Assembly: GCF_020532625.1 (NCBI RefSeq)
Contig: NZ_JAJAUY010000003.1
Span: 1 to 64,000 of the forward strand
Length of the DNA stretch: 64,000 nt
Source: Streptomyces antimicrobicus
GTDB taxonomy: Bacteria > Actinomycetota > Actinomycetes > Streptomycetales > Streptomycetaceae
Direction: 5' to 3'
Of the stretch, positions 1 through 64,000 are shown one piece after another; the first letter of the stretch is position 1; the number at the start of each line of letters is the position of its first letter. Made by a program: the position numbers and the translations under genes. The notes beneath the pieces were generated by a model. That model did not search any database. It saw only the letters and a list, made by a program, of their open reading frames with translations, and was not told where the DNA came from.

Positions 1-129
1 GGTGGGCGGGAGCTGCTGGGTCGGCGGCTCGGCCGGCGGCTCCGGAGTCGCGGGGGCCGCCGGCGCCGGGGGTGCGGAGGGGGCCACGGGGGGTGTGGGG
101 GCCGCGGTGCCCTCGTTCTCGGTGCTCAC
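1..129 (-). CDS. Partial N-terminus of Ala/Pro-rich protein, probably an HtrA-like serine protease
   Basis: Only the first 43 codons are inside the window. The gene starts at a GTG (positions 129-127) with a GAGGAG ribosome-binding site about 6 bases upstream and reads out through position 1. The visible peptide begins MSTENEG and then consists almost only of Pro, Ala, Thr and Glu, a disordered, cytoplasm-facing tail. In Streptomyces a trypsin-like/HtrA protease with this type of N-terminus lies next to a glycerophosphodiester phosphodiesterase; that identification rests on remembered gene order, because no catalytic residue is visible here. It is divergent from the neighbouring phosphodiesterase gene. 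Confidence 0.6.
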   Translation of the reverse strand, partial: MSTENEGTAAPTPPVAPSAPPAPAAPATPEPPAEPPTQQLPPT

Positions 130-303
130 AGCGTCTCTCCTCGTCGGACACGGCTTCTGGACATCGGTCCGGCAGAACGTTCGACCGGACGCACAAGTTC
201 CTGATCAAAGTTTTTCCCATGAACCGTCAGAGCACTGTAAGCCGGACCTGTGGGTTCTCGCCCGGCCCGGCACGCGGCCCCCGGTCGGTGGCACCATGAC
301 CCG

Positions 304-1116
304 GTGACCCATGCAGCGCCGCGCACCATCCAGGTCGTCGCCCACCGCGGGGCGTCGGAGGACGCCCCGGAACACACCCTGGCCGCCTACCGCAAGGCGA
401 TCGAGGACGGTGCGGACGGACTCGAATGCGACGTCCGGCTGACCGCCGACGGCCATCTGGTCCTCGTCCACGACCGCCGGGTCAACCGCACGTCCAACGG
501 CCGGGGCGCCGTCTCGGCCCTGGAGCTCGCCGACCTGGCCGCGCTCGACTTCGGCTCCTGGAAGGACCGCGAGGAGTCCCCGGACTGGGACTCCGACCCG
601 GCGCTGCTGTCGGAACGCACCTCCGTCCTGACACTGGAGCGGCTGCTGGAACTGGTGGCCGACGCCGGCCGGCCGGTCGAGCTGGCCATCGAGACGAAAC
701 ATCCCACCCGCTGGGCCGGACAGGTGGAGGAGCGCCTCCTCTTCCTCCTCAAGCGCTTCGGCCTGGACGCTCCGCCGCCCGAGGGACCCCACCCGGTGCG
801 CGTCATGAGCTTCTCGGCCCGGTCCCTGCACCGGGTGCGCGCCGCCGCGCCCACGGTGCCCACGGTCTATCTGATGCAGTTCATCTCCCCCCGGATGCGC
901 GACGGCCGGCTGCCGGCCGGAGTGCGGATCGCGGGGCCGGGCATGCGGATCGTCCGGAACCACCCCGGCTTCGTCCGCAAGCTCCAGGCCGCCGGGTACG
1001 CCGTCCACGTGTGGACCGTGAACGACGCCGAGGACGTTCAGCTCTGCGCTGATCTGGGTGTGGAAGCGATCATTACGAACCGGCCGCGACAGGTTCTGTC
1101 CCAGCTCGGTCGCTGA
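304..1116 (+). CDS. Glycerophosphodiester phosphodiesterase (GDPD family)
   Basis: A 270-residue protein that should hydrolyse glycerophosphodiesters to glycerol-3-phosphate and an alcohol. The GDPD signatures are visible: VVAHRGASE with the HR pair near residues 14-15, the PEHTLAAY stretch, ECDVR (metal-binding Glu and Asp near 41 and 43) and VHD near 56-57. The C-terminus carries VWTVND, also typical of the family. No signal peptide is evident, so a cytoplasmic enzyme is likely. The GTG at 304 fits the family N-terminus; an in-frame start at 250 would add 18 poorly conserved residues. It is divergent from the partial protease gene. Confidence 0.9.
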   Translation: MTHAAPRTIQVVAHRGASEDAPEHTLAAYRKAIEDGADGLECDVRLTADGHLVLVHDRRVNRTSNGRGAVSALELADLAALDFGSWKDREESPDWDSDPALLSERTSVLTLERLLELVADAGRPVELAIETKHPTRWAGQVEERLLFLLKRFGLDAPPPEGPHPVRVMSFSARSLHRVRAAAPTVPTVYLMQFISPRMRDGRLPAGVRIAGPGMRIVRNHPGFVRKLQAAGYAVHVWTVNDAEDVQLCADLGVEAIITNRPRQVLSQLGR

Positions 1117-1299
1117 CGCCCCGGTTTGCCCACCCACCCCGTCCACCCCGCCCGTTACAGGGCGTGCCCCGGCGCATCCGGTCCGCATTCGGTCGTCATG
1201 AATGCGTCATCAATGCGTCACAGTGCCCTGCCCGGCCGGTTTCCGGTCCAGGCCATTGGGGCATTCAGATCTTGGCGTGGGGCTAAGGAGGTTCCGGGG

Positions 1300-1815
1300 G
1301 TGGCGTTGGTGGTGGCACAGGAGGTGCCCACGTCGTCGTGCATGGCCGTACCCCATGGCCCTGCGGGCGTGGGGGAAGCAAGGCGCCGCATGCGCGAGCA
1401 GTTGCGCATCAGCGGAGTGGCCGAATCGGTCGTGGACGACGCCGTACTGATCCTTTCCGAACTGCTCAGCAACGCCTGCCGGCACGGCAGACCGCTGGGC
1501 ACCGGCGAGGTCGGCGACGGAGACATACGCGCCGCGTGGCGCGTGGACGACGCGGGGCGGCTGACGGTCGAGGTCACGGACGGGGGCGGTCCCACCCGCC
1601 CGGTTCCGGCCACGCCTTCGGTCACCGCGCACGGCGGTCGGGGGCTGAACATCATCAGCGCCCTCGCCCAGGACTGGGGCGTGCGCGACGGGGTGGCGGG
1701 TGAGGTCACCGTGTGGGTGGTCGTGGCCACAGGGCCCCGGCACGACGATTTCGCTACGCGCGTTGCGCCGCCCGCGATCGACTTCTCGGCCCCCTTCGAC
1801 GATCTCGATCCCTGA
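1300..1815 (+). CDS. ATP-binding protein, GHKL anti-sigma-factor-like kinase
   Basis: A 171-residue GHKL (HATPase_c) protein of the RsbW/SpoIIAB type, abundant in Streptomyces. The N-box ELLSNACRHG lies near residues 54-63, the G1 motif DGGGP near 93 and the G2 motif HGGRGLNII near 113-121. Such proteins usually bind or phosphorylate anti-anti-sigma factors; no antagonist gene is adjacent, so the partner is unknown. The GTG start at 1300 is set by a perfect AAGGAGG at 1285-1291, eight bases upstream. The reading frame stays open for 58 codons further upstream without a better start. Confidence 0.85.
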   Translation: MALVVAQEVPTSSCMAVPHGPAGVGEARRRMREQLRISGVAESVVDDAVLILSELLSNACRHGRPLGTGEVGDGDIRAAWRVDDAGRLTVEVTDGGGPTRPVPATPSVTAHGGRGLNIISALAQDWGVRDGVAGEVTVWVVVATGPRHDDFATRVAPPAIDFSAPFDDLDP

Positions 1816-1998
1816 CCCGTTCGCGGATCCGAGCCGATCCGCAGCGGAACCGGCCTTCGACAGGCGGCCGTCCGGGAGTGCACGCCGACCGTACTCCCGG
1901 CCGCATCTCCAGGTTCCGGCGGTACGAGCGACTAGGCTCGCGCCAGTCACGGCACGTGGTCCGTGACGCCGTACCGCCGCAACCGGGAGACACCCACG

Positions 1999-2964
1999 AT
2001 GGCCAAGAAGCGTCCCGCAGCAAAGCCTCAGCTCAAGGACGGGGAGATCCCCGTGGTGGGTGCCCGCGAGCCCTGCCCTTGCGGCTCCGGGCGCCGTTAC
2101 AAGGCCTGCCACGGCCGCACCGCCGCGCACGCGGCCACCGAGCTGGTGCAGCGTCCGTTCCAGGGCCTGCCGGGCGAGTGCGACTGGGTGGCGCTGCGCG
2201 AGCTGGTGCCCGCGGCCACCGCCCCGCTCCACCTCAAGGGCGGCCTGCCCGAGGGCGTCCCGTCCGTCACGCTGGCCACCGTCCTGCCGATGGCCTGGCC
2301 GGCGCTGCGCCGCGAGGACGGCTCGATCCTGCTCGGCCTGCAGAACGACGCCTCCTCGGGAGACCTGTCCCGGGAGATGGCCGACACCCTGGAGCGCGCC
2401 TTCGCGACGGAGCCCGGTAATCCGGTTCCGGCCCGCCGGGTGCCGGCCGAGGGTCCGCGACTTCAGGATCTCCTCGACCCCGACGGCGATTTCGAGCCGG
2501 TTGTCCACGCCGGCTTCGAATTCTGGATTCCGGATGCGCAGGACGCCCAGGCGGCCTCGCCGGAGATCGCCGCCTCGCTGGAACGCGCCAACGCCGCCGC
2601 CATCCCGACCGTCAAGCTGGCCGGCGTCGACGCCGCCTACTGGTGCGAGACCCCGGACAAGAACCACCTGCGGTGGGTCATGCCGCACCCCGAGGAGAAG
2701 CTGCTCGACGCGCTGGCCCGGATGCAGGTGGCGGGCGCCACCTCGCTGGGCGAAGGCACCAAGCTGGTCGGCTCCTTCCGCGCCCACGGCCTGATGGTTC
2801 CCGTGTGGGACCTGCCCACCGGTGTCACCGCCGCCGACGTGGAGAAGCCCGCCGCGCAGTTCGCCGAGCACCTGGCCGCGGCCCTCGCCACGGACGCCCC
2901 GCTGACCCCGGAGGAGCGCCGGGCGCGCGGGGGGCTCACCAACCGCCAGGTGACGCTCAGCTGA
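1999..2964 (+). CDS. DUF5926 family protein with SEC-C zinc motif
   Basis: A 321-residue protein of unknown function. Near the N-terminus (about residues 22-35) it carries the SEC-C motif CPCGSGRRYKACHG, a Cys/His zinc-binding knuckle also found at the C-terminus of SecA. The remainder is a soluble alpha/beta region without a motif I recognise, and the length fits the actinobacterial DUF5926 family. The ATG at 1999 has GGGAGA at 1985-1990 upstream, and a TAGGCT -10-like hexamer at 1933-1938 suggests its own promoter. A two-hairpin element follows the stop. Confidence 0.8.
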   Translation: MAKKRPAAKPQLKDGEIPVVGAREPCPCGSGRRYKACHGRTAAHAATELVQRPFQGLPGECDWVALRELVPAATAPLHLKGGLPEGVPSVTLATVLPMAWPALRREDGSILLGLQNDASSGDLSREMADTLERAFATEPGNPVPARRVPAEGPRLQDLLDPDGDFEPVVHAGFEFWIPDAQDAQAASPEIAASLERANAAAIPTVKLAGVDAAYWCETPDKNHLRWVMPHPEEKLLDALARMQVAGATSLGEGTKLVGSFRAHGLMVPVWDLPTGVTAADVEKPAAQFAEHLAAALATDAPLTPEERRARGGLTNRQVTLS

Positions 2965-3040
2965 GCGTCACCCCGTGTGTTCGGACGGTGACAGGCGTCA
3001 CAACTCCCGCTAATCGCCTGCAAATCCGTGTCTGAATATC

Positions 3041-3126
3041 AGAGATCGAATTTGCGTAGGGGCGATCTCTTGTTACCGTTCTTGTAGCCCGGTCGCTGGT
3101 GCATCCCCCGTCGCCAGCGACCGGGC
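3041..3126 (+). terminator. Tandem hairpins between convergent genes: bidirectional terminator or small RNA
   Basis: Two perfect inverted repeats lie in tandem. The first has 8-bp arms (3041-3048 AGAGATCG and 3063-3070) around a loop ending in GGGG. The second has 13-bp arms (3087-3099 GCCCGGTCGCTGG and 3114-3126) around a 14-base loop containing CCCCC. Only a short, weak T-run follows. The position between the convergent genes ending at 2964 and 3146 fits a bidirectional terminator. A TACCGT hexamer at 3073-3078, placed to start a transcript just before the second hairpin, and the C-rich loop also allow a small RNA resembling the actinobacterial 6C motif. Confidence 0.55.
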
Positions 3127-3145
3127 CCTTCCATTTCCGGCCCGC

Positions 3146-3787
3146 TCAACGCTCGCCCGGAGCGGTGGAGTTGCTTCCGGATCGCAGCAGCAGTCGCCCT
3201 TCATCATCCGGAACTGCAAACTCCGCAACTGCCGTCCACTCGCTCCGTGCGCCGGTCGATTCCTCCCGCGGCGTCTCGCACAGTCCGGGCTCGTCACCCG
3301 CCCCGACGGCACATCGGATCTGCCACGTCCGCCCCGCCGGTCCCATGAGCGTCAGCACGGCGTCCAGCGGGTGACCGCTCGTGTTGCGGTAGTAACTGCG
3401 GCCCCACGTCTGCCCGTCGGCCGCCAGGACGCACGTCTGCGCCTCCACGCCGTCCGGCGAGGAGAGCTCGGGACCGCACCGGGACTCCGTACGCGGCGGG
3501 GCGGACGGACCGGTCAGCGGGGCCGAACCGGGCCGGCCGGAAGCCGCACCGGCTCCGGCCCCGGCGCCCGCACCGGCCCCCGCACCGGCCCCCGCGCCGG
3601 GCCCGGCGGAACCACCGGCCTCACGGCCGGATTCGGACGGTCCCAGCGAGGGGAGCAGACCGCCGCGCCGCGCGTCGCCCCGGCCGTCGAGCCGACCGTC
3701 GAAATCCGGCCCGGCGATCGCGCCTGCCAGCGGAAGGGACAAGATGATCAGCACACCGGCGCCGATACCGATGAGGCGGAGATTCAT
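3146..3787 (-). CDS. Hypothetical secreted or membrane-anchored protein with Gly-Ala repeat
   Basis: A 213-residue protein with no family I recognise. It begins MNLRLIG and has one hydrophobic N-terminal segment (GVLIILSLPLAGAIAG), so it is exported or anchored with its bulk outside. A low-complexity linker of alternating Gly and Ala (about seven GA units) follows, then a C-terminal domain of about 120 residues with four cysteines in pairable positions (RCGPELS, QTCVLAADG, IRCAVGAG, LCETP), which suggests disulfides outside the cell. The ATG at 3787 is chosen because the hydrophobic segment starts right after it; an open frame extends 35 codons upstream. Confidence 0.7.
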   Translation of the reverse strand: MNLRLIGIGAGVLIILSLPLAGAIAGPDFDGRLDGRGDARRGGLLPSLGPSESGREAGGSAGPGAGAGAGAGAGAGAGAGAASGRPGSAPLTGPSAPPRTESRCGPELSSPDGVEAQTCVLAADGQTWGRSYYRNTSGHPLDAVLTLMGPAGRTWQIRCAVGAGDEPGLCETPREESTGARSEWTAVAEFAVPDDEGRLLLRSGSNSTAPGER

Positions 3788-3910
3788 TCGGCGAAGATAG
3801 CGACGCAGGAATGGGGCACAGAGATCCCCGCGCCCAATTCCCTTGGAAACACGTCCTGGTGGCACCCGTTCGAGTGAGGCGGGCGCCGGCACACCGGCGC
3901 CTGCGGCCGC

Positions 3911-4615
3911 TCAGTACGCGAGCCGGCTGCCCCCGCCCGGCGCCCCGCTGCTCGCCTCCACCAACGCGTCCACGACCGTCCCGACCTCGGGCAGCCACAC
4001 CGCACCGCCCCCCGCCTCAGGGGCGCGCTCCCAGCGCACCTGCCCGCCGCCGTACGCGGGTGAGGGCGGCAGCAGCAGGTAGCCGCCCTCCCCGTGGAAG
4101 CGCAGACAGGACGGCACGTGGTCCTGCGCGTAGAGGAGTTCGCCCAGCCGTTCCAGCGAGTACGGCCGCACCAGCAGCGACCACCGGGTCGGGGTCGCCA
4201 CCACCGGCCCCAGCCGCAGCCCCTGGGCGTCCAGCCGGGCCAGCGCCCCCGGCGCCGCCACGGCCGGCAGGCTGACCGCGCACGGCGCGCCGCCGCCGGT
4301 GGCCAGCAGCACGGGCGCCGTCGGGCGGTTGGTCCACCACCAGCCGATCATCCGGGCGTCGGTGGTGGCGGCGAGCAGTCCGGGGTCGAAGGGGTGGGCG
4401 CCGGGCACCACGCAGTCGGGATCGGGGCACGCGCACCGCGTGCCGTCACCGGCCGCCCGGCCCACGCCGGGCAGGACCGGCCACCGCAGCGCGGTGGCGC
4501 AGTGCAGGGCCGCGTCGAGGAGGGCGGGGGTCTCGCCGTCCGTCCGGCCGGAGGAGCGCAAGGAGAGCCATGAACTGCGGAGCCGCTGGAGACGCCTTCC
4601 GAGGATCTCGCGCAT
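3911..4615 (-). CDS. Prim-Pol-like (bifunctional primase/polymerase N-terminal domain) protein, probably inactive
   Basis: A 234-residue protein that looks like the N-terminal primase/polymerase fold of actinobacterial Prim-Pol proteins: ALHCATALRWPVLPGVG, a CACPDPDCVVPGAHP cysteine-rich segment, then WWWTNRPTAPVLLATGG where the family has its 'WW..P.aNig' stretch. The acidic pair normally found shortly after it (a D-x-D in a beta strand) is replaced by AVSLPAVA, so polymerase chemistry is doubtful. No helicase or replication partner is adjacent. The ATG at 4615 has AAGGAA about 10 bases upstream. It is divergent from the phosphatase gene starting at 5024. Confidence 0.65.
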   Translation of the reverse strand: MREILGRRLQRLRSSWLSLRSSGRTDGETPALLDAALHCATALRWPVLPGVGRAAGDGTRCACPDPDCVVPGAHPFDPGLLAATTDARMIGWWWTNRPTAPVLLATGGGAPCAVSLPAVAAPGALARLDAQGLRLGPVVATPTRWSLLVRPYSLERLGELLYAQDHVPSCLRFHGEGGYLLLPPSPAYGGGQVRWERAPEAGGGAVWLPEVGTVVDALVEASSGAPGGGSRLAY

Positions 4616-5023
4616 GAGCGCTCGTTCCTTTCCGTTGAACGCCGAGGGCCACATCACACCATGTATGCGGTGTTTCACCGCACGTACACGTTTCGCGCCA
4701 CTGCCCACCAGAGGCAGGTTCACACGGTTCGTGCAGTTTTCTTACGGGTCCATGAAACGTCCGGCGGGATGGAGCGCGACCCGCTCGGGGGTCCGTCCGG
4801 TCCTGCGCCCCTAGGGACGGCAGACCGTGGCGAACGGTTCCGGCGCAGCCGCCGGGACAGGCGCCAACTGTCCCCAGGTACCACCGATTACGTACCCGGA
4901 GCCACTTGGGCGCCGCCCAGTCGACCTCAAAAAGAGGCCCGTTCCAGCTTTTTCCGGCCAAGTTTTTGCCGCCACCGGAAGGTGAGTTGTCGTACCACGG
5001 ACACCAGGATTCTCACCTGGACA
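4616..5023. other. 408-bp intergenic region between divergent genes
   Basis: This stretch separates the Prim-Pol-like gene from the SpoIIE-type phosphatase gene and should hold both promoters. No coding sequence with convincing start and codon bias was seen. Two T-rich runs (about 4930-4965) stand out from the GC-rich background. A TTGTCG at 4987-4992 and an imperfect downstream hexamer are weak promoter candidates for the phosphatase. A small inverted repeat, CCAGG-N7-CCTGG, lies at 5004-5020 just before its start and could be an operator. Nothing stronger can be claimed. Confidence 0.4.
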
Positions 5024-6604
5024 ATGCTGGACATCGCTCCCCGCGTGCGTGTAGATGTGGATCCATTGATGGCGCTGCAGCACGATCTGGGGGTTTGCGA
5101 TGCTATATGGCGAATCGCACCAGGCGGAAAGGCGGACGCCATGAGCGCCCCGCACCTGCCGAAAGTGGCTGGAATCGATCCAGCAGTTGTGGATGCCCCT
5201 CACACTGCCGCGCCCGCATCCGTGCGGCCGCTCAGCCCAACACCTCATCCCGGCGCGCCCGGGACCCTGATCCAGGACCGCCTGGCCGGGATGGTCTCCG
5301 ACCTCACCACCCTCCACGAACTCACCGAGCGGCTCGCCCGCGAGGGCGACCTGGACGCCGCGCTCCAAGAGCTCCTGCGGGCCGGCGCCGCCCTCGTCGG
5401 CGCCCGCCGTGGCCTGATCGTGCTGGAGCCCGCCGACGGTCTCGGCCCCGCCGTCACCATCGGCCTGGGGCTCGGCCGCGCCGAGCTCGGGCACATCGAG
5501 ACCGTGCCGCGCAGCGCCACCTCCTACGGCCGCATCCTCGACGGTCTGCCCGACGCCGAGGGCGGCTCCGACATCCTGCCCGAGCCGGACGCCACCCCGG
5601 GCGCCGGCGGGTACGCCGTCCCCGTCGATCCCCGCCACCGCGAGGTCGCCGCCCGCCTCGGCTACGCCGCCAGCTACGCGCTCCCCCTGACCGCCGAAGC
5701 CACCGGCCGGCTCGGCGCGGCCGTCTGGCTCTACGACGAACCGGCCGAGCCGAGCGACCGCCAGCGCGACCTCGTCGGCCTCTACGTGCAGCACGCGGCC
5801 GAGCACCTCGCCCGGATGCTGGAGGTCGCCCGGGCCCGGACCCGGCTCGCCGCCCTCTCCGAGGAACTGCTGCCCAGCCGGCTCCCCCGGGTCCCCGGTG
5901 TCCAGCTCGCCGCCCGCCACCACACCGGCCCGCACGGCGGCGGCGACTGGTACGACGCCCTGCCGCTGCCCGAGGGCGCCCTCGGCCTCGCCGTCGGCTC
6001 GGTCACCGGGTCCGGGCCCAGCGCGGTCGCGGCCATGGGCCGGCTGCGGGCGAGCCTGCGCGCCTACGCCGTCATGGAGGGCGAGGACCCGGTCGCGGTC
6101 CTGTCCGACCTGGAGCTGCTGCTGCGCCTGACCGAGCCGGCCCGCTCGGCCACCGCGCTCTTCGCCTACTGCGAGCCCGCCCGCCGCAAGATCCTCCTGG
6201 CCGGCGCGGGGCACACCCCGCCGCTGGTGGTCGGTGAACGCCGCACCGAGTACGTGGAGACCTCGCTGTCCGCACCGCTGGGCATGCTCTCGTGCTGGGA
6301 AGCACCGAGCGTGGAGATCGAACCGGCCGCAGGAGAAACGGTGCTTCTCTACACCGACGGGCTGCTGCGGCGGACCGGCGACGCCATGGACCGGGCCTAC
6401 GCCCGGCTGCACGCGGCGGCCGCCGGGGTCCCGCGGGCCCTGCGCGACGACCCGGCCGCCCTCGTGGACCACGTCCTGCACACGCTGCTGCCCGACGGCC
6501 TCGGGCGGCCGGGGCCGGGCGGGGCGGGCGAGGCGGGCGGGTGCACCGGGGCCGGCGAGGCGCCGTACGAGGACATCGTGCTGCTGGCGGCCCGCTTCGA
6601 GTGA
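5024..6604 (+). CDS. GAF-domain PP2C/SpoIIE-type protein serine/threonine phosphatase
   Basis: A 526-residue signalling protein. A disordered N-terminus (about 1-80) is followed by LIQDRLAGMVSDLTTLHELTERLA, a GAF-type sensor domain (about 100-270), a short helical linker, and a C-terminal PPM/SpoIIE phosphatase domain with GGGDWYDALPLPEG (near 304-317), the AGHTPP loop and VLLYTDGL. Such enzymes dephosphorylate anti-anti-sigma factors, so it may act on the same kind of pathway as the GHKL ATPases at 1300 and 8448; that link is inference. The ATG at 5024 matches the MLDI N-terminus I associate with Streptomyces homologues, but no strong ribosome-binding site precedes it. Confidence 0.85.
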   Translation: MLDIAPRVRVDVDPLMALQHDLGVCDAIWRIAPGGKADAMSAPHLPKVAGIDPAVVDAPHTAAPASVRPLSPTPHPGAPGTLIQDRLAGMVSDLTTLHELTERLAREGDLDAALQELLRAGAALVGARRGLIVLEPADGLGPAVTIGLGLGRAELGHIETVPRSATSYGRILDGLPDAEGGSDILPEPDATPGAGGYAVPVDPRHREVAARLGYAASYALPLTAEATGRLGAAVWLYDEPAEPSDRQRDLVGLYVQHAAEHLARMLEVARARTRLAALSEELLPSRLPRVPGVQLAARHHTGPHGGGDWYDALPLPEGALGLAVGSVTGSGPSAVAAMGRLRASLRAYAVMEGEDPVAVLSDLELLLRLTEPARSATALFAYCEPARRKILLAGAGHTPPLVVGERRTEYVETSLSAPLGMLSCWEAPSVEIEPAAGETVLLYTDGLLRRTGDAMDRAYARLHAAAAGVPRALRDDPAALVDHVLHTLLPDGLGRPGPGGAGEAGGCTGAGEAPYEDIVLLAARFE

Positions 6605-6656
6605 GCTGCCTTCCTCTGCTCGGCGGCGCCGGTCCTGCGCGGTGGCGCCGCCGCGC

Positions 6657-6701
6657 CTCGGGTCGGCGCTGCTCGGGTCGGCGCTGCTCGGGTCGGCGCC
6701 G
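6657..6701. repeat. 15-bp tandem repeat, three copies
   Basis: Three head-to-tail copies of CTCGGGTCGGCGCTG occupy 6657-6671, 6672-6686 and 6687-6701, the last differing in one base. They lie in the 284-bp gap after the SpoIIE-type phosphatase gene. No protein or RNA role is apparent; slippage-generated repeat is the simplest reading. Confidence 0.8.
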
Positions 6702-6888
6702 CGCCTCGGGCCGCACTGCGCTCGGGACGAGCCGGTGGCCCGCGCCGGCGCGGCCCGCGCCGATTTGACCGGGACATTCCGTTTGTGTGATCCGGCACAA
6801 GGGGACTTCGGGCCCCTCCGGCCCGCCGCCTTTCGCACATACGATGGATGAGGTCCGCACCCGGTCCGTGTCGTACTGAGGAGATGAC

Positions 6889-8355
6889 GTGGCTGACGAG
6901 CTCACCCCGGAGACCCCGGAAGAAGAGCAGCCCAAGAAGACGCACAAGCAGCGCAAGAACGGTCTCTACCCGGGCGTCAGCGACGAACTCGCCGAGAACA
7001 TGCGCACCGGCTGGGCCGACACCGAGCTGCACGGTCTGGAGCCCATCGCGCAGGCCGGGCACACCGCCGCCCGCCGCGAGGCGCTGTCCGCGCGCTTCCC
7101 CGGCGAGCGCCTGGTCGTCCCCGCGGGCCGGCTGAAGATCCGCTCGAACGACACCGAGTACCCCTTCCGCGCCGCCACCGAGTACGCCTACCTCACCGGC
7201 GACCAGACCGAGAACGGCGTTCTGGTCCTGGAGCCGGCCGGCGAGAGCGGCCACACCGCCACCCTCTACCTGCTGCCCCGCTCCGACCGCGAGAACGGCG
7301 AGTTCTGGCTGTCCGGCCAGGGCGAGCTGTGGGTCGGCCGCCGGCACTCCCTGTCCGAGGCCGAGCAGCTGCTGGGCCTCCCGGTCAAGGACGTGCGTAC
7401 GGTCGCCGAGGAGCTGGCCGAGGCCACCGGACCCGTCCGCGTCGTCCGCGGCCACGACTCCGTCATCGAGGCGGCCCTGACCGACAAGGTCACCGCCGAG
7501 CGCGACGAGGAGCTGCGCGTCTACCTCTCCGAGGCCCGCGCGGTGAAGGACGAGTTCGAGATCGGCGAGCTGCAGAAGGCCGTCGACTCCACCGTCCGCG
7601 GCTTCGAGGACGTCGTGAAGGTCCTGGACAAGGCCGAGGCGACCTCCGAGCGCTACATCGAGGGCACCTTCTTCCTGCGCGCCCGCGTCGAGGGCAACGA
7701 CGTCGGCTACGGCTCCATCTGCGCCGCCGGTGAGCACGCCTGCACCCTGCACTGGGTCCGCAACGACGGCGCGGTCCGCCCCGGCGACCTGCTGCTGCTC
7801 GACGCCGGCGTGGAGACCCACTCCCTCTACACCGCCGACGTCACCCGCACCCTGCCGATCAACGGCCGGTACACCGACATCCAGCGCAAGGTCTACGACG
7901 CCGTGTACGAGGCCCAGGAGGCGGGCATCGCCGCGGTGAAGCCGGGCGCGAAGTTCCGCGACTTCCACGACGCCGCGCAGCACGTGCTGGCCGAGAAGCT
8001 CGTCGAGTGGGGCCTGCTCCAGGGCCCGGTCGAGCGCGTCCTGGAGCTCGGCCTGCAGCGCCGCTGGACCCTGCACGGCACCGGTCACATGCTCGGCATG
8101 GACGTGCACGACTGCGCCGCAGCCCGCACCGAGGCCTACGTCGACGGCACGCTGGAGCCGGGCATGTGCCTGACCGTGGAGCCGGGCCTGTACTTCCAGG
8201 CCGACGACCTGACGGTGCCCGAGGAGTACCGGGGCATCGGCGTCCGGATCGAGGACGACATCCTCGTCACCGAGGACGGCAACCGGAACCTCTCCGACGG
8301 ACTGCCGCGCCGGTCCGACGAGGTCGAGGCCTGGATGGCCCGCCTCAAGGGCTGA
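6889..8355 (+). CDS. pepP: Xaa-Pro aminopeptidase (aminopeptidase P, M24B)
   Basis: A 488-residue cytoplasmic metallopeptidase that removes N-terminal residues preceding proline. It has the N-terminal aminopeptidase-P domain (ALSARFPGERLVVPAGR to about 180) and the C-terminal pita-bread domain with all five dimetal ligands in order: DAGVETHSLYTADVTRTLP (Asp near 305 and 316), HGTGHMLGMDVHD (His near 401), TVEPGLYF (Glu near 431) and RIEDDILVT (Glu near 455). The GTG at 6889 is set by GAGGAGA at 6878-6884. A strong hairpin follows the stop. A second, smaller M24 protein is encoded at 25944. Confidence 0.93.
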   Translation: MADELTPETPEEEQPKKTHKQRKNGLYPGVSDELAENMRTGWADTELHGLEPIAQAGHTAARREALSARFPGERLVVPAGRLKIRSNDTEYPFRAATEYAYLTGDQTENGVLVLEPAGESGHTATLYLLPRSDRENGEFWLSGQGELWVGRRHSLSEAEQLLGLPVKDVRTVAEELAEATGPVRVVRGHDSVIEAALTDKVTAERDEELRVYLSEARAVKDEFEIGELQKAVDSTVRGFEDVVKVLDKAEATSERYIEGTFFLRARVEGNDVGYGSICAAGEHACTLHWVRNDGAVRPGDLLLLDAGVETHSLYTADVTRTLPINGRYTDIQRKVYDAVYEAQEAGIAAVKPGAKFRDFHDAAQHVLAEKLVEWGLLQGPVERVLELGLQRRWTLHGTGHMLGMDVHDCAAARTEAYVDGTLEPGMCLTVEPGLYFQADDLTVPEEYRGIGVRIEDDILVTEDGNRNLSDGLPRRSDEVEAWMARLKG

Positions 8356-8372
8356 CACCACGACGACATGAC

Positions 8373-8412
8373 GGGGCTCCCCCGGCCGCGGCTGCGCGGC
8401 CGGGGGAGCCCC
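8373..8412. terminator. Strong intergenic hairpin terminator
   Basis: A perfect 16-bp inverted repeat (arms 8373-8388 and 8397-8412, GGGGCTCCCCCGGCCG) with an 8-base loop sits between the convergent genes ending at 8355 and 8448. It has no T-tract, as is usual for Streptomyces, and could serve both strands. Confidence 0.8.
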
Positions 8413-8447
8413 GTCGCGTTCGGCGCGGGCTCACGCCCGCAGCCGGC

Positions 8448-8891
8448 TTACGACACCTTCAGGAGGGCGTCCTCGCGCCACTTGAGCATCTTGTCGAAAC
8501 TCACCACCGCGCCCCGCCCCGGCCGGTTCCGGAAGCGGACGTGGTCGGCGAGCTGCTCGATCAGGCACAGGCCGCGCCCGTGCTCGGCCAGGGACGGCCG
8601 GGGGCGGGACACCGTCGCCGACGGGAAGCCGGGGCCGAAGTCGGTCACCTCGATGCGGCAGCAGTCGCCGTCCAGATACGCCGTGACCCGATAGGCCTCG
8701 GCCTCGTCGGACAGTCCGGCGACCCCGCCGTGCTCGACGGCGTTGGCGCAGGCCTCGCTGAGGGCCACCGAGAGGTCGTAGGAGATGTCCGGGTCCACCC
8801 CCGCGGTCTCCATCGCCCCCAGCAGCAGCCGCCGGGCGAGCGGCACGCTCGCGGCTTCGCGCCTCAAGTGGAGAGACCACCAGATGCTCAT
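8448..8891 (-). CDS. ATP-binding protein, GHKL anti-sigma-factor-like
   Basis: A 147-residue RsbW-like ATPase, the second of the window. It has the N-box DLSVALSEACANAVEHGG, the G1 motif VTDFGPGFP and the G2 motif EHGRGLCLIEQL, with a C-terminal strand AVVSFDKML. The N-terminus MSIWWSLHLRREAASVPLARRLLLGAMETAGV is typical of a Streptomyces subfamily. The ATG at 8891 agrees with that N-terminus; the upstream AGGTAG is a weak ribosome-binding site. Its sigma or anti-anti-sigma partner is not encoded nearby. It converges on the aminopeptidase P gene and is divergent from the copper operon. Confidence 0.87.
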   Translation of the reverse strand: MSIWWSLHLRREAASVPLARRLLLGAMETAGVDPDISYDLSVALSEACANAVEHGGVAGLSDEAEAYRVTAYLDGDCCRIEVTDFGPGFPSATVSRPRPSLAEHGRGLCLIEQLADHVRFRNRPGRGAVVSFDKMLKWREDALLKVS

Positions 8892-9135
8892 ACCGCTACC
8901 TATTGCCGCCCAAGGCGGGGCGTAAGCCCCTGGGCACCGGCACAGCACTCATTCGGCCGATGCGCACGTGCCGGGGGCGGTGTTATGAGGCATGGCCAGG
9001 GCCTCGTACGGCCCCTCGCGGTCGACCCGGGCGGCCCTGTGAGGGCTGAGCGGGCCCCCGGGTCCAGGGGGACTCAAGGGACCTTCCGGACCTGCCGTAC
9101 GCAACGCGGCGGCGCAGTGCGATGATGGCCCGGCC

Positions 9136-9972
9136 ATGTCTGCCCCCCCAACGACTCACGCCGGAGCCGGTCTCCGGTTCCTGCGGGCCGCGGTGTTCGC
9201 CGCGGTCTGCGTCGTGCTGTCCGGGGTCGGGCACGCGGTGGCCTCCTGCGCCACCGTGCCCTGGTGGGCCCTCGGCCTGGCCTTCCTCGCCGTCCTCGCG
9301 GTCGCGGCGCCGCTGGCCGGCCGCCGGCGCTCGCTGCCCGGCATCGCCGCCGCCCTCGGCGGTGGCCAGCTCGTCCTGCACGCCTTGTTCGGCTTCGGCC
9401 AGCACACCGCGACCTCGGCGGCCGGCTCCCCGGCCGACCCGGCGGTGCAAGGCGGCTCCGACGCCTCGCTCGCGGCGCTCGCCGCGCAGCTCGTCTGCGG
9501 GGGCAACTCCGTACCGCTGAGCCCGGCCGAGGCCCAGCAGATCCTGCGGACCGCCGGCCTCGACCCGGCCGCCCTCGCCGCGCAGAGCGCCCACGCCGCC
9601 CATGGGCACGCCGTACCGCTCGTGCAGGGCGCGACCGAGCCGGCCACCGGCCTGCTCACCGTGCCCATGCTGCTCGGCCACCTGCTGGCCGCGCTGGCGG
9701 CCGGGTGGCTGCTCGGCCGCGGCGACGCGGCCCTGCTCCGCCTGCTGACGCTCTCCCGGCGCTCCGCCGAGGCCGCGCCCGTCCGTGCGCTGCGGACCGC
9801 GTTGGCGCTCGTACGCGCCCTGGCCGCCGGGCTGCCCGGCGCCCCTGCCGGCGGGGCTCCGCGGGTCCGGCGTAGCAGGGACGACGACGCCCCCTCCACG
9901 GGGCGCGACGCGCTCCAGCACACGGTGATCCGGCGCGGGCCGCCCGTGGCGGCGTACGCCCTCGCAGCCTGA
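9136..9972 (+). CDS. Integral membrane protein leading the copper operon
   Basis: A 278-residue protein of unknown function with an N-terminal pair of hydrophobic helices (AAVFAAVCVVLSGVGHAVASC, ALGLAFLAVLAVAAPLAG), a third near 75-90 and a fourth near 175-195, then a basic cytoplasmic tail. Periplasmic loops carry several histidines (FGQHTATSAAG, AQSAHAAHGHAVPL) and two cysteines, which fits metal contact, but no family motif is recognised. It is followed 111 bp later by ycnI and the sco, PCuAC and copCD genes, so a role in copper delivery is inferred from context. The ATG at 9136 has no strong ribosome-binding site. Confidence 0.75.
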   Translation: MSAPPTTHAGAGLRFLRAAVFAAVCVVLSGVGHAVASCATVPWWALGLAFLAVLAVAAPLAGRRRSLPGIAAALGGGQLVLHALFGFGQHTATSAAGSPADPAVQGGSDASLAALAAQLVCGGNSVPLSPAEAQQILRTAGLDPAALAAQSAHAAHGHAVPLVQGATEPATGLLTVPMLLGHLLAALAAGWLLGRGDAALLRLLTLSRRSAEAAPVRALRTALALVRALAAGLPGAPAGGAPRVRRSRDDDAPSTGRDALQHTVIRRGPPVAAYALAA

Positions 9973-10083
9973 CGCGGCACCCCCACTCCCCGGGACGAAC
10001 GACGGGAGCACCGGTGCCGCGGCCTCCGTGCGCGCCCGTGCCCGGAGTTCTCGTCACCCCTCATCCCGTGGAGTGTTTCCGCC

Positions 10084-10809
10084 ATGAAGACCTCTCGCGT
10101 CTCCTTCGCCGCGGCCCTGGCCGCCGGCACCGTCCTGGCCCTGTCCGGCACCGCTTTCGCGCACGTCAGCGTGCAGCCCGGCGAGGCCACCAAGGGCGGC
10201 TACGCGACGATCAACTTCAAGGTCCCCAACGAGCGCGACGCCGCCTCGACCGTGAAGCTGGAGGTCAACTTCCCCGTCGACAAGCCGCTGACCTCGGTGA
10301 TGCCCCAGGACGTCCCCGGCTGGACCGTGAGCGTCGAGAAGAGCAAGCTCGACAAGCCGCTCACCGTCCACGGCAAGCAGGTCAACGAGGCCGTCACCAA
10401 GGTGACGTGGAGCGGCGGCAAGATCGAGCCGGGGAAGTTCCAGCAGTTCCCGGTGTCCGTCGGCAAGCTGCCCGAGGACGCCGACCGCATGGTCTTCAAG
10501 GCGATCCAGACGTACGACAACGACGAGGTCGTCCGCTGGATCGAGGAGCCCAAGGAAGGCGCGGCCGAGCCGCAGAACCCGGCCCCGGTGCTGAAGCTGG
10601 CCGCCGCCAAGGGCGACGACCACCACGGCGCGGCCCCCAAGAACGACAGCGCCAAGAACGACGGCGCCAAGAACGCCGACCGCAGTGGCCACGAGCAGGC
10701 CTCCGGCAAGAGCACGGACACCACGGCGCGGGCGCTCGGCATCGCCGGCATCGTCGTCGGCCTCGGCGGCGTCGCGTTCGGGATCGCCTCCCGTCGTCGC
10801 TCCGCCTGA
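10084..10809 (+). CDS. ycnI: YcnI-type copper-binding protein (DUF1775)
   Basis: A 241-residue exported protein. The signal peptide ends at TAFA (residue 26), so the mature protein begins with His27 (HVSVQPGEATKGGYATINFKV), the N-terminal histidine that binds Cu(II) in YcnI proteins. The DUF1775 domain spans about 27-160, a Lys/Asp/His-rich linker follows, and a C-terminal membrane helix (ALGIAGIVVGLGGVAFGIA) ends in RRRSA, anchoring it outside the membrane. GTGGAG lies upstream of the ATG. Position before sco and PCuAC genes supports a role in extracellular copper handling for cytochrome oxidase. Confidence 0.9.
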   Translation: MKTSRVSFAAALAAGTVLALSGTAFAHVSVQPGEATKGGYATINFKVPNERDAASTVKLEVNFPVDKPLTSVMPQDVPGWTVSVEKSKLDKPLTVHGKQVNEAVTKVTWSGGKIEPGKFQQFPVSVGKLPEDADRMVFKAIQTYDNDEVVRWIEEPKEGAAEPQNPAPVLKLAAAKGDDHHGAAPKNDSAKNDGAKNADRSGHEQASGKSTDTTARALGIAGIVVGLGGVAFGIASRRRSA

Positions 10810-10879
10810 CGGCGTGGCCCTCCTCCCACCGAACCGTCCAACAGACCCGATCCACACCCGATCCCAGGGACATCTCTTC

Positions 10880-11527
10880 ATGCGCACCACACGTGTGACG
10901 GTCGCCGCCCTCGCGGCCGTGGCCGCACTCACGCTCTCCGCGTGCGGCGGCGAGCCCGCCCAGAAGCCGGTCGCGGACGTGAACGCGCCGGCCAAGAAGC
11001 AGGCCGGCACCGTCCTCGACCGCCCCTTCGACAAGCCCGACCTCACGCTGACGGACACCACCGGCCGGCCGTGGAACCTGCGCGAGCAGACCAAGGGCAA
11101 GCCGACGCTGATCTACTTCGGCTACACCAACTGCCCCGACGTGTGCCCGCTGACGATGAGCAACATCGCCGTCGCCAAGAAGGCGCTGCCCAAGGCCGAC
11201 CAGGACAACCTCCGGGTCGTCTTCGTCACCACCGACCCCGAACGCGACACTCCCGACTCCCTCGGCACGTGGCTCAAGGCCCAGGACCCGTCCTTCGTCG
11301 GACTGACCGGGGACTTCGCCACGATCCAGGCCGCCGCGCGCAGCCTGGGCATCGGCATCGACCCCGCCAAGAAGGAGGCCGACGGCAAGGTCGTCTCCAT
11401 GCACGGCGCCCAGGTCATCGCGTTCTCGCCCAAGACCGACGAGGGCTACGTCCTCTACGGCGAGAGCACGACCGTCGACGACTACACCAAGGACCTGCCG
11501 AAGATCGCCAAGGGAGAGAACCCGTGA
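10880..11527 (+). CDS. sco: Sco1/SenC copper chaperone lipoprotein
   Basis: A 215-residue lipoprotein (lipobox LSAC, Cys near 21) with a thioredoxin-like Sco fold. The copper-binding Cys pair is seen in YTNCPDVCPLTM (near 84-88) and the third ligand His in VSMHGAQVIAFSP. Sco proteins deliver copper to the CuA centre of cytochrome c oxidase, and in S. lividans Sco is required for oxidase activity and development (recalled literature). The start is the ATG at 10880, preceded by AGGGA. Its stop overlaps the GTG of the PCuAC gene (GTGA, 11524-11527), which implies translational coupling. Confidence 0.93.
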   Translation: MRTTRVTVAALAAVAALTLSACGGEPAQKPVADVNAPAKKQAGTVLDRPFDKPDLTLTDTTGRPWNLREQTKGKPTLIYFGYTNCPDVCPLTMSNIAVAKKALPKADQDNLRVVFVTTDPERDTPDSLGTWLKAQDPSFVGLTGDFATIQAAARSLGIGIDPAKKEADGKVVSMHGAQVIAFSPKTDEGYVLYGESTTVDDYTKDLPKIAKGENP

Positions 11528-12018
11528 ACCACCGCACCACCCGTACCCTCGCCGCCGCCCTCTCCCTGACGGCCGCGCTCGCCATATCCGGCTGTTCCTC
11601 GGACTCCTCCGACGACAGTGGCTCCGACGCCGCCGGCGCCGCCAAGCCCGCCATGACCGTCAGCGGCGCCTTCATGCCGGAGCCCGTCAACGACAAGATG
11701 GCCGGCGGCTTCATGGTCATCAAGAACGGCTCCGCGACCGCGGACAAGCTCACCGGGGTCACCAGCCCGCTCTCCGACGACGTCCAGATCCACGAGACCA
11801 AGGACCAGAAGATGCAGCAGGTCCCGTCCATGGACGTGCCTGCCAACGGCGAGCTGAAGCTGGAACGCGGTGGCAACCACGTCATGTTCATGGGCCTGAA
11901 GAGCCAGCCCAAGGTCGGCGAGAAGATCACCGTCGAGCTGCGCTTCGAGAAGGCCGACCCGGTCAAGGTCGAGCTGGACGTGAAGGAACGGACCTACAAG
12001 CCGCACGACGCCCACTGA
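11524..12018 (+). CDS. ecuC: PCu(A)C copper chaperone lipoprotein (ECuC type)
   Basis: A 164-residue lipoprotein (lipobox ISGC, Cys near 24) with the PCu(A)C fold. The Cu(I) motif H-(x)n-M-(x)n-H-x-M is visible as HETKDQKMQQVPSMDVP followed by GGNHVMFMGL. In S. lividans the homologue ECuC passes Cu(I) to Sco (recalled literature). The C-terminal tail ends in HDAH, a possible extra copper site. The GTG start overlaps the sco stop by 4 bp and AAGGGAGA precedes it. A Ser/Asp-rich linker (about 25-40) separates the lipid anchor from the domain. Confidence 0.92.
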   Translation: MNHRTTRTLAAALSLTAALAISGCSSDSSDDSGSDAAGAAKPAMTVSGAFMPEPVNDKMAGGFMVIKNGSATADKLTGVTSPLSDDVQIHETKDQKMQQVPSMDVPANGELKLERGGNHVMFMGLKSQPKVGEKITVELRFEKADPVKVELDVKERTYKPHDAH

Positions 12019-12040
12019 CGGACCGAGGGACTGACACGCC

Positions 12041-14071
12041 ATGACGGCCACCGCCCCCGCCCTCTCCACGGCCCGCACCCGCCCGGCAGCCCTGCTGCCG
12101 CGGCTGGTGCTGGTCCTCGCGACCCTGCTGGCAAGCCTGTTCACCGCGGCCGCACCGGCCACGGCGCACGCCGCGCTGACTGCGAGCGACCCCAAGGACG
12201 GGGCGGTGGTCGCCACGGCCCCCGCCCAGGTCAGCCTGTCCTTCTCGGAGCAGGTCGCCATGGGCGACGACTCCATCCGCGTCATGGACCCGCGGGGCAA
12301 GCGGGTCGACACCGGAGAGCTGCGCGACATGTGCAGCGGCTCCACCGTCCGGTACGGCACCGCCTTGCACACCGGCCTGCCCAACGGCACGTACACCGTC
12401 GCCTGGCAGGCCGTCTCCGCCGACAGCCATCCGATCTCCGGCGCCTTCACCTTCTCCATCGGCGCGCCTTCGGCCACCAACGTCACGCTGCCCACCCGGA
12501 AGGCGGGCGGCGGCCCGGTCGGCCTCGCCTACGAGGTCGCCCGCTACGCCGCGTACGCCGGCTTCGCCGTCCTGGTCGGCGGCTGCGCCTTCCTGCTCGT
12601 GTGCTGGCGGCGCGGTGCGGCCGAACGCCCCGTGCAGAAGCTCGTCGTGCGGGCCTGGGTCACCCTGACCGCCGCCACCTTGGCGATGCTGGTGCTGAGG
12701 GCCCCGTACACCGGCTCCGGAAAGTTCGCCGACGCCTTCGACCTGACCGCGCTCAAGGCGGTGCTGGAGACCAAGACCGGTGCCTCGCTGGTCTCCCGGC
12801 TGCTCCTGCTGGGCGCGAGCGCCCTCTTCCTCGCGGTCCTGTTCGGCATCTACGCCCGACGGCAGGCGGCGGAGAGCGGCGGCAGCGGCGAGGAGTCCGC
12901 CGCCGAGGCCGACGCCCGGGCCAAGGACACCGCCGACCTGACCTTCGGACTCGCTGTGGGCGGGACCGTCGTGGCCGGTGGGATCGCCGCCACGTGGGCG
13001 CTGTCCGAGCACGCCTCCACCGGCATCCAGCCGGGCGTCGCGATGCCCGTCGACATCCTGCACCTGCTGGCCGTCGCCGCCTGGTTCGGCGGACTGGCCA
13101 CCCTGCTCGTGGCCCTTTACGCCGTACCCGGCATCGACCGCACGGCCGTGCGGCGGTTCTCCCGGCTCGCGTTCGGCAGCGTGCTGGTGCTCACCGCCAC
13201 CGGGCTGTACCAGTCCTGGCGTCAGGTTGGCAGCTGGTCCGCCCTCACCGGGACCGAGTACGGCCGACTGCTGATGGTCAAGGTCGGCCTGGTCGCCGTC
13301 CTCGTCGGCCTCGCCGCTGTCTCCCGCCGGTGGACCGGCCGCCTGGCGCAGTCACCGGTCGGCGGCGATGTTTCACGTGAAACGGGCGGGGCGGAGACCG
13401 TGGAGGGGGCGAGCGAAGGGACCGCCGGGGCAGCGCAGTCGGCCGACTCGCCGGAGGGCGGCGCCCAGGTGCCCGCCGTCACCGTCCCGGTGGATCCGGT
13501 ACGGGCAGCCCAGCTGGCCCGTCAGCAGGCCGCCCGCGCCACCGCCCAGGCCCGCAAGCGGCGCGAGGCCGACCCCGAGCGGGCCGGACTGCGCCGCTCC
13601 GTCCTCGCCGAGGCCGCGGTCGCCGTGGTCCTGCTCGCCGTCACCACCGCGCTGACCAGCACCGAGCCCGGCCGGGCCGCGGAGCAGGAGGCGGGGCGCG
13701 GCACCGCCGGTAGCACGGCCGTACCCGACCGGGCGGTGAAGGTCACCCTCCCGTTCGACGCCGGCGGCCAGAACGGCAAGGGCACGGTCCGGCTGGAGCT
13801 CGACCCGGGCCGGATCGGCGCCAACACCCTCCACCTGTGGGTGGACACGCCCGGGGGCACGCCCCTGGACGCCCCGGAGGTGAAGGTCGCCTTCACCCTG
13901 CCCGCCAAGGAGATCGGGCCGCTCCCCCTCGTGCCCGAACGCGCCGCCGCCGGCCATTGGACCGCCACCGGCGTCCAACTGCCGCTTGCGGGCGAGTGGC
14001 GCATCGACGTGACCGTCCGCACGTCGGACATCGACCAGACGACCGTCCAGAAGAACGTGAAGATCGGCTGA
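12041..14071 (+). CDS. CopC-CopD fusion copper resistance/import protein with C-terminal YtkA-like domain
   Basis: A 676-residue protein with three parts. After a signal peptide ending ATA, the mature CopC domain starts HAALTASDPKDG (His ligand) and includes DSHPISGAFTF. The CopD membrane domain (about 160-455) has eight or so helices including HLLAVAAWFGGLATLL. A charged linker of about 80 residues follows, then an anchored C-terminal domain (VKVTLPFDAGGQNGKGTVRLELDP) like FixH/YtkA domains. CopC-CopD pairs take up copper across the membrane. The start has GAGGGA at 12024-12029. A parS site lies inside the linker-coding part at 13370-13383. Confidence 0.88.
   Translation: MTATAPALSTARTRPAALLPRLVLVLATLLASLFTAAAPATAHAALTASDPKDGAVVATAPAQVSLSFSEQVAMGDDSIRVMDPRGKRVDTGELRDMCSGSTVRYGTALHTGLPNGTYTVAWQAVSADSHPISGAFTFSIGAPSATNVTLPTRKAGGGPVGLAYEVARYAAYAGFAVLVGGCAFLLVCWRRGAAERPVQKLVVRAWVTLTAATLAMLVLRAPYTGSGKFADAFDLTALKAVLETKTGASLVSRLLLLGASALFLAVLFGIYARRQAAESGGSGEESAAEADARAKDTADLTFGLAVGGTVVAGGIAATWALSEHASTGIQPGVAMPVDILHLLAVAAWFGGLATLLVALYAVPGIDRTAVRRFSRLAFGSVLVLTATGLYQSWRQVGSWSALTGTEYGRLLMVKVGLVAVLVGLAAVSRRWTGRLAQSPVGGDVSRETGGAETVEGASEGTAGAAQSADSPEGGAQVPAVTVPVDPVRAAQLARQQAARATAQARKRREADPERAGLRRSVLAEAAVAVVLLAVTTALTSTEPGRAAEQEAGRGTAGSTAVPDRAVKVTLPFDAGGQNGKGTVRLELDPGRIGANTLHLWVDTPGGTPLDAPEVKVAFTLPAKEIGPLPLVPERAAAGHWTATGVQLPLAGEWRIDVTVRTSDIDQTTVQKNVKIG
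13370..13383. other. parS: parS (ParB-binding) site inside copCD
   Basis: An exact GTTTCACGTGAAAC palindrome, the Streptomyces parS consensus, lies within the CopC-CopD coding sequence and encodes V-S-R-E-T in the linker between membrane domain and C-terminal domain. ParB nucleates at these sites, which cluster around oriC and organise chromosome segregation during sporulation. It is one of three exact copies here (others at 21439 and 44098). Confidence 0.93.
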
Positions 14072-14076
14072 CCAGC

Positions 14077-15357
14077 GTGACCGAGAGCACCCCTGACATC
14101 GAAATCTCCCGACGCCGCCTGCTGGGCACGGTCGGCGCCGCGGGCGCCGCGGGACTGGCCCTGGGCGCCACCGGCGGCGCCCTGGCCCATTCCGCCCTCA
14201 CCGGCGAGACGGCCACCACCGGTGCCGCGGGCTCCGCGGGCGCCCTGAGCTCGCTCGGCAGCACCCAGGTGGCCTTCCACGGCGACCGCCAGGCCGGCAT
14301 CACCACACCGATGCAGTCCAAGGGACACCTCGTCGCCTTCGACCTGGCGCCCGGCGCCGGCCGGGCGGAGGCCGTCGCCCTGATGCGCCGCTGGTCGGAG
14401 ACGGCGCGCCGGCTGATGGCCGGGGAGACCGCGCCGACGGCCGACACCGGTATCGCCCTCGACGCCGGCCCGAGCTCGCTGACCGTCACCTTCGGCTTCG
14501 GTCACTCCTTCTTCGACCGCACCGGCCTGACCGCCCGCCGCCCGGTGGCCCTGGACCCGCTGCCCGAGTTCTCCGGCGACCGGCTCGATCCCCGGCGCAG
14601 CAACGGCGACCTGTGGATCCAGATCGGTGCCGACGACGCGCTGGTGGCCTTCCACGCCCTGCGCGCCCTGCAGAAGGACGCCGGAGAGGCGGCCCGGGTC
14701 CGCTGGCAGATGAACGGCTTCAACCGCTCCCCCGGCGCCACCGCCGAGCCGATGACCGCGCGCAACCTCATGGGCCAGGTCGACGGGACCGGTAACCCGA
14801 AGCCGTCCGACCCCGACTTCGACAAGCGGATCTTCGTGCCCGGCAGCGGCCCCGGTCCCGCCGAGCACGCCTGGATGGCCGGGGGCTCGTACGCCGTCGT
14901 CCGGCGCATCCGGATGCTGCTCGACGACTGGGACAAGCAGTCGCCGCAGAAGCAGGAGCAGGTCATCGGCCGCCGCAAGGCCGACGGGGCGCCGCTGACG
15001 GGCGGTACGGAGACCACGAAGCTGGACCTCGACCGGCTCGGGCCCGACGGCAGGCAGGTGATCCCGGCCAACGCGCACGCGCGGATCTCCGCGCCCGAGC
15101 AGAACGGCGGGGCCGCCATGCTGCGGCGGCCGTTCTCCTACCACGACGGGTTCGGTGAGGACGGCTCGCCGGACGCGGGCCTGCTCTTCATCTGCTGGCA
15201 GGCCGATCCGCTGCGCGGTTTCGTGCCTGTCCAGCGCAAGCTGGACCGGGGGGACGCCCTGTCGGAGTTCATCCGGCACGAGGCCAGCGGCCTGTACGCC
15301 GTGCCTCCGGGCCCGCGTCCCGGCGAGTACGTCGGAGCACACCTGCTCGAAGGATGA
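14077..15357 (+). CDS. dtpA: Tat-exported DyP-type haem peroxidase (DtpA type)
   Basis: A 426-residue secreted peroxidase. The twin-arginine signal SRRRLLGTVGAAGAAGLALGA is at the N-terminus. DyP signatures are GQVDGTGN (the GxxDG motif, catalytic Asp near 236), PANAHARI (proximal haem His near 334) and the late arginine in LRRPFSYHDG. In S. lividans DtpA is Tat-exported and needed for maturation of the copper oxidase GlxA (recalled literature), which fits this copper operon. The GTG at 14077 is 5 bp after the copCD stop, so the genes are co-transcribed. The region encoding residues 38-60 is Gly/Ala-rich. Confidence 0.92.
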   Translation: MTESTPDIEISRRRLLGTVGAAGAAGLALGATGGALAHSALTGETATTGAAGSAGALSSLGSTQVAFHGDRQAGITTPMQSKGHLVAFDLAPGAGRAEAVALMRRWSETARRLMAGETAPTADTGIALDAGPSSLTVTFGFGHSFFDRTGLTARRPVALDPLPEFSGDRLDPRRSNGDLWIQIGADDALVAFHALRALQKDAGEAARVRWQMNGFNRSPGATAEPMTARNLMGQVDGTGNPKPSDPDFDKRIFVPGSGPGPAEHAWMAGGSYAVVRRIRMLLDDWDKQSPQKQEQVIGRRKADGAPLTGGTETTKLDLDRLGPDGRQVIPANAHARISAPEQNGGAAMLRRPFSYHDGFGEDGSPDAGLLFICWQADPLRGFVPVQRKLDRGDALSEFIRHEASGLYAVPPGPRPGEYVGAHLLEG

Positions 15358-15387
15358 ACAACGCCGCGAAGCGGCACCTCACGGCAT

Positions 15388-15393
15388 TAGGCT
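15388..15393 (+). promoter_or_regulatory. -10 box of pheA, probable leaderless promoter
   Basis: TAGGCT lies 6 bases before the pheA ATG at 15400, so transcription should begin at or beside the A of the start codon. No ribosome-binding site precedes the ATG, which fits leaderless translation. No convincing -35 box is seen. Confidence 0.5.
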
Positions 15394-15399
15394 GACCGC

Positions 15400-16335
15400 A
15401 TGTCGGCCACTCGTTTCACCTATCTCGGTCCCGAGGGCACCTTCACCGAAGCCGCCCTGCGCACCCTGCCGGAAGCCGCGACCCGGGAGCTCGTCCCGAT
15501 GGTGTCGGTGCCGGCCGCCCTGGACGCCGTACGCAACGGTGAGGCCGCGGCCGCGCTGGTGCCGATCGAGAACTCGGTGGAGGGCGGGGTCACCGCGACC
15601 CTGGACGAGCTGGCCTCGGGCGAGCCGCTGATGATCTACCGCGAGGTGCTGCTGCCGATCGCGTTCGCGCTGCTGGTGCGGCCCGGCACCGCGCTGTCGG
15701 ACGTCAAGACGGTCACCGGGCACCCCGTCGCCCAGCCGCAGGTGCGCAACTGGCTGCGCGACCAGCTGCCCGACGCCGTGTGGGAGTCGGCCGCCTCCAA
15801 CGCCGACGGTGCCCGGCTGGTGCAGGAGGGCCGCTTCGACGCCGCCTTCGCGGGTGAGTTCGCCGCCGCCACCTACGGGCTGGTGCCGCTGGTCACCGAC
15901 ATCCACGACGCGGAGAACGCCGAGACCCGCTTCGTGCTGGTCGGCCGACCCGCCCGGCCCGCCGCGCCCACCGGCGCCGACAAGACCTCCGTGGTCGCCT
16001 GGCTCGGCGACGACCACCCCGGTGCGCTGCTGGAGCTGCTCCAGGAGTTCGCCATCCGCGGGGTCAACCTGATGCTGATCCAGTCCCGGCCGACCGGGGC
16101 GGGCATCGGCAACTACTGCTTCGCGATCGACGCCGAGGGGCACATCTCCGACCGCCGGGTGGGCGAGGCCCTGATGGGTCTGAAGCGCACCTGCCCGCAG
16201 GTCCGCTTCCTCGGCTCGTACCCGAGGGCGGGGGTCACGGCCAGTGACGTCCGGGCGGCCCGGGCGGGCACCTCGGACGGCGACTTCACAGCGGCCTCCG
16301 ACTGGCTGACGCGCTGCCTCGACGGCCGGGGCTGA
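15400..16335 (+). CDS. pheA: Prephenate dehydratase
   Basis: A 311-residue monofunctional enzyme converting prephenate to phenylpyruvate in phenylalanine synthesis. The N-terminal catalytic domain starts RFTYLGPEGTFTEAAL and includes PIENSVEGGVTATLDEL and NAETRFVLVGRP (the TRF catalytic motif). The C-terminal ACT domain (about 195-280), with GALLELLQEFAIRGVNL and LIQSRP, is the phenylalanine-sensing part. No chorismate mutase domain is fused, as usual in actinobacteria. A TAGGCT box 6 bases upstream implies a leaderless mRNA. serS follows after a DnaA-box region. Confidence 0.95.
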   Translation: MSATRFTYLGPEGTFTEAALRTLPEAATRELVPMVSVPAALDAVRNGEAAAALVPIENSVEGGVTATLDELASGEPLMIYREVLLPIAFALLVRPGTALSDVKTVTGHPVAQPQVRNWLRDQLPDAVWESAASNADGARLVQEGRFDAAFAGEFAAATYGLVPLVTDIHDAENAETRFVLVGRPARPAAPTGADKTSVVAWLGDDHPGALLELLQEFAIRGVNLMLIQSRPTGAGIGNYCFAIDAEGHISDRRVGEALMGLKRTCPQVRFLGSYPRAGVTASDVRAARAGTSDGDFTAASDWLTRCLDGRG

Positions 16336-16849
16336 CCCCTCGCAGTTGTCCACAAAGTTATCCACAGGCCCGGGAGGAGACCTGTGGACTAGTCGACACT
16401 TCCACGCGGCAAGGTCGACATATCGGTCGATGTCTCAGGTTTCGCAAGAGTGAGCGGCAGGTGAACGGCGTCATCGCCACACCGAGGATCAACTCTTTGG
16501 GGCGAGGCTTTCCCACCCGAATGAGTGTGTGGGGCGGGTTTGAACCATGAATCGGTACGCTCGTCGCGCGATCAGGAATGATCGCTTTTCGTGTCCACAG
16601 CGACGGCTCACAGCCTGTGGATAAGGAAGGTCGCCGACCCCATTCCTGTGGACAAGCCACTGGTCACGGCAGCCCCCTCCGGTCCGGACGGTCCCCTTTC
16701 CGGGGAATCGACCACCTTTTATTGACCGGCGGAGAACATCCTGATCCGGCCAGGCGTGAACACTTTTACATTCATGGCAATTAGGACATAGCGACACGCA
16801 GCGTGATATCGGTGTGATCCACGGAAGCCCCTGCCGGTAGCCTGGAGGG
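16336..16849. other. pheA-serS intergenic region with DnaA-box cluster
   Basis: In 514 bp without a gene, six DnaA-box-like 9-mers lie in two groups. TTGTCCACA is at 16346-16354 and, on the minus strand, at 16647-16655. TTATCCACA is at 16358-16366 and, on the minus strand, at 16616-16624. Relaxed boxes are at 16383-16391 (minus, TAGTCCACA) and 16591-16599 (GTGTCCACA). Boxes 2 and 3 form an inverted pair CCACAGG-N12-CCTGTGG, as do the two boxes around 16600-16620. An AT-rich patch follows at 16761-16790 before serS. This resembles the high-affinity D78 cluster that limits replication initiation in S. coelicolor (recalled literature; exact location not verified). Confidence 0.75.
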
Positions 16850-18127
16850 GTGATTGACCTTCGGCTACTCCGTGAAGACCCTGACCGTGTCCGCGCCTCG
16901 CAGCGCGCCCGTGGAGAGGACGTCGGCCTCGTCGACGCCCTGCTCTCCGCCGACGAGCGCCGCAGGTCTTCCGGCATGCGCTTCGACGAACTGCGCAACG
17001 AGCAGAAGAACCTCGGCAAGCTGATCCCCAAGGCCTCCCCCGAGGAGCGTGCCGAGCTGCTGCGCCGCGCCGAGCAGCTCAAGGCCGACGTCAAGGCGGC
17101 CGAGGCCGAGCAGAACGAGGCCGACGAGACGGCCCGCGCCCTGCTGCTCCAGCTCGGCAACATCGTCCACCCCGACGTGCCCGTCGGCGGCGAGGACGAC
17201 TTCGCGGTCCTGGAGACCCACGGCACGATCCGCGACTTCGCCGCCGAGGGCTTCGAGCCCAAGGACCACCTCGAGCTCGGTGAGCTGCTGGGCGCCATCG
17301 ACATGGAGCGCGGCGCCAAGGTGTCGGGCTCGCGGTTCTACTACCTCACCGGCATCGGCGCGCTGCTGGAGCTGGCCCTGGTCAACGCCGCCATCGCGCA
17401 GGCCACCGAGGCGGGCTTCGTCCCGATGCTGACGCCGGCGCTGGTCCGCCCGCGCGCCATGGAGGGCACCGGCTTCCTCGGCCAGGCCGCCGAGAACGTG
17501 TACCACCTGGAGAAGGACGACTTCTACCTGGTCGGCACCTCCGAGGTCCCGCTCGCGGCGTACCACATGGACGAGATCATCGACGCCGAGAAGCTGCCGC
17601 TGCGCTACGCCGGCTTCTCCCCGTGCTTCCGCCGCGAGGCCGGCACGTACGGCAAGGACACCCGCGGCATCTTCCGCGTCCACCAGTTCGACAAGGTCGA
17701 GATGTTCTCGTACGTCGCCCCGGAGGACGCCGAGGCCGAGCACCAGCGCCTGCTGGCCTGGGAGAAGCAGTGGCTGAACTCCCTGGAGCTGCCCTTCCAG
17801 GTGATCGACGTCGCCACCGGTGACCTCGGCGCCTCCGCCTCGCGCAAGTTCGACTGCGAGGCGTGGATCCCCACCCAGGGCAAGTACCGCGAGCTGACCT
17901 CCGCCTCGAACTGCGACGGCTTCCAGGCCCGCCGCCTGTCCGTCCGCGTCCGCGACGGCAAGAAGACCCAGCCGCTGGCCACGCTCAACGGCACCCTGTG
18001 CGCCGTGCCCCGCACCATCGTGGCGCTGCTGGAGAACCACCAGCTGGCCGACGGCTCGGTCCGGGTGCCCGCGGTGCTCCGTCCGTACCTGGGCGGCCGC
18101 GAGGTCCTGGAGCCGATCGCCAAGTGA
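16850..18127 (+). CDS. serS: Seryl-tRNA synthetase
   Basis: A 425-residue class II synthetase that charges tRNA-Ser in the cytoplasm. The N-terminal tRNA-binding coiled coil (about 1-105: [19 protein letters not shown] and the Glu/Lys-rich helices) precedes the catalytic domain. Motif 2 is [26 protein letters not shown] and motif 3 is [20 protein letters not shown]; the serine site [10 protein letters not shown] is also seen. Length is normal. The GTG start has GGAGG six bases upstream, and TAGCCT at 16838-16843 may be its -10 box. Its stop overlaps the start of the next gene by 4 bp. Confidence 0.97.
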
Positions 18128-18936
18128 GCCCGGCCCCCTTCCCGTACAAGCTGGTCGCGACCGATCTCGACGGCACCCTGCTGCGGGCCGACGGCACCGT
18201 CTCCGAGCGGACCCGGGAGGCACTCACCGCGGCCACCGCGGCCGGTGCGGTGCACATCATCGTCACCGGCCGCTCGGTGCCGTGGACCCGGGGCGTCCTG
18301 GACGACCTCGGCTACCAGGGACTGGCGGTCTGCGGGCAGGGGGCGCAGCTCTACGACGCGGGTGCGCACAAGCTGCTCACCTCGGTGACGCTGGACCGGC
18401 AGCTCGCCGGTCTGGCGCTGGCCAAGATGGAGGCGGAGGTCGGCCCGCTGGCGCTCGCCGCCAGCCGGGACGGGCTGGACGGCGCGGTGCTGCTCGGTCC
18501 CGGCTACCAGGTCCAGGAGGGGCTGCCGGCGGTCCAGCTCCAGGACACCGCCGAGGTCTGGACGGCGCCGCTGAACAAGCTCTACATCCAGCACCCCGAG
18601 CTCGACGACGACACGCTGGCCAAGGCGGCACGGGAGACCGTGGGCAACCTGGTCGACATCGTGATGGCCGGGCCGGGGATAGTGGAGATCCTGCCGCTCG
18701 GCCTGAGCAAGGCGACCGGGCTGTCACTGGCCGCCCGCCGGCTCAAGGTGAAGGCCGCCGAGACGATCGCCTTCGGTGACATGCCCAACGACATCCCGAT
18801 GTTCGGCTGGGCGGCGCACGGTGTCGCCATGGCCAACGCTCACGCGGACCTGAAGGCGGTGGCGGACGAGGTGACGACCTCGCACGAGGAGGACGGCATC
18901 GCCGTGGTGCTGGAGCGCCTGCTCGGCGCCGCGTAG
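18124..18936 (+). CDS. HAD-superfamily Cof-type phosphatase
   Basis: A 270-residue cytoplasmic phosphatase of HAD subfamily IIB. Motif I is [14 protein letters not shown] (both catalytic Asp), motif II is HIIVTGRS, the Lys of motif III lies in [13 protein letters not shown], and motif IV is [16 protein letters not shown] Cof-type cap lies between. Substrates of this family are usually small sugar or cofactor phosphates; none can be deduced. The GTG overlaps the serS stop (GTGA), so it is cotranslated with serS. A paralogue with the same motifs is at 37674. Confidence 0.9.
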
Positions 18937-18950
18937 CGCGCTTGAAGGGA

Positions 18951-19002
18951 GGTCCGGGACAGCCCGCGCCGTCAGGCGCGCTCGAAGCGGCTGTCCCGGA
19001 CC
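18951..19002 (+). terminator. Rho-independent terminator of serS operon
   Basis: A 14-bp inverted repeat (arms 18951-18964 GGTCCGGGACAGCC and 18989-19002) with an internal smaller hairpin CGCGCC-N5-GGCGCG is followed directly by TTTTGTTG. This is one of the few hairpins here with a real T-tract. It lies between the convergent genes ending at 18936 and 19070. Confidence 0.85.
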
Positions 19003-19069
19003 TTTTGTTGCTCCCCGCGAGATCCACTGTGCCTCCGCGACCGGTTGCGTACCAGCGAATTTCGGCGCA

Positions 19070-19603
19070 TCAGCCGTGAATCAGACGGCGCCGCGCGCAG
19101 TCGGCGGTCACGATCGCCAGGAGCGGGCCCCACAGCAGCAGCGGGGCGTAGGAGAGGGTGAAGAGCCAGTAGCCGAAACCCTCGCTCGGCGAGTCGGGAT
19201 CGGCCGCCATGACGTCGTTCCAGTTGAGGGCGCCGAGCGCGGTGATCCCGATGAGCGCCACGGCGCCCAGGGCCGCGGGCACGAGCGCGACCGGCGGCGG
19301 TATCCGGCGTCCGCCGAGCCAGGGCACCCAGTGCGGCACGATCTCCCCCCAGCGTTGCACGAGGCCGAGGGCCAGCAGGCCCAGGCACTCCTGGAAAACG
19401 CTGAGCGCGAGCAGGTACAGGGAGCCCCAGCCGGGATAGTGCGTGTGGTGCAGCTCGCTGCCCGGACCCCAGCCGACCGGAATGCCGACGGCTATCAGCA
19501 GCCGCCACAGGCAGCTGGGCAGGACGGTCAGGGACGCGGCCTTGGCCGTCAGGCGCATGCCGCGGGAAACGCCCGTGGCGGGAGTGGTGTCGAGCAGGGT
19601 CAT
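19070..19603 (-). CDS. Hypothetical integral membrane protein
   Basis: A 177-residue protein with about four hydrophobic segments (AASLTVLPSCLWRLLIAVGIPVG, LYLLALSVFQECLGLLALGLV, VALVPAALGAVALIGITALG, LFTLSYAPLLLWGPLLAIVTADC) and the loop WNDVMAADPDSPSEGFGYW. I do not recognise the family; similar proteins sit beside two-component systems in Streptomyces. The ATG at 19603 has GAGGAG about 6 bases upstream. It is divergent from the sensor kinase at 19754, with palindromes in the shared promoter region, and may be a target of that system (inference). Confidence 0.75.
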   Translation of the reverse strand: MTLLDTTPATGVSRGMRLTAKAASLTVLPSCLWRLLIAVGIPVGWGPGSELHHTHYPGWGSLYLLALSVFQECLGLLALGLVQRWGEIVPHWVPWLGGRRIPPPVALVPAALGAVALIGITALGALNWNDVMAADPDSPSEGFGYWLFTLSYAPLLLWGPLLAIVTADCARRRLIHG

Positions 19604-19646
19604 CGCCGGCTCCTCGGTGCGGGTGCGGTCGTCGGCCTCCAGCCTC

Positions 19647-19753
19647 GGGCGGGCACCCGCCCGCAACCATCGGCCGATCAGGAGGTCCGTACCGGGCCGG
19701 CTCTGCCGATCGGCAGATGGTCCCCGCCTCCGGCGCGCTCGTAGGGTCAGGAC
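19647..19753. promoter_or_regulatory. Divergent promoter region with palindromes and leaderless -10
   Basis: Between the membrane-protein gene and the sensor kinase lie CGGGCGGG-C-ACCCGCCCG-type symmetry near 19647-19663, the perfect 10-mer ATCGGCCGAT at 19668-19677 and the perfect 14-mer CTGCCGATCGGCAG at 19703-19716. TAGGGT at 19742-19747 sits 6 bases before the kinase ATG and marks a probable leaderless promoter. The shared CCGAT/ATCGG core suggests an operator, possibly for the adjacent response regulator. Confidence 0.45.
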
Positions 19754-20752
19754 ATGACCTCGATTCCGCGGACCGCGTGCGCCCCGGCGCTGGCCGTGGG
19801 CGCCGTACTGCTGCTGGTCGGTTCCACCCTGGGGCTGCCGGCGCCGTGGACCCTGCTCGGCGTGCTCGCGCTGCTGCCGCTGATCGCGGTCGTGGCCCGG
19901 TGGGCCCCCGCGCCCTGGGCGTGGGCGGCGGGCGGGCTCGCGGGTGCGGCCGTCGCGTACTGGCCGGTGTCCCTCCTGCGCGGGGCCGGGTCCTCGTCCC
20001 TGCTGGAGGTGGTGGGCGCGGGGCTGTTCTGGGCGCTGGCCGCGGGCGGGGCCGCCGGCGCCGGCTGGTTCCTGCGACGGCAGGCGGACCTGCGCGTGCG
20101 CGCCGTCCGGGACGCGCGCCGGGAACAGCAGCTGGAACTGGCCCGGGACCTGCACGACTTCGTGGCACACGACGTGAGCGCGATCGTGGTGCAGGCGCAG
20201 GCGGCCCGGTTCGTCGCGGACGGCGACCCGCAGCAGGCCGTCCGGGCGCTGGAGCGGATCGAGGCGGCCGGGCTGAGCGCGCTGGCCTCCATGGACCGGA
20301 CGGTGCACGCGCTGCGGGCGGCCGGCGGCGGTCCGACGTCGCCGACGCCGGGGCTGGAGGCGTTGCCGGAGCTGGTCGAGCGGTTCGAGGCCGGGGAACT
20401 GGAGGCCGACGCGGAGGCGATGGCCGGGCTGTCGCGTGAGGCCGGCACCACGGCGTACCGGGTGGCGGTGGAGGCCCTGACGAACGTACGCCGCCACGCG
20501 CACGGCGCGGCCCGGGTCAGGGTCGTGGTGCGCCGGACGGCGGGCGGAACGGAGCTGAGCGTGGTCAACGACGCGCCCCCGCGCGGACCGCGCCGCGGTC
20601 CGCTGCGCCGCCGGGTCTCCGGCGGAACGGGGCTGGCGGGGCTGCGCGCACGGGTGGAGGCGGCCGGCGGGGTTCTGAGCGCGGGGCCCCGTGAGGTGGG
20701 CGGCTGGCAGGTGTCGGCCGTTTTCCCGCACGGCGGACCGTGCCGGACGTGA
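19754..20752 (+). CDS. Two-component sensor histidine kinase (HisKA_3, NarL-partner type)
   Basis: A 332-residue membrane kinase. Four to five hydrophobic segments fill residues 10-110, then comes a HisKA_3 dimerisation domain with the phospho-acceptor box LARDLHDFVAHDVSAIVVQAQ (His near 136) and an HATPase_c domain with YRVAVEALTNVRRHAHG and GTGLAGLRARVEAAGG. The D-box is unusual: VVNDAPP followed by an Arg-rich insert rather than the usual D-N-G. The kinase should phosphorylate the response regulator encoded 10 bp downstream. The signal is unknown. A TAGGGT box implies a leaderless mRNA. Confidence 0.88.
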   Translation: MTSIPRTACAPALAVGAVLLLVGSTLGLPAPWTLLGVLALLPLIAVVARWAPAPWAWAAGGLAGAAVAYWPVSLLRGAGSSSLLEVVGAGLFWALAAGGAAGAGWFLRRQADLRVRAVRDARREQQLELARDLHDFVAHDVSAIVVQAQAARFVADGDPQQAVRALERIEAAGLSALASMDRTVHALRAAGGGPTSPTPGLEALPELVERFEAGELEADAEAMAGLSREAGTTAYRVAVEALTNVRRHAHGAARVRVVVRRTAGGTELSVVNDAPPRGPRRGPLRRRVSGGTGLAGLRARVEAAGGVLSAGPREVGGWQVSAVFPHGGPCRT

Positions 20753-20762
20753 TCATGGCCGG

Positions 20763-21434
20763 GTGACCATACGCATCCTGATAGCCGACGACCAGGCCGA
20801 CATCCGCAGCGGCTTCCGGCTGATCCTCGACTCCCAACCGGACATGACCGTCGTGGGGGAGGCGGCCGACGGGCAGAGCGCGTTGGCGCTGGCCCGCGAA
20901 CTGCGGCCGGACGTGGTCCTGGCGGACATCCGCATGCCCCGGCTGGACGGCCTGGAGCTGACCCGGCAGTTGGCCGGGCAGACCCGTGTGGTCGTGGTGA
21001 CCACCTTCGACCTGGACGAGTACGTGCAGACGGCGCTGGTCAACGGGGCCTGCGGGTTCCTGCTCAAGCGGTCGGGGCCTGCGTTGCTGATCGAGGGCGT
21101 CCGTGCCGCCGTACAGGGGGACACGCTGATCAGCCCACAGATCACGGTCCGGCTGCTCAGCCGGCTGACCGGGCAGCCGGCGCGGGGTGGGGACTCCCGG
21201 ATGCCCGCCGGACCCCCACCTTCTGCGCACCCGCTGACGGAGCGGGAGGTCGAGATCGTCCGGCTGGTGGCGCGGGGGCTGACCAATGCCGAGATCGGCG
21301 CGGAGCTGTTCATCAGCGCCGGCACGGCCAAGACCCACATCGCCAATGTCCAGGCCAAGCTGGGCGTCCGCAACCGGGTGGGCATCGCCGCGTGGGCGTG
21401 GGCGCAGGGGGTGGCTCGGGCGGAGGACGCCTAG
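20763..21434 (+). CDS. NarL/LuxR-family response regulator
   Basis: A 223-residue DNA-binding regulator. The receiver domain starts IRILIADDQADIRSGFRLIL, with phospho-acceptor Asp in VVLADIRMPRLDGLEL and the conserved Thr and Lys in VTTFDLDEYV and FLLKRSG. After a linker the LuxR HTH (LTEREVEIVRLVARGLTNAEIGAELFISAGTAK) is near residues 158-200. It partners with the preceding kinase. The GTG at 20763 gives the standard N-terminus. Its TAG stop abuts the stop of the convergent rhomboid-like gene with no base between. Confidence 0.92.
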   Translation: MTIRILIADDQADIRSGFRLILDSQPDMTVVGEAADGQSALALARELRPDVVLADIRMPRLDGLELTRQLAGQTRVVVVTTFDLDEYVQTALVNGACGFLLKRSGPALLIEGVRAAVQGDTLISPQITVRLLSRLTGQPARGGDSRMPAGPPPSAHPLTEREVEIVRLVARGLTNAEIGAELFISAGTAKTHIANVQAKLGVRNRVGIAAWAWAQGVARAEDA

Positions 21435-22073
21435 CTATGTTTCACGTGAAACGGGGTGGCGAGTGAGCGGCCAGGCGAGCAGGCCGACGGCCAGCGAGAT
21501 GGCGTGGCCGAGGTCGGTGAAGGTGGCTCCGGTGAGCAGCGGGATGCCGAAGAAGGCGACGGCCCCGGCGAGGTAGAGCCAGCGCCACGGGCCGGGGAGC
21601 CGATAGGTCAGGACGCCGATGGAGGCGGCGAGGCCGTAGCTCACGCCGATGTCGACCACATGGACCATGCTGCGCGGCGCCCGGTGGTCCTGGATGGCCA
21701 TCAGGACGACCCGCTGGCTGATCAGGGTGGCGGTGACATGGGCGGTGGCGACGATCACCAGCCAGCGCAGGGTGCCCAGCCAGCGCTCGACGGGGGCGTG
21801 GAAGGCCTCGAAGAGCACCGCGTACAGCGGGAGCGAGGCCGGGTTCTCGATCCAGAAGGCGCTGCTCAGCAGGGCCCGGACCGGATGGTGGTTCAGTTCG
21901 TGGATGTTGCTGCTGTTGCGGTGCAGCAGCACGTGCTCGACACGGTCGGGGGCGATGACGACGACCAGGCTGGTGACCGCGATGATCAGCAGCCATATGT
22001 GCGTACCCGACGAGGACCGGATCCACGACCGCAGCGGCCGTGACGGCTCCGGCTCGGTGTGTGGCGCCAGCAT
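21435..22073 (-). CDS. Rhomboid-like integral membrane protein
   Basis: A 212-residue protein with about six membrane helices (TNH-type loop HRNSSNIHELNHHPVRALLSSAFW, VATAHVTATLISQ, VDIGVSYGLAASIGVLTY, DLGHAISLAVGLLAWPL). The pattern of a Ser in GVSYG and a late His in DLGHAISL is what a rhomboid catalytic dyad would look like, so intramembrane proteolysis is possible, but the usual GxSG is altered to V-S-Y-G. No substrate is apparent. The last codons (V-S-R-E-T-stop) are formed by a parS site. The GAGCATG context of the start has no strong ribosome-binding site. Confidence 0.75.
   Translation of the reverse strand: MLAPHTEPEPSRPLRSWIRSSSGTHIWLLIIAVTSLVVVIAPDRVEHVLLHRNSSNIHELNHHPVRALLSSAFWIENPASLPLYAVLFEAFHAPVERWLGTLRWLVIVATAHVTATLISQRVVLMAIQDHRAPRSMVHVVDIGVSYGLAASIGVLTYRLPGPWRWLYLAGAVAFFGIPLLTGATFTDLGHAISLAVGLLAWPLTRHPVSRET
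21439..21452. other. parS: parS (ParB-binding) site at 3' end of rhomboid-like gene
   Basis: An exact GTTTCACGTGAAAC palindrome lies 2 bases inside the end of the rhomboid-like coding sequence, at the junction of two convergent genes. It encodes V-S-R-E-T just before the stop codon. Confidence 0.93.
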
Positions 22074-22097
22074 GCTCCGATCATCACCGTGACAAGG

Positions 22098-22131
22098 CTG
22101 CCCCGCCCGGCCGGTGGGCCGGGCGGGGCAG
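22098..22131. terminator. Hairpin terminator of the ABC operon
   Basis: A perfect 15-bp inverted repeat (arms 22098-22112 CTGCCCCGCCCGGCC and 22117-22131, loop GGTG) lies just downstream of the last ABC permease gene and upstream of the rhomboid-like gene on the minus strand. Confidence 0.8.
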
Positions 22132-22150
22132 GCGGGTCACTGCCCGCAGG

Positions 22151-22870
22151 TCACTCCTCACCAGCCAGGGTGAGGCGGCGCAGTCGCTGGCCGGCGTAGG
22201 CGGTGGCGCCCACGGTGACGAGGGCGAGCAGGACCACCGCGGTCGGCATGCCGACGGCGGAGTCGACGTAACCCTCGCCGGCGACCTTCTCGGCCAGGGT
22301 CAGCGACCACTGCTGGACGCTGAGGGTCTTGGCGCCGTCGACCAGGCTGCCGAAGAGCGACTCCCAGATCAGGGCGTACACCAGGCCGAAGACGACGGCG
22401 TGCCGGCTGACGGTGCCGAGCAGCAGGAAGAGGGCGCTGTAGGCGACGGAGGCGACGAGCGCGGCGATCATGTAGGCGATCGCGATGCTCTGGCCGTTGC
22501 CGTTGAGGATGAAGCCGGCGACGAGGGTGGGGATCGCCGAGAACGCCATGGTGATCGCGATGGCGACGATCAGCTTGGTCATGATGATCGTGGGCCGCTT
22601 CACCGGCTTGGCGAGCAGGTAGACGATCGAGCCGTCGTCGATCTCCGGTCCGATGGCTCCCGTACCGGCGATGACACCGATCAGCGGGACCATCGTGGCC
22701 AGGGCGAATCCGCCGAGCAGCTCGGCGGCGACCTTGTCGTCGACCCCGGTGAGCAGACGTACGGCCAGCGAGATGGCGATCAGCAGGGCCGGGAGCGCGA
22801 AGAGGATCAGCGCGCGGCGGCGGCCGAGCAGGGCCCGGTAGGTGAGCCGGGCGACGGTGGGGTTGTACAT
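22151..22870 (-). CDS. ABC transporter permease (ABC-2 type)
   Basis: A 239-residue membrane protein, last gene of a four-gene operon. It starts MYNPTVARLTYRALLGRRRALILFALPALL and has six hydrophobic segments, with the ABC-2-type loop LLAKPVKRPTIIMTKL. It should pair with the ATPase encoded 15 bp upstream. The ATG at 22870 has AAGGAG upstream. The substrate is unknown; this architecture is usual for export or for membrane-stress transporters in Streptomyces. Confidence 0.87.
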   Translation of the reverse strand: MYNPTVARLTYRALLGRRRALILFALPALLIAISLAVRLLTGVDDKVAAELLGGFALATMVPLIGVIAGTGAIGPEIDDGSIVYLLAKPVKRPTIIMTKLIVAIAITMAFSAIPTLVAGFILNGNGQSIAIAYMIAALVASVAYSALFLLLGTVSRHAVVFGLVYALIWESLFGSLVDGAKTLSVQQWSLTLAEKVAGEGYVDSAVGMPTAVVLLALVTVGATAYAGQRLRRLTLAGEE

Positions 22871-22885
22871 GGGTGCCAGCTCCTT

Positions 22886-23797
22886 TCAGGCCGTGACGAG
22901 GTAGGAGAAGACGGATTCGAGGGACTCGTCCGAGGGGGAGACGGTCAGCAGCCGGATCCCGTTGGCCTGGGCGACCACGGGCAGCAGCTGGGTGAACCGT
23001 CCGAAGTCGACCGCCTGGATGCGCAGCGCCCCTTCCTTCAGGTCGACCTCGATGCCGGCCGTGGAGGGGTCGGCGATGAGGGCCGCGGCGAGCGCCCGGT
23101 CGTCGGAGGAGCGGACCAGGTAGCGGTGCGGGCGGTCCGTCATCAGGCGGCGGATCTTGCGGAAGTCGCCCGAGGCGGCGTGCCGGCCGGCGACGATCAC
23201 CTCGATGTGGGAGGCGAGCTGCTCGACCTCCTCCAGGATGTGGGAGGAGAACAGCACGGTGCGGCCGTCGGCGCCCATGCGCCGCAGCAGGTCCATCAGC
23301 TGCATGCGCTGGCGCGGGTCCATGCCGTTGAACGGCTCGTCGAGCAGCAGCACCGAGGGGTCGTGGACGAGGGCGGAGGCCATCTTCACGCGCTGGCGCA
23401 TGCCCTTGGAGTACGTGGCGATCTTGCGGTCCTGGGCGTACTCCATCTCGACGGTGGCCAGCGCCCGCTGGGCGGCGGCGTCGTCGAGTCCGTGCAGCTC
23501 GGCGTTGGCGACGACGAACTCCCGGCCGGTCAGGAAGTCGTACATGGCCTCCCGCTCGGGCACCACGCCGATGTGCCGGTAGACGGACTCGTTGCGCCAG
23601 ATCGGCGCGCCGTCGAGGGTGACGGTGCCGGTGGAGGGGGCGAGGAAGCCGCCCATCATGTTGATGAGGGTGGACTTGCCCGCGCCGTTGGGGCCCAGCA
23701 GTCCGGTCACGCCGGGGCCGATGCGCATGGTGACGTCGTTGACGGCAACGACGTTCCCGAACCAGCGGGAGGTGTGGTCGATGTCGATGACGGTCAC
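22886..23797 (-). CDS. ABC transporter ATP-binding protein
   Basis: A 303-residue ATPase. It has Walker A GLLGPNGAGKSTLINMMGG, the signature TYSKGMRQRVKMASALVHDP, Walker B SVLLLDEPFNGMD and the switch His in FSSHILEEVEQLASH. The C-terminal 90 residues form the extension common in this subfamily. It should work with the permeases at 22151 and 23794. The GTG at 23797 overlaps the upstream permease stop by 4 bp (GTGA). An open frame extends 63 codons upstream but lies inside the preceding gene. Confidence 0.92.
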   Translation of the reverse strand: MTVIDIDHTSRWFGNVVAVNDVTMRIGPGVTGLLGPNGAGKSTLINMMGGFLAPSTGTVTLDGAPIWRNESVYRHIGVVPEREAMYDFLTGREFVVANAELHGLDDAAAQRALATVEMEYAQDRKIATYSKGMRQRVKMASALVHDPSVLLLDEPFNGMDPRQRMQLMDLLRRMGADGRTVLFSSHILEEVEQLASHIEVIVAGRHAASGDFRKIRRLMTDRPHRYLVRSSDDRALAAALIADPSTAGIEVDLKEGALRIQAVDFGRFTQLLPVVAQANGIRLLTVSPSDESLESVFSYLVTA

Positions 23798-24681
23798 AGC
23801 CCGGCCTTCCGGTAGCGGGCCATCAGCGCGGCGTAGGAGCCCGCGATGAGGGCGAGGACGACCAGCAGGTAGACGACGCCGACGCCCGCGGAGACGCCTT
23901 CGCCACCGGGGAAGGCGGTGGTGGCGCCGAGGAAGGCGGTCTGCACGCCGTCGATCAGCGTGATCGGGGAGAACAGGCCCAGCCATTCGATCGCGCCCGC
24001 CTTGCCGGTGCCGTAGGCGACGGCCTGGACCGTGGAGACGGCGCCGTAGGGGATCAGCAGCATGGCGATCACGGCGGCGACACCGAAGCCGCGGCGCGGG
24101 GTGAGGGCGGCCATCACCAGGCCGAGGCCGGCGAAGAGCAGTGAGAGAAGCAGTACGGACACGATTCCCTGTCCGAATCCCTTGGTCTGGTCACCGAAGT
24201 CGAACTTGGCCAGCAGCGAGCCGATGTACATGATCAGCAGCGGTGTGGCGGTGAGGACGAACAGGGCCGAGGCCATCGCCGCGTACTTGGCGACCACGTA
24301 GTCCACCCGCTCGATGGGCCGTGAGAAGTACAGCGGCACCGTCTTGAAGCGCAGGTCCCGGGAGACCGTCTGGGGCGCCTGGGACGCGAGGTAGAGGCCG
24401 ATGATCACCTGGGTGGTCAGGGCGTACGTCGTGTACTTGATCGGCAGTTCGGTGGAGCCGGGGACCGCGATGGCCACCGCCACGATGATCAGCGCGGGTA
24501 CGCACATCACCGCGAAGAGGATCATCGGCAGCACCTTGGACTTGGCCGACCGGCCCAGCCCGTAGGCGCCGCGCAGGGACTGCGAGTAGAGCGACTTCCG
24601 GGCGTAGGCGCGGCCGAGGCGGGCGCCCTCGTAGGACCGGTAGCCGATGTTGTGGATCTGGGTGGACGTCTCAGGCGCCAT
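23794..24681 (-). CDS. ABC transporter permease (ABC-2 type)
   Basis: A 295-residue membrane protein with six helices and the typical N-terminus IHNIGYRSYEGARLGRAYARKSL, which precedes the first helix in this family, and the loop DLRFKTVPLYFSRPIERVDYVVAKY. It lies between two ATPase genes, overlapping the upstream one by 11 bp and the downstream one by 4 bp. It therefore belongs to a tightly coupled ATPase-permease-ATPase-permease unit. The substrate is unknown. Confidence 0.88.
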   Translation of the reverse strand: MAPETSTQIHNIGYRSYEGARLGRAYARKSLYSQSLRGAYGLGRSAKSKVLPMILFAVMCVPALIIVAVAIAVPGSTELPIKYTTYALTTQVIIGLYLASQAPQTVSRDLRFKTVPLYFSRPIERVDYVVAKYAAMASALFVLTATPLLIMYIGSLLAKFDFGDQTKGFGQGIVSVLLLSLLFAGLGLVMAALTPRRGFGVAAVIAMLLIPYGAVSTVQAVAYGTGKAGAIEWLGLFSPITLIDGVQTAFLGATTAFPGGEGVSAGVGVVYLLVVLALIAGSYAALMARYRKAGL

Positions 24682-25717
24682 CGGTACCGGCTCCCTTCTG
24701 TACGTAGTGCGGCTGCGCGGACTGCTGCGGGGTGGTCTGCCACGCGGCGGCGTCCTGCTGCTGCGCGAGGCGGCCGCGGTCGTGGTCGCGGAAGACCTCC
24801 GCGATGTGGTGGCGGCGCTGCTCCATGCGGACCAGGCCGAGGCCCAACTGCGCGACGGTGTCGCGGACGGTGTCGTACGTCGCCTCGCCGGTGGCCTCGA
24901 CGAGCAGGATGTGGCCCGCGCCGGGCAGGCCCTGCTCGTCGCTGTCGTGGAGGGTGACGCCCGCGAGGGCCAGCGCCCGGCGCAGGGCCGCGGTGCCGTC
25001 CGGGTGGGTGTCGGAGTCGGTGACCTCGACCGCCAAGGTGGTGGTGGTCTGCGTGAAGTCGCTGGTGGAGCTGGAGCGCAGCAGCTTGCCGCCGTCGACG
25101 ACGACCACGTGGTCGCAGGTCCGCTCCAGCTCGCCGAGCAGGTGGGAGGTGACCAGGACCGAGATGCCGAAGTCGGTCCAGACCCGGCGGATCAGCCCGA
25201 GCATCTCGTCGCGGCCGACCGGGTCCAGGCCGTTGGTGGGCTCGTCCAGCAGGACCAGCTGGGGGTCGTGGACGAGGGCCTGGGCGAGCTTGACCCGCTG
25301 CTTCATGCCGGTCGAGTAGCCGCCGATGGGGCGGTAGCGCTCCTCGTAGAGGCCGACGTGGCGCAGCGTGTCGGCGGTCCGCTCGCGGGCCGCCTCGGGC
25401 GGCAGCCCCGACATGCGGGCCATGTGCACGACGAACTCGGTGGCCGAGACGTCGGGCGGCAGGCAGTCGTGCTCGGGCATGTACCCGACGCGCTCGCGGA
25501 TGGCGCTGCCGTGGGTGGCGACGTCGAGTCCGAGTACGGCGGCACGGCCCTCGGTGGCGGGGGACAGTCCGAGCAGAATCTTGATCAGCGTGGACTTGCC
25601 GGCTCCGTTGGCGCCCACCAGGCCGGTCACACCAGGCCCGATGTCCAGGGAGAGCCGGTCGAGGGCGGTCACTCGGGGGTACCGCTTGCTCAGGCTTTCG
25701 GTCGCGATGACAGTCAC
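24671..25717 (-). CDS. ABC transporter ATP-binding protein, first gene of the operon
   Basis: A 348-residue ATPase. Walker A is GLVGANGAGKSTLIKILLG, the signature YSTGMKQRVKLAQALVHDP, Walker B LVLLDEPTNGLDP and the switch His in TSHLLGELERTCDH. A C-terminal tail rich in Gln and His follows the regulatory extension. The GTG at 25717 is preceded by TACCGT 7 bases upstream, which implies a leaderless operon mRNA. The operon encodes two ATPase/permease pairs, possibly one heteromeric transporter. Confidence 0.92.
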   Translation of the reverse strand: MTVIATESLSKRYPRVTALDRLSLDIGPGVTGLVGANGAGKSTLIKILLGLSPATEGRAAVLGLDVATHGSAIRERVGYMPEHDCLPPDVSATEFVVHMARMSGLPPEAARERTADTLRHVGLYEERYRPIGGYSTGMKQRVKLAQALVHDPQLVLLDEPTNGLDPVGRDEMLGLIRRVWTDFGISVLVTSHLLGELERTCDHVVVVDGGKLLRSSSTSDFTQTTTTLAVEVTDSDTHPDGTAALRRALALAGVTLHDSDEQGLPGAGHILLVEATGEATYDTVRDTVAQLGLGLVRMEQRRHHIAEVFRDHDRGRLAQQQDAAAWQTTPQQSAQPHYVQKGAGTDGA

Positions 25718-25724
25718 GTCTTCG

Positions 25725-25730
25725 ACGGTA
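25725..25730 (-). promoter_or_regulatory. -10 box of the ABC operon, probable leaderless promoter
   Basis: On the minus strand TACCGT ends 7 bases before the GTG start at 25717, placing the transcription start at or next to the start codon. Confidence 0.45.
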
Positions 25731-25943
25731 GTGCGCGGGATCTCGCGTGACGTCAGACCTGGAGCGGGATCCGATGTCAGCCTTCAGGCGTACGGGACCC
25801 TGACGGAAGGCTGATCCGGCCGGCGGCCCGGCGGTTTTCCACAGGGCCGTGCACGACCCTTGACGTGATCTCCGGGCATTGTCACATTCATCAGTGTCAA
25901 CTTACGGGCGCGTACGGTTCCACGGACGAAACGGACGGCGGAC

Positions 25944-26789
25944 ATGGCAGGGGACACCAGGCAACTCTCCGCGGATCTGCGCGGGTTCAAGGAAGTGCAG
26001 CAGCTCGCGTACGCCTGCGCGGAGGCCGTCGCGGCGCGGCTGAAGCCCGGGATCACCGAGCGCGAGGCCGCACGGATGCAGCGCGAGTGGCTGCGCGAGC
26101 GCGGTGTGCGGGACTGGTTCCACCTGCCCTTCGCCTGGTTCGGCGACCGCACCGCGTTCGTGGACTTCAAGATCCCGCTCCAGTTCTTCCCGACGGGGCG
26201 CAGGCTGGAGCCGGGGATGCCGTTCATCCTGGACGCGGCGCCGATCTACCGGGGCTACACGGCCGACATCGGCTACTCGGGCAGCCTCGGCCTCAATCCG
26301 GTCCAGGACCGGCTGATGAGCGATCTGCGCGAGCACCGCGAGCTGATCCTCACCGAGGTGCGCGAACGGCGCTCGCTGCGGGAGATATACGAGGACGTCG
26401 AGCGGCTCATGGTTCGGCAGGGCCATGCCAACCGGCACCGGGCCTACCCCTTCGGGGTGATCGCGCACAAGGTGGACCGGGTGAAGGAGCGGCGCTGGTC
26501 GCCGACGGTGTTCGGGTTCGGGACCCAGGCCCTCAAGGGGCTGGCCGGGGACGCGCTGCACGGGCACCGGGAGGGCTGGTCACCGCTGTGGAGCCCGTAC
26601 AAGTTCTCCGACCACCCGCCGCAGCCGGGGCTGTGGGCGGTCGAACCGCACCTGGGCTTCCGGGGTACGGGGGCGAAGTTCGAGGAGATCCTGGTCGTCA
26701 CCGACTCCCGGGATCCCGAGGAGAGCGCGTTCTGGCTGGACGACGATCTGCCGCACGTGCGGCGCTGGGCGGAGGAGAGGGCGGCATGA
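25944..26789 (+). CDS. M24-family metallopeptidase (aminopeptidase-P-like)
   Basis: A 281-residue protein with only the pita-bread catalytic domain. The putative metal ligands are LDAAPIYRGYTADIGY (two Asp), GVIAHKVD (His), WAVEPHLGF (Glu) and KFEEILVVT (Glu). The residues around the His and first Glu differ from classical Xaa-Pro peptidases, so substrate range may differ. Its ATGA overlap with the following gene implies translational coupling with the hydrolase-dehydrogenase fusion. A TTGACG at 25860-25865 may be a -35 box; a DnaA-box-like TTTTCCACA lies at 25835-25843. Confidence 0.82.
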   Translation: MAGDTRQLSADLRGFKEVQQLAYACAEAVAARLKPGITEREAARMQREWLRERGVRDWFHLPFAWFGDRTAFVDFKIPLQFFPTGRRLEPGMPFILDAAPIYRGYTADIGYSGSLGLNPVQDRLMSDLREHRELILTEVRERRSLREIYEDVERLMVRQGHANRHRAYPFGVIAHKVDRVKERRWSPTVFGFGTQALKGLAGDALHGHREGWSPLWSPYKFSDHPPQPGLWAVEPHLGFRGTGAKFEEILVVTDSRDPEESAFWLDDDLPHVRRWAEERAA

Positions 26790-28558
26790 GCGGGACGATC
26801 TTGGTAGGGGCGCGTGAGCGCCGGGTGCGGACGGGCGGGATCGAGCTGTGCGTCGCCGAGCTCGGCGAGCCGGGCCGGCCGACGGTGGTGCTCGTCCACG
26901 GCTACCCCGACAGCAAGGAGGTGTGGTCGGAGGTCGCCGAGCGGCTGGCCTCCCGGTTCCACGTCGTGCTCTACGACGTCCGTGGCCACGGCCGCTCCGA
27001 GGCGCCGGTGCCGCTGCGCGGCGGGTTCACCCTGGAGAAGCTGACCGACGACTTCCTGGCCGTCGTGGACGCCGTGAGCCCCGACCGGCCGGTGCACCTG
27101 GTGGGCCACGACTGGGGCTCCGTCCAGGGCTGGGAGTTCGCCACGGTCCGGCGGACGGAGGGCCGGATCGCGTCGTTCACCTCGATGTCGGGGCCTTCCC
27201 TGGACCACTTCGGGCACTGGATCAAGCAGCGGATGAGCCGTCCCACCCCGCGCCGGGCCGCGCAGTTGCTGGGGCAGGGGGCCCGGTCCTGGTACGTGTA
27301 CATGCTGCACACCCCGGTGCTGCCGGAGCTCGCCTGGCGCGGGCCGCTCGGCAAGCGCTGGCCGAGGCTGCTGGAGCGCGGCGAGAAGCTGCCCGCCGGT
27401 GGCGGCTACCCGACGGCGTCCCTGCCCGAGGACGCCGCGCACGGCGCCTGGCTCTACCGCGACAACGTCCGGGCCAGGCTGCGCCGGCCGCGGGCCGACG
27501 CCTTCGCACACGTACCGGTGCAGCTGATCACCCCGACCGGGGACGCCTTCCTCTCCGAGCGGCTGTACGACGACCTGGAGCGGTGGGCACCGCAGCTCGT
27601 GCGCCGCACCCTGCCCGCCAGGCACTGGATCCCGCGGACCCGGCCCGATCAGCTGGCCTCCTGGATCACGGAGTTCGTCACCGCGACGGAGGACCCGGGT
27701 CCGGCGCCGGCGTCGACCGGCACGGGCAAGTACGCCGACCGGTTCGGCGGGCAGCTGGTGCTGGTCACCGGCGCGGCCAGTGGCATCGGGCGGGCCACGG
27801 CCTTCGCGTTCGCCGAGGCCGGCGCGCGGGTGGTGGCCGTGGACCGGGACGCCGCGGGTGCGGCGCGCACGGCCGAGATGGCACGGCTGATCGGTGCACC
27901 CCAGGCCTGGGGCGCGTGCGTGGACGTCAGCGACGAGCAGGCGATGGAAAAGCTCGCGGCGCAGGTGGCCGCGGAGTACGGCGTGGTGGACGTCCTGGTC
28001 AACAACGCCGGCATCGGGCTCTCGGGCTCCTTCCTCGACACCACCTCGGAGGACTGGAAGAAGGTCCTGGACGTCAATCTGTGGGGCGTCATCCACGGCT
28101 GCCGGATCTTCGGCCGGCAGATGGCCGAGCGCGGTCAGGGCGGACACATCGTCAACACCGCTTCGGCCGCCGCCTACCTGCCGTCGAAGACGCTGCCGGC
28201 GTACAGCACCTCGAAGGCGGCGGTGCTGATGCTGTCGGAGTGCCTGCGGGCGGAGCTGGCGTCGAAGTCCATCGGGGTGTCCGCGATCTGCCCGGGCATC
28301 GTCAACACCAACATCACCGCCACGGCCCGGTTCGCCGGGGTGGACGAGGCGGAGGAGAAGCGGCGCCAGGAGCGGTCCTCCCGGCTGTACGGGCTGCGCA
28401 ACTTCCCCCCGGAGAAGGTGGCGGAGGCGATCGTCGAAGCGGTGGTGCACAACCGGGCCGTGGTCCCGGTGACGCCTGAGGCCAAGGGAGCCCGCTGGAT
28501 ATCCCGCTTCGCGCCGGGCGCGCTGCGGGCGCTGGCGAAGCTGGAGCCCCGGCTGTGA
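26786..28558 (+). CDS. Alpha/beta hydrolase-SDR fusion oxidoreductase (EphD-like)
   Basis: A 590-residue fusion. Residues 1-300 form an alpha/beta hydrolase of epoxide-hydrolase type: VLVHGYPDSKEVW (oxyanion HGxP), YDVRGHGRS, the nucleophile elbow VGHDWGSVQGW (Asp) and a late LPARHWIPRTRPDQ (His). Residues 315-590 form a short-chain dehydrogenase: VTGAASGIGRATA (NAD(P) site), VDVLVNNAGIGLSG and the catalytic YSTSKAA. The same fusion is known as EphD in mycobacteria, where it acts on mycolic acids; Streptomyces lack mycolates, so another lipid is likely. It is coupled by ATGA to the M24 peptidase and followed by merR. Confidence 0.88.
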   Translation: MSGTILVGARERRVRTGGIELCVAELGEPGRPTVVLVHGYPDSKEVWSEVAERLASRFHVVLYDVRGHGRSEAPVPLRGGFTLEKLTDDFLAVVDAVSPDRPVHLVGHDWGSVQGWEFATVRRTEGRIASFTSMSGPSLDHFGHWIKQRMSRPTPRRAAQLLGQGARSWYVYMLHTPVLPELAWRGPLGKRWPRLLERGEKLPAGGGYPTASLPEDAAHGAWLYRDNVRARLRRPRADAFAHVPVQLITPTGDAFLSERLYDDLERWAPQLVRRTLPARHWIPRTRPDQLASWITEFVTATEDPGPAPASTGTGKYADRFGGQLVLVTGAASGIGRATAFAFAEAGARVVAVDRDAAGAARTAEMARLIGAPQAWGACVDVSDEQAMEKLAAQVAAEYGVVDVLVNNAGIGLSGSFLDTTSEDWKKVLDVNLWGVIHGCRIFGRQMAERGQGGHIVNTASAAAYLPSKTLPAYSTSKAAVLMLSECLRAELASKSIGVSAICPGIVNTNITATARFAGVDEAEEKRRQERSSRLYGLRNFPPEKVAEAIVEAVVHNRAVVPVTPEAKGARWISRFAPGALRALAKLEPRL

Positions 28559-28707
28559 CAGAGCACGGCACGGGCGTACCGGGCTCCGACGGGCGGTCGT
28601 ACCATCCCTCGCAGGAGGGCTCGCCGCATGGCGCGGTCGCGTCTTCGGCGCTCCCGCCTGCGGCCCCGGCCGCGTCGGGTGCGGCCGGCCGAGCCGCCGT
28701 GGCGTAG
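28555..28707 (+). CDS. Small ORF (50 codons) in frame with merR, possibly a severed N-terminal extension
   Basis: A GTG at 28555 overlaps the stop of the fusion gene (GTGA) and opens 50 codons ending at TAG 28705-28707. The frame is the same as merR, whose start follows a few bases later. The peptide begins with Thr-Glu-His-Gly and becomes Ala/Pro/Gly-rich. It might be a translated coupling peptide, or a former N-terminal extension of MerR cut by a nonsense mutation, or chance. No family resemblance is seen. Confidence 0.25.
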   Translation: MTEHGTGVPGSDGRSYHPSQEGSPHGAVASSALPPAAPAASGAAGRAAVA

Positions 28708-28716
28708 GGAGTGGAC

Positions 28717-29655
28717 GTGTCGGATCAGGCGGTGGCCGAGTACCGGATCGAGGATCTGGCGCACCACAGCGGGGCGACGGTGCGCACGATCCGCGCGTAC
28801 CAGGACCGGGGGCTGCTGCCCAAGCCGGAGCGCCGCGGCCGGTCCAACGTCTACCGGGACACGCATCTGGCGCGGCTGCGGCAGATCGCCGACCTGCTGG
28901 ACCGCGGCTACACCCTGGCCTCCATCAAGGAGTTGCTGGAGGCCTGGGACGCCGGCCGCGGGCTGGGCGGGGTGCTGGGGCTGGTCGCCGAGGTGCAGGG
29001 CCCGTGGACGGACGAGGAGGCGGCGCGGATCTCGCGGCAGGAACTGGACCGGCGGTTCGGTGGCCTGCCCGACGACGCGGCGGTGGACGAGGCCTGCGAG
29101 CTGGGGGTGCTGGAGCGGATCCCGGGGCGCCCGGAGGAGTTCCTGGTGCCCTCTCCGCAGGAGCTGGCGGTGGCGGCCGAGCTGTACGCGGCCGGGGTGC
29201 CGCTGAATGCCATCACCGGGCATCTGCGGGAGCTGCGCGGTCAGGTGGAGCACATCGCGTCGCGGTTCCTGGAGTTCACCACCGAGCACGTCTTCGCCCG
29301 CTACCTGGGGCACGTACCGCCGACGGACGCGGACGCCGCGGAGGCCGCCACGATGGTGCGGCGGCTGCGGCCGCTGGCGCAGCAGACGGTGGACGCGGAG
29401 CTGGCGCGGGCGATGCGGCTGTTCGCCACGCGCCATCTGCAGCGACACCTCGGGGCGGGCGGGGCCGTGAGCCAGCCGGGCTCGGCAGCGGTGGCCCTGC
29501 CGGCCGCGACGGTACGGGCGGTGCAGGATCTGGTGGGGGCCGAGCACGTCGCGGCGTTCGTCCGGGCCGCCACGGAGCGGGAGCTCCAGGCCCGGACGAT
29601 GAACGACCTCGCCCGGCGGGGCGGGGCGCAGGGCCCGGTGGGGGCCGAGAGCTAG
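28717..29655 (+). CDS. MerR-family transcriptional regulator
   Basis: A 312-residue regulator. The winged HTH is at the N-terminus (YRIEDLAHHSGATVRTIRAYQDRGLLPKP, then RSNVYRDTHLARLRQIADLLDRGYTLASIKELLEAW). The 210-residue C-terminal part is long for MerR and mostly helical, with no recognised effector domain. The GTG at 28717 has GGGA 6 bases upstream; the in-frame GTG at 28711 is too close to that site. The gene follows the fusion enzyme and probably regulates it or itself; no spaced MerR operator was identified. Confidence 0.85.
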   Translation: MSDQAVAEYRIEDLAHHSGATVRTIRAYQDRGLLPKPERRGRSNVYRDTHLARLRQIADLLDRGYTLASIKELLEAWDAGRGLGGVLGLVAEVQGPWTDEEAARISRQELDRRFGGLPDDAAVDEACELGVLERIPGRPEEFLVPSPQELAVAAELYAAGVPLNAITGHLRELRGQVEHIASRFLEFTTEHVFARYLGHVPPTDADAAEAATMVRRLRPLAQQTVDAELARAMRLFATRHLQRHLGAGGAVSQPGSAAVALPAATVRAVQDLVGAEHVAAFVRAATERELQARTMNDLARRGGAQGPVGAES

Positions 29656-29989
29656 GACGGGCCAGTGGCCGGAGAGAGGCCGGTGGGGCGAGGGAGGGCC
29701 GGTGGCCGGGAGGGGATCAGGTGGCCCATGTGGCGCAAGGTTCCACAGGTCTGCGCCACTGAGTCCACAGGGCGGATCGCCTGTTCGGTGACAATTACCG
29801 GCGAATCGGCTGTGGACAAGTGACTCTTCCTGTGGACGAGTGCGGTGTCACATCCTCACGTGTCACACGCTCGCGCGTCACATCGTCCCGCGTCCGACCC
29901 TCGGGTGCCCCCTCGTCCGGCGTCCGACCCCCGCGTGTCCCCTCGTCACGCGTCGTACGGCCCGGCGCCGTACCGGCATGCGCTGGACC
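29656..29989. other. 334-bp intergenic region: DnaA boxes and tandem repeats
   Basis: This gap holds four DnaA-box-like 9-mers: GGTTCCACA at 29739-29747, GAGTCCACA at 29761-29769, a perfect minus-strand TTGTCCACA at 29811-29819 and a near-perfect minus-strand TCGTCCACA at 29831-29839. A 15-bp tandem array follows (separate entry). The first 80 bases hold repeated GGCCGGTGG-type words. An ORF over the repeats is probably spurious. Confidence 0.65.
29845..29964. repeat. Degenerate 15-bp tandem repeat, about 8 copies
   Basis: Copies start at 29845, 29860, 29875, 29890, 29905, 29920, 29935 and 29950. The first is GTGTCACATCCTCAC and the third GCGTCACATCGTCCC; the last is half degenerate. Consensus is roughly GYGTCNNMYCNTCNC, with GYGT at the start of each unit best kept. 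The array lies between DnaA boxes and the aquaporin stop codon. Read in one frame it would give pentapeptides such as VTSSR, but codon use does not support a gene. Confidence 0.8.
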
Positions 29990-30733
29990 TCAACTGACCA
30001 CTTCGTAGTCGCTGTTGCTCGGCACCGCGCCGGTCCGCAGCGTCCTCCGGCCCCCGTAGAGAACGCCCGCGAGGACCAGGCCGAGGACTCCGCCGAGGAG
30101 CTGCGCCGCCACGAAACCGGGCAGCGACTGCGGCGCGATCCCGGTGAAGGAGTCGGTGAAGGCGCGGCCGACGGTGCCCGCCGGGTTCGCGAAGGACCCG
30201 GACGAGGTGAACCAGATGGCGGCGGCGATGTACGCGGCGACGGCCGCCGGGACGAGCCTCGGCCGACCGATCCGCCCGAGGCCCTGGATGACGAGGACCA
30301 GTCCGGCGGTGGCGACCACCTCACCGACCAGCAGGTGCCCGCCTTCGCGGACCTGGGTCGCCAGGCTGCCGGGCACCCGGCCGAACATGACCTCGGCGAG
30401 CACGGCCCCGCCGACAGCACCTGCGGTCTGCGCGGCGGCGTAGACGAGAGCCTCGCGGCCGGTGAGCCCCTCGGCGTCGGCGCCGGTGCGGCGGCCCCAC
30501 CAGGCGGTGAGGGTGACCACCGGGTTGAGGTGGGCACCCGAGAGCGGACCGAACAAGGTGATGATCAGACCGAGTCCGATCGCGGAGGCGAGCGAGTTGG
30601 CCACGAGCGCGACGCCGGTGTCCGCGCTGAGGGCGGCCGCCTGGATGCCGGATCCGATCACGACGACGAGCAGGCCGGCGGTGCCGACGAACTCGGCCGC
30701 AGCACGGCGCCGCAGTGAACCGCGGTAAGACAT
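29990..30733 (-). CDS. Aquaporin / MIP-family channel
   Basis: A 247-residue membrane channel with six helices. The two half-helix motifs are LNPVVTL (NPV, near residue 70) and FANPAGTV (NPA, near 183), so the first motif departs from the canonical NPA. It should conduct water, glycerol or a neutral metalloid hydroxide; the altered first motif often marks non-water substrates, but this is inference. No arsenic genes are adjacent. The ATG at 30733 has AGGGGGAA upstream. An AT-rich region with CGGAA/TTCCG repeats lies upstream. Confidence 0.88.
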   Translation of the reverse strand: MSYRGSLRRRAAAEFVGTAGLLVVVIGSGIQAAALSADTGVALVANSLASAIGLGLIITLFGPLSGAHLNPVVTLTAWWGRRTGADAEGLTGREALVYAAAQTAGAVGGAVLAEVMFGRVPGSLATQVREGGHLLVGEVVATAGLVLVIQGLGRIGRPRLVPAAVAAYIAAAIWFTSSGSFANPAGTVGRAFTDSFTGIAPQSLPGFVAAQLLGGVLGLVLAGVLYGGRRTLRTGAVPSNSDYEVVS

Positions 30734-30759
30734 GGGTTCCCCCTGAGCAGAAGTGGTTT

Positions 30760-30785
30760 CGGAAAATATATTCCGTATCACGGAA
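30760..30785. promoter_or_regulatory. CGGAA-TTCCG-CGGAA triple half-site, candidate operator
   Basis: In the shared upstream region of the divergent aquaporin and kptA genes, CGGAA (30760-30764), TTCCG (30771-30775) and CGGAA (30781-30785) alternate with 6- and 5-base AT-rich spacers. This gives two overlapping inverted repeats. The site lies 27-52 bases before the aquaporin ATG, where a repressor would block transcription. The regulator is not identified. Confidence 0.45.
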
Positions 30786-30877
30786 GATCGGTAGAGTCGT
30801 CCCGCCCCTCGTCCCCGTGGGCAGGTCCGGCGGAATTCAGCTGCTGGGGAGCCCGCGCACCAGGCAGGCTGGGTGCC

Positions 30878-31417
30878 ATGGACGAACGACGCACCGTGAA
30901 GGTGTCCAAATACGTCTCGAAACACCTGCGGCACCAGCCGGAACGCATCGGACTGGTGCTCGACGCCCAGGGTTGGGTCGAGATCGACGACCTGCTGGGC
31001 GCCGCGGCCGCGCACGGCTTCCCCTTCACCCGCGCCGAGCTCGACCACGTCGTCGCCGCCAACGACAAGCAGCGCTTCGCCGTCGACGGCACCCGCATCC
31101 GGGCCAACCAGGGCCACACCGTGCCCGTCGACCTCGACCTGCCGCCGGCCGAGCCGCCCGCGTACCTCTACCACGGCACCGTCCCCGCCGCCCTGGACGC
31201 CATCCGCGCCGAGGGGCTCCTCCCGATGCGCCGCCACCACGTGCACCTCTCGCCCGACCGCGAGACCGCGACCCGGGTGGGGGCGCGCCGCGGGCGCCCC
31301 GTCGTGCTCGGCGTGGCCGCGGGCGCGATGCACGCCGACGGCCACGTGTTCCGGGTCAGCGCCAACGGCGTGTGGCTCGTGGACGCCGTACCGCCGCGCT
31401 ACCTGCGGTTCTCCTGA
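30878..31417 (+). CDS. kptA: RNA 2'-phosphotransferase (Tpt1/KptA family)
   Basis: A 179-residue enzyme of the family that removes a 2'-phosphate from RNA using NAD, leaving ADP-ribose 1'',2''-cyclic phosphate. Motifs are VSKYVSKHLRHQPERIGL with the conserved Arg/His, the winged-helix domain to about 90, then LYHGTVPAALDAIRAEGL, RRHHVHLSPDRETATRVG and VFRVSANGVWLVDAVPPRYL. Full length. Bacteria lack the eukaryotic tRNA splicing substrate, so the natural substrate is unknown. The ATG at 30878 follows the motif boundary without a strong ribosome-binding site. Confidence 0.92.
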   Translation: MDERRTVKVSKYVSKHLRHQPERIGLVLDAQGWVEIDDLLGAAAAHGFPFTRAELDHVVAANDKQRFAVDGTRIRANQGHTVPVDLDLPPAEPPAYLYHGTVPAALDAIRAEGLLPMRRHHVHLSPDRETATRVGARRGRPVVLGVAAGAMHADGHVFRVSANGVWLVDAVPPRYLRFS

Positions 31418-31573
31418 TCCCGGCGGCGGACCCGCCGGAGGTTTTCCACAGGCTTCGTAACCCGCGGGAGATTGTCGGCGCCGCGCCCTACTCTTCTGAT
31501 CGTCCAGGCATCGATGAGGGGGGAACCTCGCGATCGCCGAACCACGCATTGCGCTCACGCGAGGTGACGCCCC

Positions 31574-33430
31574 ATGACATCCACCCACCCGACCGCACAA
31601 CCGTCCGAGGTCAACAACTTCCAGGTCGACCTGCGCGGCCTGGTCGACCTGCTCTCCCACCACCTCTACTCCAGCCCGCGCGTCTACGTCCGCGAGCTGC
31701 TGCAGAACGCCGTCGACGCGGTGACCGCACGGCACGCGCACGAGCCCGGGGCCGAGGTCCGCATCCGCCTCCGGGCGGCCGACGGCCACGTGTCGATCGA
31801 GGACAGCGGCATCGGCCTGACCGCCGACGAGGCCCACTCCCTGCTGGCCACCATCGGCCGCAGCTCCAAGCGTGGCGGACAGCACGGCCTGGAGACCGCG
31901 CGCCGCGAGTTCCTCGGCCAGTTCGGCATCGGCCTGCTCGCCTGCTTCGTCGTGGCCCGCCAGATCCGGGTCGTCACCCGCTCCGCCCGCGATCCCCGGG
32001 CGCTCCCGGTCGAATGGCTCGCCACGGACGACGGCTCGTACACCGTCCGCGAGCTGCCGCACGAGGCCCGCACCGAGCCCGGCACCACCGTCCACCTGCA
32101 GGCCCGCCCGGGCGCCGAGGAATGGCTCGTGCCCGCCACCGTCGAGCGGCTCGCCCGCGACTTCGGCAGTCTGCTGCCGTACGACATCACCTTCGACGAC
32201 GGCCGGGGCGGCGAGCCACGCCCGATCACGGACCGCCCGGCCGTCTGGGACCGCCCCTACCCCACCCCCGCGGCCCGCCGGGTCGCGCTCGCCGGGCACT
32301 GCGCCGACCTCTTCGGCTTCACCCCGCTCGACAGCATCGACCTCGACCTGCCGGTCGCCGGTGTCCGCGGTGTGGCGTACGTGCTGCCCGACCCCACCAG
32401 CCCCGCCCACCGGGCCGGCCACCGGGTCCACCTCAAGGGCATGCTGCTCACCGACCAGGCCGACAACCTGCTGCCCGACTGGGCCTTCTTCGTCCGGGCC
32501 GTCCTCGACACCGACGCGCTGCGGCCCACCGCCTCCCGCGAGAACCTCTACGACGACGAGACGCTGGCCGCCGTCCGCGACGCCCTCGGCGCGCGCGTGC
32601 GCGGCTGGCTGACCGAGCTCGCCGCGAGTGAACCGGAGCGGCTGGCCGCCTTCTTGAACGTGCACCATCTCGGCGTGAAGTCGCTGGCCCGGCACGACGC
32701 CGAACTGCTCGGGCTGATGCTGCCGTGGCTGCCGTTCGAGACGAGCGACGGTTCGATGAGCCTGGAGGAGTTCGCCGCCGCGCACTCCGAGATCCACTTC
32801 ACCCGCACGGTGGAGGAGTTCCGCCAGATCGCCCCGATAGCGGCGGCCCATGGGCTGGGTGTGGTCAACGCCGGCTACACCTACGACGCGGACCTGCTGG
32901 CGCTGCTGCCCTCCGTCCGGCCCGGCCTGAAGGTCACCGAACTGGACGCGGGAGCCGTCACCGACCGGCTGGACCCGGTCCCCACCTCGGCCGAACTGGC
33001 CCTGGCGGGCTTCCTGTCCACCGCCCGCACCCGCCTGGAGCCGCAGAGCTGCGACGTGGTGCTGCGCGCCTTCCAGCCGGTGTCCGTCCCGGCCCTCTAC
33101 CTCGACGACCGGCAGGCCCGCCAGGAGCGCGACCGCGCCGTCGCCGAGGAGAACGCCGACGACCTGTGGGCCGGCATCCTCGGCTCGCTGCGCGGCTCCG
33201 CGCCACGCGCCCGCCTGGTCCTCAACCACAACAACCCGCTGGTCCGGCGGCTCGCCGCGCTGCCCGACGCGCAGCTGACCGGCACGGCCGTCGAATCCCT
33301 GTACGGGCAGGCGCTGCTGATGTCCCAGCGTCCGCTGCGCCCCGCCGACTCCACCCTGCTCAACCGGGCCTTCCTCGGGCTCCTGGAATGGGCCACCCAC
33401 TCCGTCACCGGCCAGGAGGACCCCAAGTGA
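31574..33430 (+). CDS. HSP90-family ATPase, divergent HtpG-like
   Basis: A 618-residue protein. The GHKL ATPase domain has SPRVYVRELLQNAVDAV (N-box, near 35-50), EDSGIGLTADEAHSLLATIG and RREFLGQFGIGLLACFVVAR. A middle domain contains LRPTASRENLYDDE, matching the R-A-S-R-E-N-L element of HSP90, and the C-terminus has LVLNHNNPLVRRLAALPD as in HSP90 dimerisation domains. It is shorter in the middle than classical HtpG. It overlaps the TPR-type gene by 4 bp, so the two products are probably partners. GAGGTG at 31560-31565 precedes the ATG. A TTTTCCACA lies at 31442-31450. Confidence 0.85.
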   Translation: MTSTHPTAQPSEVNNFQVDLRGLVDLLSHHLYSSPRVYVRELLQNAVDAVTARHAHEPGAEVRIRLRAADGHVSIEDSGIGLTADEAHSLLATIGRSSKRGGQHGLETARREFLGQFGIGLLACFVVARQIRVVTRSARDPRALPVEWLATDDGSYTVRELPHEARTEPGTTVHLQARPGAEEWLVPATVERLARDFGSLLPYDITFDDGRGGEPRPITDRPAVWDRPYPTPAARRVALAGHCADLFGFTPLDSIDLDLPVAGVRGVAYVLPDPTSPAHRAGHRVHLKGMLLTDQADNLLPDWAFFVRAVLDTDALRPTASRENLYDDETLAAVRDALGARVRGWLTELAASEPERLAAFLNVHHLGVKSLARHDAELLGLMLPWLPFETSDGSMSLEEFAAAHSEIHFTRTVEEFRQIAPIAAAHGLGVVNAGYTYDADLLALLPSVRPGLKVTELDAGAVTDRLDPVPTSAELALAGFLSTARTRLEPQSCDVVLRAFQPVSVPALYLDDRQARQERDRAVAEENADDLWAGILGSLRGSAPRARLVLNHNNPLVRRLAALPDAQLTGTAVESLYGQALLMSQRPLRPADSTLLNRAFLGLLEWATHSVTGQEDPK

Positions 33431-36400
33431 CCACGATGAGCCCGGACGAGATCCGCCGCGCCCTGTGGGACAACCACCGCCTGCCCTACGGCGCCGCGCG
33501 CAACGCACAGGCCGAGACCCTGGCGGCCGCCGCCGAGGCGACCGGCGACCGCGCGCTGCTGCGCCAGGCCCTGACCACGCAGATCGACGCCTACGAGTAC
33601 AGCTCCGAACGCACCCGCATGGTGGTGCCCTTCGCCCGGCTGCTCCAGGAGTACGACCGCGATCCGGCCGCCTTCGACAGCGGGGAGACCCACTCGCTGT
33701 TCTGGCGGTTCAAGTGGGTGGCCGGACGGATCGTGGAGTCCCCCGAGATACCCGTCGCGGCCGTCACCGGCTGGCTGGACGACATGGAACGCCGCTACCG
33801 ACTCGCCGGCTACAGCGAACGGGCGGTGCGCCAGTCGGAGTTCTACCTCGCCGACGCCATAGGCGACGACGAGCGCGCCGAGCGGGCCATCACCCGCTGG
33901 GCCGCCGCCGACCGCGACCGGATGAGCGACTGCCACGCCTGCGAGACCAACACCCAGGGCTGGTTCTGGGCCCGTAAGGGCGAGGACGCCAAGGCGGTGG
34001 AGGTGTGGGAGCCGGTCCTGAGCGGCAACCAGACCTGCATGGAGGAGCCCCACCGGGTGCTCGCCCGCTCCCTGCTGCCCCTGGTCCGGCTCGGCCGCGT
34101 CGACGAGGCGCGCGCCCACCACCTGCGCGGCTACCGGATGGTGCGCGGCAAGGACAGCCTGCTGCGCTCGATCGGCGAGCACATCGAGTTCTGCGCGCTG
34201 ACCGGCAACGAGGCCCGTGGTCTGGAGATACTCGCCGACCACGCTGGGCAGCTGGCGCCGCTCGCGGACGTCGGTTCGCAGATGGAGTTCTACGGCGGTG
34301 TGCTGGTCCTGCTGCACCGGTTGATCGCGCTGGGCCACGGCGAGCAGCCGACGGTCCCGTACGCGGGCAGCCCCCGCACGGTGGCCGGGCTGTACGAGGT
34401 CCTGCGCGCCGAGGCCCTGGACATAGCCCGACGCTACGACGTCCGCAACGGGCACACCCGGGTCTCGGACGAGCTCGTGGCGCGCATCGCGGCCGCGCCT
34501 GTGCTGGACGTGCTGCCCCTGGGCGTACGCAGTGCGGCGCTGCCGCGGCCGGCGGCCGACGCGGGCGCGGGTGCCGGTACGGCGACCGGGACGGTCCCGC
34601 GGGCCGCGGCGGGCGGGGCGAAGCCGGCGGCTGTGGCGGAGTTCGGGGAGCTGGTGGCGCGGGCCCGCGCGGCCCGTGCCCAGGGCCACCCCTCGGCCGG
34701 GGCGCTCTGGGACGAGGTCGACCGCCGGGCCCAGGAGCGGCAGCAGGAGCAGGCGCGGGAGCCGGACGCCGCTCTGGCCGCCGATCTGCTGGAGCACCGT
34801 GCCATGGCGGCGGCCCGGGCCGGGGCCCCGGACCTGTCGGAGCGGTTCGCGCGGGTCCGCGACGCCCACCGGGCGGCCGGTCAGGAGCAGCGGGCTGCGT
34901 TGGCCGAGCTGCACCTGGCCACGGCGGCGGTGCAGTCCGGCGCCGCGCCCGAGGAGGTCCGCGCCCTGCTGGCGGCGGCCATGGCCACCGCGCGGGCCCT
35001 GCCCGCGGACGAGCCGCTGCGCGCCCGGCGGATCGCCCGGGCCGAGCTGACCGGGATACGCATAGCGGCGTACCTGAGCGGCGAGGCGGACGGGGCGGGG
35101 GAGCCGGGCCCCTCGGACGCGCCGGATGCCTGGGTGCAGATCGGCGAGCCGGGGGAGGGCGGCGGTACGCGGGCCGGGCTGGAGGCCTTCGTCGCGGACC
35201 ACGGCCCGGACCCGGAGCTGGCCGTGGAGGTCTCCGAGGCCGAGGAGATGCTCGCGCATCTGGCGCTCGAAGCCGGGGACGCCGAGCGCGGCCAGGCGCT
35301 GCTGGCCTCGGCTGCCGAGCGGGTCCTGGCGGCGGACCGGCCGTGGCTGGCGGTGGACCCGCTGGCCACGCGCGGCACCGTACTGCTGCAGCTGGGCCGG
35401 CCCGCGGAGGCCGAGGAGGCCGCCCGGGCGGCCCTGGCGCACGCCGTGGAACTGACCGACCCCGAGCGGCACGGCGCCCTGCGGTTGTCCCTGGCGGACA
35501 TGCTGCTGCGCCGCGACGGTGACCCGGCGGAGGCCGCGGCCCTGGCGCTGGAGAGCGCGCACTGGTTCGACCAGGCCGGGCTGACGGAGGGCGCCGGCGC
35601 CCAGGCCCGGCTGTGGCTGGCCCGTGCCTACGCGGCCGACGGGCGCAAGGTCGAGGCGGTCGAGGTGCTCCAGTCGGCACTGCCCGACCTGCTGGAGCAC
35701 GGCGAGCAGCAGGCGGTGTTCGCGCGGGAGCGGCTCGGCGAGCTTCTGGCCGACCTGCACGACCAGCGGGCCGCCGCCGAGCAGTACCTGCTGGCGGCGG
35801 AGACCGCCCAGGGCTGGGAGCACCAGGGCGCGCACGCCCGTCTGGCGCAGTCGGCGGCCGACGCGCTGCAGTCGGCGGGCCTGCGCGAGGAGGCCGTCGC
35901 CGCGTACGAGCGGGCCCTGCGGCTGCGCCGCGAGCTCGGGGACGCGCCGGTGTCGGTCGTGCGCATCCTGCGTTCGCTGGCCTGGCTGGAGCTGCGCGAC
36001 GAGGTCACCAACGCGACCGTGGCCGCGGCCCGGGGCCGGATGGAGGAGGCCGCGCAGGTGCTGCGGGCCGCTCAGGAGGAGTTCGGGGACGATCCGCGGC
36101 TGCGCTACGAACTCGCCCAGACCTGGCAGCAGCTGGCGCAGGTCCTCGACCGCCGGGTCGACGCCTACGTGGACCAGGACGAGGACGACTACGACGAGGA
36201 GGACGAGACCGAGGACGGGGCCGACCACGACCACGACGACGAGGTGGCCGACGACGGGCGCGAGCCGCTGACCGCGACCGAGCTGCGCGCGCTGCGGCTG
36301 GAGGCCGTCGCCCTGTGGGACCGGGCCGCCGGGTTGTACGCCGGACTGGGTCCGGAGAGCCTGCCGGAGCGGTTCCAGTGCCTGAACGGCATCGTGTGGA

Positions 36401-36546
36401 CCGAGCGCGCGCTGGGGGACGTCACGGGGGCGCGGGTCCGGCTGAAGGCCCTGGTCGAGGAGGTACGCACCCTGACGGAGGGCACCGCTCCCGACTGGCT
36501 GCTGCCGCGCGCGGAGTACATGCTCACCTCGCTGGACGAGGAGTAG
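33427..36546 (+). CDS. Large TPR-type helical repeat protein coupled to the HSP90-like gene
   Basis: A 1039-residue protein built almost wholly of Ala/Leu/Arg-rich helical hairpins typical of tetratricopeptide repeats (for example [40 protein letters not shown]). The N-terminal 350 residues are a distinct conserved domain ([32 protein letters not shown]). An acidic stretch of Asp/Glu/His lies near 916-942 and separates the last repeats. No signal peptide or membrane helix. The GTG overlaps the HSP90-like stop (GTGA). TPR proteins are classic HSP90 co-chaperones in eukaryotes; a similar partnership is inferred here. Confidence 0.8.
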
Positions 36547-36557
36547 CGTCCTCCGCC

Positions 36558-36591
36558 CTCGGGGGACCGGCCGTCCGGCCGGTCCCCCGAG
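36558..36591. terminator. Hairpin terminator after the HSP90-like/TPR operon
   Basis: A perfect 15-bp inverted repeat (arms 36558-36572 CTCGGGGGACCGGCC and 36577-36591, loop GTCC) lies between the convergent genes ending at 36546 and 36605. Confidence 0.85.
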
Positions 36592-36604
36592 GAAGAACGG
36601 CGGA

Positions 36605-37510
36605 TCAGGCGCCGAGCTGGCCCAGGGCCTCCGTGGCGATCTTCTCGAAGACCGCCTCGTCGGCTGCGAAGACGGAGTCCGGGATCGGGGCGTGGATCAC
36701 GATCTCGGTGAAGCCGAGTTCCCGGTGGCGGCCGGCGAAGTCCACGAACGCGTCCAGCGACTCCAGCACGGTGTTGCGCTCCGGGGTGAAGCCGGTCAGC
36801 AGGATCTTCTCCATCGGCTCCACGTCCCGACCGATGTCCGCGCAGGCCTTGGCCAGCTTGTCCAGCTGGGTGCGGATCGCGGCCAGCGACTGCTCCGGCG
36901 TGCCCGTCTCGTAGAGCTTGGGGTCACCGGTGGTGACCCAGGCCTGCCCGTGGGCGGCGGCCAGCTTCAGCCCGCGCGGCCCGGTGGCCGCCACCGCGAA
37001 GGGCAGCCGGGGACGCTGGACGCAGCCGGGGATGTTGCGGACCTCGTCGGCGGAGTAGAAGACGCCCTGGTGGGTGACGACGTCCTCGGTCAGCAGCCGG
37101 TCCAGCAGCGGCACGAACTCGGCGAACCGGTCGGCCCGCTCCCGCGGGGTCCACGGTTCCTGGCCCAGCGCGGTGGCGTCGAAGCCGTTGCCGCCGGCGC
37201 CGATGCCGAGGGTGACCCGGCCGCCCGACACGTCGTCGAGCGAGATCAGCTCCTTGGCCAGGGTGACCGGGTGCCGGAAGTTCGGGGAGGTGACCAGCGT
37301 GCCCAGGCGCAGCCGCTCGGTCACCGTGGCCGCCGCGGTCAGCGTGGGGAGGGCGCCGAACCACGGGCCGTCCCGGAACGAACGCCACGAGAGGTGGTCG
37401 TAGCTGTAGGCGGTGTGGAAGCCGAGCTGCTCGGCCCGCAGCCACTGGTCACGGCCTCCTTCGTGCCACCGACGTACCGGGAGGATCACAGTGCTCAGAC
37501 GCAGACTCAT
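36605..37510 (-). CDS. LLM-class F420-dependent oxidoreductase
   Basis: A 301-residue luciferase-like monooxygenase-fold enzyme, probably using F420 or flavin. Typical elements are [68 protein letters not shown] and [26 protein letters not shown]. The non-prolyl cis peptide region and length fit the family. The substrate is unknown. The ATG at 37510 is preceded by TAGGCT 7 bases upstream, so the mRNA is probably leaderless. It is divergent from the HAD phosphatase at 37674. Confidence 0.88.
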
Positions 37511-37517
37511 GTCCCCG

Positions 37518-37523
37518 AGCCTA
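37518..37523 (-). promoter_or_regulatory. -10 box of the F420-type oxidoreductase gene, probable leaderless promoter
   Basis: On the minus strand TAGGCT ends 7 bases before the ATG at 37510, with no ribosome-binding site between. Confidence 0.5.
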
Positions 37524-37673
37524 CGGTGACCCCCGCAAGGACGGCGCAGCCGACGGCCTCGCCCGGCCCCCGCCGCGCCCGGCCCCGCAGCTGCCCGCCC
37601 GTCCGCGCCGGCCCGGTCCACCACCGTTGCCGCCCGGTCCGGCGGGGTGCGTGCCATGGGCGAAGATGGAGCG

Positions 37674-38537
37674 GTGACCTCGGCTCCCCAGCGCCCCGAC
37701 CGGCCTGCCCCCGCGACGACCCGGCTCATCGCCACCGACCTCGACGGCACTTTGCTGCACGACGACAAATCCGTCTCCCCGCGTACCGTCGCCGCGCTCG
37801 CCGCCGCGGAGGAGGCGGGCGTCGAGGTGTTCTTCGTCACCGGCCGCCCGGCGCGCTGGATGGACGTCGTCAGCGACCACGTCCACGGCCACGGCCTGGC
37901 CATCTGCGCCAACGGCGCCGCGGTGGTGGACCTGCACGCCGGGCGCGAGTTCGTGCTGGTCAGGGGGCTGCCCCGGTCGGCGGCGCTGACCGTCGTGCGG
38001 GCCCTGCGGACCGCCGCCCCCGGCACTTCCTTCGCGGTCGAGCTGACCACCGGCATCCACTACGAGCCCGAGTACCCGCCGTTCTTCCTCGACCCCGGCG
38101 CCACGGTCGCGACCGCCGAGAAGCTGCTGCACGAGGACCCGCCCGGCAGCGCCGCCCCGGTGCTCAAGCTCCTCGCGCACCACCCGCAGCTGGCCCCGGA
38201 CGAGTTCCTGGCCCTGGCCCGGTCCGCCGCCGGGGAGTACGCCTCCATCACCCGCTCCAGCCCGACCGCGCTGCTGGAGATCAGCGGCCACGGGGTGTCC
38301 AAGGCCAGCACGCTGGCCCTGTGCTGCGCCGAGCGCGGCATCGCGCCGCAGGACGTGGTGGCGTTCGGGGACATGCCCAACGACGTGGAGATGCTCACCT
38401 GGGCGGGCACCTCGTACGCCATGGGCAACGCGCACCCGGACGTGATCGCCGCGGCCTCCGGCCGCACGGTCGACAACAACGACGACGGGGTGGCCGTCGT
38501 GATCGAGCAGATCCTCGCGGCCCGCCTGGCCCGCTAG
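37674..38537 (+). CDS. HAD-superfamily Cof-type phosphatase
   Basis: A 287-residue phosphatase, paralogous in motifs to the one at 18124. Motif I is [14 protein letters not shown], motif [13 protein letters not shown], the motif III Lys is in [13 protein letters not shown], and motif IV is [15 protein letters not shown]. The Cof-type cap domain is between. A small-molecule phosphate is the likely substrate. The GTG at 37674 is preferred because GGAG lies just upstream; the ATG at 37656 would add six residues. It is followed by a short GC-rich gap and the convergent sensor kinase. Confidence 0.88.
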
Positions 38538-38613
38538 ACCACCGGGACCGGCCCCACCGTCTCCTCGGCCACCGGGACCGGGCACGGCCCGGCAGGGCGC
38601 CGGGACCGTGGCC

Positions 38614-40329
38614 CTAGAGCGGGGCCTGCCAGACCAGGGTGGTCCCGCGGCCGGCCTCGCCCAGCCCGGGCCCGTACCAGCTGGCGCCACCCAGCGACTC
38701 GGCCCGCCGGCGCAGGTTGCGCAGCCCGCTGCGGCGGCCTCCCTCGGGGATGCCCACCCCGTCGTCGGCGACCTCCAGCCGGACCGCGGCCCGTCCGTCG
38801 TCCAGGGTGGTGGTGGAGTCCACCACCACCTCGATCCGTGAGGCCTCGGCGTGCCGGAAGGCGTTGGAGAGCGCCTCGCGGAGCGCGGCGATGAGGTTCT
38901 TGCCGACGAGTTCGCCCACGGTGGTGTCGATCGGCCCGACGAAACGGTGGGCGGGCTTGAACCCCAGCGGCACGGCCGCCATGTTGATCTCCCGCAGCAC
39001 CCGGGTGCGCAGTCCGGACGGCGCCTCGGCCGGTCCTTGCTGCAGGGCGAAGATCGCGGTACGGATCTCCTGGATGGTCACGTCCAGCTCGTCCACGGCC
39101 TTGCCGACCCCGTCGACCACCTCGGGGACGACGGACCGCCGCTGCGCGCTCTCCAGCATCATCCCGGTCGCGAACAGCCGCTGGATGACCAGGTCGTGCA
39201 GGTCACGGGCAATCCGGTCGCGGTCCTCGAACACCGCCAGCCGCTCCCGGTCGCGCTGCGCCTCGGCCATCATCAGGGCGAGCGCCGCCTGGGAGGCGAA
39301 CTGCGTCGCCAGCGTCCGTTCCGCCTCCGTGAACGGCCGCGCGCCCCGGGCCCTGGGAGTGACCAGCGCGCCCAGCACCCGGCCACCGCTGTGCAGGGGC
39401 AGCATCATGCACGGGCCGTACCTGCTGGTCAGCCGACCGGACGTGCGCGGGTCGGCGGAGGCGTCGTCGGCGAACACCGGCTCACCGCGCAGCAGGCTCT
39501 GCACCACCGGGCTGTCGGCGGGGAGCACCACCCCGAGCGAGGTGGCGGGGTCGTCGGCGGAGACCGCGACGATCTCCATCCCGCCCTCGGTGGCCGGCAG
39601 CAGCACGACCCCCGCCGCCGAGTCCGCGAGGTGGCGGGCCTGTTCGGCGACGACGGACAGCGCGTCGTCGGCGTCGCCGCCGGAGAGCAGGGCGGTGGTG
39701 ACGGCCACCGAGCCGTCGATCCAGCGCTCGCGCTGGGTGGCGGCCTCGTAGAGCCGGGCGTTGCCGATGGCGATGCCCGCCTCGGTGGCCAGCACGCGGA
39801 CCATGTGGACGTCGTAGTCGTTGAACTCCTCCCCGCCGCGCTTCTCGGCGAGGTAGAGGTTGCCGAAGATCTCGCCCTGCACCCGGATGGGGACCCCGAG
39901 GAAGGTCTTCATCGGGGGATGGTGCGGCGGGAAGCCGGCCGCGCGCGGGTCCGCGGTCAGATCGGCCAGCCGGACCGGGTCGGGATGCCGGATCAGTGCG
40001 CCGAGCAGGCCGCGCTTGCCGTCGGGACGGTGCCCGATCAGCGCGGCGTGCTCGGCGTCGATGCCGTACGTCACGAAGTCGGACAGGCCTCGGCCTTCGG
40101 TGTCCACCACGCCGATCGCGGCGTAGCGGGCGTCGGCGAGCTCGGCCGCCGTCTCGCAGATCCGGTCCAGCGTGGAGTGCAGCTCCAGGCCGGTACCGAC
40201 GGAGCGCATCGCCTCCAGCAGTTGCGGGACGCGGGCGGTGAGCTCGGTGGACAGGCCCTGGAGACTGCGGGTGGCCTGGGTGGCGGCCTCCAGCGGGTCC
40301 GGTGACTCCTGCGACTCCTGCAGCGACAT
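38614..40329 (-). CDS. GAF-domain sensor histidine kinase (DevS/DosS-like)
   Basis: A 571-residue soluble kinase. Two GAF domains (about 50-200 and 215-360; [24 protein letters not shown], then [24 protein letters not shown]) precede the HisKA_3 H-box [23 protein letters not shown] (His near 374) and an HATPase_c domain with [41 protein letters not shown]. This is the architecture of the oxygen/redox sensors DevS/DosT. No response regulator is adjacent. The gene starts 10 bp after the cydCD stop, so a redox or respiration link is plausible. The ATG at 40329 follows TAGGCT by 7 bases. Confidence 0.9.
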
Positions 40330-40336
40330 GCCCTTG

Positions 40337-40342
40337 AGCCTA
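40337..40342 (-). promoter_or_regulatory. -10 box of the sensor kinase gene, overlapping the cydCD stop
   Basis: On the minus strand TAGGCT, 7 bases before the kinase ATG at 40329, includes the TAG stop codon of cydCD (40342-40340). The kinase can therefore be transcribed alone and leaderless as well as by read-through from the cyd operon. Confidence 0.5.
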
Positions 40343-43300
40343 GTTAGTCCCATTTACCGGGGAAAGTCGGCCCGCGACGGCCGCCGACGCGTGCTCCGCG
40401 GCGACCGGCAGGGCCTCGGCCGGCGCCTCGAACCGGCTCCGGACCGAGTCGCCGGCGCGCTCGCGCTCCAGCATCCGCCGCAGCGGGCCCTCGGCCCGGG
40501 CGAGCTCCTGGTACGGGCCGCGCTGCACGACCCGGCCCGCGTCGAGGACGAGGACCTCGTCCACCTGGTCCAGGCCGGCCAGCCGGTGCGTGATCAGCAC
40601 GGTGGTGCGGCCCTCGGTGGCCGCCAGGAGGTCCGCCGTCAGGGCGTCGGCGGTGGCCAGGTCGAGGTGCTCGGCCGGCTCGTCCAGGACGAGGACCGGG
40701 AAGTCGGCGAGCAGCGCCCGGGCCAGGGCCAACCGCTGGCGCTGGCCGCCGGAGATCTTCCGGCCGTGTTCGCCGACCAGGGTGTCCAGTCCGTCGGGCA
40801 GGTTCGCGGCCCAGTCCAGCAGGCGGGCCCCGGCGAGGGCCGCGCGCAGCTCGTCCTCGGTGGCGCCGGGGCGGGCCAGCCGCAGGTTCTCCCGTACGGA
40901 GCTGTCGAACAGGTGCGCGTCCTGCGCGCACAGCCCGACCAGGCGGCGTACGTCGTCCCCCGCGCACTCCCGGGCGTCGACCGCGCCGAGGGTGTAGCCG
41001 CCCTCGCCGACGTCGAGGAAGCGCAGCAGCACCTGCGCGAGCGTGGTCTTGCCGGAGCCGGAGGGCCCGACGACGGCGATGCGGCGGCCGGCCTCCAAGG
41101 TGAGGTCGATCCCGCGCAGGGCGTCCCGCTCCTGGCCGGGGTGCCGGGCGGACAGTCCGGTGAGCCGCAACGGGAACGGCGCGGCGGGCACCGACCGGGG
41201 CCGGTCGGGCTCGGCGACGGGGGCCGGGAGGTCGAGCACCTCGTAGACCCGCTCCGCGCTGCGCCGGACGCGCTGCCGGTACTGGACGGCCAGGGGGAGG
41301 CCGGTCACGGCCTCGAACGCGGCGAGAGGCGTGAGCACGACGACCGCCATGGCGACTCCCGAGAGCCGGCCGTCGGCCACGGCGTCCGCGCCGAAGAGCG
41401 CCGCCACCACGACGGTCAGCCCGCACACCAGGGCCGAGAGCCCGCTGCCCAGGCCGGTCGCGGCGGCCCCGCGGGCGGCGATCCGGGTCAGCGCGGCGTC
41501 ACCGGCGAGCGCCTTGTCCCTACGGTCGCCCAGCGCGCCGGCGACGGTCAGTTCGGCGGTGCCCGTCAGCAGGTCGGTGACCCGGGTGGCCAGCTCGCCG
41601 CGGGCCGGCGCGAGCCGGGCCTCGGCCCTGCGCGCACAGGCTCCGCCGACCAGCGGCACGCCCACGCCGGCGGCCAGCAGGCCGACGGCGAGGGCGGCTC
41701 CGGCCTCGGGCAGCAGCCAGGCGGTGAACGCCACCGAGCCGGTGCCGACGAGGACGGCCGTGCCCAGCGGCAGCAGCCAGCGCAGCCAGTAGTCCTGGAG
41801 GGTGTCGGCGTCGGCCACCAGACGGGCCAGCAGGTCCCCGCGACGGCTGTGGCGCAGTCCGCCGGGGGCGATCCGCTCCAGCCGCCGGTAGACCGAGACG
41901 CGCAGGTCGGCGAGCATGCGCAGGACGGCGTCGTGCGAGACCAGCCGCTCGGCGTAGCGGAACACGGCCCGGCCGATGCCGAAGGCGCGGGTCGCGGTGA
42001 CGGCCATGAGCAGGTAGAGCACCGGCGGCTGTTCGGAGGCCCGGGAGATCAGCCACCCGGACACGGCCATCAGCCCGACGCTGCAGCCGACGGCCAGCGC
42101 CCCGAGGCCCAGGGCCAGCCGGAACCGGCCCCGCCAGGCCCGCGCGGTGTTCCGCACCCGCCCCAGCGGGTCCCGCCCGGGCGCGTCCCGCAGCCGACCG
42201 TCCGACCGACCCCCGGCCCCGGCCCCGGCCCCGGCCTCGGGCCCACCCTCGTACTCGGCCCCGGCCCCGGCCCCGGATGAGACCGTCCCAGCCGCAGCCC
42301 CCGTCACGGCCGCAGGCCCAGTCCCCACCTCAGCCCCGGCCCCAGCCCCAGCCCCGGCCGACGTATGACCCGCAGCCGACGTACGTTCCACGGCCCCGTC
42401 CTGGCCACCGGCCCCCGATTCGGTCGGCCCGCCCGAGCGCAGGGGCGCCAGCTCGACCACCCGGTCCGCCACCGACAGCAGGGCCGGCCGGTGGACGACC
42501 AGCAGGACGGTACGGCCGGCCGAGAGGCGGCGCACGGCGTCCACCACGGCCGCCTCGGTCTCGCCGTCCAGCGCGGCGGTCGGCTCGTCCAGCAGCAGCA
42601 CGGGACGGTCGGCGAGGAACGCCCGGGCCAGGGCCAGCCGCTGGCGCTGACCCGCCGACAGTCCCAGTCCGCCCTCGCCCAGGACCGTGTCGGCCCCTCG
42701 GGGCAGCGCGGAGACGAACTCCCAGGCACCGGCGTCCCGCAGGGACCGCTCGATCTCCTCGGCGGTGGCCCCGGGCCGGGCCAGCGCCACGTTCTCGGCG
42801 ATGGTCCCGGCGAACAGGTGCGGCCGCTGCGGCACCCAGGCGATCCGCTCGCGCCAGGCGGCCCGGTCCAGCTCCGCCAGATCCACCCCGCCGACGAGCA
42901 CCCGGCCCTGGGCGGGGGTGACGAACCCCAGCAGGACGTTCAGCAGCGTGGACTTGCCCACGCCGCTCGGCCCGGTGAGCGCCACGCACTCCCCCGCGGC
43001 AACGGTGAGCGAGACCGGCCCGGGCGAGGTCTCGGCCCGCCCCGGGTAGCGCACCGCCACGTCCTCGAACCGGAGCTCGGGGGAGTCCGGCACCGCCCGC
43101 GCCCCGCCCGCCTCCGGCAACGGGGTCTCCAGGACCTCGAAGATTTCCTCCGCGGCGGCCAGCCCCTCCGCCGCCGCGTGGTACTGCGCCCCGACCTGCC
43201 GCATCGGCAAGTACGCCTCGGGCGCCAGGATCAGGATCACCAGGCCGGTGTAGAGGTCCAGTTCGCCGTGGACCAGCCGCATGCCGATGGTCACCGCGAC

Positions 43301-44113
43301 GAGCGCCACCGAGAGCGTGGCCAGCAGTTCCAGGGCGAACGACGACAGGAACGCGATCCGCAGCGTCCGCAGCGTGGCCCGCCGGTAGTCGTCGGTGATC
43401 TTGCGGATGGACTCGGCCTGCGCCTTGGCCCGCCCGAACACCTTCAGCGTCGGCAGGCCCTCCACCACGTCCAGGAAGTGCCCCGACAGCCGGGACAGCA
43501 GCCGCCACTGACGGTCCATGCGGGACTGGGTGGCCCAGCCGATGAGGGCCATGAACAGCGGGATCAGCGGCAGGGTCACCACGATGATGGCCGCCGACAC
43601 CCAGTCCTCGGTCACGATCCGGGCGAGCACCGCCACCGGCACCACCACGGCGAGACCCAACTGCGGCAGGTACCGGGAGAAGTAGTCGTCGAGCGCGTCC
43701 ACGCCCCGGGTCGCCAGGGTCACCAGCGCTCCGGTGCTCGCGGCGGCCCCCCGGCCGGGGGAGGCCTCCGCTGCACCCGGCCGGCTCGGACCGAGCTCGG
43801 CGGCGCGGGCCAGCAGCTGCCCGCGCAGCTGCGACTTGACCGCTGCCCCGGCCCGGTGCGCGGCCAGTTCGGTCAGCCATGCGACGAAGGCGCGCCCCAG
43901 CGCCACCGCCGCGAGCAGCAGCAGTGGCGTCCGGAGCGCGCCCGCGTCCAGGCCCTTCTGGAAGGCCCCGACCACGATCTCGGCCAGAAGCATCGCCTGG
44001 CCGACGACCAGACCCGCGCCGGCCAGCCCGAGGGCGACCACCGCGATGAGGAACAGCCGGGTGGAACGGGCGTGGCGCAGCAGGCGCGGGTCGATCGGTT
44101 TCACGTGAAACAT
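40340..44113 (-). CDS. cydCD: Fused CydD-CydC ABC exporter for cytochrome bd assembly
   Basis: A 1257-residue fusion of two half transporters needed to assemble cytochrome bd. The first half (about 1-545, CydD) has six helices and Walker A GPSGVGKST near 381, signature LSAGQRQRLALARA and LLLDEPTAALD. A long Gly/Ala-rich linker (about 548-660) follows. The second half (CydC) has six helices, Walker A GPSGSGKTT near 1015, signature ISGGQRQRLALARA and VLDEPAEHLD. The linker repeats (AGAGAGAE-like) are expanded compared with what I recall for homologues. The ATG at 44113 begins M-F-H-V-K, encoded by a parS site. It follows cydB by 5 bp. Confidence 0.94.
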   Translation of the reverse strand: MFHVKPIDPRLLRHARSTRLFLIAVVALGLAGAGLVVGQAMLLAEIVVGAFQKGLDAGALRTPLLLLAAVALGRAFVAWLTELAAHRAGAAVKSQLRGQLLARAAELGPSRPGAAEASPGRGAAASTGALVTLATRGVDALDDYFSRYLPQLGLAVVVPVAVLARIVTEDWVSAAIIVVTLPLIPLFMALIGWATQSRMDRQWRLLSRLSGHFLDVVEGLPTLKVFGRAKAQAESIRKITDDYRRATLRTLRIAFLSSFALELLATLSVALVAVTIGMRLVHGELDLYTGLVILILAPEAYLPMRQVGAQYHAAAEGLAAAEEIFEVLETPLPEAGGARAVPDSPELRFEDVAVRYPGRAETSPGPVSLTVAAGECVALTGPSGVGKSTLLNVLLGFVTPAQGRVLVGGVDLAELDRAAWRERIAWVPQRPHLFAGTIAENVALARPGATAEEIERSLRDAGAWEFVSALPRGADTVLGEGGLGLSAGQRQRLALARAFLADRPVLLLDEPTAALDGETEAAVVDAVRRLSAGRTVLLVVHRPALLSVADRVVELAPLRSGGPTESGAGGQDGAVERTSAAGHTSAGAGAGAGAEVGTGPAAVTGAAAGTVSSGAGAGAEYEGGPEAGAGAGAGGRSDGRLRDAPGRDPLGRVRNTARAWRGRFRLALGLGALAVGCSVGLMAVSGWLISRASEQPPVLYLLMAVTATRAFGIGRAVFRYAERLVSHDAVLRMLADLRVSVYRRLERIAPGGLRHSRRGDLLARLVADADTLQDYWLRWLLPLGTAVLVGTGSVAFTAWLLPEAGAALAVGLLAAGVGVPLVGGACARRAEARLAPARGELATRVTDLLTGTAELTVAGALGDRRDKALAGDAALTRIAARGAAATGLGSGLSALVCGLTVVVAALFGADAVADGRLSGVAMAVVVLTPLAAFEAVTGLPLAVQYRQRVRRSAERVYEVLDLPAPVAEPDRPRSVPAAPFPLRLTGLSARHPGQERDALRGIDLTLEAGRRIAVVGPSGSGKTTLAQVLLRFLDVGEGGYTLGAVDARECAGDDVRRLVGLCAQDAHLFDSSVRENLRLARPGATEDELRAALAGARLLDWAANLPDGLDTLVGEHGRKISGGQRQRLALARALLADFPVLVLDEPAEHLDLATADALTADLLAATEGRTTVLITHRLAGLDQVDEVLVLDAGRVVQRGPYQELARAEGPLRRMLERERAGDSVRSRFEAPAEALPVAAEHASAAVAGRLSPVNGTN
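44098..44111. other. parS: parS (ParB-binding) site forming the first codons of cydCD
   Basis: An exact GTTTCACGTGAAAC palindrome covers the first codons of cydCD, giving Phe-His-Val-Lys after the start Met. The site thus overlaps the translation start within the cyd operon. Confidence 0.93.
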
Positions 44114-44118
44114 GCCCC

Positions 44119-45123
44119 CTAGTGAGCGGCCTCGGCGATGTGCTGGGTCCCGATCCGCTTGCGGAAGACCCAGTACGTCCAGCCCTGGTAGAGCAGGACC
44201 AGCGGTGTCGCGATGGCCGCGCACCAGGTCATGATCTTCAGGGTGTACGGGCTGGACGAGGCGTTGGTGACGGTGAGGTTCCACGCCGCGTCGAGCGAGG
44301 ACGGCATGACGTTCGGGAAGAGCGTCAGGAACAGCATCGCGACGGCGGCCGCGATGGTGACGCCCGACAGGGCGAAGGACCAGCCCTCCCGCCCGGCCAG
44401 GTTGCAACCGAGTGCCGCCACGAGCGCCAGCACCGCCACGGCCATCGCGACCAGGCTGGTTGCGTCCCCGCGCGAGACCTGGGTCCAGATCAGGAAGACC
44501 AGCGCCAGGACGGCGGTGACCACGCCGAGCCGGGTGGCCAGGGCCCGGGAGCGGTCCCGGATCTCACCGACCGTCTTGAGCGAGGTGAAGACCGCGCCGT
44601 GGAAGGTGAACAGCGTGAGGGTGACGAGGCCGCCGAGGACGGAGTAGACGTTCAGCAGGTCCAGGAGGGTGCCGACGTACTCCTTGTTCTGGTCGATCTT
44701 CACGCCGCGCACGATGTTGGCGAAGGCGACGCCCCAGAGGAACGCGGGGATCAGCGAGGTCCAGAAGATCGCGCGTTCCCAGTTGGTCTGCCACTGGTCC
44801 TCGGGCCGCTTGGCCCGGTACTCGAAGGCCACGCCCCGGATGATCAGGCAGACCAGGATCAGCAGCAGCGGCAGGTAGAAGCCCGAGAAGAGCGTGGCGT
44901 ACCACTCGGGGAAGGCGGCGAAGGTCGCTCCGCCGGCGGTGAGCAGCCAGACCTCGTTGCCGTCCCAGACGGGACCGATCGTGTTGATCAGCACCCGCTT
45001 CTCGGTTCGGTCACGGGCGAGCAGCTTGGTCAGGACGCCGACGCCGAAGTCGAAGCCCTCCAGGAAGAAGTAGCCGATCCACAGGACGGCGATGAGCACG
45101 AACCAGACGTCGTGGAGTTCCAT
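44119..45123 (-). CDS. cydB: Cytochrome bd ubiquinol oxidase subunit II
   Basis: A 334-residue membrane subunit with eight to nine helices. It begins MELHDVWFVLIAVLWIGYFFLEGFDFGVG, the conserved CydB N-terminus, and contains GPVWDGNEVWLLTAGGATFAAFP and FRAKRPEDQW-type loop (EYRAKRPEDQWQ). With CydA it forms the menaquinol-oxidising, oxygen-reducing terminal oxidase that works at low oxygen. It lies 18 bp after cydA and 5 bp before cydCD. GGGGAGA precedes the ATG at 45123. Confidence 0.96.
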   Translation of the reverse strand: MELHDVWFVLIAVLWIGYFFLEGFDFGVGVLTKLLARDRTEKRVLINTIGPVWDGNEVWLLTAGGATFAAFPEWYATLFSGFYLPLLLILVCLIIRGVAFEYRAKRPEDQWQTNWERAIFWTSLIPAFLWGVAFANIVRGVKIDQNKEYVGTLLDLLNVYSVLGGLVTLTLFTFHGAVFTSLKTVGEIRDRSRALATRLGVVTAVLALVFLIWTQVSRGDATSLVAMAVAVLALVAALGCNLAGREGWSFALSGVTIAAAVAMLFLTLFPNVMPSSLDAAWNLTVTNASSSPYTLKIMTWCAAIATPLVLLYQGWTYWVFRKRIGTQHIAEAAH

Positions 45124-45141
45124 GGTGTTCTCTCCCCTGCC

Positions 45142-46647
45142 TCAGTACGAGAAGGCCATCGGCCGGTCGGCATGGGCGTCGTCGCCGCCGATCCGCTTCG
45201 GCGGATTGAGGTCGGCCTCGGTGAGCTCCGGCGGTCCGGCCTTGACGTACTTGACCAGGAGCCGGACCTCGATCACGGCGAGCACGGCGTAGAGCAGCGT
45301 GAAGACGATCATCGAGGTGAGCACCTCGGCCTGCGAGACACTGGGGGAGACGGCGTCCCGCGTGCGCAGGACTCCGTAGACCACCCACGGCTGACGGCCC
45401 ATCTCGGTGAAGATCCAGCCCCAGGAGTTGGCGATCAGGGGGAAGCCCATGGTCCACAGCGCGACGATCCAGTACCACCGGGTGAGCTTGGGGCTCAGCG
45501 CCGTACGGAACAGCACCAGGTGCGGCACCTCGTCGTCCCCGGTCCGCAGGCCCGGCGGCAGCAGGAACTTCTTGCGGGTCAGCCACAGCCCCAGCACACC
45601 GATGCCGAGGGAGGCCATGCCGAAGCCGATCATCCAGCGGAAGCCCCAGTAGGCGACCGGGATGTTGGGCCGGTAGTCCCCGGGACCGAACTTCTCCTGC
45701 TCGGCCTTGTTGACGTCGTTGATGCCCGGGACGAAGGAGCTGAAGTCGTCGTTGGCGAGGAAGGACAGCAGGCCGGGGATCTCTATGGCGACCTTGTTGT
45801 GGCCCTTCTCCACGTCGCCGTAGGCGAACACGGAGAAGGGGGCGGGCGCCTCGCCGTCCCAGAGCGCCTCGGCGGCGGCCATCTTCATGGGCTGCTGCTT
45901 GAACATCACCTTGCCGAGCAGGTCACCGCTGATGGCGGTGCCCATTCCGGCGATGATCAGCACGACCAGTCCGAGCCGCAGCGAACTGCGCATGACGGGC
46001 ACGTGCCGCTTGCGCGCCAGGTGGAAGGCGGAGATGCCGACCATGAAGGCGCCGCCGACCAGGAACGCGGCCGTGATGGTGTGGAAGAACTGGGTGAGCG
46101 CGGTGTTCTGGGTCAGGACGGCCCAGAAGTCCGTGAGCTCGGCCCGGCCGGTGGCTTCATTGATCTTGTAGCCGACCGGGTGCTGCATCCACGAATTCGC
46201 CGCGAGGATGAAATAGGCCGACAGCACCGTGCCGATCGAGACCATCCAGATGCAGGCCAGATGGATCTTCTTCGGCAGCTTGTCCCATCCGAAGATCCAC
46301 AGACCGATGAAGGTGGATTCGAAGAAGAAGGCGATCAACGCCTCGAAGGCCAGCGGCGCACCGAAGATGTCGCCGACGAACCGCGAGTAGTCGGACCAGT
46401 TCATGCCGAACTGGAACTCCTGGACGATGCCGGTGACGACACCCATCGCGATGTTGATCAGGAACAGCTTGCCCCAGAACTTGGTGGCCCTGAGGTACTT
46501 CTCCTTCTCGGTCCGCACCCATGCGGTCTGGAGGCCGGCGGTCAGCGCGGCCAGCGAGATCGTCAGCGGGACGAAGAGAAAGTGGTAGACGGTGGTGATG
46601 CCGAACTGCCAGCGCGCCAATGTCTCGGGCGCCAAAGCCAGGTCCAC
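45142..46647 (-). CDS. cydA: Cytochrome bd ubiquinol oxidase subunit I
   Basis: A 501-residue membrane subunit carrying haems b558, b595 and d. The N-terminus LARWQFGITTVYHFLFVPLTI contains the haem b595/d-type His (near 22), LTQFFHTITAAFLVGGAFM another haem His, and GWIFTEMGRQPWVVYGVL the Met ligand and quinol-loop GRQPW element. The quinol loop is the short type. The GTG at 46647 has AAGGAGA upstream. The operon cydA-cydB-cydCD lies behind a Rex operator at 46730, so expression should rise when NADH accumulates under low oxygen. Confidence 0.96.
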   Translation of the reverse strand: MDLALAPETLARWQFGITTVYHFLFVPLTISLAALTAGLQTAWVRTEKEKYLRATKFWGKLFLINIAMGVVTGIVQEFQFGMNWSDYSRFVGDIFGAPLAFEALIAFFFESTFIGLWIFGWDKLPKKIHLACIWMVSIGTVLSAYFILAANSWMQHPVGYKINEATGRAELTDFWAVLTQNTALTQFFHTITAAFLVGGAFMVGISAFHLARKRHVPVMRSSLRLGLVVLIIAGMGTAISGDLLGKVMFKQQPMKMAAAEALWDGEAPAPFSVFAYGDVEKGHNKVAIEIPGLLSFLANDDFSSFVPGINDVNKAEQEKFGPGDYRPNIPVAYWGFRWMIGFGMASLGIGVLGLWLTRKKFLLPPGLRTGDDEVPHLVLFRTALSPKLTRWYWIVALWTMGFPLIANSWGWIFTEMGRQPWVVYGVLRTRDAVSPSVSQAEVLTSMIVFTLLYAVLAVIEVRLLVKYVKAGPPELTEADLNPPKRIGGDDAHADRPMAFSY

Positions 46648-46729
46648 GTCGTCTTCTCCTTATCGCCGTGGTCACAGCGGGCAGTCTGCCTGGCGGGTTC
46701 CTCCCATACAGGGAGGAAGCAGGACACGC

Positions 46730-46747
46730 TTGTGAACGCGTTCACAT
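46730..46747. promoter_or_regulatory. Rex operator (ROP) upstream of cydA
   Basis: TTGTGAACGCGTTCACAT matches the Rex operator consensus TTGTGAA-N4-TTCACAA at all but the last base. It lies 83-100 bases upstream of the cydA start. A further TTCACAAG half-site overlaps at 46747-46754. In S. coelicolor Rex represses cydABCD from such a site until the NADH/NAD ratio rises (established). Confidence 0.92.
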
Positions 46748-46832
46748 TCACAAGCATTATGACGCACACGCTTTTGAACCGGGAAGGCGGGGGTACCCCT
46801 GAGAGGTCGACGACCCCACCCCTAGCCAGAAA

Positions 46833-46851
46833 ATTCAACAGATTGTTGAAT
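46833..46851. promoter_or_regulatory. Palindromic candidate operator before the cyclophilin-like gene
   Basis: ATTCAACA-GAT-TGTTGAAT is a perfect 8-3-8 inverted repeat ending 7 bases before the ATG at 46858. Its TTGTTGAAT half fits GntR- or TetR-type operators, and its position would block the gene at its start. It is AT-rich against the background. Confidence 0.55.
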
Positions 46852-46857
46852 GAGGGC

Positions 46858-47226
46858 ATGCAGATACGAATCTCCTGGCCCGCCGGCCACCTCACCGCCA
46901 CCCTCGACGACACCCCCACGGCCAAGGCCCTCGTCGATGCCCTGCCGATCTCCGCCTCCGCGAACACCTGGGGCGAGGAGGTCTACTTCGACACCGGGGT
47001 CTCCGTGGCCCTGGAGGCCGACGCCCAGCAGGTCGTCGAGCCCGGCACCGTGGCGTTCTGGACCGAGGGCGACGCCCTGGCGCTGCCCTACGGTCCGACG
47101 CCCATCTCACGCGGGGGCGAGAGCCGCCTGGCGAGCCCGTGCAACGTGCTCGGCTCGTTCGACGGCGACCCCCGCCTGCTGGCCACCGTCCGCGAGGGCG
47201 ACCCCGTCCGCGTGGAACTGGCCTGA
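46858..47226 (+). CDS. Cyclophilin-like fold protein
   Basis: A 122-residue protein of the small cyclophilin-like beta-barrel family (MQIRISWPAGHLTATLDDTPTAKALVDALPISASANTWGEEVYFDTG; then PGTVAFWTEGDALALPYGPTPIS). These lack proven isomerase activity and their role is unknown. The ATG at 46858 is used; GAGGG lies just upstream. It is divergent from cydA across the Rex operator and sits 139 bp from the convergent hisC. A perfect inverted repeat upstream may be its operator. Confidence 0.85.
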   Translation: MQIRISWPAGHLTATLDDTPTAKALVDALPISASANTWGEEVYFDTGVSVALEADAQQVVEPGTVAFWTEGDALALPYGPTPISRGGESRLASPCNVLGSFDGDPRLLATVREGDPVRVELA

Positions 47227-47321
47227 CGCCCCTCCCGGCCGCCCGGCCGCCGGCGCGCTTCCCGGTCCCCGGGGAGGGGGCGCCTCCAACTTTTCCAGCT
47301 CCTCCCGCTCCTGGAGCTGCT

Positions 47322-47375
47322 CCAGCCCCTGGGGCCCCTGGAGCCCCTGGAGCCCCTGGAGCTCCTAGAGCTCCT
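47322..47375. repeat. 9-bp tandem repeat (six copies) reaching into the hisC 3' end
   Basis: Six 9-mers run at 47322, 47331, 47340, 47349, 47358 and 47367. The core copy GGAGCCCCT occurs twice exactly; the last two, GGAGCTCCT and AGAGCTCCT, overlap the stop codon and final Glu-Leu codons of hisC. Units are partly self-complementary (GGAGCTCC), so RNA from either strand could fold and act as terminator between the convergent genes. Confidence 0.75.
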
Positions 47376-48444
47376 TGAAGAAGGCCTCCGCCGTGTGCAG
47401 GAAGAGGTCGTTCGCCTCGGTCTCACCGATCGTGACCCGCAGGCCCTCGCCCGCGAAGGGCCGGACCACCACACCGGCCTTCTCGCAGGCCGCAGCGAAG
47501 TCGGCGGTGCGCTCCCCCAGCCGCATCCACACGAAGTTCGCCTGCGTCTCCGGCACCGTCCAGCCCTGCGCGACCAGCGCGGCGTGGACCCGTTCGCGCT
47601 CGCAGACCAGGGAACCGACCCGGCCCAGCAGCTCGTCCTCCGCCCGCAGCGAGGCGACCGCCGCGTCCTGGGCGAGCTGGCTCACGCCGAACGGCACCGC
47701 CGTCTTGCGCAGCGCCGCGGCCACCGGCTCGTGCGCGATCGCGAAGCCGACCCGCAGGCCGGCCAGTCCGTACGCCTTGGAGAAGGTGCGCAGCACGGCG
47801 ACGTTCGGGCGGTTGCGGTAGAACTCGATGCCGTCGGGGACCTCCGGGTCGCGGACGAACTCCTTGTACGCCTCGTCCAGCACCACCAGGACGTCCGACG
47901 GCACCCGGTCCAGGAAACGTTCCAGCTCCGCCCGGCGCACCACGGTGCCGGTCGGGTTGTTCGGGTTGCACACGAAGATCAGCCGGGTCCGCTCGGTGAT
48001 CGCGTCCGCCATCGCGTCCAGGTCGTGCACGTCGCCGTCGGTGAGCGGGACCCGCACCGAGGTCGCGCCCGAGATCTGGGTGATGATCGGGTACGCCTCG
48101 AAGGAGCGCCAGGCGTAGATCACCTCGTCACCCGGGCCGGCGGTGGACTGGATCAGCTGCTGGGCCACGCCGACCGAGCCGGTGCCGGTGGCGATGTGCT
48201 CGACGGGCACCCCGAACCGCTCCGCGAGCTCGGCGACCAGGCCGGTGCAGGCCATGTCGGGGTAGCGGTTGAAGTTCCCGGCCGCCGCCACGGCCGACTC
48301 CAGGACCCCCGGCAGCGGCGGATAGGGGTTCTCGTTGGAGGACAGCTTGTACGCGACCGCCCCGCCGGACGCGGCCGGCTTGCCCGGCTTGTAGGTGGGG
48401 ATGCCGTCCAGCTCGGCGCGCAGCTTCGGGCTCTTCTCGCTCAC
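47365..48444 (-). CDS. hisC: Histidinol-phosphate aminotransferase (or aromatic aminotransferase)
   Basis: A 359-residue PLP-dependent class I/II aminotransferase. Seen are [54 protein letters not shown] and the PLP-lysine motif [15 protein letters not shown]. Streptomyces carry another hisC in the his operon, so this copy may mainly act on aromatic amino acids (inference); sequence alone does not separate the two. The GTG at 48444 has GAGGAGG upstream. It is divergent from the LacI gene with large palindromes between them. Confidence 0.88.
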
Positions 48445-48794
48445 CGCAGGTCCTCCTCGACCTTCCCGTACAACTCAATACTGCTCACCTTATGAGGATT
48501 ACGCCCGGCCGGAAATGGACGGCGCCAGGATTGCGGGGGAGCGCACGCATATATGCGTGCGCCGGTGGCCCACGCCGTGGCGCGCGTCCCTCGTACAGGT
48601 GAGTTGAGACCGGCCCGAGACCTGATCGGTTTGGCATGCCCGTACCCGCCGACAACCTACCCGCTTACCGACAGCGACCAACTTCCTTCATTTCCAAGGT
48701 CATTGGGGGTGGCGAACCATGCAGAATCGTGCCTGTCAACGCGTGCATATGCACCCGGACCACCCACCCCACCGAGCCCTACTATCGGCTCGCC
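48445..48794. promoter_or_regulatory. 350-bp divergent promoter region with two related palindromes
   Basis: The region between hisC and the LacI gene contains a perfect 22-bp palindrome at 48541-48562 (half GCGCACGCATA) and a perfect 12-bp palindrome GTGCATATGCAC at 48743-48754. Both share the core TGC-AT-rich-GCA. TACTAT at 48780-48785 is a likely -10 for the LacI gene. No gene is seen. The palindromes fit LacI-type operators for autoregulation and possibly for hisC. Confidence 0.6.
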
Positions 48795-49910
48795 ATGACA
48801 GCAGCAGGGAAGCATCAGGTGAGCCGGACCGAGACCACCCGGCGGGCCGCCGGCCGCCAGGGCCGGGCCGGCATCAGGGACGTGGCCGCCGCGGCGGGCG
48901 TCTCGATCACGACCGTCTCCGACGCGCTCAATGGCAAGGGCCGGCTGCCGGACGCCACCCGCCGCCACGTCCGCGAGGTCGCCGACCGGCTGGGCTACCG
49001 CCCGTCCGCGGCGGCCCGCACCCTCCGTACCGGCAAGTCGGGACTCATCGGCCTGACCGTGACGACGTACGGGGATGAACCTTTCACCTTCACCGAGTTC
49101 GCGTACTTCGCCGAGATGGCCCGGGCCGCCACCTCCGCCGCGCTCGCCCGCGGCTACGCCCTCGTCATCCTCCCCGCGACCTCCCGCCACGACGTCTGGT
49201 CGAACGTCGCCCTCGACGGCACCGTCGTCATCGACCCCTCCGACCACGACCCGGTCGTCACCGAGCTGGTCCGGCAGGGCCTGCCCGTCGTCTCCGACGG
49301 CCGTCCCGCGGGCTCGCTGCCCGTCACCGCCTGGGTGGACAACGACCACGAGGCCGCCGTCCTCAACCTGCTCGACCACCTGGCCGCCGCCGGCGCCCGC
49401 CGCATCGGGCTGCTGACCGGCACCACCACCGACACGTACACCCGGCTGTCCACGACGGCGTACCTCAACTGGTGCGACCGGGTCGGCCAGGACCCCGTCT
49501 ACGAGTCCTACCCGGCGCACGACCCCTGCGCCGGGGCCGTCGCCGCCGACCGGCTGCTCGCCCGGCCCGACCGGCCGGACGCCGTCTACGGCCTCTTCGA
49601 CCCCAACGGCACCGACCTGCTGGCCGCCGCCCGCCGCTACGGCCTGCGCGTCCCGGACGACCTGCTGCTCGTGTGCTGCAGCGAGTCGACCGTCTACGCC
49701 AACACCGAACCGCCGATCACCACGCTCTCCCTCAAGCCGCGCCGCATCGGCACCGCCGTCGTGCAGTTGCTCATCGACGCCATCGAGGGAGTGGACACCG
49801 GCCGGCCGGTGGAGCAGGTGGTGCCGACCGAGCTGATCGTCCGTACGTCGTCCCAGCGCAGGCAGCCACGCACCACGGTCAGCCCGCCGCGCTCCCCGGC
49901 ACAGAACTGA
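48795..49910 (+). CDS. LacI-family transcriptional regulator
   Basis: A 371-residue regulator. The N-terminal HTH (GIRDVAAAAGVSITTVSDALNGKGRLPDATRRHVREVADRLGYRPSAAARTLRTGKSGLIGL, near 26-88) is followed by a periplasmic-binding-like effector domain with VPTELIVRTSSQRR at the end. It should bind palindromes with a central pyrimidine-purine step; two suitable palindromes lie upstream. Effector unknown. The ATG at 48795 is chosen over the in-frame GTG at 48822 because a TACTAT box lies 9 bases upstream, consistent with a nearly leaderless mRNA. Confidence 0.9.
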   Translation: MTAAGKHQVSRTETTRRAAGRQGRAGIRDVAAAAGVSITTVSDALNGKGRLPDATRRHVREVADRLGYRPSAAARTLRTGKSGLIGLTVTTYGDEPFTFTEFAYFAEMARAATSAALARGYALVILPATSRHDVWSNVALDGTVVIDPSDHDPVVTELVRQGLPVVSDGRPAGSLPVTAWVDNDHEAAVLNLLDHLAAAGARRIGLLTGTTTDTYTRLSTTAYLNWCDRVGQDPVYESYPAHDPCAGAVAADRLLARPDRPDAVYGLFDPNGTDLLAAARRYGLRVPDDLLLVCCSESTVYANTEPPITTLSLKPRRIGTAVVQLLIDAIEGVDTGRPVEQVVPTELIVRTSSQRRQPRTTVSPPRSPAQN

Positions 49911-50092
49911 CAAGTAACCAAAACAGGAGAAACTGGCCGGAACGATCGGCTCCGGACAGGATTCACCACCCCTGGTGCGTCACACAGAGCGAGCCGCATT
50001 CCTATGATGGGCGCACGACATCACGGACCCTCCGGCCCGGAGGACAGGGGGGTCCGCAGGTGTACGGACGCGCGACGGTGGTGGAGGGGTCG

Positions 50093-51361
50093 ATGACTCA
50101 GGGGGCCGGTCAGGGACCCGCGATGCGGACGGAAACGCTGCGGGACTTCAAGGTCCCCACGTCCGAACCCGTGCCGTACCCCGTGTCCGGCGACCAGCGC
50201 ACCGAGGCCCCCGTGTACGGCGAGTACCCCGCGTACTACGAGGAGAGCGGGACGTCCGTCCCGCCGCAGCCCGGCTACGCCCCCGCCGCCCCACCGGCAC
50301 CGGCCGCTCCCCCGGCGCCCGCGGTGCCCGCGCACGTCGCGGCGAGCGCGCCGGTCGCGGCCAACCCGCCCGTCCCGGCAAACGCGCCCGCACCGGCGCC
50401 CGTCGAGCCGCCCGCCGAGGGCCCCGACGGGTACACGCCCACCCAGCGCGACCTGCCGGTGATCAGCCGCGTCGCCGACGGCCCCGGCAACACCCTCCAG
50501 GTCCAGTTCGTCCCGCAGGACGTGCCGAGCACGGGCCCCGGCCCGCTCTACGTCGTCGGCGACGTGCACGGCTACCTCGACGAGCTGGTCGCCGAACTCC
50601 ACGCCCAGGGCCTGATCGACGCCGACTGCCGCTGGTCCGCGGGAAACGCCCGGCTGTGGTTCCTCGGCGACTTCACCGACCGCGGCCCCGACGGCATCGG
50701 CGTGATCGACCTGGTCATGCGGCTGTCCGCCGAGGCGGCCGCCGCCGGCGGCTACTGCAAGGCCCTCATGGGCAACCACGAGCTGCTGCTCATCGGCGCC
50801 AAGCGGTTCGGTGACACCCCCGTCAACTCCGGCGCCGGCACCGCCACCTTCCAGGCCGCCTGGCTGCTCAACGGCGGCCAGCGCGTCGACATGGACCGGC
50901 TGGAGGACGTCCACATCCAGTGGATGTCCCGACTGGACGCGGCCGCGCTCGTGGACGGCCACCTGCTGCTGCACTCCGACACCACCGCCTACCTCGACTA
51001 CGGCGCCTCCATCGAGGACGTCAACGACACCGTCCACGAGCAGCTGAACCGACACGACGCAGATGTCACGTGGGACCTGTTCCGGAAGTTCACCAAGCGG
51101 TTCGCCTTCCGCGACGAGGAGAACGGGCCGCAGGCCGTCCGGGAGCTGCTGGCCACCTACGGCGGCTCGCGCGTGGTCCACGGGCACAGCCCGATCCCGT
51201 ACCTGCTCGGCGAGGTCGGGACCGAGGACGGCGAGGAGGACCGCGGCCCGGAGGCCGTGGACGGCCCGCACGTGTACGCGGACGGGCTCGCGATCGCGAT
51301 GGACGGCGGAGTGACGATGGCCGGCAAGCTGCTGGTGGTGCAACTCCCCCTGGGTGACTGA
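50093..51361 (+). CDS. Calcineurin-like metallophosphatase with disordered N-terminus
   Basis: A 422-residue phosphatase. Residues 1-120 are a Pro/Ala-rich disordered tail (runs such as PAAPPAPAAPPAPAVP). The catalytic domain has VVGDVHGYLDELVAEL (near 156), FLGDFTDRGPDGIG, ALMGNHELLLIGAKRFG and VVHGHSPIPYL, the metal-binding motifs of the PPP/diadenosine-tetraphosphatase group. The substrate could be phosphoprotein or a nucleotide. The ATG at 50093 is set by GGAGGGG at 50082-50088; an upstream GTG at 50060 is less likely. TATGAT at 50003-50008 may be its -10. Confidence 0.87.
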   Translation: MTQGAGQGPAMRTETLRDFKVPTSEPVPYPVSGDQRTEAPVYGEYPAYYEESGTSVPPQPGYAPAAPPAPAAPPAPAVPAHVAASAPVAANPPVPANAPAPAPVEPPAEGPDGYTPTQRDLPVISRVADGPGNTLQVQFVPQDVPSTGPGPLYVVGDVHGYLDELVAELHAQGLIDADCRWSAGNARLWFLGDFTDRGPDGIGVIDLVMRLSAEAAAAGGYCKALMGNHELLLIGAKRFGDTPVNSGAGTATFQAAWLLNGGQRVDMDRLEDVHIQWMSRLDAAALVDGHLLLHSDTTAYLDYGASIEDVNDTVHEQLNRHDADVTWDLFRKFTKRFAFRDEENGPQAVRELLATYGGSRVVHGHSPIPYLLGEVGTEDGEEDRGPEAVDGPHVYADGLAIAMDGGVTMAGKLLVVQLPLGD

Positions 51362-51516
51362 GCGTTCCCGACCATGGGTATTTCTGATAAGTCCCTGTCA
51401 CCGTACGGCGGGGGCGCTCTACCATCGCTCTGTCCGTAGCAGGCTCTCCTCCGTTTGTGCCGGCGGCCCGGTCCGTGCGGGCTGAGCCGGCCCGGGCGGA
51501 GCATCGGGGGATGCAC

Positions 51517-52308
51517 ATGACCAGCGCTTCGCATCTGCTGACCGAGGACCGGCCGGAATTCCACCGGCTCCTGGACGAGGCGCTGCGCACCGCGCACGAA
51601 CGCCCCGGGTTGACCACGCTGGGCGAACGGCTGAATGCCGAACAGCTGCGCACCATGGCCCTGAACGCCCAGGCTCTGCTCACGGCGGCGGCCGCCACCG
51701 AGTACGACCACTACGTGAAGGTCCGCGAGCAACTGCGCGAGGACCCGCTCGCGGCGGGCGCCGAGGAGGACGACGGCGACGGCGACACCGGGGCCGGCGT
51801 GATCGCGGTGATCGCGGTCCTGGCTCCCGTCCTGGCCGGCACCGCCATGCTGATCTTCCTGCTGGTGGGCTACGTGCTGAAGCTGGTCGAGCCCGAGCCG
51901 GCCTTCGCCGACACCCTGCTGACCGCCGGCTGGGTCTTCGGCGGCCTGACGGTGGTGTCGCTGCTGCTCGCGGCGGTCGGGCTGCTGGTGGCCGCCGTAC
52001 GCAACAGCGCGACGGAGGTCGTGGCCCAGCGCGGGGACGCCGTGCCGGACGAGGTCTCGCGGGCCCGGGACGCCTGGCGCCGCGCCCTGCTGGAGCAGGG
52101 CATCGTGCCGTTCCTGCAGGACGCGCTGGCCGGTCCGGGCGCCGGGCCCGGCGTCCCTGCCACCGGTCCGGGGGCCGCTCCCGGCGCCCCGGCACCGCAC
52201 ACGCCACGGGCCGGGCGCATCCCTGATCTGGGATACACCCGGCCCGGTTACACGGCGCCGGACTTCACGAGCCCGGACGTCGAGGGCCCGCAGGACGGGC
52301 CGCGGTGA
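51517..52308 (+). CDS. Hypothetical membrane protein with C-terminal repeats of P-D-x-x-x-P-G-Y/F type
   Basis: A 263-residue protein. A helical cytoplasmic N-terminus (HLLTEDRPEFHRLLDEALRTAHERPGL) and an acidic spacer precede two hydrophobic helices (VIAVIAVLAPVLAGTAMLIFLLVGYVL, LTVVSLLLAAVGLLVAA). The C-terminal tail is Gly/Pro-rich and ends in near-repeats PDLGYTRPGYTAPDFTSPD. Function unknown. The ATG at 51517 has GGGGG six bases upstream; an ATG two codons earlier is too close. CTGTCA at 51395 and TACCAT at 51420 are promoter candidates. Confidence 0.78.
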   Translation: MTSASHLLTEDRPEFHRLLDEALRTAHERPGLTTLGERLNAEQLRTMALNAQALLTAAAATEYDHYVKVREQLREDPLAAGAEEDDGDGDTGAGVIAVIAVLAPVLAGTAMLIFLLVGYVLKLVEPEPAFADTLLTAGWVFGGLTVVSLLLAAVGLLVAAVRNSATEVVAQRGDAVPDEVSRARDAWRRALLEQGIVPFLQDALAGPGAGPGVPATGPGAAPGAPAPHTPRAGRIPDLGYTRPGYTAPDFTSPDVEGPQDGPR

Positions 52309-52324
52309 GCGCCTCGCGGACCGT

Positions 52325-53089
52325 TCAGACGGCGTTGGGCGCGTAATCGAAGGACAGGTCCTTCGAGAAGAGCGTGCTGCCGCGGCGCAGGACGCCTCCG
52401 GGGAGGGTGTTCTGGAGGACCCAGCCGGCGGGGTTCGGGGTGAAGGTCTGCCCCGTGATGGTCACCTGGAGCTCGAAGACCCGGCCGTTGGTGGTCAGGA
52501 TCCTGATCCACGCGTCGTTGCCCCGGGCCGCGATCCCGACCGAGCAGGGGGTTCCGTCCGTGGCGGCGACCGGGTAGCCCGGGAGCGCGGAGAGGTTCTG
52601 CCAGGCGACGGCACCGCCGTCGGAGGGTGCGCGCCCGCCGAAGGTGGCGCCGTTGCGGACGGCTGCGGCGAAGGCCTCGTTGTTGCCGATGATCACCGTG
52701 TCGATGTCGATGCACGGACCGGCCGGACCCGCCGGACCGGCCGGACCCGCCGGGCCCACGGGCCCGCGCTTGCCCCTCTTGCCGCGCGGACCCCGCGGCC
52801 CGCGCTTGCAGTCGTCGTCGTCATGGGCGCCGGACTTGGCGCCGGGCGCGCGCCGGCCCTCGTCGTCGTAGCGGTCCTTGTCGTACGACTTGCAGTGGTC
52901 CGCCGGGACCTCCGCCGGGCCCGGGGCCGGGACCGGGGCCGCCGAGGCGCTCGGGGCGAGAACGCCCGAGAGGACGAGTGCGGCCGCCGCGGCGGCCGTG
53001 CCGCCGGTCAGCCAGGCCCTGCGCGCGGACAGCGGGCCGAGGAGGGATCGGGTCCTGTTCTCAGGACGGTCGGGACGATGGGGACGCAT
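52325..53089 (-). CDS. Secreted protein with collagen-like Gly-X-Y repeats
   Basis: A 254-residue exported protein. A Tat/Sec-like N-terminus (SARRAWLTGGTAAAAAALVLSGVLAPSASA) precedes a charged Asp/Lys/Arg segment with Cys (HCKSYDKDRYDDEG, DDDDCKRG) and ten collagen triplets at about 95-124 (four GPR/GKR units, then GPV, four GPA and GPC). A beta-rich C-terminal domain of about 125 residues follows, ending SKDLSFDYAPNAV. Prolines are in the X position as in collagen, so a short triple helix is possible. AAGGAG lies upstream of the ATG. I do not recognise the C-terminal domain. Confidence 0.78.
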   Translation of the reverse strand: MRPHRPDRPENRTRSLLGPLSARRAWLTGGTAAAAAALVLSGVLAPSASAAPVPAPGPAEVPADHCKSYDKDRYDDEGRRAPGAKSGAHDDDDCKRGPRGPRGKRGKRGPVGPAGPAGPAGPAGPCIDIDTVIIGNNEAFAAAVRNGATFGGRAPSDGGAVAWQNLSALPGYPVAATDGTPCSVGIAARGNDAWIRILTTNGRVFELQVTITGQTFTPNPAGWVLQNTLPGGVLRRGSTLFSKDLSFDYAPNAV

Positions 53090-53310
53090 GCGCCGCTCCT
53101 TGCCGATTTTCGGATGGAATGACTTCCGCGCACATCCTGTGGACCTCAGCGGCCCAGGGCACGGCGCCTCGCGCACCCGTCAGCGGAACGGCGCAGTGAC
53201 GCGCCACCACACGGGTGCCTCCCGCAGGGCCACCCGGGGTCCCGGCCCCGCGCGCCTGAACCTGCCCGGCCCTCCGCCTCCCTACGGTCCCGCTCTGCTT
53301 CTGCCTCCTC

Positions 53311-53720
53311 CAGGTCGGCGTCCTGCACGCGGAGTCCGGCAACTGGCCGGCCGGCATGGACGCCCTGGTCCGCGCCTGGGAGGCGCGGCCCGAACAGCTG
53401 GAGGCCTGCTACGAGCCGGCCTCACGGCTGCGGGTGCGCGGCCGCTGCCGCGCCGACCACGCGGTGAACAGCGCCGGCGTGGACCGGCCCGCCCCGGACG
53501 ACCTGCTCTTCATCCAGCCCTGGGTGTACCGCTGGAGGCTGCTGATCGAGCACTCCATCACCTCGTACCGGGGGGGCGGCGACATGGCCGGTTCCCTGGC
53601 CGCTGCGACCGGCTGCTGGCCATGGACGACCTGCCCGAGGTCCACCGGCGCCGGACCGGGATCAACCGCGCCTTCGCCGCCGACCGCCTGGTGCCCGTAC
53701 CCACGCCGGGCGAGGGATGA
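53311..53720 (+). pseudogene. Frameshifted remnant of a TPR-type glycosyltransferase-associated protein
   Basis: Reading from 53311 gives VGVLHAESGNWPAGMDALVRAWEARPEQLEACYEPASRLR and continues through IQPWVYRWRLLIEHSIT to about 53600, where the frame must shift by one base (after GCC-GC at 53599-53603) to continue as CDRLLAMDDLPEVHRRRTGINRAFAADRLVP to the stop at 53720. This is the C-terminal block seen in TPR-containing glycosyltransferases of antibiotic and polysaccharide clusters. The N-terminal catalytic domain is missing. One deleted base explains the break; a sequencing error cannot account for the missing front. Confidence 0.65.
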
Positions 53721-53744
53721 CCGCCGCCCGGCGCCGGGAACGGG

Positions 53745-53780
53745 CCGGCCCGCGACTCCCCCCATGAGGTCGCGGGCCGG
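53745..53780. terminator. Hairpin terminator between remnant and thiC
   Basis: A perfect 12-bp inverted repeat (arms 53745-53756 CCGGCCCGCGAC and 53769-53780, 12-base loop) lies just past the thiC stop and can end thiC transcription. Confidence 0.75.
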
Positions 53781-53789
53781 TTCCCGGGC

Positions 53790-55710
<1,921 letters not shown>

Positions 55711-55792
55711 GTTGTGCAAAGGTGCCCCCACGCTAGCGTCATGTGTGGCGTGCTGAACAGTGGGGCCCCTCATCTCTTGCGATGATCTGCCT

Positions 55793-57247
55793 GTGACGCA
55801 TGTGCCGCAGCCCCCCACCGAGCCCACGCCTCCCCCTGGCCACTACGGCCACGGACACGGCCCCGGCGACGGCCCCGGTCATGGCCACGGCCAAAGCCAC
55901 GGCCGAAGCCAGGGCAACGGCAGCGGCAACGGCGCAGGCACCGGCCACGGCCACAGTCATGGCCACAGCCACGGCCACGGTCCGGCGGCCCCCGTCTCGC
56001 GGCACCTGCGCAAGGTCATCGCCGCCGTGCTGGTCCCCTTCGCCGCGGCCGTCCTCGTCGGCATGGCCGTCCTGTGGCCCGGTGGCGCCCCGGCGCACGA
56101 GCGCACCGGCGTCGGCTTCGACCGGCAGACCCAGCAGGGCCGGGTCGTCAAGCTCGAAAGTGTCGACTGCAAATCGGTGAACGCCGCCCAGGTCCCGCCC
56201 ACCGGGGACACCTCGACCCCGTCGGGGCGCGAGGCACAGGCCGCGCAGACCGGCGCGTGCAAGAAGGCCACCGTCGAGGTGGGCACCGGTCCGGACGCCG
56301 GCCGCACCTTCGTGGAGATCGTCCAACCCGGCGCGCCACGGCAGTTGTCCGACGGCCAGGAGGTCGTCGTGGCCTACGCGCCGGACGCGCCCAAGGACCT
56401 CCAGTACTCCGTGATCGACGTGAACCGGAAGTTCCCCATCGCACTGCTGGCCGGCATCTTCGCCCTGGCCGTGGTGGTGGTCGGACGGCTGCGGGGGCTG
56501 TTCGCCCTGATCGCGCTCGCCATCAGCTTCCTGATCCTGACGCTGTTCATCCTCCCGGCCATCCTGCAAGGTTCGAACCCGCTGGTCGTGGCGGTGGTCG
56601 GCGCGAGCGCCATCATGCTGATCGCGCTCTATATGTGCCACGGCCTGACGGCCCGCACCTCGGTCGCGGTCCTCGGCACGCTCGTCTCGCTGCTCCTGAT
56701 CGGCCTGCTGGGCACGCTGTTCATCGACTGGGCGTTCCTCAGCGGCAACACCGACGACAACACCGGCCTGATCCACGGGCTCTACCCGGACATCGACATG
56801 AGCGGCCTGCTGCTGGCCGGCGTCATCATCGGATCGCTCGGCGTGCTCGACGACGTGACGGTCACCCAGACCTCGGCGGTGTGGGAACTCCACCAGGCCG
56901 ACCCCACGATGGGCCCCCGCGCGCTGTACCGGGCGGCGATCCGGATCGGCCGCGACCACATCGCCTCCGTGGTCAACACCCTGATCCTCGCCTACGCCGG
57001 CGCCGCCCTGCCCCTGCTCCTGCTGTTCTCGATCGCGAACAGCAGCATGGGCGCGGTCGCCAACAGCGAACTGGTCGCCGAGGAGATCGTACGGACGCTG
57101 GTCGGGTCGATCGGACTGGTCGCCTCGGTGCCGGTGACCACGGCCCTCGCGGCCGTCGTGGTCTCCGCCGACCGGCCGGAGGCGTCGGGGTCCCCGGCCG
57201 CCGGGACGGGCCGCGGCGGCCGGGGACGCCGGCGTCGCAAGCGCTGA
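55793..57247 (+). CDS. YibE/F-family membrane protein with His-rich N-terminus
   Basis: A 484-residue membrane protein. Residues 12-65 are an extreme His/Gly tract (GHYGHGHGPG, GHGHSHGHSHGHG) likely to bind metal ions. One helix (VIAAVLVPFAAAVLVGMAVLW) leads to an extracytoplasmic domain of about 130 residues with two Cys, then about seven helices of the YibE/F domain (VVGASAIMLIALYMCHGL, GVLDDVTVTQTSAVWEL, SVVNTLILAYAGAALPLLLLF). Function unknown. The GTG at 55793 has GATGAT 7 bases upstream and no ribosome-binding site. It abuts ssgA tail to tail. Confidence 0.85.
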   Translation: MTHVPQPPTEPTPPPGHYGHGHGPGDGPGHGHGQSHGRSQGNGSGNGAGTGHGHSHGHSHGHGPAAPVSRHLRKVIAAVLVPFAAAVLVGMAVLWPGGAPAHERTGVGFDRQTQQGRVVKLESVDCKSVNAAQVPPTGDTSTPSGREAQAAQTGACKKATVEVGTGPDAGRTFVEIVQPGAPRQLSDGQEVVVAYAPDAPKDLQYSVIDVNRKFPIALLAGIFALAVVVVGRLRGLFALIALAISFLILTLFILPAILQGSNPLVVAVVGASAIMLIALYMCHGLTARTSVAVLGTLVSLLLIGLLGTLFIDWAFLSGNTDDNTGLIHGLYPDIDMSGLLLAGVIIGSLGVLDDVTVTQTSAVWELHQADPTMGPRALYRAAIRIGRDHIASVVNTLILAYAGAALPLLLLFSIANSSMGAVANSELVAEEIVRTLVGSIGLVASVPVTTALAAVVVSADRPEASGSPAAGTGRGGRGRRRRKR

Positions 57248-57250
57248 CCG

Positions 57251-57700
57251 TCAGCCCGCGTTCTGCTCGTTCTGCCGCGCGTCGGCCAGGATCTTGCCCA
57301 GGGCCTGGTCGAGGCTCTCCTCGAAGTCGCCGAGGTTGCGCTCCTGACCGAGCGGCACCAGCCGGTCGGTCCGGTCGAGGAAGGCCACCAGCGGCGCCGC
57401 ACCGGCCCGGAACAGCGCCCGGTCCCCGCCGACCTGGAGCCGGATGTGGACGTCGGAGAGGTCCTCGGGTCCGGTGGGAGCGATGTGCACGTCGCCGTCG
57501 CCGCACGGCTTGTTGATGCCGTCCAGGAGGAGTTCGCGGCCGAAGGCCCACGTCACCGGCGCGTCCCCGGGCAGGTGGAAGGTCAGGCGGACCGCGTACG
57601 GGTCCAGTGCGTCGTACCGGAGCTCCACCGGGATCCGGAACGAGAGCTCCTCGGAAACGAGGAAGCTCATCATGACCTCTGCCTGTACCGACTCGCGCAT
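57251..57700 (-). CDS. ssgA: SsgA, sporulation cell-division activator
   Basis: A 149-residue SsgA-like protein starting MRESVQAEVMMSFLVSEELSFRIPVELRYD, which matches SsgA itself rather than SsgB-G as I recall it; the next conserved run is DPYAVRLTFHLPGDAPVTWAFGRELLLDG. SsgA localises with septation sites and recruits SsgB/FtsZ during sporulation of streptomycetes (established). It is slightly longer at the C-terminus than the S. coelicolor protein. It lies 97 bp after ssgR on the same strand, the known arrangement. AGGA precedes the ATG. Confidence 0.95.
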   Translation of the reverse strand: MRESVQAEVMMSFLVSEELSFRIPVELRYDALDPYAVRLTFHLPGDAPVTWAFGRELLLDGINKPCGDGDVHIAPTGPEDLSDVHIRLQVGGDRALFRAGAAPLVAFLDRTDRLVPLGQERNLGDFEESLDQALGKILADARQNEQNAG

Positions 57701-57748
57701 GTCCTACCCCGCAGTGTTGGAAGTGGCCAGGAATGGTCCCCCAGGGCC

Positions 57749-57761
57749 CTCTTGACAAGAG
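57749..57761. promoter_or_regulatory. Inverted repeat in the ssgA promoter, candidate SsgR site
   Basis: CTCTTG-A-CAAGAG is a perfect 6-1-6 inverted repeat 49 bases upstream of the ssgA start in the ssgR-ssgA gap. ssgA transcription depends on SsgR in S. coelicolor (recalled literature), and IclR-type regulators bind short palindromes, so this is a candidate binding site. Confidence 0.4.
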
Positions 57762-57797
57762 TGGTGGAAGCGCTAGCAGATCACAAGGAGTGATATT

Positions 57798-58544
57798 TCA
57801 GATACTGATAGAGAACGAGAGCGAGCTCAGCAGCGCGCCTACTTCACTCCGAAGCCGATCAACCACATAGAGCAACCTGGCCTCTTGGTGCACAGGAAGG
57901 GAAATGGCCATGGTCGCGGCGGTGTCACCCACTGTGATCGGAATGGCCGCGCACACAATGCCCAAGGCATATTCCTGGCGTTCGGTCACTGGCTGCATTC
58001 GGCCGATCGAACCGATCCGCTCCTCCAGCGCCCGGAGGTCGCGGACGGTGTACGGGGTGATCGGCTCCACCGGGTGGCGTTCGTAGTAGTCCCGGCGCGC
58101 CTCTTCGTCGAGCTGGCTGAGCAGGCACTGGCCGATGGCGTGCGCGAATCCGGTCCGGCGGAATTCGGCCCACTCCTCGCACGCGGGGCTCGACGGGGTG
58201 TCCGAGACCCCGACGATCTCGATCTCGCCGTCCCGGTAGACCGCGAAGTAGACCGGGGCGCCGACCACGTCCCGGAAGTGGGCGAGGGATTCCAGGATCT
58301 TGGTGCGACGTTTCTGCGGCACCCTGCCGCCCGCCAGCCGCCCGGCTGCCTCGCCGAGGACGAACACCCCGTCCTCACGCCGCAGGTAGCCCTCATGGGT
58401 CAGGGTCCGCAGCAGGTGGTACGCGGTCGGGAGGGGGAGGCCGGCCTCGCGCGCCAGCTGCTTCGCCGGGGCCCCCTGGCTGTGGGAGCCCGCCGCTTCC
58501 AGCAGTCTCAGCGCTCTCTGCACCGAACCGATCAGAGTCGGCAC
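57798..58544 (-). CDS. ssgR: SsgR, IclR-family activator of ssgA
   Basis: A 248-residue IclR-type regulator. The N-terminal winged HTH (SVQRALRLLEAAGSHSQGAPAKQLAREAGLPLPTAYHLLRTLTHEGYLRRE) is followed by the IclR effector domain (ILESLAHFRDVVGAPVYFAVYRDGEIEIV, then AHAIGQCLLSQLDE). Next to ssgA this identifies SsgR, the activator of ssgA. The GTG at 58544 gives the expected start V-P-T-L-I-G-S; the frame is open for 43 further codons with no good start. Confidence 0.94.
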   Translation of the reverse strand: MPTLIGSVQRALRLLEAAGSHSQGAPAKQLAREAGLPLPTAYHLLRTLTHEGYLRREDGVFVLGEAAGRLAGGRVPQKRRTKILESLAHFRDVVGAPVYFAVYRDGEIEIVGVSDTPSSPACEEWAEFRRTGFAHAIGQCLLSQLDEEARRDYYERHPVEPITPYTVRDLRALEERIGSIGRMQPVTERQEYALGIVCAAIPITVGDTAATMAISLPVHQEARLLYVVDRLRSEVGALLSSLSFSISI

Positions 58545-58805
58545 ACCGGCATTGTGAACCGCTGGCAAAGCGCACCCCCAGGAGTGGCGACGGGCCGCTG
58601 GGGCCCGCCCTGCGGGAGCCGCCCCCGTACGTCCGCGCCCCCTGGAGGTCCTGTGCCCGGAGGCCGACGACAACGCCGCTGGTCAGGACGGATTCCGGGA
58701 TTCGGCGCCCCGGGCACGGCACGGATTGCCACCCTATCCGCCGATTCCGGCACTGCGGCAGTCGAGGCCGCCACGTTCGCCCGCCTGGGTTAATCCCCGT
58801 GCGGG

Positions 58806-59033
58806 TTACCAGTCTCCGTGGGTGGCCTTCGCATCGTTTCCGCGGAACTTCTTCACCACGAAAATCAGACCGCCGACCAGCGCCACGAACAGCAGGGCCT
58901 TGAAGACGAAGCTGATCAGCGCACCGAGGATGCTGGTGATGACCCCGCCGAAGACGAAGAGCGCCAGAAGCGGAACCGCTACCCACTTCACCCACCAGGG
59001 CATGCCTGCGAATATCTCCCGGATCCCGTCCAT
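58806..59033 (-). CDS. DUF5326-type small membrane protein
   Basis: A 75-residue protein with two helices (WVKWVAVPLLALFVFGGVITSILG and LISFVFKALLFVALVGGLIFVV) and a basic-to-polar tail KKFRGNDAKATHGDW. The family is actinobacterial and of unknown function. The ATG at 59033 follows GAGGGG. It is alone between ssgR and the cupin gene. The 261-bp gap on its 3' side up to ssgR shows nothing I can name. Confidence 0.82.
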   Translation of the reverse strand: MDGIREIFAGMPWWVKWVAVPLLALFVFGGVITSILGALISFVFKALLFVALVGGLIFVVKKFRGNDAKATHGDW

Positions 59034-59184
59034 TCCCCTCAGCCCTTCCTCGTCCTTGACTTCCTGCGTCCGATGCTAGGAGGCCGGGAAGCGGAAAAGG
59101 GCCGCCCGGGCCCTTGGAGTCCCCTGATCCGCCCCTTAGGGGTGTCGGCGGCTCCCGCGAGGTGCGGCCGGGCCGGACGCCCCC

Positions 59185-59502
59185 TCAGGCCTCCGGCGGC
59201 GAGAACACGACCAGGACCCTCAGGTCCTCGCTGATGTGGTGGAACTTGTGCGGCACCCCGGCCGGCACGTAGACCACGCTGCCGCGGGCCACCGTCGTCG
59301 TCTCGTCCCCGACGGTGATCGAGGCCCGGCCGCTGACGACGAAGTAGACCTCGTCCTGGCGGTGCGGGTTCTGCGGATCGCTCTGCCCGGCGTCGAGCGC
59401 GTACAGCCCGACCGACATGTTCCGCTCGCGCAGGAACTGCAGGTATGCGCCCTCGTTCGCGACGCGTTCCGCTTCCAGTTCGTCAAGCCGGAAGGCCTTC
59501 AT
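59185..59502 (-). CDS. Cupin-domain protein
   Basis: A 105-residue single-cupin protein. The two cupin motifs are PHRQDEVYFVVSGRASITVGD (with His, Glu ligands) and GVPHKFHHISEDLRVLVVF (His). It likely binds a metal and a small molecule; the substrate is unknown. The ATG at 59502 is set by GAGGAG 6 bases upstream. It is divergent from the holin-like membrane protein gene, the two starts being 39 bp apart. Confidence 0.87.
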   Translation of the reverse strand: MKAFRLDELEAERVANEGAYLQFLRERNMSVGLYALDAGQSDPQNPHRQDEVYFVVSGRASITVGDETTTVARGSVVYVPAGVPHKFHHISEDLRVLVVFSPPEA

Positions 59503-59541
59503 GCTCCTCGTGACCCTTTCTTCTCTGCAACGATCGGTCCC

Positions 59542-59916
59542 ATGATGAATTTCGTACTCAAGACGATCGCCAACGCGGTGGCACTGGCCGTGGCCTGGCT
59601 CCTGATCGAGGACATCCAGCTGACCGACGAGAGCAACGGCGGCAAGGCCGTCACCCTGCTGCTGGTCGCCGTGGTCTTCGGACTGATCAATGCCGTCGTC
59701 AAGCCGGTGGTGAAGCTGCTGTCCCTGCCATTGTTCATCCTCACCCTCGGGCTCTTCACCCTGGTCGTGAACGCCTTGATGCTGCTGCTGACCTCCTGGG
59801 TCGCGGGCAAGCTCGACCTCGGCTTCCACGTCGAGGGCTTCTGGACCGCGGTCGTCGGCGGCCTGATCATCTCCATCGTCTCCTGGGCCGCCAACCTGGT
59901 CCTGGACCGGGACTGA
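59542..59916 (+). CDS. Phage-holin-4-type (YvlD-like) membrane protein
   Basis: A 124-residue protein with four hydrophobic helices (LKTIANAVALAVAWLLIEDI, AVTLLLVAVVFGLINAVVKPVV, LFILTLGLFTLVVNALMLLLTSWV, FWTAVVGGLIISIVSWAANLVL) and the conserved NAVVKPVVKLLSLPL segment of the PF04020/YvlD family. The name comes from a distant phage family; the cellular role is unknown, perhaps envelope stress. Two ATGs (59542, 59545) are possible starts without a ribosome-binding site. The next gene begins 9 bp downstream. Confidence 0.85.
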   Translation: MMNFVLKTIANAVALAVAWLLIEDIQLTDESNGGKAVTLLLVAVVFGLINAVVKPVVKLLSLPLFILTLGLFTLVVNALMLLLTSWVAGKLDLGFHVEGFWTAVVGGLIISIVSWAANLVLDRD

Positions 59917-59925
59917 CGGACCGGC

Positions 59926-61071
59926 ATGACCGCGCACCCCCCGTCCGCGCCGCTCGGCGACGGCACCCGTGCCGTCCGGGCCGGCCTGCCCGAGCCGGTC
60001 AAGAACGAACCGCCCCTGCCGGGGCCGGTCTTCGCCGCCCACTTCCACCTGCCCGGCGACGTCGAGGGACCGTACACCTACGGTCGCGACTCCAACCCCA
60101 CGTGGACCCTGCTGGAACGTGCCGTCGCCGAACTGGAGGCGCCCGGGGACGAGTCCGCCGAGACGGTCGTCTTCGCCTCCGGCATGGCGGCGGTCTCCGC
60201 CGTCCTGCTCTCCCGCAGCCGCGCCGGGGACATCGTCGTGCTGCCCGACGACGGCTACCAGGCCCTGCCCCTGGTCCGTGCCCGACTGGAGGCGTACGGG
60301 GTCGAGGTCCGCACCGCCCCGACCGCCGACGACGCCCAGCTCGACGTCCTCGAAGGGGCCCGGCTGCTGTGGCTGGAGACCCCGTCCAACCCCGGTCTCG
60401 ACGTGTGCGACGTACGGCGCCTGGCCGAGGCCGCGCACGCGGGCGGCGCGCTCGTGGCCGTCGACAACACCCTGGCCACCCCCCTAGGCCAGCGTCCGCT
60501 GGAGCTGGGCGCGGACTTCTCCGTGGCCAGCGGCACCAAGGGGCTCACCGGGCACGGGGATCTGCTGCTCGGCCACGTCACCTGCCGCGATCCGCAGCTC
60601 GCCGCGGACATCCGGCACTGGCGCAAGATCGTCGGCGCCGTGCCGGGACCCATGGAGGCCTGGCTCGCCCACCGTTCGCTGGCCACGCTCCAGCTGCGCA
60701 CGCACCGGCAGTGGGACAACGCGCTGGCCGTGGCGGAGGCCCTGGCCGGCCGCCCGGAGGTCACCGGGCTGCGGTACCCGGGCCTGCCGGGCGACCCTTC
60801 CCACCAGCGGGCCGCCCGGCAGATGTGGGGCTACGGATCGGTGGTCTCCTTCACCCTGCCCGACCGGGCGCACGCCGAGCGCTTCCTCGCCGCTCTGGAA
60901 CTGGTCGAGGACGCCACGAGCTTCGGTGGGGTGCGGTCCACCGCCGAGCGGCGCGGCCGGTGGGGCGGCGACGCCGTCGCCGAGGGGTTCGTCCGGTTCT
61001 CCGCGGGTGCCGAGGACACCGCGGACCTCGTCGCCGACGTGCTCAGGGGCCTGGACATCGCCGCGACGTAG
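59926..61071 (+). CDS. Cystathionine gamma-lyase / trans-sulfuration PLP enzyme
   Basis: A 381-residue Cys/Met-metabolism PLP enzyme. Seen are YTYGRDSNPTWTLLERAVAELE, FASGMAAVSAVLL, WLETPSNPGLDV, VDNTLATPLGQRPLELG and the PLP-lysine motif SGTKGLTGHGDLLLG (Lys near 205). The family covers cystathionine gamma-lyase, beta-lyase and gamma-synthase; annotation as gamma-lyase follows the usual Streptomyces assignment and is not proved here. It probably shares a transcript with the membrane protein gene 9 bp upstream. A hairpin terminator follows. Confidence 0.88.
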   Translation: MTAHPPSAPLGDGTRAVRAGLPEPVKNEPPLPGPVFAAHFHLPGDVEGPYTYGRDSNPTWTLLERAVAELEAPGDESAETVVFASGMAAVSAVLLSRSRAGDIVVLPDDGYQALPLVRARLEAYGVEVRTAPTADDAQLDVLEGARLLWLETPSNPGLDVCDVRRLAEAAHAGGALVAVDNTLATPLGQRPLELGADFSVASGTKGLTGHGDLLLGHVTCRDPQLAADIRHWRKIVGAVPGPMEAWLAHRSLATLQLRTHRQWDNALAVAEALAGRPEVTGLRYPGLPGDPSHQRAARQMWGYGSVVSFTLPDRAHAERFLAALELVEDATSFGGVRSTAERRGRWGGDAVAEGFVRFSAGAEDTADLVADVLRGLDIAAT

Positions 61072-61079
61072 CACGTGGG

Positions 61080-61116
61080 AGCGGTCCGAGCCTCCCCCCT
61101 CATGGCTCGGACCGCT
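61080..61116. terminator. Hairpin terminator after the cystathionine lyase-type gene
   Basis: A perfect 13-bp inverted repeat (arms 61080-61092 AGCGGTCCGAGCC and 61104-61116, 11-base C-rich loop) lies 8 bases past the stop codon. Confidence 0.85.
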
Positions 61117-61167
61117 GCGGCCTCCCCGCGTCGCCGGACCGGTGAAGAGCCACGCGGACAAGGCTAG

Positions 61168-61226
61168 TTGACTCTCTGTCAGAGTCCAATCACAGGAGCG
61201 ACAGGGACCTATCGACTTATTTATAG
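61168..61226. promoter_or_regulatory. Candidate LysR operator region
   Basis: Upstream of the LysR-family gene lie GACTCT-N5-AGAGTC (61170-61186) and CTAT-N10-ATAG (61209-61226), the latter inside an unusually AT-rich patch. LysR proteins bind interrupted dyads near their own promoter, so these are candidate autoregulatory sites. Confidence 0.4.
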
Positions 61227-61253
61227 TTGAAGGCCTCATCGAGAGGGGCAGCC

Positions 61254-62159
61254 ATGGACCTGGCCCTGCTGCGCACCTTCGTCGCGGTGCACCGGGCCGG
61301 CTCTTTCACGAGGGCCGCGGCCCTGCTCGGGCTGTCCCAGCCCGCCGTCACCTCCCAGATCCGCACGCTGGAACGGCAGCTCGGCCGACCCCTGTTCCTG
61401 CGCCGCGCCCGCGGCGTCACCCCCACCGCCGTGGGCGACGAACTGGCCCACAAGGCGGCCCCGCACCTGGACGCCCTGCTGGCCCTGGCCGAGGCCGAGG
61501 GCGGCTTCACCGGCGGCTCGAGCGCCCGCACCCTGCACGTGGCCGGGCCCCCGGAGTTCCTGTGCCTGCGCGTACTGCCCGCCCTGGCGCCCCTCGTCGG
61601 ACAGGGCCAGAGCCTGCGCGTCACCGAGGTCACCGGCTCCCAGGAGGTGCTCGACGGCCTGGCCGCCGGCCACCACGACCTGGTCGTCACCACCACCCGG
61701 CCGCGGGGCGGACTGTTCGCCGCCACGGCCCTGTGCGACGAGGAGCACGTCCTGCTGGCCGCGCCCTACTGGGCCGCGCTGGTCGACCCCGACGTGCTCG
61801 GGGACAAGGGCCCCGCCGCGCTCGACGGTATTCCGCTCGTGGACGTCCACGAGTCCCTCCCGCTGGTGGGCCGGTACTGGAGCACCGTCTTCGACACCCC
61901 GCCTGCGGCCCCCGCGACCGTGGTCGTACCGGATCTGCGGGCCGTGCTGGAGGCCGTACGGGCCGGTGCCGGCGTGGCCGTGCTGCCGCGCTACCTGTGC
62001 CGGGCGGCGCTGGACCGGGGAGAGGTCGTGGCCCTGCTGGAGCCCGAGGTGCCGCCGCTGCGCACCTGGTTCCTCGTCGTACGGACCGGGGGCCTGGCCC
62101 TCGCGCACCTCGGTCGGGCGCACGCCCGGTTGTTGGGGGCGGCGGCGGCCGAGTGGTGA
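61254..62159 (+). CDS. LysR-family transcriptional regulator
   Basis: A 301-residue regulator. The N-terminal HTH is MDLALLRTFVAVHRAGSFTRAAALLGLSQPAVTSQIRTLERQLG with the LysR continuation PLFLRRARGVTPTAVGDEL. The C-terminal effector domain (about 90-295) has the usual two-lobed pattern (LHVAGPPEFLCLRVLPAL, GAGVAVLPRYL). The ATG at 61254 has GAGAGGGG upstream; an in-frame start at 61227 lacks one. Possible targets are itself and the cystathionine lyase-type gene upstream, although both are on the same strand. Confidence 0.91.
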   Translation: MDLALLRTFVAVHRAGSFTRAAALLGLSQPAVTSQIRTLERQLGRPLFLRRARGVTPTAVGDELAHKAAPHLDALLALAEAEGGFTGGSSARTLHVAGPPEFLCLRVLPALAPLVGQGQSLRVTEVTGSQEVLDGLAAGHHDLVVTTTRPRGGLFAATALCDEEHVLLAAPYWAALVDPDVLGDKGPAALDGIPLVDVHESLPLVGRYWSTVFDTPPAAPATVVVPDLRAVLEAVRAGAGVAVLPRYLCRAALDRGEVVALLEPEVPPLRTWFLVVRTGGLALAHLGRAHARLLGAAAAEW

Positions 62160-62202
62160 GCCGCTGCGTTTCAGACGGGAACTCCTGGGCCACTCTTCTC
62201 CC

Positions 62203-62682
62203 ATGACCGAACGTCCCGTCGTCAAACGCACCGCCCGCGCGATCCTGCTCGACGGTGACGACCTGATCCTGATCAAGCGCACGAAGCCCGGTGTCGACCC
62301 GTACTGGGTCACGCCCGGAGGCGGGGTGGAGTCCACCGACGCCACGGTCGTCGAGGCCCTGCACCGCGAGGTCCTCGAGGAGCTCGGCGCGAAGATCACC
62401 GATGTGGTGCCCTGTTTCGTCGACACCGTCGAGCACATCGCCGAGGGCGGGGTGACGGGGGTGAAGGTGCAGCACTTCTTCGTGTGCCGGCTCGTCTCGA
62501 TGGACCCGGACCTGCGCCACGGCCCTGAGGTCGAGGAGCCCGCCGGCGAGTACGAGATCGTCCGGGTGCCCTTCAGCAGGGTCGGTATCGCGGCGGTCCA
62601 TCTCGTCCCGCTGTCGCTGCGGCACTACCTGGACGGGAACATCGAGGGCGTGCGGGCGATGCACGCGCCCGACCTGGGCTGA
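62203..62682 (+). CDS. NUDIX hydrolase
   Basis: A 159-residue NUDIX protein. The NUDIX box GGGVESTDATVVEALHREVLEELGA fits G-x5-E-x7-R-E-U-x-E-E-x-G-U and provides the metal-binding glutamates. The substrate, a nucleoside diphosphate linked to X, cannot be deduced. The ATG at 62203 gives MTERPVVKRTARAILLDGDDLILIKR. It lies 43 bp after the LysR gene. Downstream, 68 bp of GC-rich sequence with repeated GCCGGCGACGC words separate it from the convergent flavohemoglobin-like gene. Confidence 0.9.
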   Translation: MTERPVVKRTARAILLDGDDLILIKRTKPGVDPYWVTPGGGVESTDATVVEALHREVLEELGAKITDVVPCFVDTVEHIAEGGVTGVKVQHFFVCRLVSMDPDLRHGPEVEEPAGEYEIVRVPFSRVGIAAVHLVPLSLRHYLDGNIEGVRAMHAPDLG

Positions 62683-62750
62683 TCCGGCGACGCGCGACGC
62701 CGCCCGGGTCCGGCCGGCGGCCTCGTCCGGCACAGCCGGCGACGCGCGGG

Positions 62751-63938
62751 TCAGCCGGCGACGCCTGCCAGTTCCTCCAGCGCGTCGTGCCGGATCCGCT
62801 CTCCGGGGATCCCGATGCGCTTGAGCGCGTCCACACCGCTGCGGATCATCCCGGGCGGGCCCGAGATGAAGGCGTCGTACGAGTTCCACGGGCCGTGCTC
62901 GCCGATGGCCTGCGGCAGCTGCCCGGCCAGGCCGTCACCCACCACGGGCCGCACCGACAACCAGGGATGCGAACGCTGGAGGCCGAGCAGGGTGTCCTTG
63001 TCGTAGAGGTCGCTGTCACTGCGGGCCCCGAAGAACACCTCCACCGGCCGGCGCTCACCGTGTCCGGCCACGTCCTCGATCAGTGCCTTGATCGGGGCGA
63101 TGCCCGTGCCACCGGCCAGGCACAGCATCCCGTTGTCGGTGGAGTGGTCCACCACCATCGAGCCGGCCGGCGGACCGAGCCGCAGCACGTCCCCGGGCCG
63201 GGCGCGACGCACCAGCGCGTTGGAGACCCAGCCGGCCGGGACGGCCTTGACGTGGAAGGACAGCAGCCCGTCCTGGCGGGGCGCCGAGGCGAAGGAGTAG
63301 TGCCGCCACACGCGCGGCCACCACGGCGTCTCCAGGCTCGTGTACTGGCCGGCCAGGAACGGGTACGGCTGGTCGGGGCGGACCGTCAGCACCGCGATGT
63401 CCGGGGTGCGCAGATCGTGGGAGACCACCTCCGCGTGCCACCAGGCGGGGGACTTGAGCTCGTCCTCCGCGGCCGCGTCGATCATGATCTGCGAGATCGA
63501 GGTGTACGCCCGCACCCACGCGGCCTCGGTCTCCGGCCCCCAGGAGCGCTCCGCGTACCGCGTCAACGCGTGGATCAGGGCCTCGCCCACGGCCGGGTAG
63601 TGCTGGGGGAGCGTGCCGTACTTGCGGTGACCGGTCCCCAGGCGGCGCAGGTACGGGAGGAGGACGTCGGGGTCGTCGATGTGCTCGGCGGCCGTCAGCA
63701 GGGCCTTGAGCAGCCGGTCGCGCTGGACGTCCATGGCGGCGGGGAACATGGCCCGCAGCTCGGGGTGGCCGGTGAAGACCAGCGCGTAGAAGTACGAGGT
63801 CACCTTGTCGGCGACGGGGCCGATCTCGGCGAGGGTGCGGCGGATGAGCACGGCATCGGGGGAGGGTTCCGTCGCCTTGCCCGCGGTGGATATCCGGGCC
63901 ACCTTCCGTCTGGCCGAACTGGTGGGCGGAGCGTCCAT
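62751..63938 (-). CDS. Flavohemoglobin-like globin-reductase
   Basis: A 395-residue protein combining a globin domain (about 25-165: IRRTLAEIGPVADKVTSYFYALVFTGHPELRAMFP, then RRLGTGHRKYGTLPQHYPAVGEAL with the likely haem His) and an FAD/NAD reductase (RHYSFASAP, LGPPAGSMVVD, LAGGTGIAPIKALIED). Flavohemoglobins detoxify nitric oxide using NAD(P)H and oxygen. The N-terminal 25 residues are an Ala/Ser/Arg-rich extension. The ATG at 63938 is used; a GTG 13 codons upstream is possible. An inverted repeat CCACGG-N8-CCGTGG at 63979-63998 lies upstream. Confidence 0.88.
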   Translation of the reverse strand: MDAPPTSSARRKVARISTAGKATEPSPDAVLIRRTLAEIGPVADKVTSYFYALVFTGHPELRAMFPAAMDVQRDRLLKALLTAAEHIDDPDVLLPYLRRLGTGHRKYGTLPQHYPAVGEALIHALTRYAERSWGPETEAAWVRAYTSISQIMIDAAAEDELKSPAWWHAEVVSHDLRTPDIAVLTVRPDQPYPFLAGQYTSLETPWWPRVWRHYSFASAPRQDGLLSFHVKAVPAGWVSNALVRRARPGDVLRLGPPAGSMVVDHSTDNGMLCLAGGTGIAPIKALIEDVAGHGERRPVEVFFGARSDSDLYDKDTLLGLQRSHPWLSVRPVVGDGLAGQLPQAIGEHGPWNSYDAFISGPPGMIRSGVDALKRIGIPGERIRHDALEELAGVAG

Positions 63939-63978
63939 GCGGTGCCTCGCTTCGAGGATCTCGGTCGGTCTGCACACG

Positions 63979-63998
63979 CCACGGTTTCGAATCCGTGG
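63979..63998. promoter_or_regulatory. Inverted repeat upstream of the flavohemoglobin-like gene
   Basis: CCACGG-TTTCGAAT-CCGTGG is a 6-8-6 inverted repeat 41-60 bases upstream of the start, with an AT-richer centre. It is a possible operator; the window ends 2 bases later, so its context is cut. Confidence 0.3.
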
Positions 63999-64000
63999 TC

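What the first reader, a model, noticed from the sequence alone, without database searches (positions are those of the whole stretch)
16346..16655. Cluster of six DnaA boxes between pheA and serS, a likely replication-control locus
Four exact boxes (TTGTCCACA twice, TTATCCACA twice) and two relaxed ones fall within 310 bp of non-coding DNA, arranged partly as inverted pairs. That density is far above chance and not explained by transcription of the flanking genes. S. coelicolor has a high-affinity cluster called D78 whose loss causes over-initiation; this looks like its counterpart (recalled, location unverified).
Basis: partly seen in the sequence, partly recalled or inferred. Interest (0 to 1): 0.75.

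Follow-up and report, generated by a model that had tools for sequence, protein, structure and literature searches.

The report
Phased DnaA-box cluster near replication origin
A non-coding stretch between two housekeeping genes of a Streptomyces chromosome holds a cluster of binding sites for the replication starter protein DnaA, apparently the same control site already known as D78 in a model species; across the genus the two halves of the cluster are kept a near-whole number of DNA helix turns apart, which suggests that it works as one folded protein-DNA complex.

Summary
Four exact and two one-mismatch DnaA boxes lie at 16346-16655, in the 514-bp pheA-serS gap, 86 kb from dnaA. Of 39 exact boxes in the assembly, only here do four fall within about 310 bp. 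In 91 of 99 family genomes at least two exact boxes lie within 350 bp of each other in the 1.5 kb upstream of serS; none of 35 readable stretches from other families had a cluster. It is very probably the orthologue of the S. coelicolor D78 cluster: a genome with a 28/28 match to published S. coelicolor DNA upstream of serS carries the same boxes there. The name D78 is recalled; the 2006 paper was not held.

New here: the spacing between the two arms is quantised in Streptomyces (250, 256-261, 268-271, 278-281, 288-290 bp, three exceptions in 191), inferred length changes cluster at about 10, 20 and 30 bp, and a conserved central element is phased to both arms. This points to one folded nucleoprotein complex rather than loose titration sites. 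In S. coelicolor the predicted site of an EMSA-confirmed target of the receptor ScbR2 lies between the arms. Verdict: new member of a known kind with a newly seen architecture; DnaA binding is untested.

The parts
16346..16354 (+). DnaA box 1, TTGTCCACA (exact)
   Evidence: this position is less conserved in the genus
16358..16366 (+). DnaA box 2, TTATCCACA (exact); left anchor of the phasing analysis
16383..16391 (-). DnaA box 3, TAGTCCACA here (1 mismatch); the genus consensus at this place is TTGTCCCCA, usually 25 bp from box 2
16392..16398 (.). first GTCGACA element (genus consensus ACAAGTCGACA)
16414..16424 (+). second conserved element, GTCGACATATC here (consensus GTCGACAAATC), usually 55-56 bp after box 2; resembles a degenerate DnaA box TTGTCGACA on the minus strand
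16487..16499 (+). central element, part 1: GATCAACTCTTTG; one mismatch (first position) from the recalled E. coli IHF consensus
16510..16523 (+). central element, part 2: TTCCCACCCGAATG (consensus TTNCCACCCGAANG), phased to both arms; similar words on the same spacing ladder in genera g6, g7, g8, g9, g13, g16, g17, not found in g3, g12, g14
16568..16585 (+). hairpin-like repeat followed by T residues, possible pheA terminator; consensus scan only
   Evidence: 1 found, mean 0.5 in shuffles
16591..16599 (+). DnaA box 4, GTGTCCACA (1 mismatch); the genus keeps mainly TCCACAG here
16616..16624 (-). DnaA box 5, TTATCCACA (exact); right anchor of the phasing analysis
16647..16655 (-). DnaA box 6, TTGTCCACA (exact); 29-32 bp from box 5 in the 158 of 191 loci with an exact sixth box
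16838..16843 (+). serS -10-like element TAGCCT, 6 bp before the GTG start, so probably a leaderless promoter (inferred)
   Evidence: sequence; conserved in the aligned profile
15400..16335 (+). pheA (prephenate dehydratase), upstream neighbour
16850..18127 (+). serS (seryl-tRNA synthetase), downstream neighbour

Best explanation
This is the D78-type DnaA-binding locus of a Streptomyces chromosome. It is non-coding, lies 86 kb (about 1.3% of the assembly) from dnaA/oriC, and is therefore copied soon after initiation. DnaA is inferred to bind its high-affinity boxes and be held away from oriC, so that doubling of the locus damps a second initiation. The architecture suggests more than passive titration: two inverted box trios about 260 bp apart, with a conserved centre, kept in helical register. 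I infer that DnaA on the two arms, with a protein or bend at the centre, forms one folded complex. Shown here: the boxes, their conservation, location, dyad layout and helical phasing. Stated by reviews for S. coelicolor: such clusters repress untimely initiation. Inferred: DnaA occupancy here, the fold, and whether the complex stores DnaA or also promotes ATP hydrolysis.
For: Boxes and excess over chance. At least two exact boxes within 350 bp in the 1.5 kb upstream of serS in 91 of 99 family genomes (80 within 1 kb by the script, 11 more counted by me from the same listing); a facing exact pair in 191 of 194 Streptomyces loci, duplicates included. serS lies 64-159 kb from dnaA in 31 of 31 genomes, chosen for long contigs from the 99. 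Three box clusters plus oriC on the window's own contig, as recalled for S. coelicolor (H69, H24, D78). Box2-box5 distance takes only 250, 256-261, 268-271, 278-281 and 288-290, with single loci at 185, 273 and 308; the 99 loci chosen without a DNA match show the same ladder. On a pheA tree with 181 tips, 22 inferred changes of 4 bp or more: none of 4-7 or 12-17 bp, 13 of 8-11, 4 of 18-20, 3 of 30, one of 48, one of 75. In-phase changes of 4-35 bp: 19 of 20, against 48 of 79 for pheA stop to box 2 (Fisher p = 0.003); resampling the control gives p = 1e-4 at 10.5 bp and none of 20000 draws for the best period between 10 and 11. Box2-centre and centre-box5 distances are separately quantised, also in seven sister genera. 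Function in S. coelicolor: passages of reviews PMC5742627, PMC10950094, PMC4585315.
Against: No DnaA binding data for this species. The 2006 D78 paper could not be read. One spacing (308) is clearly off phase and 273 is borderline. Outside Streptomyces the total spacing is less regular (217-251 in g3, 244-246 in g14, 274 in g16, 287 in g12) and the central motif was not found in g3, g12 or g14. In the stretches read, g2, g15 and part of g5 show no cluster next to pheA or serS, and one Streptomyces has a transposase-like frame between the arms, so the locus is not indispensable. The control interval is itself slightly above the 50% expected in phase (48 of 79). The phasing shows a stereospecific constraint, not that DnaA is the protein that makes it.
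Confidence: 0.8

Rival explanations
1. Plain titration: the boxes are independent high-affinity sinks for DnaA; the layout between them does not matter.
For: Multiple exact boxes near oriC. Absence of the cluster from this place in some lineages is tolerated.
Against: Independent sinks need no fixed order, no conserved centre and no helical register, all of which are seen.
Confidence: 0.2
2. A transcription-control site: DnaA, or the centre-binding protein, regulates serS (or pheA 3' end formation) and the replication effect is secondary.
For: Box5 to serS start is also quantised, more weakly (50 of 61 changes in phase, Fisher p = 0.009 against the control interval; resampling p = 0.005 at 10.5 bp, 0.048 for the best period). 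serS has a -10-like element right before its start codon. ScbR2 binds a fragment upstream of serS in S. coelicolor (PMC4595836, Table 2).
Against: In genera g3 and g4 the cluster lies more than 1 kb from serS in 11 of 15 genomes; in the two of these where pheA was in the stretch, it starts 6-18 bp after the pheA stop, and in one a deacetylase-like frame lies between cluster and serS. The listed serS fold change with ScbR2, taken as mutant against wild type, is 0.947. The 14 pheA-serS pairs seen outside the family have gaps of -4 to 246 bp and no box cluster.
Confidence: 0.12
3. A datA-like inactivation site: the folded complex speeds up hydrolysis of DnaA-bound ATP, with a nucleoid protein bending the centre.
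For: Similar size (datA minimal 183-262 bp), boxes on both sides of an inter-box bend site, interval lengths matter, near oriC (PMC5742627 passages). The centre holds GATCAACTCTTTG, one mismatch from the recalled IHF consensus; with the first base left free the motif is in 74 of 177 loci and in none of the pheA coding strands scanned.
Against: The essential datA boxes all point the same way; these form an inverted dyad. Streptomyces lacks E. coli-type IHF (recalled). The strict IHF consensus is in 0 of 177 loci; the motif was picked after inspection and is weak in sister genera.
Confidence: 0.2
4. Chance or composition artefact of an AT-richer intergenic gap.
For: The gap is 59% GC in a 72% GC window.
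Against: Shuffle, Markov and Poisson tests and conservation in many genera.
Confidence: 0.01

Closest known systems
D78 DnaA-box cluster of Streptomyces coelicolor (Smulczyk-Krawczyszyn et al. 2006, J Bacteriol; not held, recalled, and cited in passages of PMC5742627, PMC10950094, PMC4585315)
   Same: A cluster of DnaA boxes near oriC in the same genus; by the 28/28 match, S. coelicolor has DNA of this locus upstream of serS; serS and pheA are SCO3961 and SCO3962.
   Different: Layout of D78 itself not compared, as the paper was not held. Helical phasing, the central element and the ScbR2 overlap were not mentioned in any passage I saw; the searches gave capped listings, some very broad, so this absence is weak evidence.
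datA of Escherichia coli
   Same: Origin-proximal non-coding DnaA-box locus of about 200-300 bp, boxes flanking an inter-box region that is bent, interval lengths matter.
   Different: Different genes around it; box directions differ (head-to-tail versus inverted dyad); IHF dependence not shown here.
DARS1/DARS2 of E. coli
   Same: Compact DnaA-box cluster outside oriC.
   Different: DARS promotes DnaA reactivation; recalled D78 deletion gives more, not less, initiation. Core layout not compared.
DnaA-box clusters of Bacillus subtilis (Okumura et al. 2012, as cited)
   Same: Clusters that repress untimely initiation, according to the reviews.
   Different: No sequence comparison made here.
oriC of the same chromosome (C208:103265-103839)
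   Same: DnaA-box cluster.
   Different: Lies after dnaA and is made mostly of relaxed boxes, with one exact box, against four exact boxes here.

Membership tests
D78 cluster (Streptomyces) | Several exact DnaA boxes clustered in non-coding DNA | tested here: met
D78 cluster (Streptomyces) | Same syntenic place as in S. coelicolor | tested here: inconclusive
D78 cluster (Streptomyces) | Close to oriC | tested here: met
   86 kb from dnaA on the same contig; 78-104 kb in 7 other Streptomyces
D78 cluster (Streptomyces) | Very high DnaA affinity; deletion raises initiation frequency (recalled) | not testable with these tools
   needs purified DnaA and a deletion strain
datA | Essential boxes in one direction with an IHF site between | tested here: not met
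   boxes form an inverted dyad; strict IHF consensus absent, a relaxed one only suggestive
datA | Stimulates DnaA-ATP hydrolysis | not testable with these tools
   biochemical assay needed
oriC | Located next to dnaA/dnaN | tested here: not met
   the dnaA-proximal cluster is at C208:103265-103839, 86 kb away
DARS | Core boxes I-III in the DARS arrangement, promotes ADP release | not tested
   layout not compared; activity not testable

The most novel reading that the evidence does not exclude
D78-type loci are phased, looped DnaA-control complexes whose centre is occupied by a signalling or architectural protein. In S. coelicolor this could be ScbR2, the antibiotic and butyrolactone receptor homologue, whose EMSA-confirmed serS-upstream target has its predicted site between the two arms (offset 101-128 bp from box 2) with a listed serS fold change of only 0.947. 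The locus would then couple chemical signalling and development to replication frequency.
Probability: 0.15. Interest if true: 0.8.

Novelty: new member of a known kind. Interest (0 to 1): 0.5.

Why it matters
How non-E. coli bacteria hold back re-initiation is poorly understood, and whether D78 merely soaks up DnaA or works as a structured inactivation site like datA is open as far as I could see. The helical phasing found by comparative genomics makes that directly testable with a half-turn insertion. It also names a conserved central element to purify proteins on, and links a published ScbR2 target to a likely replication-control site.

Tried and rejected
RNA explanation: with E up to 1, Rfam gave two weak, sub-threshold hits in 15000-18500, both outside the gap. 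The sigma-70 promoter scan of 16300-16900 found none. The central element as a motif shared by the other two clusters of the contig: not found there. An extra neutral control, the gap before pheA, was first computed in a wrong reading frame and redone: no clear periodicity (R at most 0.27 for 109 loci, periods 10-11; 22 loci share one length). A first pass read some loci on the wrong strand and gave false zero counts; corrected. A spacing count with box 2 fixed as TTATCCACA gave two off-ladder Streptomyces values, 274 and 283; in those genomes (G083, G080) the second box is TTGTCCACA 13 bp further on, which allows either, gives 261 and 270. A literature search for DnaA ChIP-seq in Streptomyces listed no paper that by its title reports this. 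Other actinobacterial families: 40 class-level loci were scanned. One (L062) is a Streptomyces with boxes and four gave no readable serS start; of the 35 remaining, three had under 300 bp of upstream DNA and none showed a cluster (one-mismatch boxes in five). The Rayleigh value of raw spacings (0.83) was not used as proof, because most loci share one modal length by descent; the event-based test was used instead. That test depends on one tree and one parsimony reconstruction; no bootstrap was done. The central motif was found (up to 3 mismatches) in 187 of 191 loci; single values off its ladders are 35, 121, 201 and 250 from box 2 and 40, 64, 110 and 235 to box 5, some probably false motif hits. 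92 of the 191 loci came from a DNA-similarity search and could be biased toward conserved layouts; the other 99 (the window locus twice among them) show the same ladder. The 191 include the window locus three times and other genomes twice; 177 remained after dereplication.

Full report
Observation. Four are exact. In 2000 Markov versions of the gap, the most seen was one exact box. In the assembly there are 39 exact TTRTCCACA sites, and this is the only place with four in about 310 bp. The directions are + + - on the left and + - - on the right, so the cluster is a dyad of two trios, with 25 bp between boxes 2 and 3 and between boxes 4 and 5.

Place in the chromosome. The DnaA C-terminal domain is encoded at C208:102780-102980 on the same contig, so the cluster is 86 kb from dnaA. 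The dnaA-proximal cluster at 103265-103839, taken as oriC, has one exact box and many relaxed ones. Two more clusters lie on this contig outside the window: 69417-69690, just upstream of a MATE-family gene, and 117858-117911, next to crgA. Three origin-near clusters is what I recall for S. coelicolor (H69, H24, D78). In 31 of 31 family genomes, chosen for long contigs from the 99 with a serS hit, the distance from serS to the DnaA domain was 64-159 kb, 78-104 kb in the seven Streptomyces among them (positions typed from the two listings).

Conservation. In 99 family genomes with a serS hit among 101 searched, 67 have at least three exact boxes within 350 bp in the 1 kb upstream of serS, and 80 have at least two. 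In 11 more (ten of genus g3 and one of g4) such a pair lies 1.0-1.4 kb upstream of serS (my count). In the two of these where pheA was in the stretch examined, it starts 6-18 bp after the pheA stop, and in one of them a polysaccharide-deacetylase-like frame lies between cluster and serS (named from the translation, no family search). That gives 91 of 99. The other eight are one Streptomyces with one exact and several relaxed boxes, and the sampled genomes of g2 (two), g5 (four) and g15 (one). Next to pheA in nine genomes (these seven and the two without a serS hit), one had the full cluster, two of four g5 genomes had boxes about 0.9-1.0 kb downstream, one g2 genome had one exact and one relaxed box about 1.0 kb downstream, and five had none in the 1.4-1.5 kb read. 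Outside the family, 35 readable serS upstream stretches had no cluster, although pheA lies upstream of serS, with a gap of -4 to 246 bp, in 14 of them. So the gene pair appears older than the cluster.

Link to S. coelicolor. SCO3961 is serS (PMC4595836, Table 2; section 22 and passages read) and SCO3962 is pheA (PMC6585502, one passage). The ScbR2 site listed for SCO3961 matches 28/28 at locus L261, at offset 101-128 from box 2. That genome, one 8.63-Mb contig and unnamed, has four exact boxes at 4170935-4171246 and the DnaA domain at 4251846; three other loci match 27/28, so it is S. coelicolor or a relative. Reviews state that DnaA-box clusters in S. coelicolor repress untimely initiation, citing the 2006 paper (passages of PMC5742627, PMC10950094 and PMC4585315). 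The 2006 paper itself was not held. Its cluster names, the eight-fold affinity and the deletion phenotype are recalled.

Helical phasing. In 191 of 194 Streptomyces loci (177 after dereplication) the distance from box 2 to box 5 falls on 250, 256-261, 268-271, 278-281 or 288-290, with three single exceptions (185, 273, 308). On a pheA tree of 181 distinct sequences, parsimony infers 71 changes: 49 of 1-3 bp, none of 4-7, 13 of 8-11, none of 12-17, four of 18-20, three of 30, one of 48 and one of 75. The control interval, pheA stop to box 2, shows 129 changes without a clear ladder, including 6 of 4-7 bp and 24 of 12-17. Among changes of 4-35 bp, 19 of 20 are within 2.6 bp of a multiple of 10.5 against 48 of 79 in the control (Fisher p = 0.003); resampling the control gives p = 1e-4. 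The distance from box 2 to the central motif (150-153, 161-164, 172-174, 182-183) and from that motif to box 5 (97, 105-108, 117-119, 136-138) are each quantised apart from a few single values, so the indels fall in several places. Seven sister genera have the motif on a similar ladder; g3, g12 and g14 lack it. The distance from box 5 to the serS start shows a weaker ladder (50 of 61, p = 0.009; resampling p = 0.005 at 10.5 bp and 0.048 for the best period). The gap before pheA shows none.

Interpretation. Indels between two sites that survive mainly as whole helix turns are the classic sign that proteins on the two sites touch or that the DNA between them is wrapped or looped (general knowledge). 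The simplest reading is that DnaA on both arms, plus something at the centre, forms one complex. The central DNA contains GATCAACTCTTTG, close to the recalled E. coli IHF consensus (74 of 177 loci with the first base free, none with the strict consensus). This motif was noticed after inspection and is a lead only. The ScbR2 site is a second lead: it lies between the arms, its promoter fragment is listed as confirmed by EMSA with the exact site predicted by motif, and the serS fold change is 0.947. The terms DnaA and replication do not occur in that paper's main text. Neither lead is shown to matter for replication.

Verdict. The locus is very probably the D78-type DnaA-binding site of this Streptomyces, with function inferred by orthology. 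The kind is known. The phased two-arm architecture and conserved centre were not in the passages I saw, which do not include the original study.

Noticed in passing
G000:C208:69417-69690 (outside the window; L234:5417-5690): Second origin-near DnaA-box cluster (six boxes, two exact) just upstream of a MATE-family transporter gene; G076 and G005 show a similar exact pair about 35 kb from dnaA.
   Followed up: partly
G000:C208:117858-117911 (outside the window; L236:13858-13911): Third cluster: a long inverted repeat ACATACTTATCCACAG...CTGTGGATAAGTATGT with four boxes, next to the end of crgA.
   Followed up: partly
L093:832-2166: In Streptomyces sp. H27-H5 a 444-aa transposase-like frame (looks ISL3-type; no family search made) sits between the two arms of the cluster, a natural disruption of the locus.
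   Followed up: partly
window 16838-16849: serS has TAGCCT six bases before its GTG start, highly conserved in the aligned Streptomyces gaps, which suggests a leaderless transcript.
   Followed up: partly
L198:251-1075: In a genus g3 genome a polysaccharide-deacetylase-like frame separates the DnaA cluster from serS, while the cluster stays next to pheA.
   Followed up: partly
window 29811-29839: One exact (TTGTCCACA) and one relaxed DnaA box 20 bp apart on the minus strand; not examined.
   Followed up: no
window 16568-16600: Hairpin-like repeat with a short T run between the centre and box 4, possibly a pheA terminator inside the cluster; conservation in the genus is loose.
   Followed up: partly
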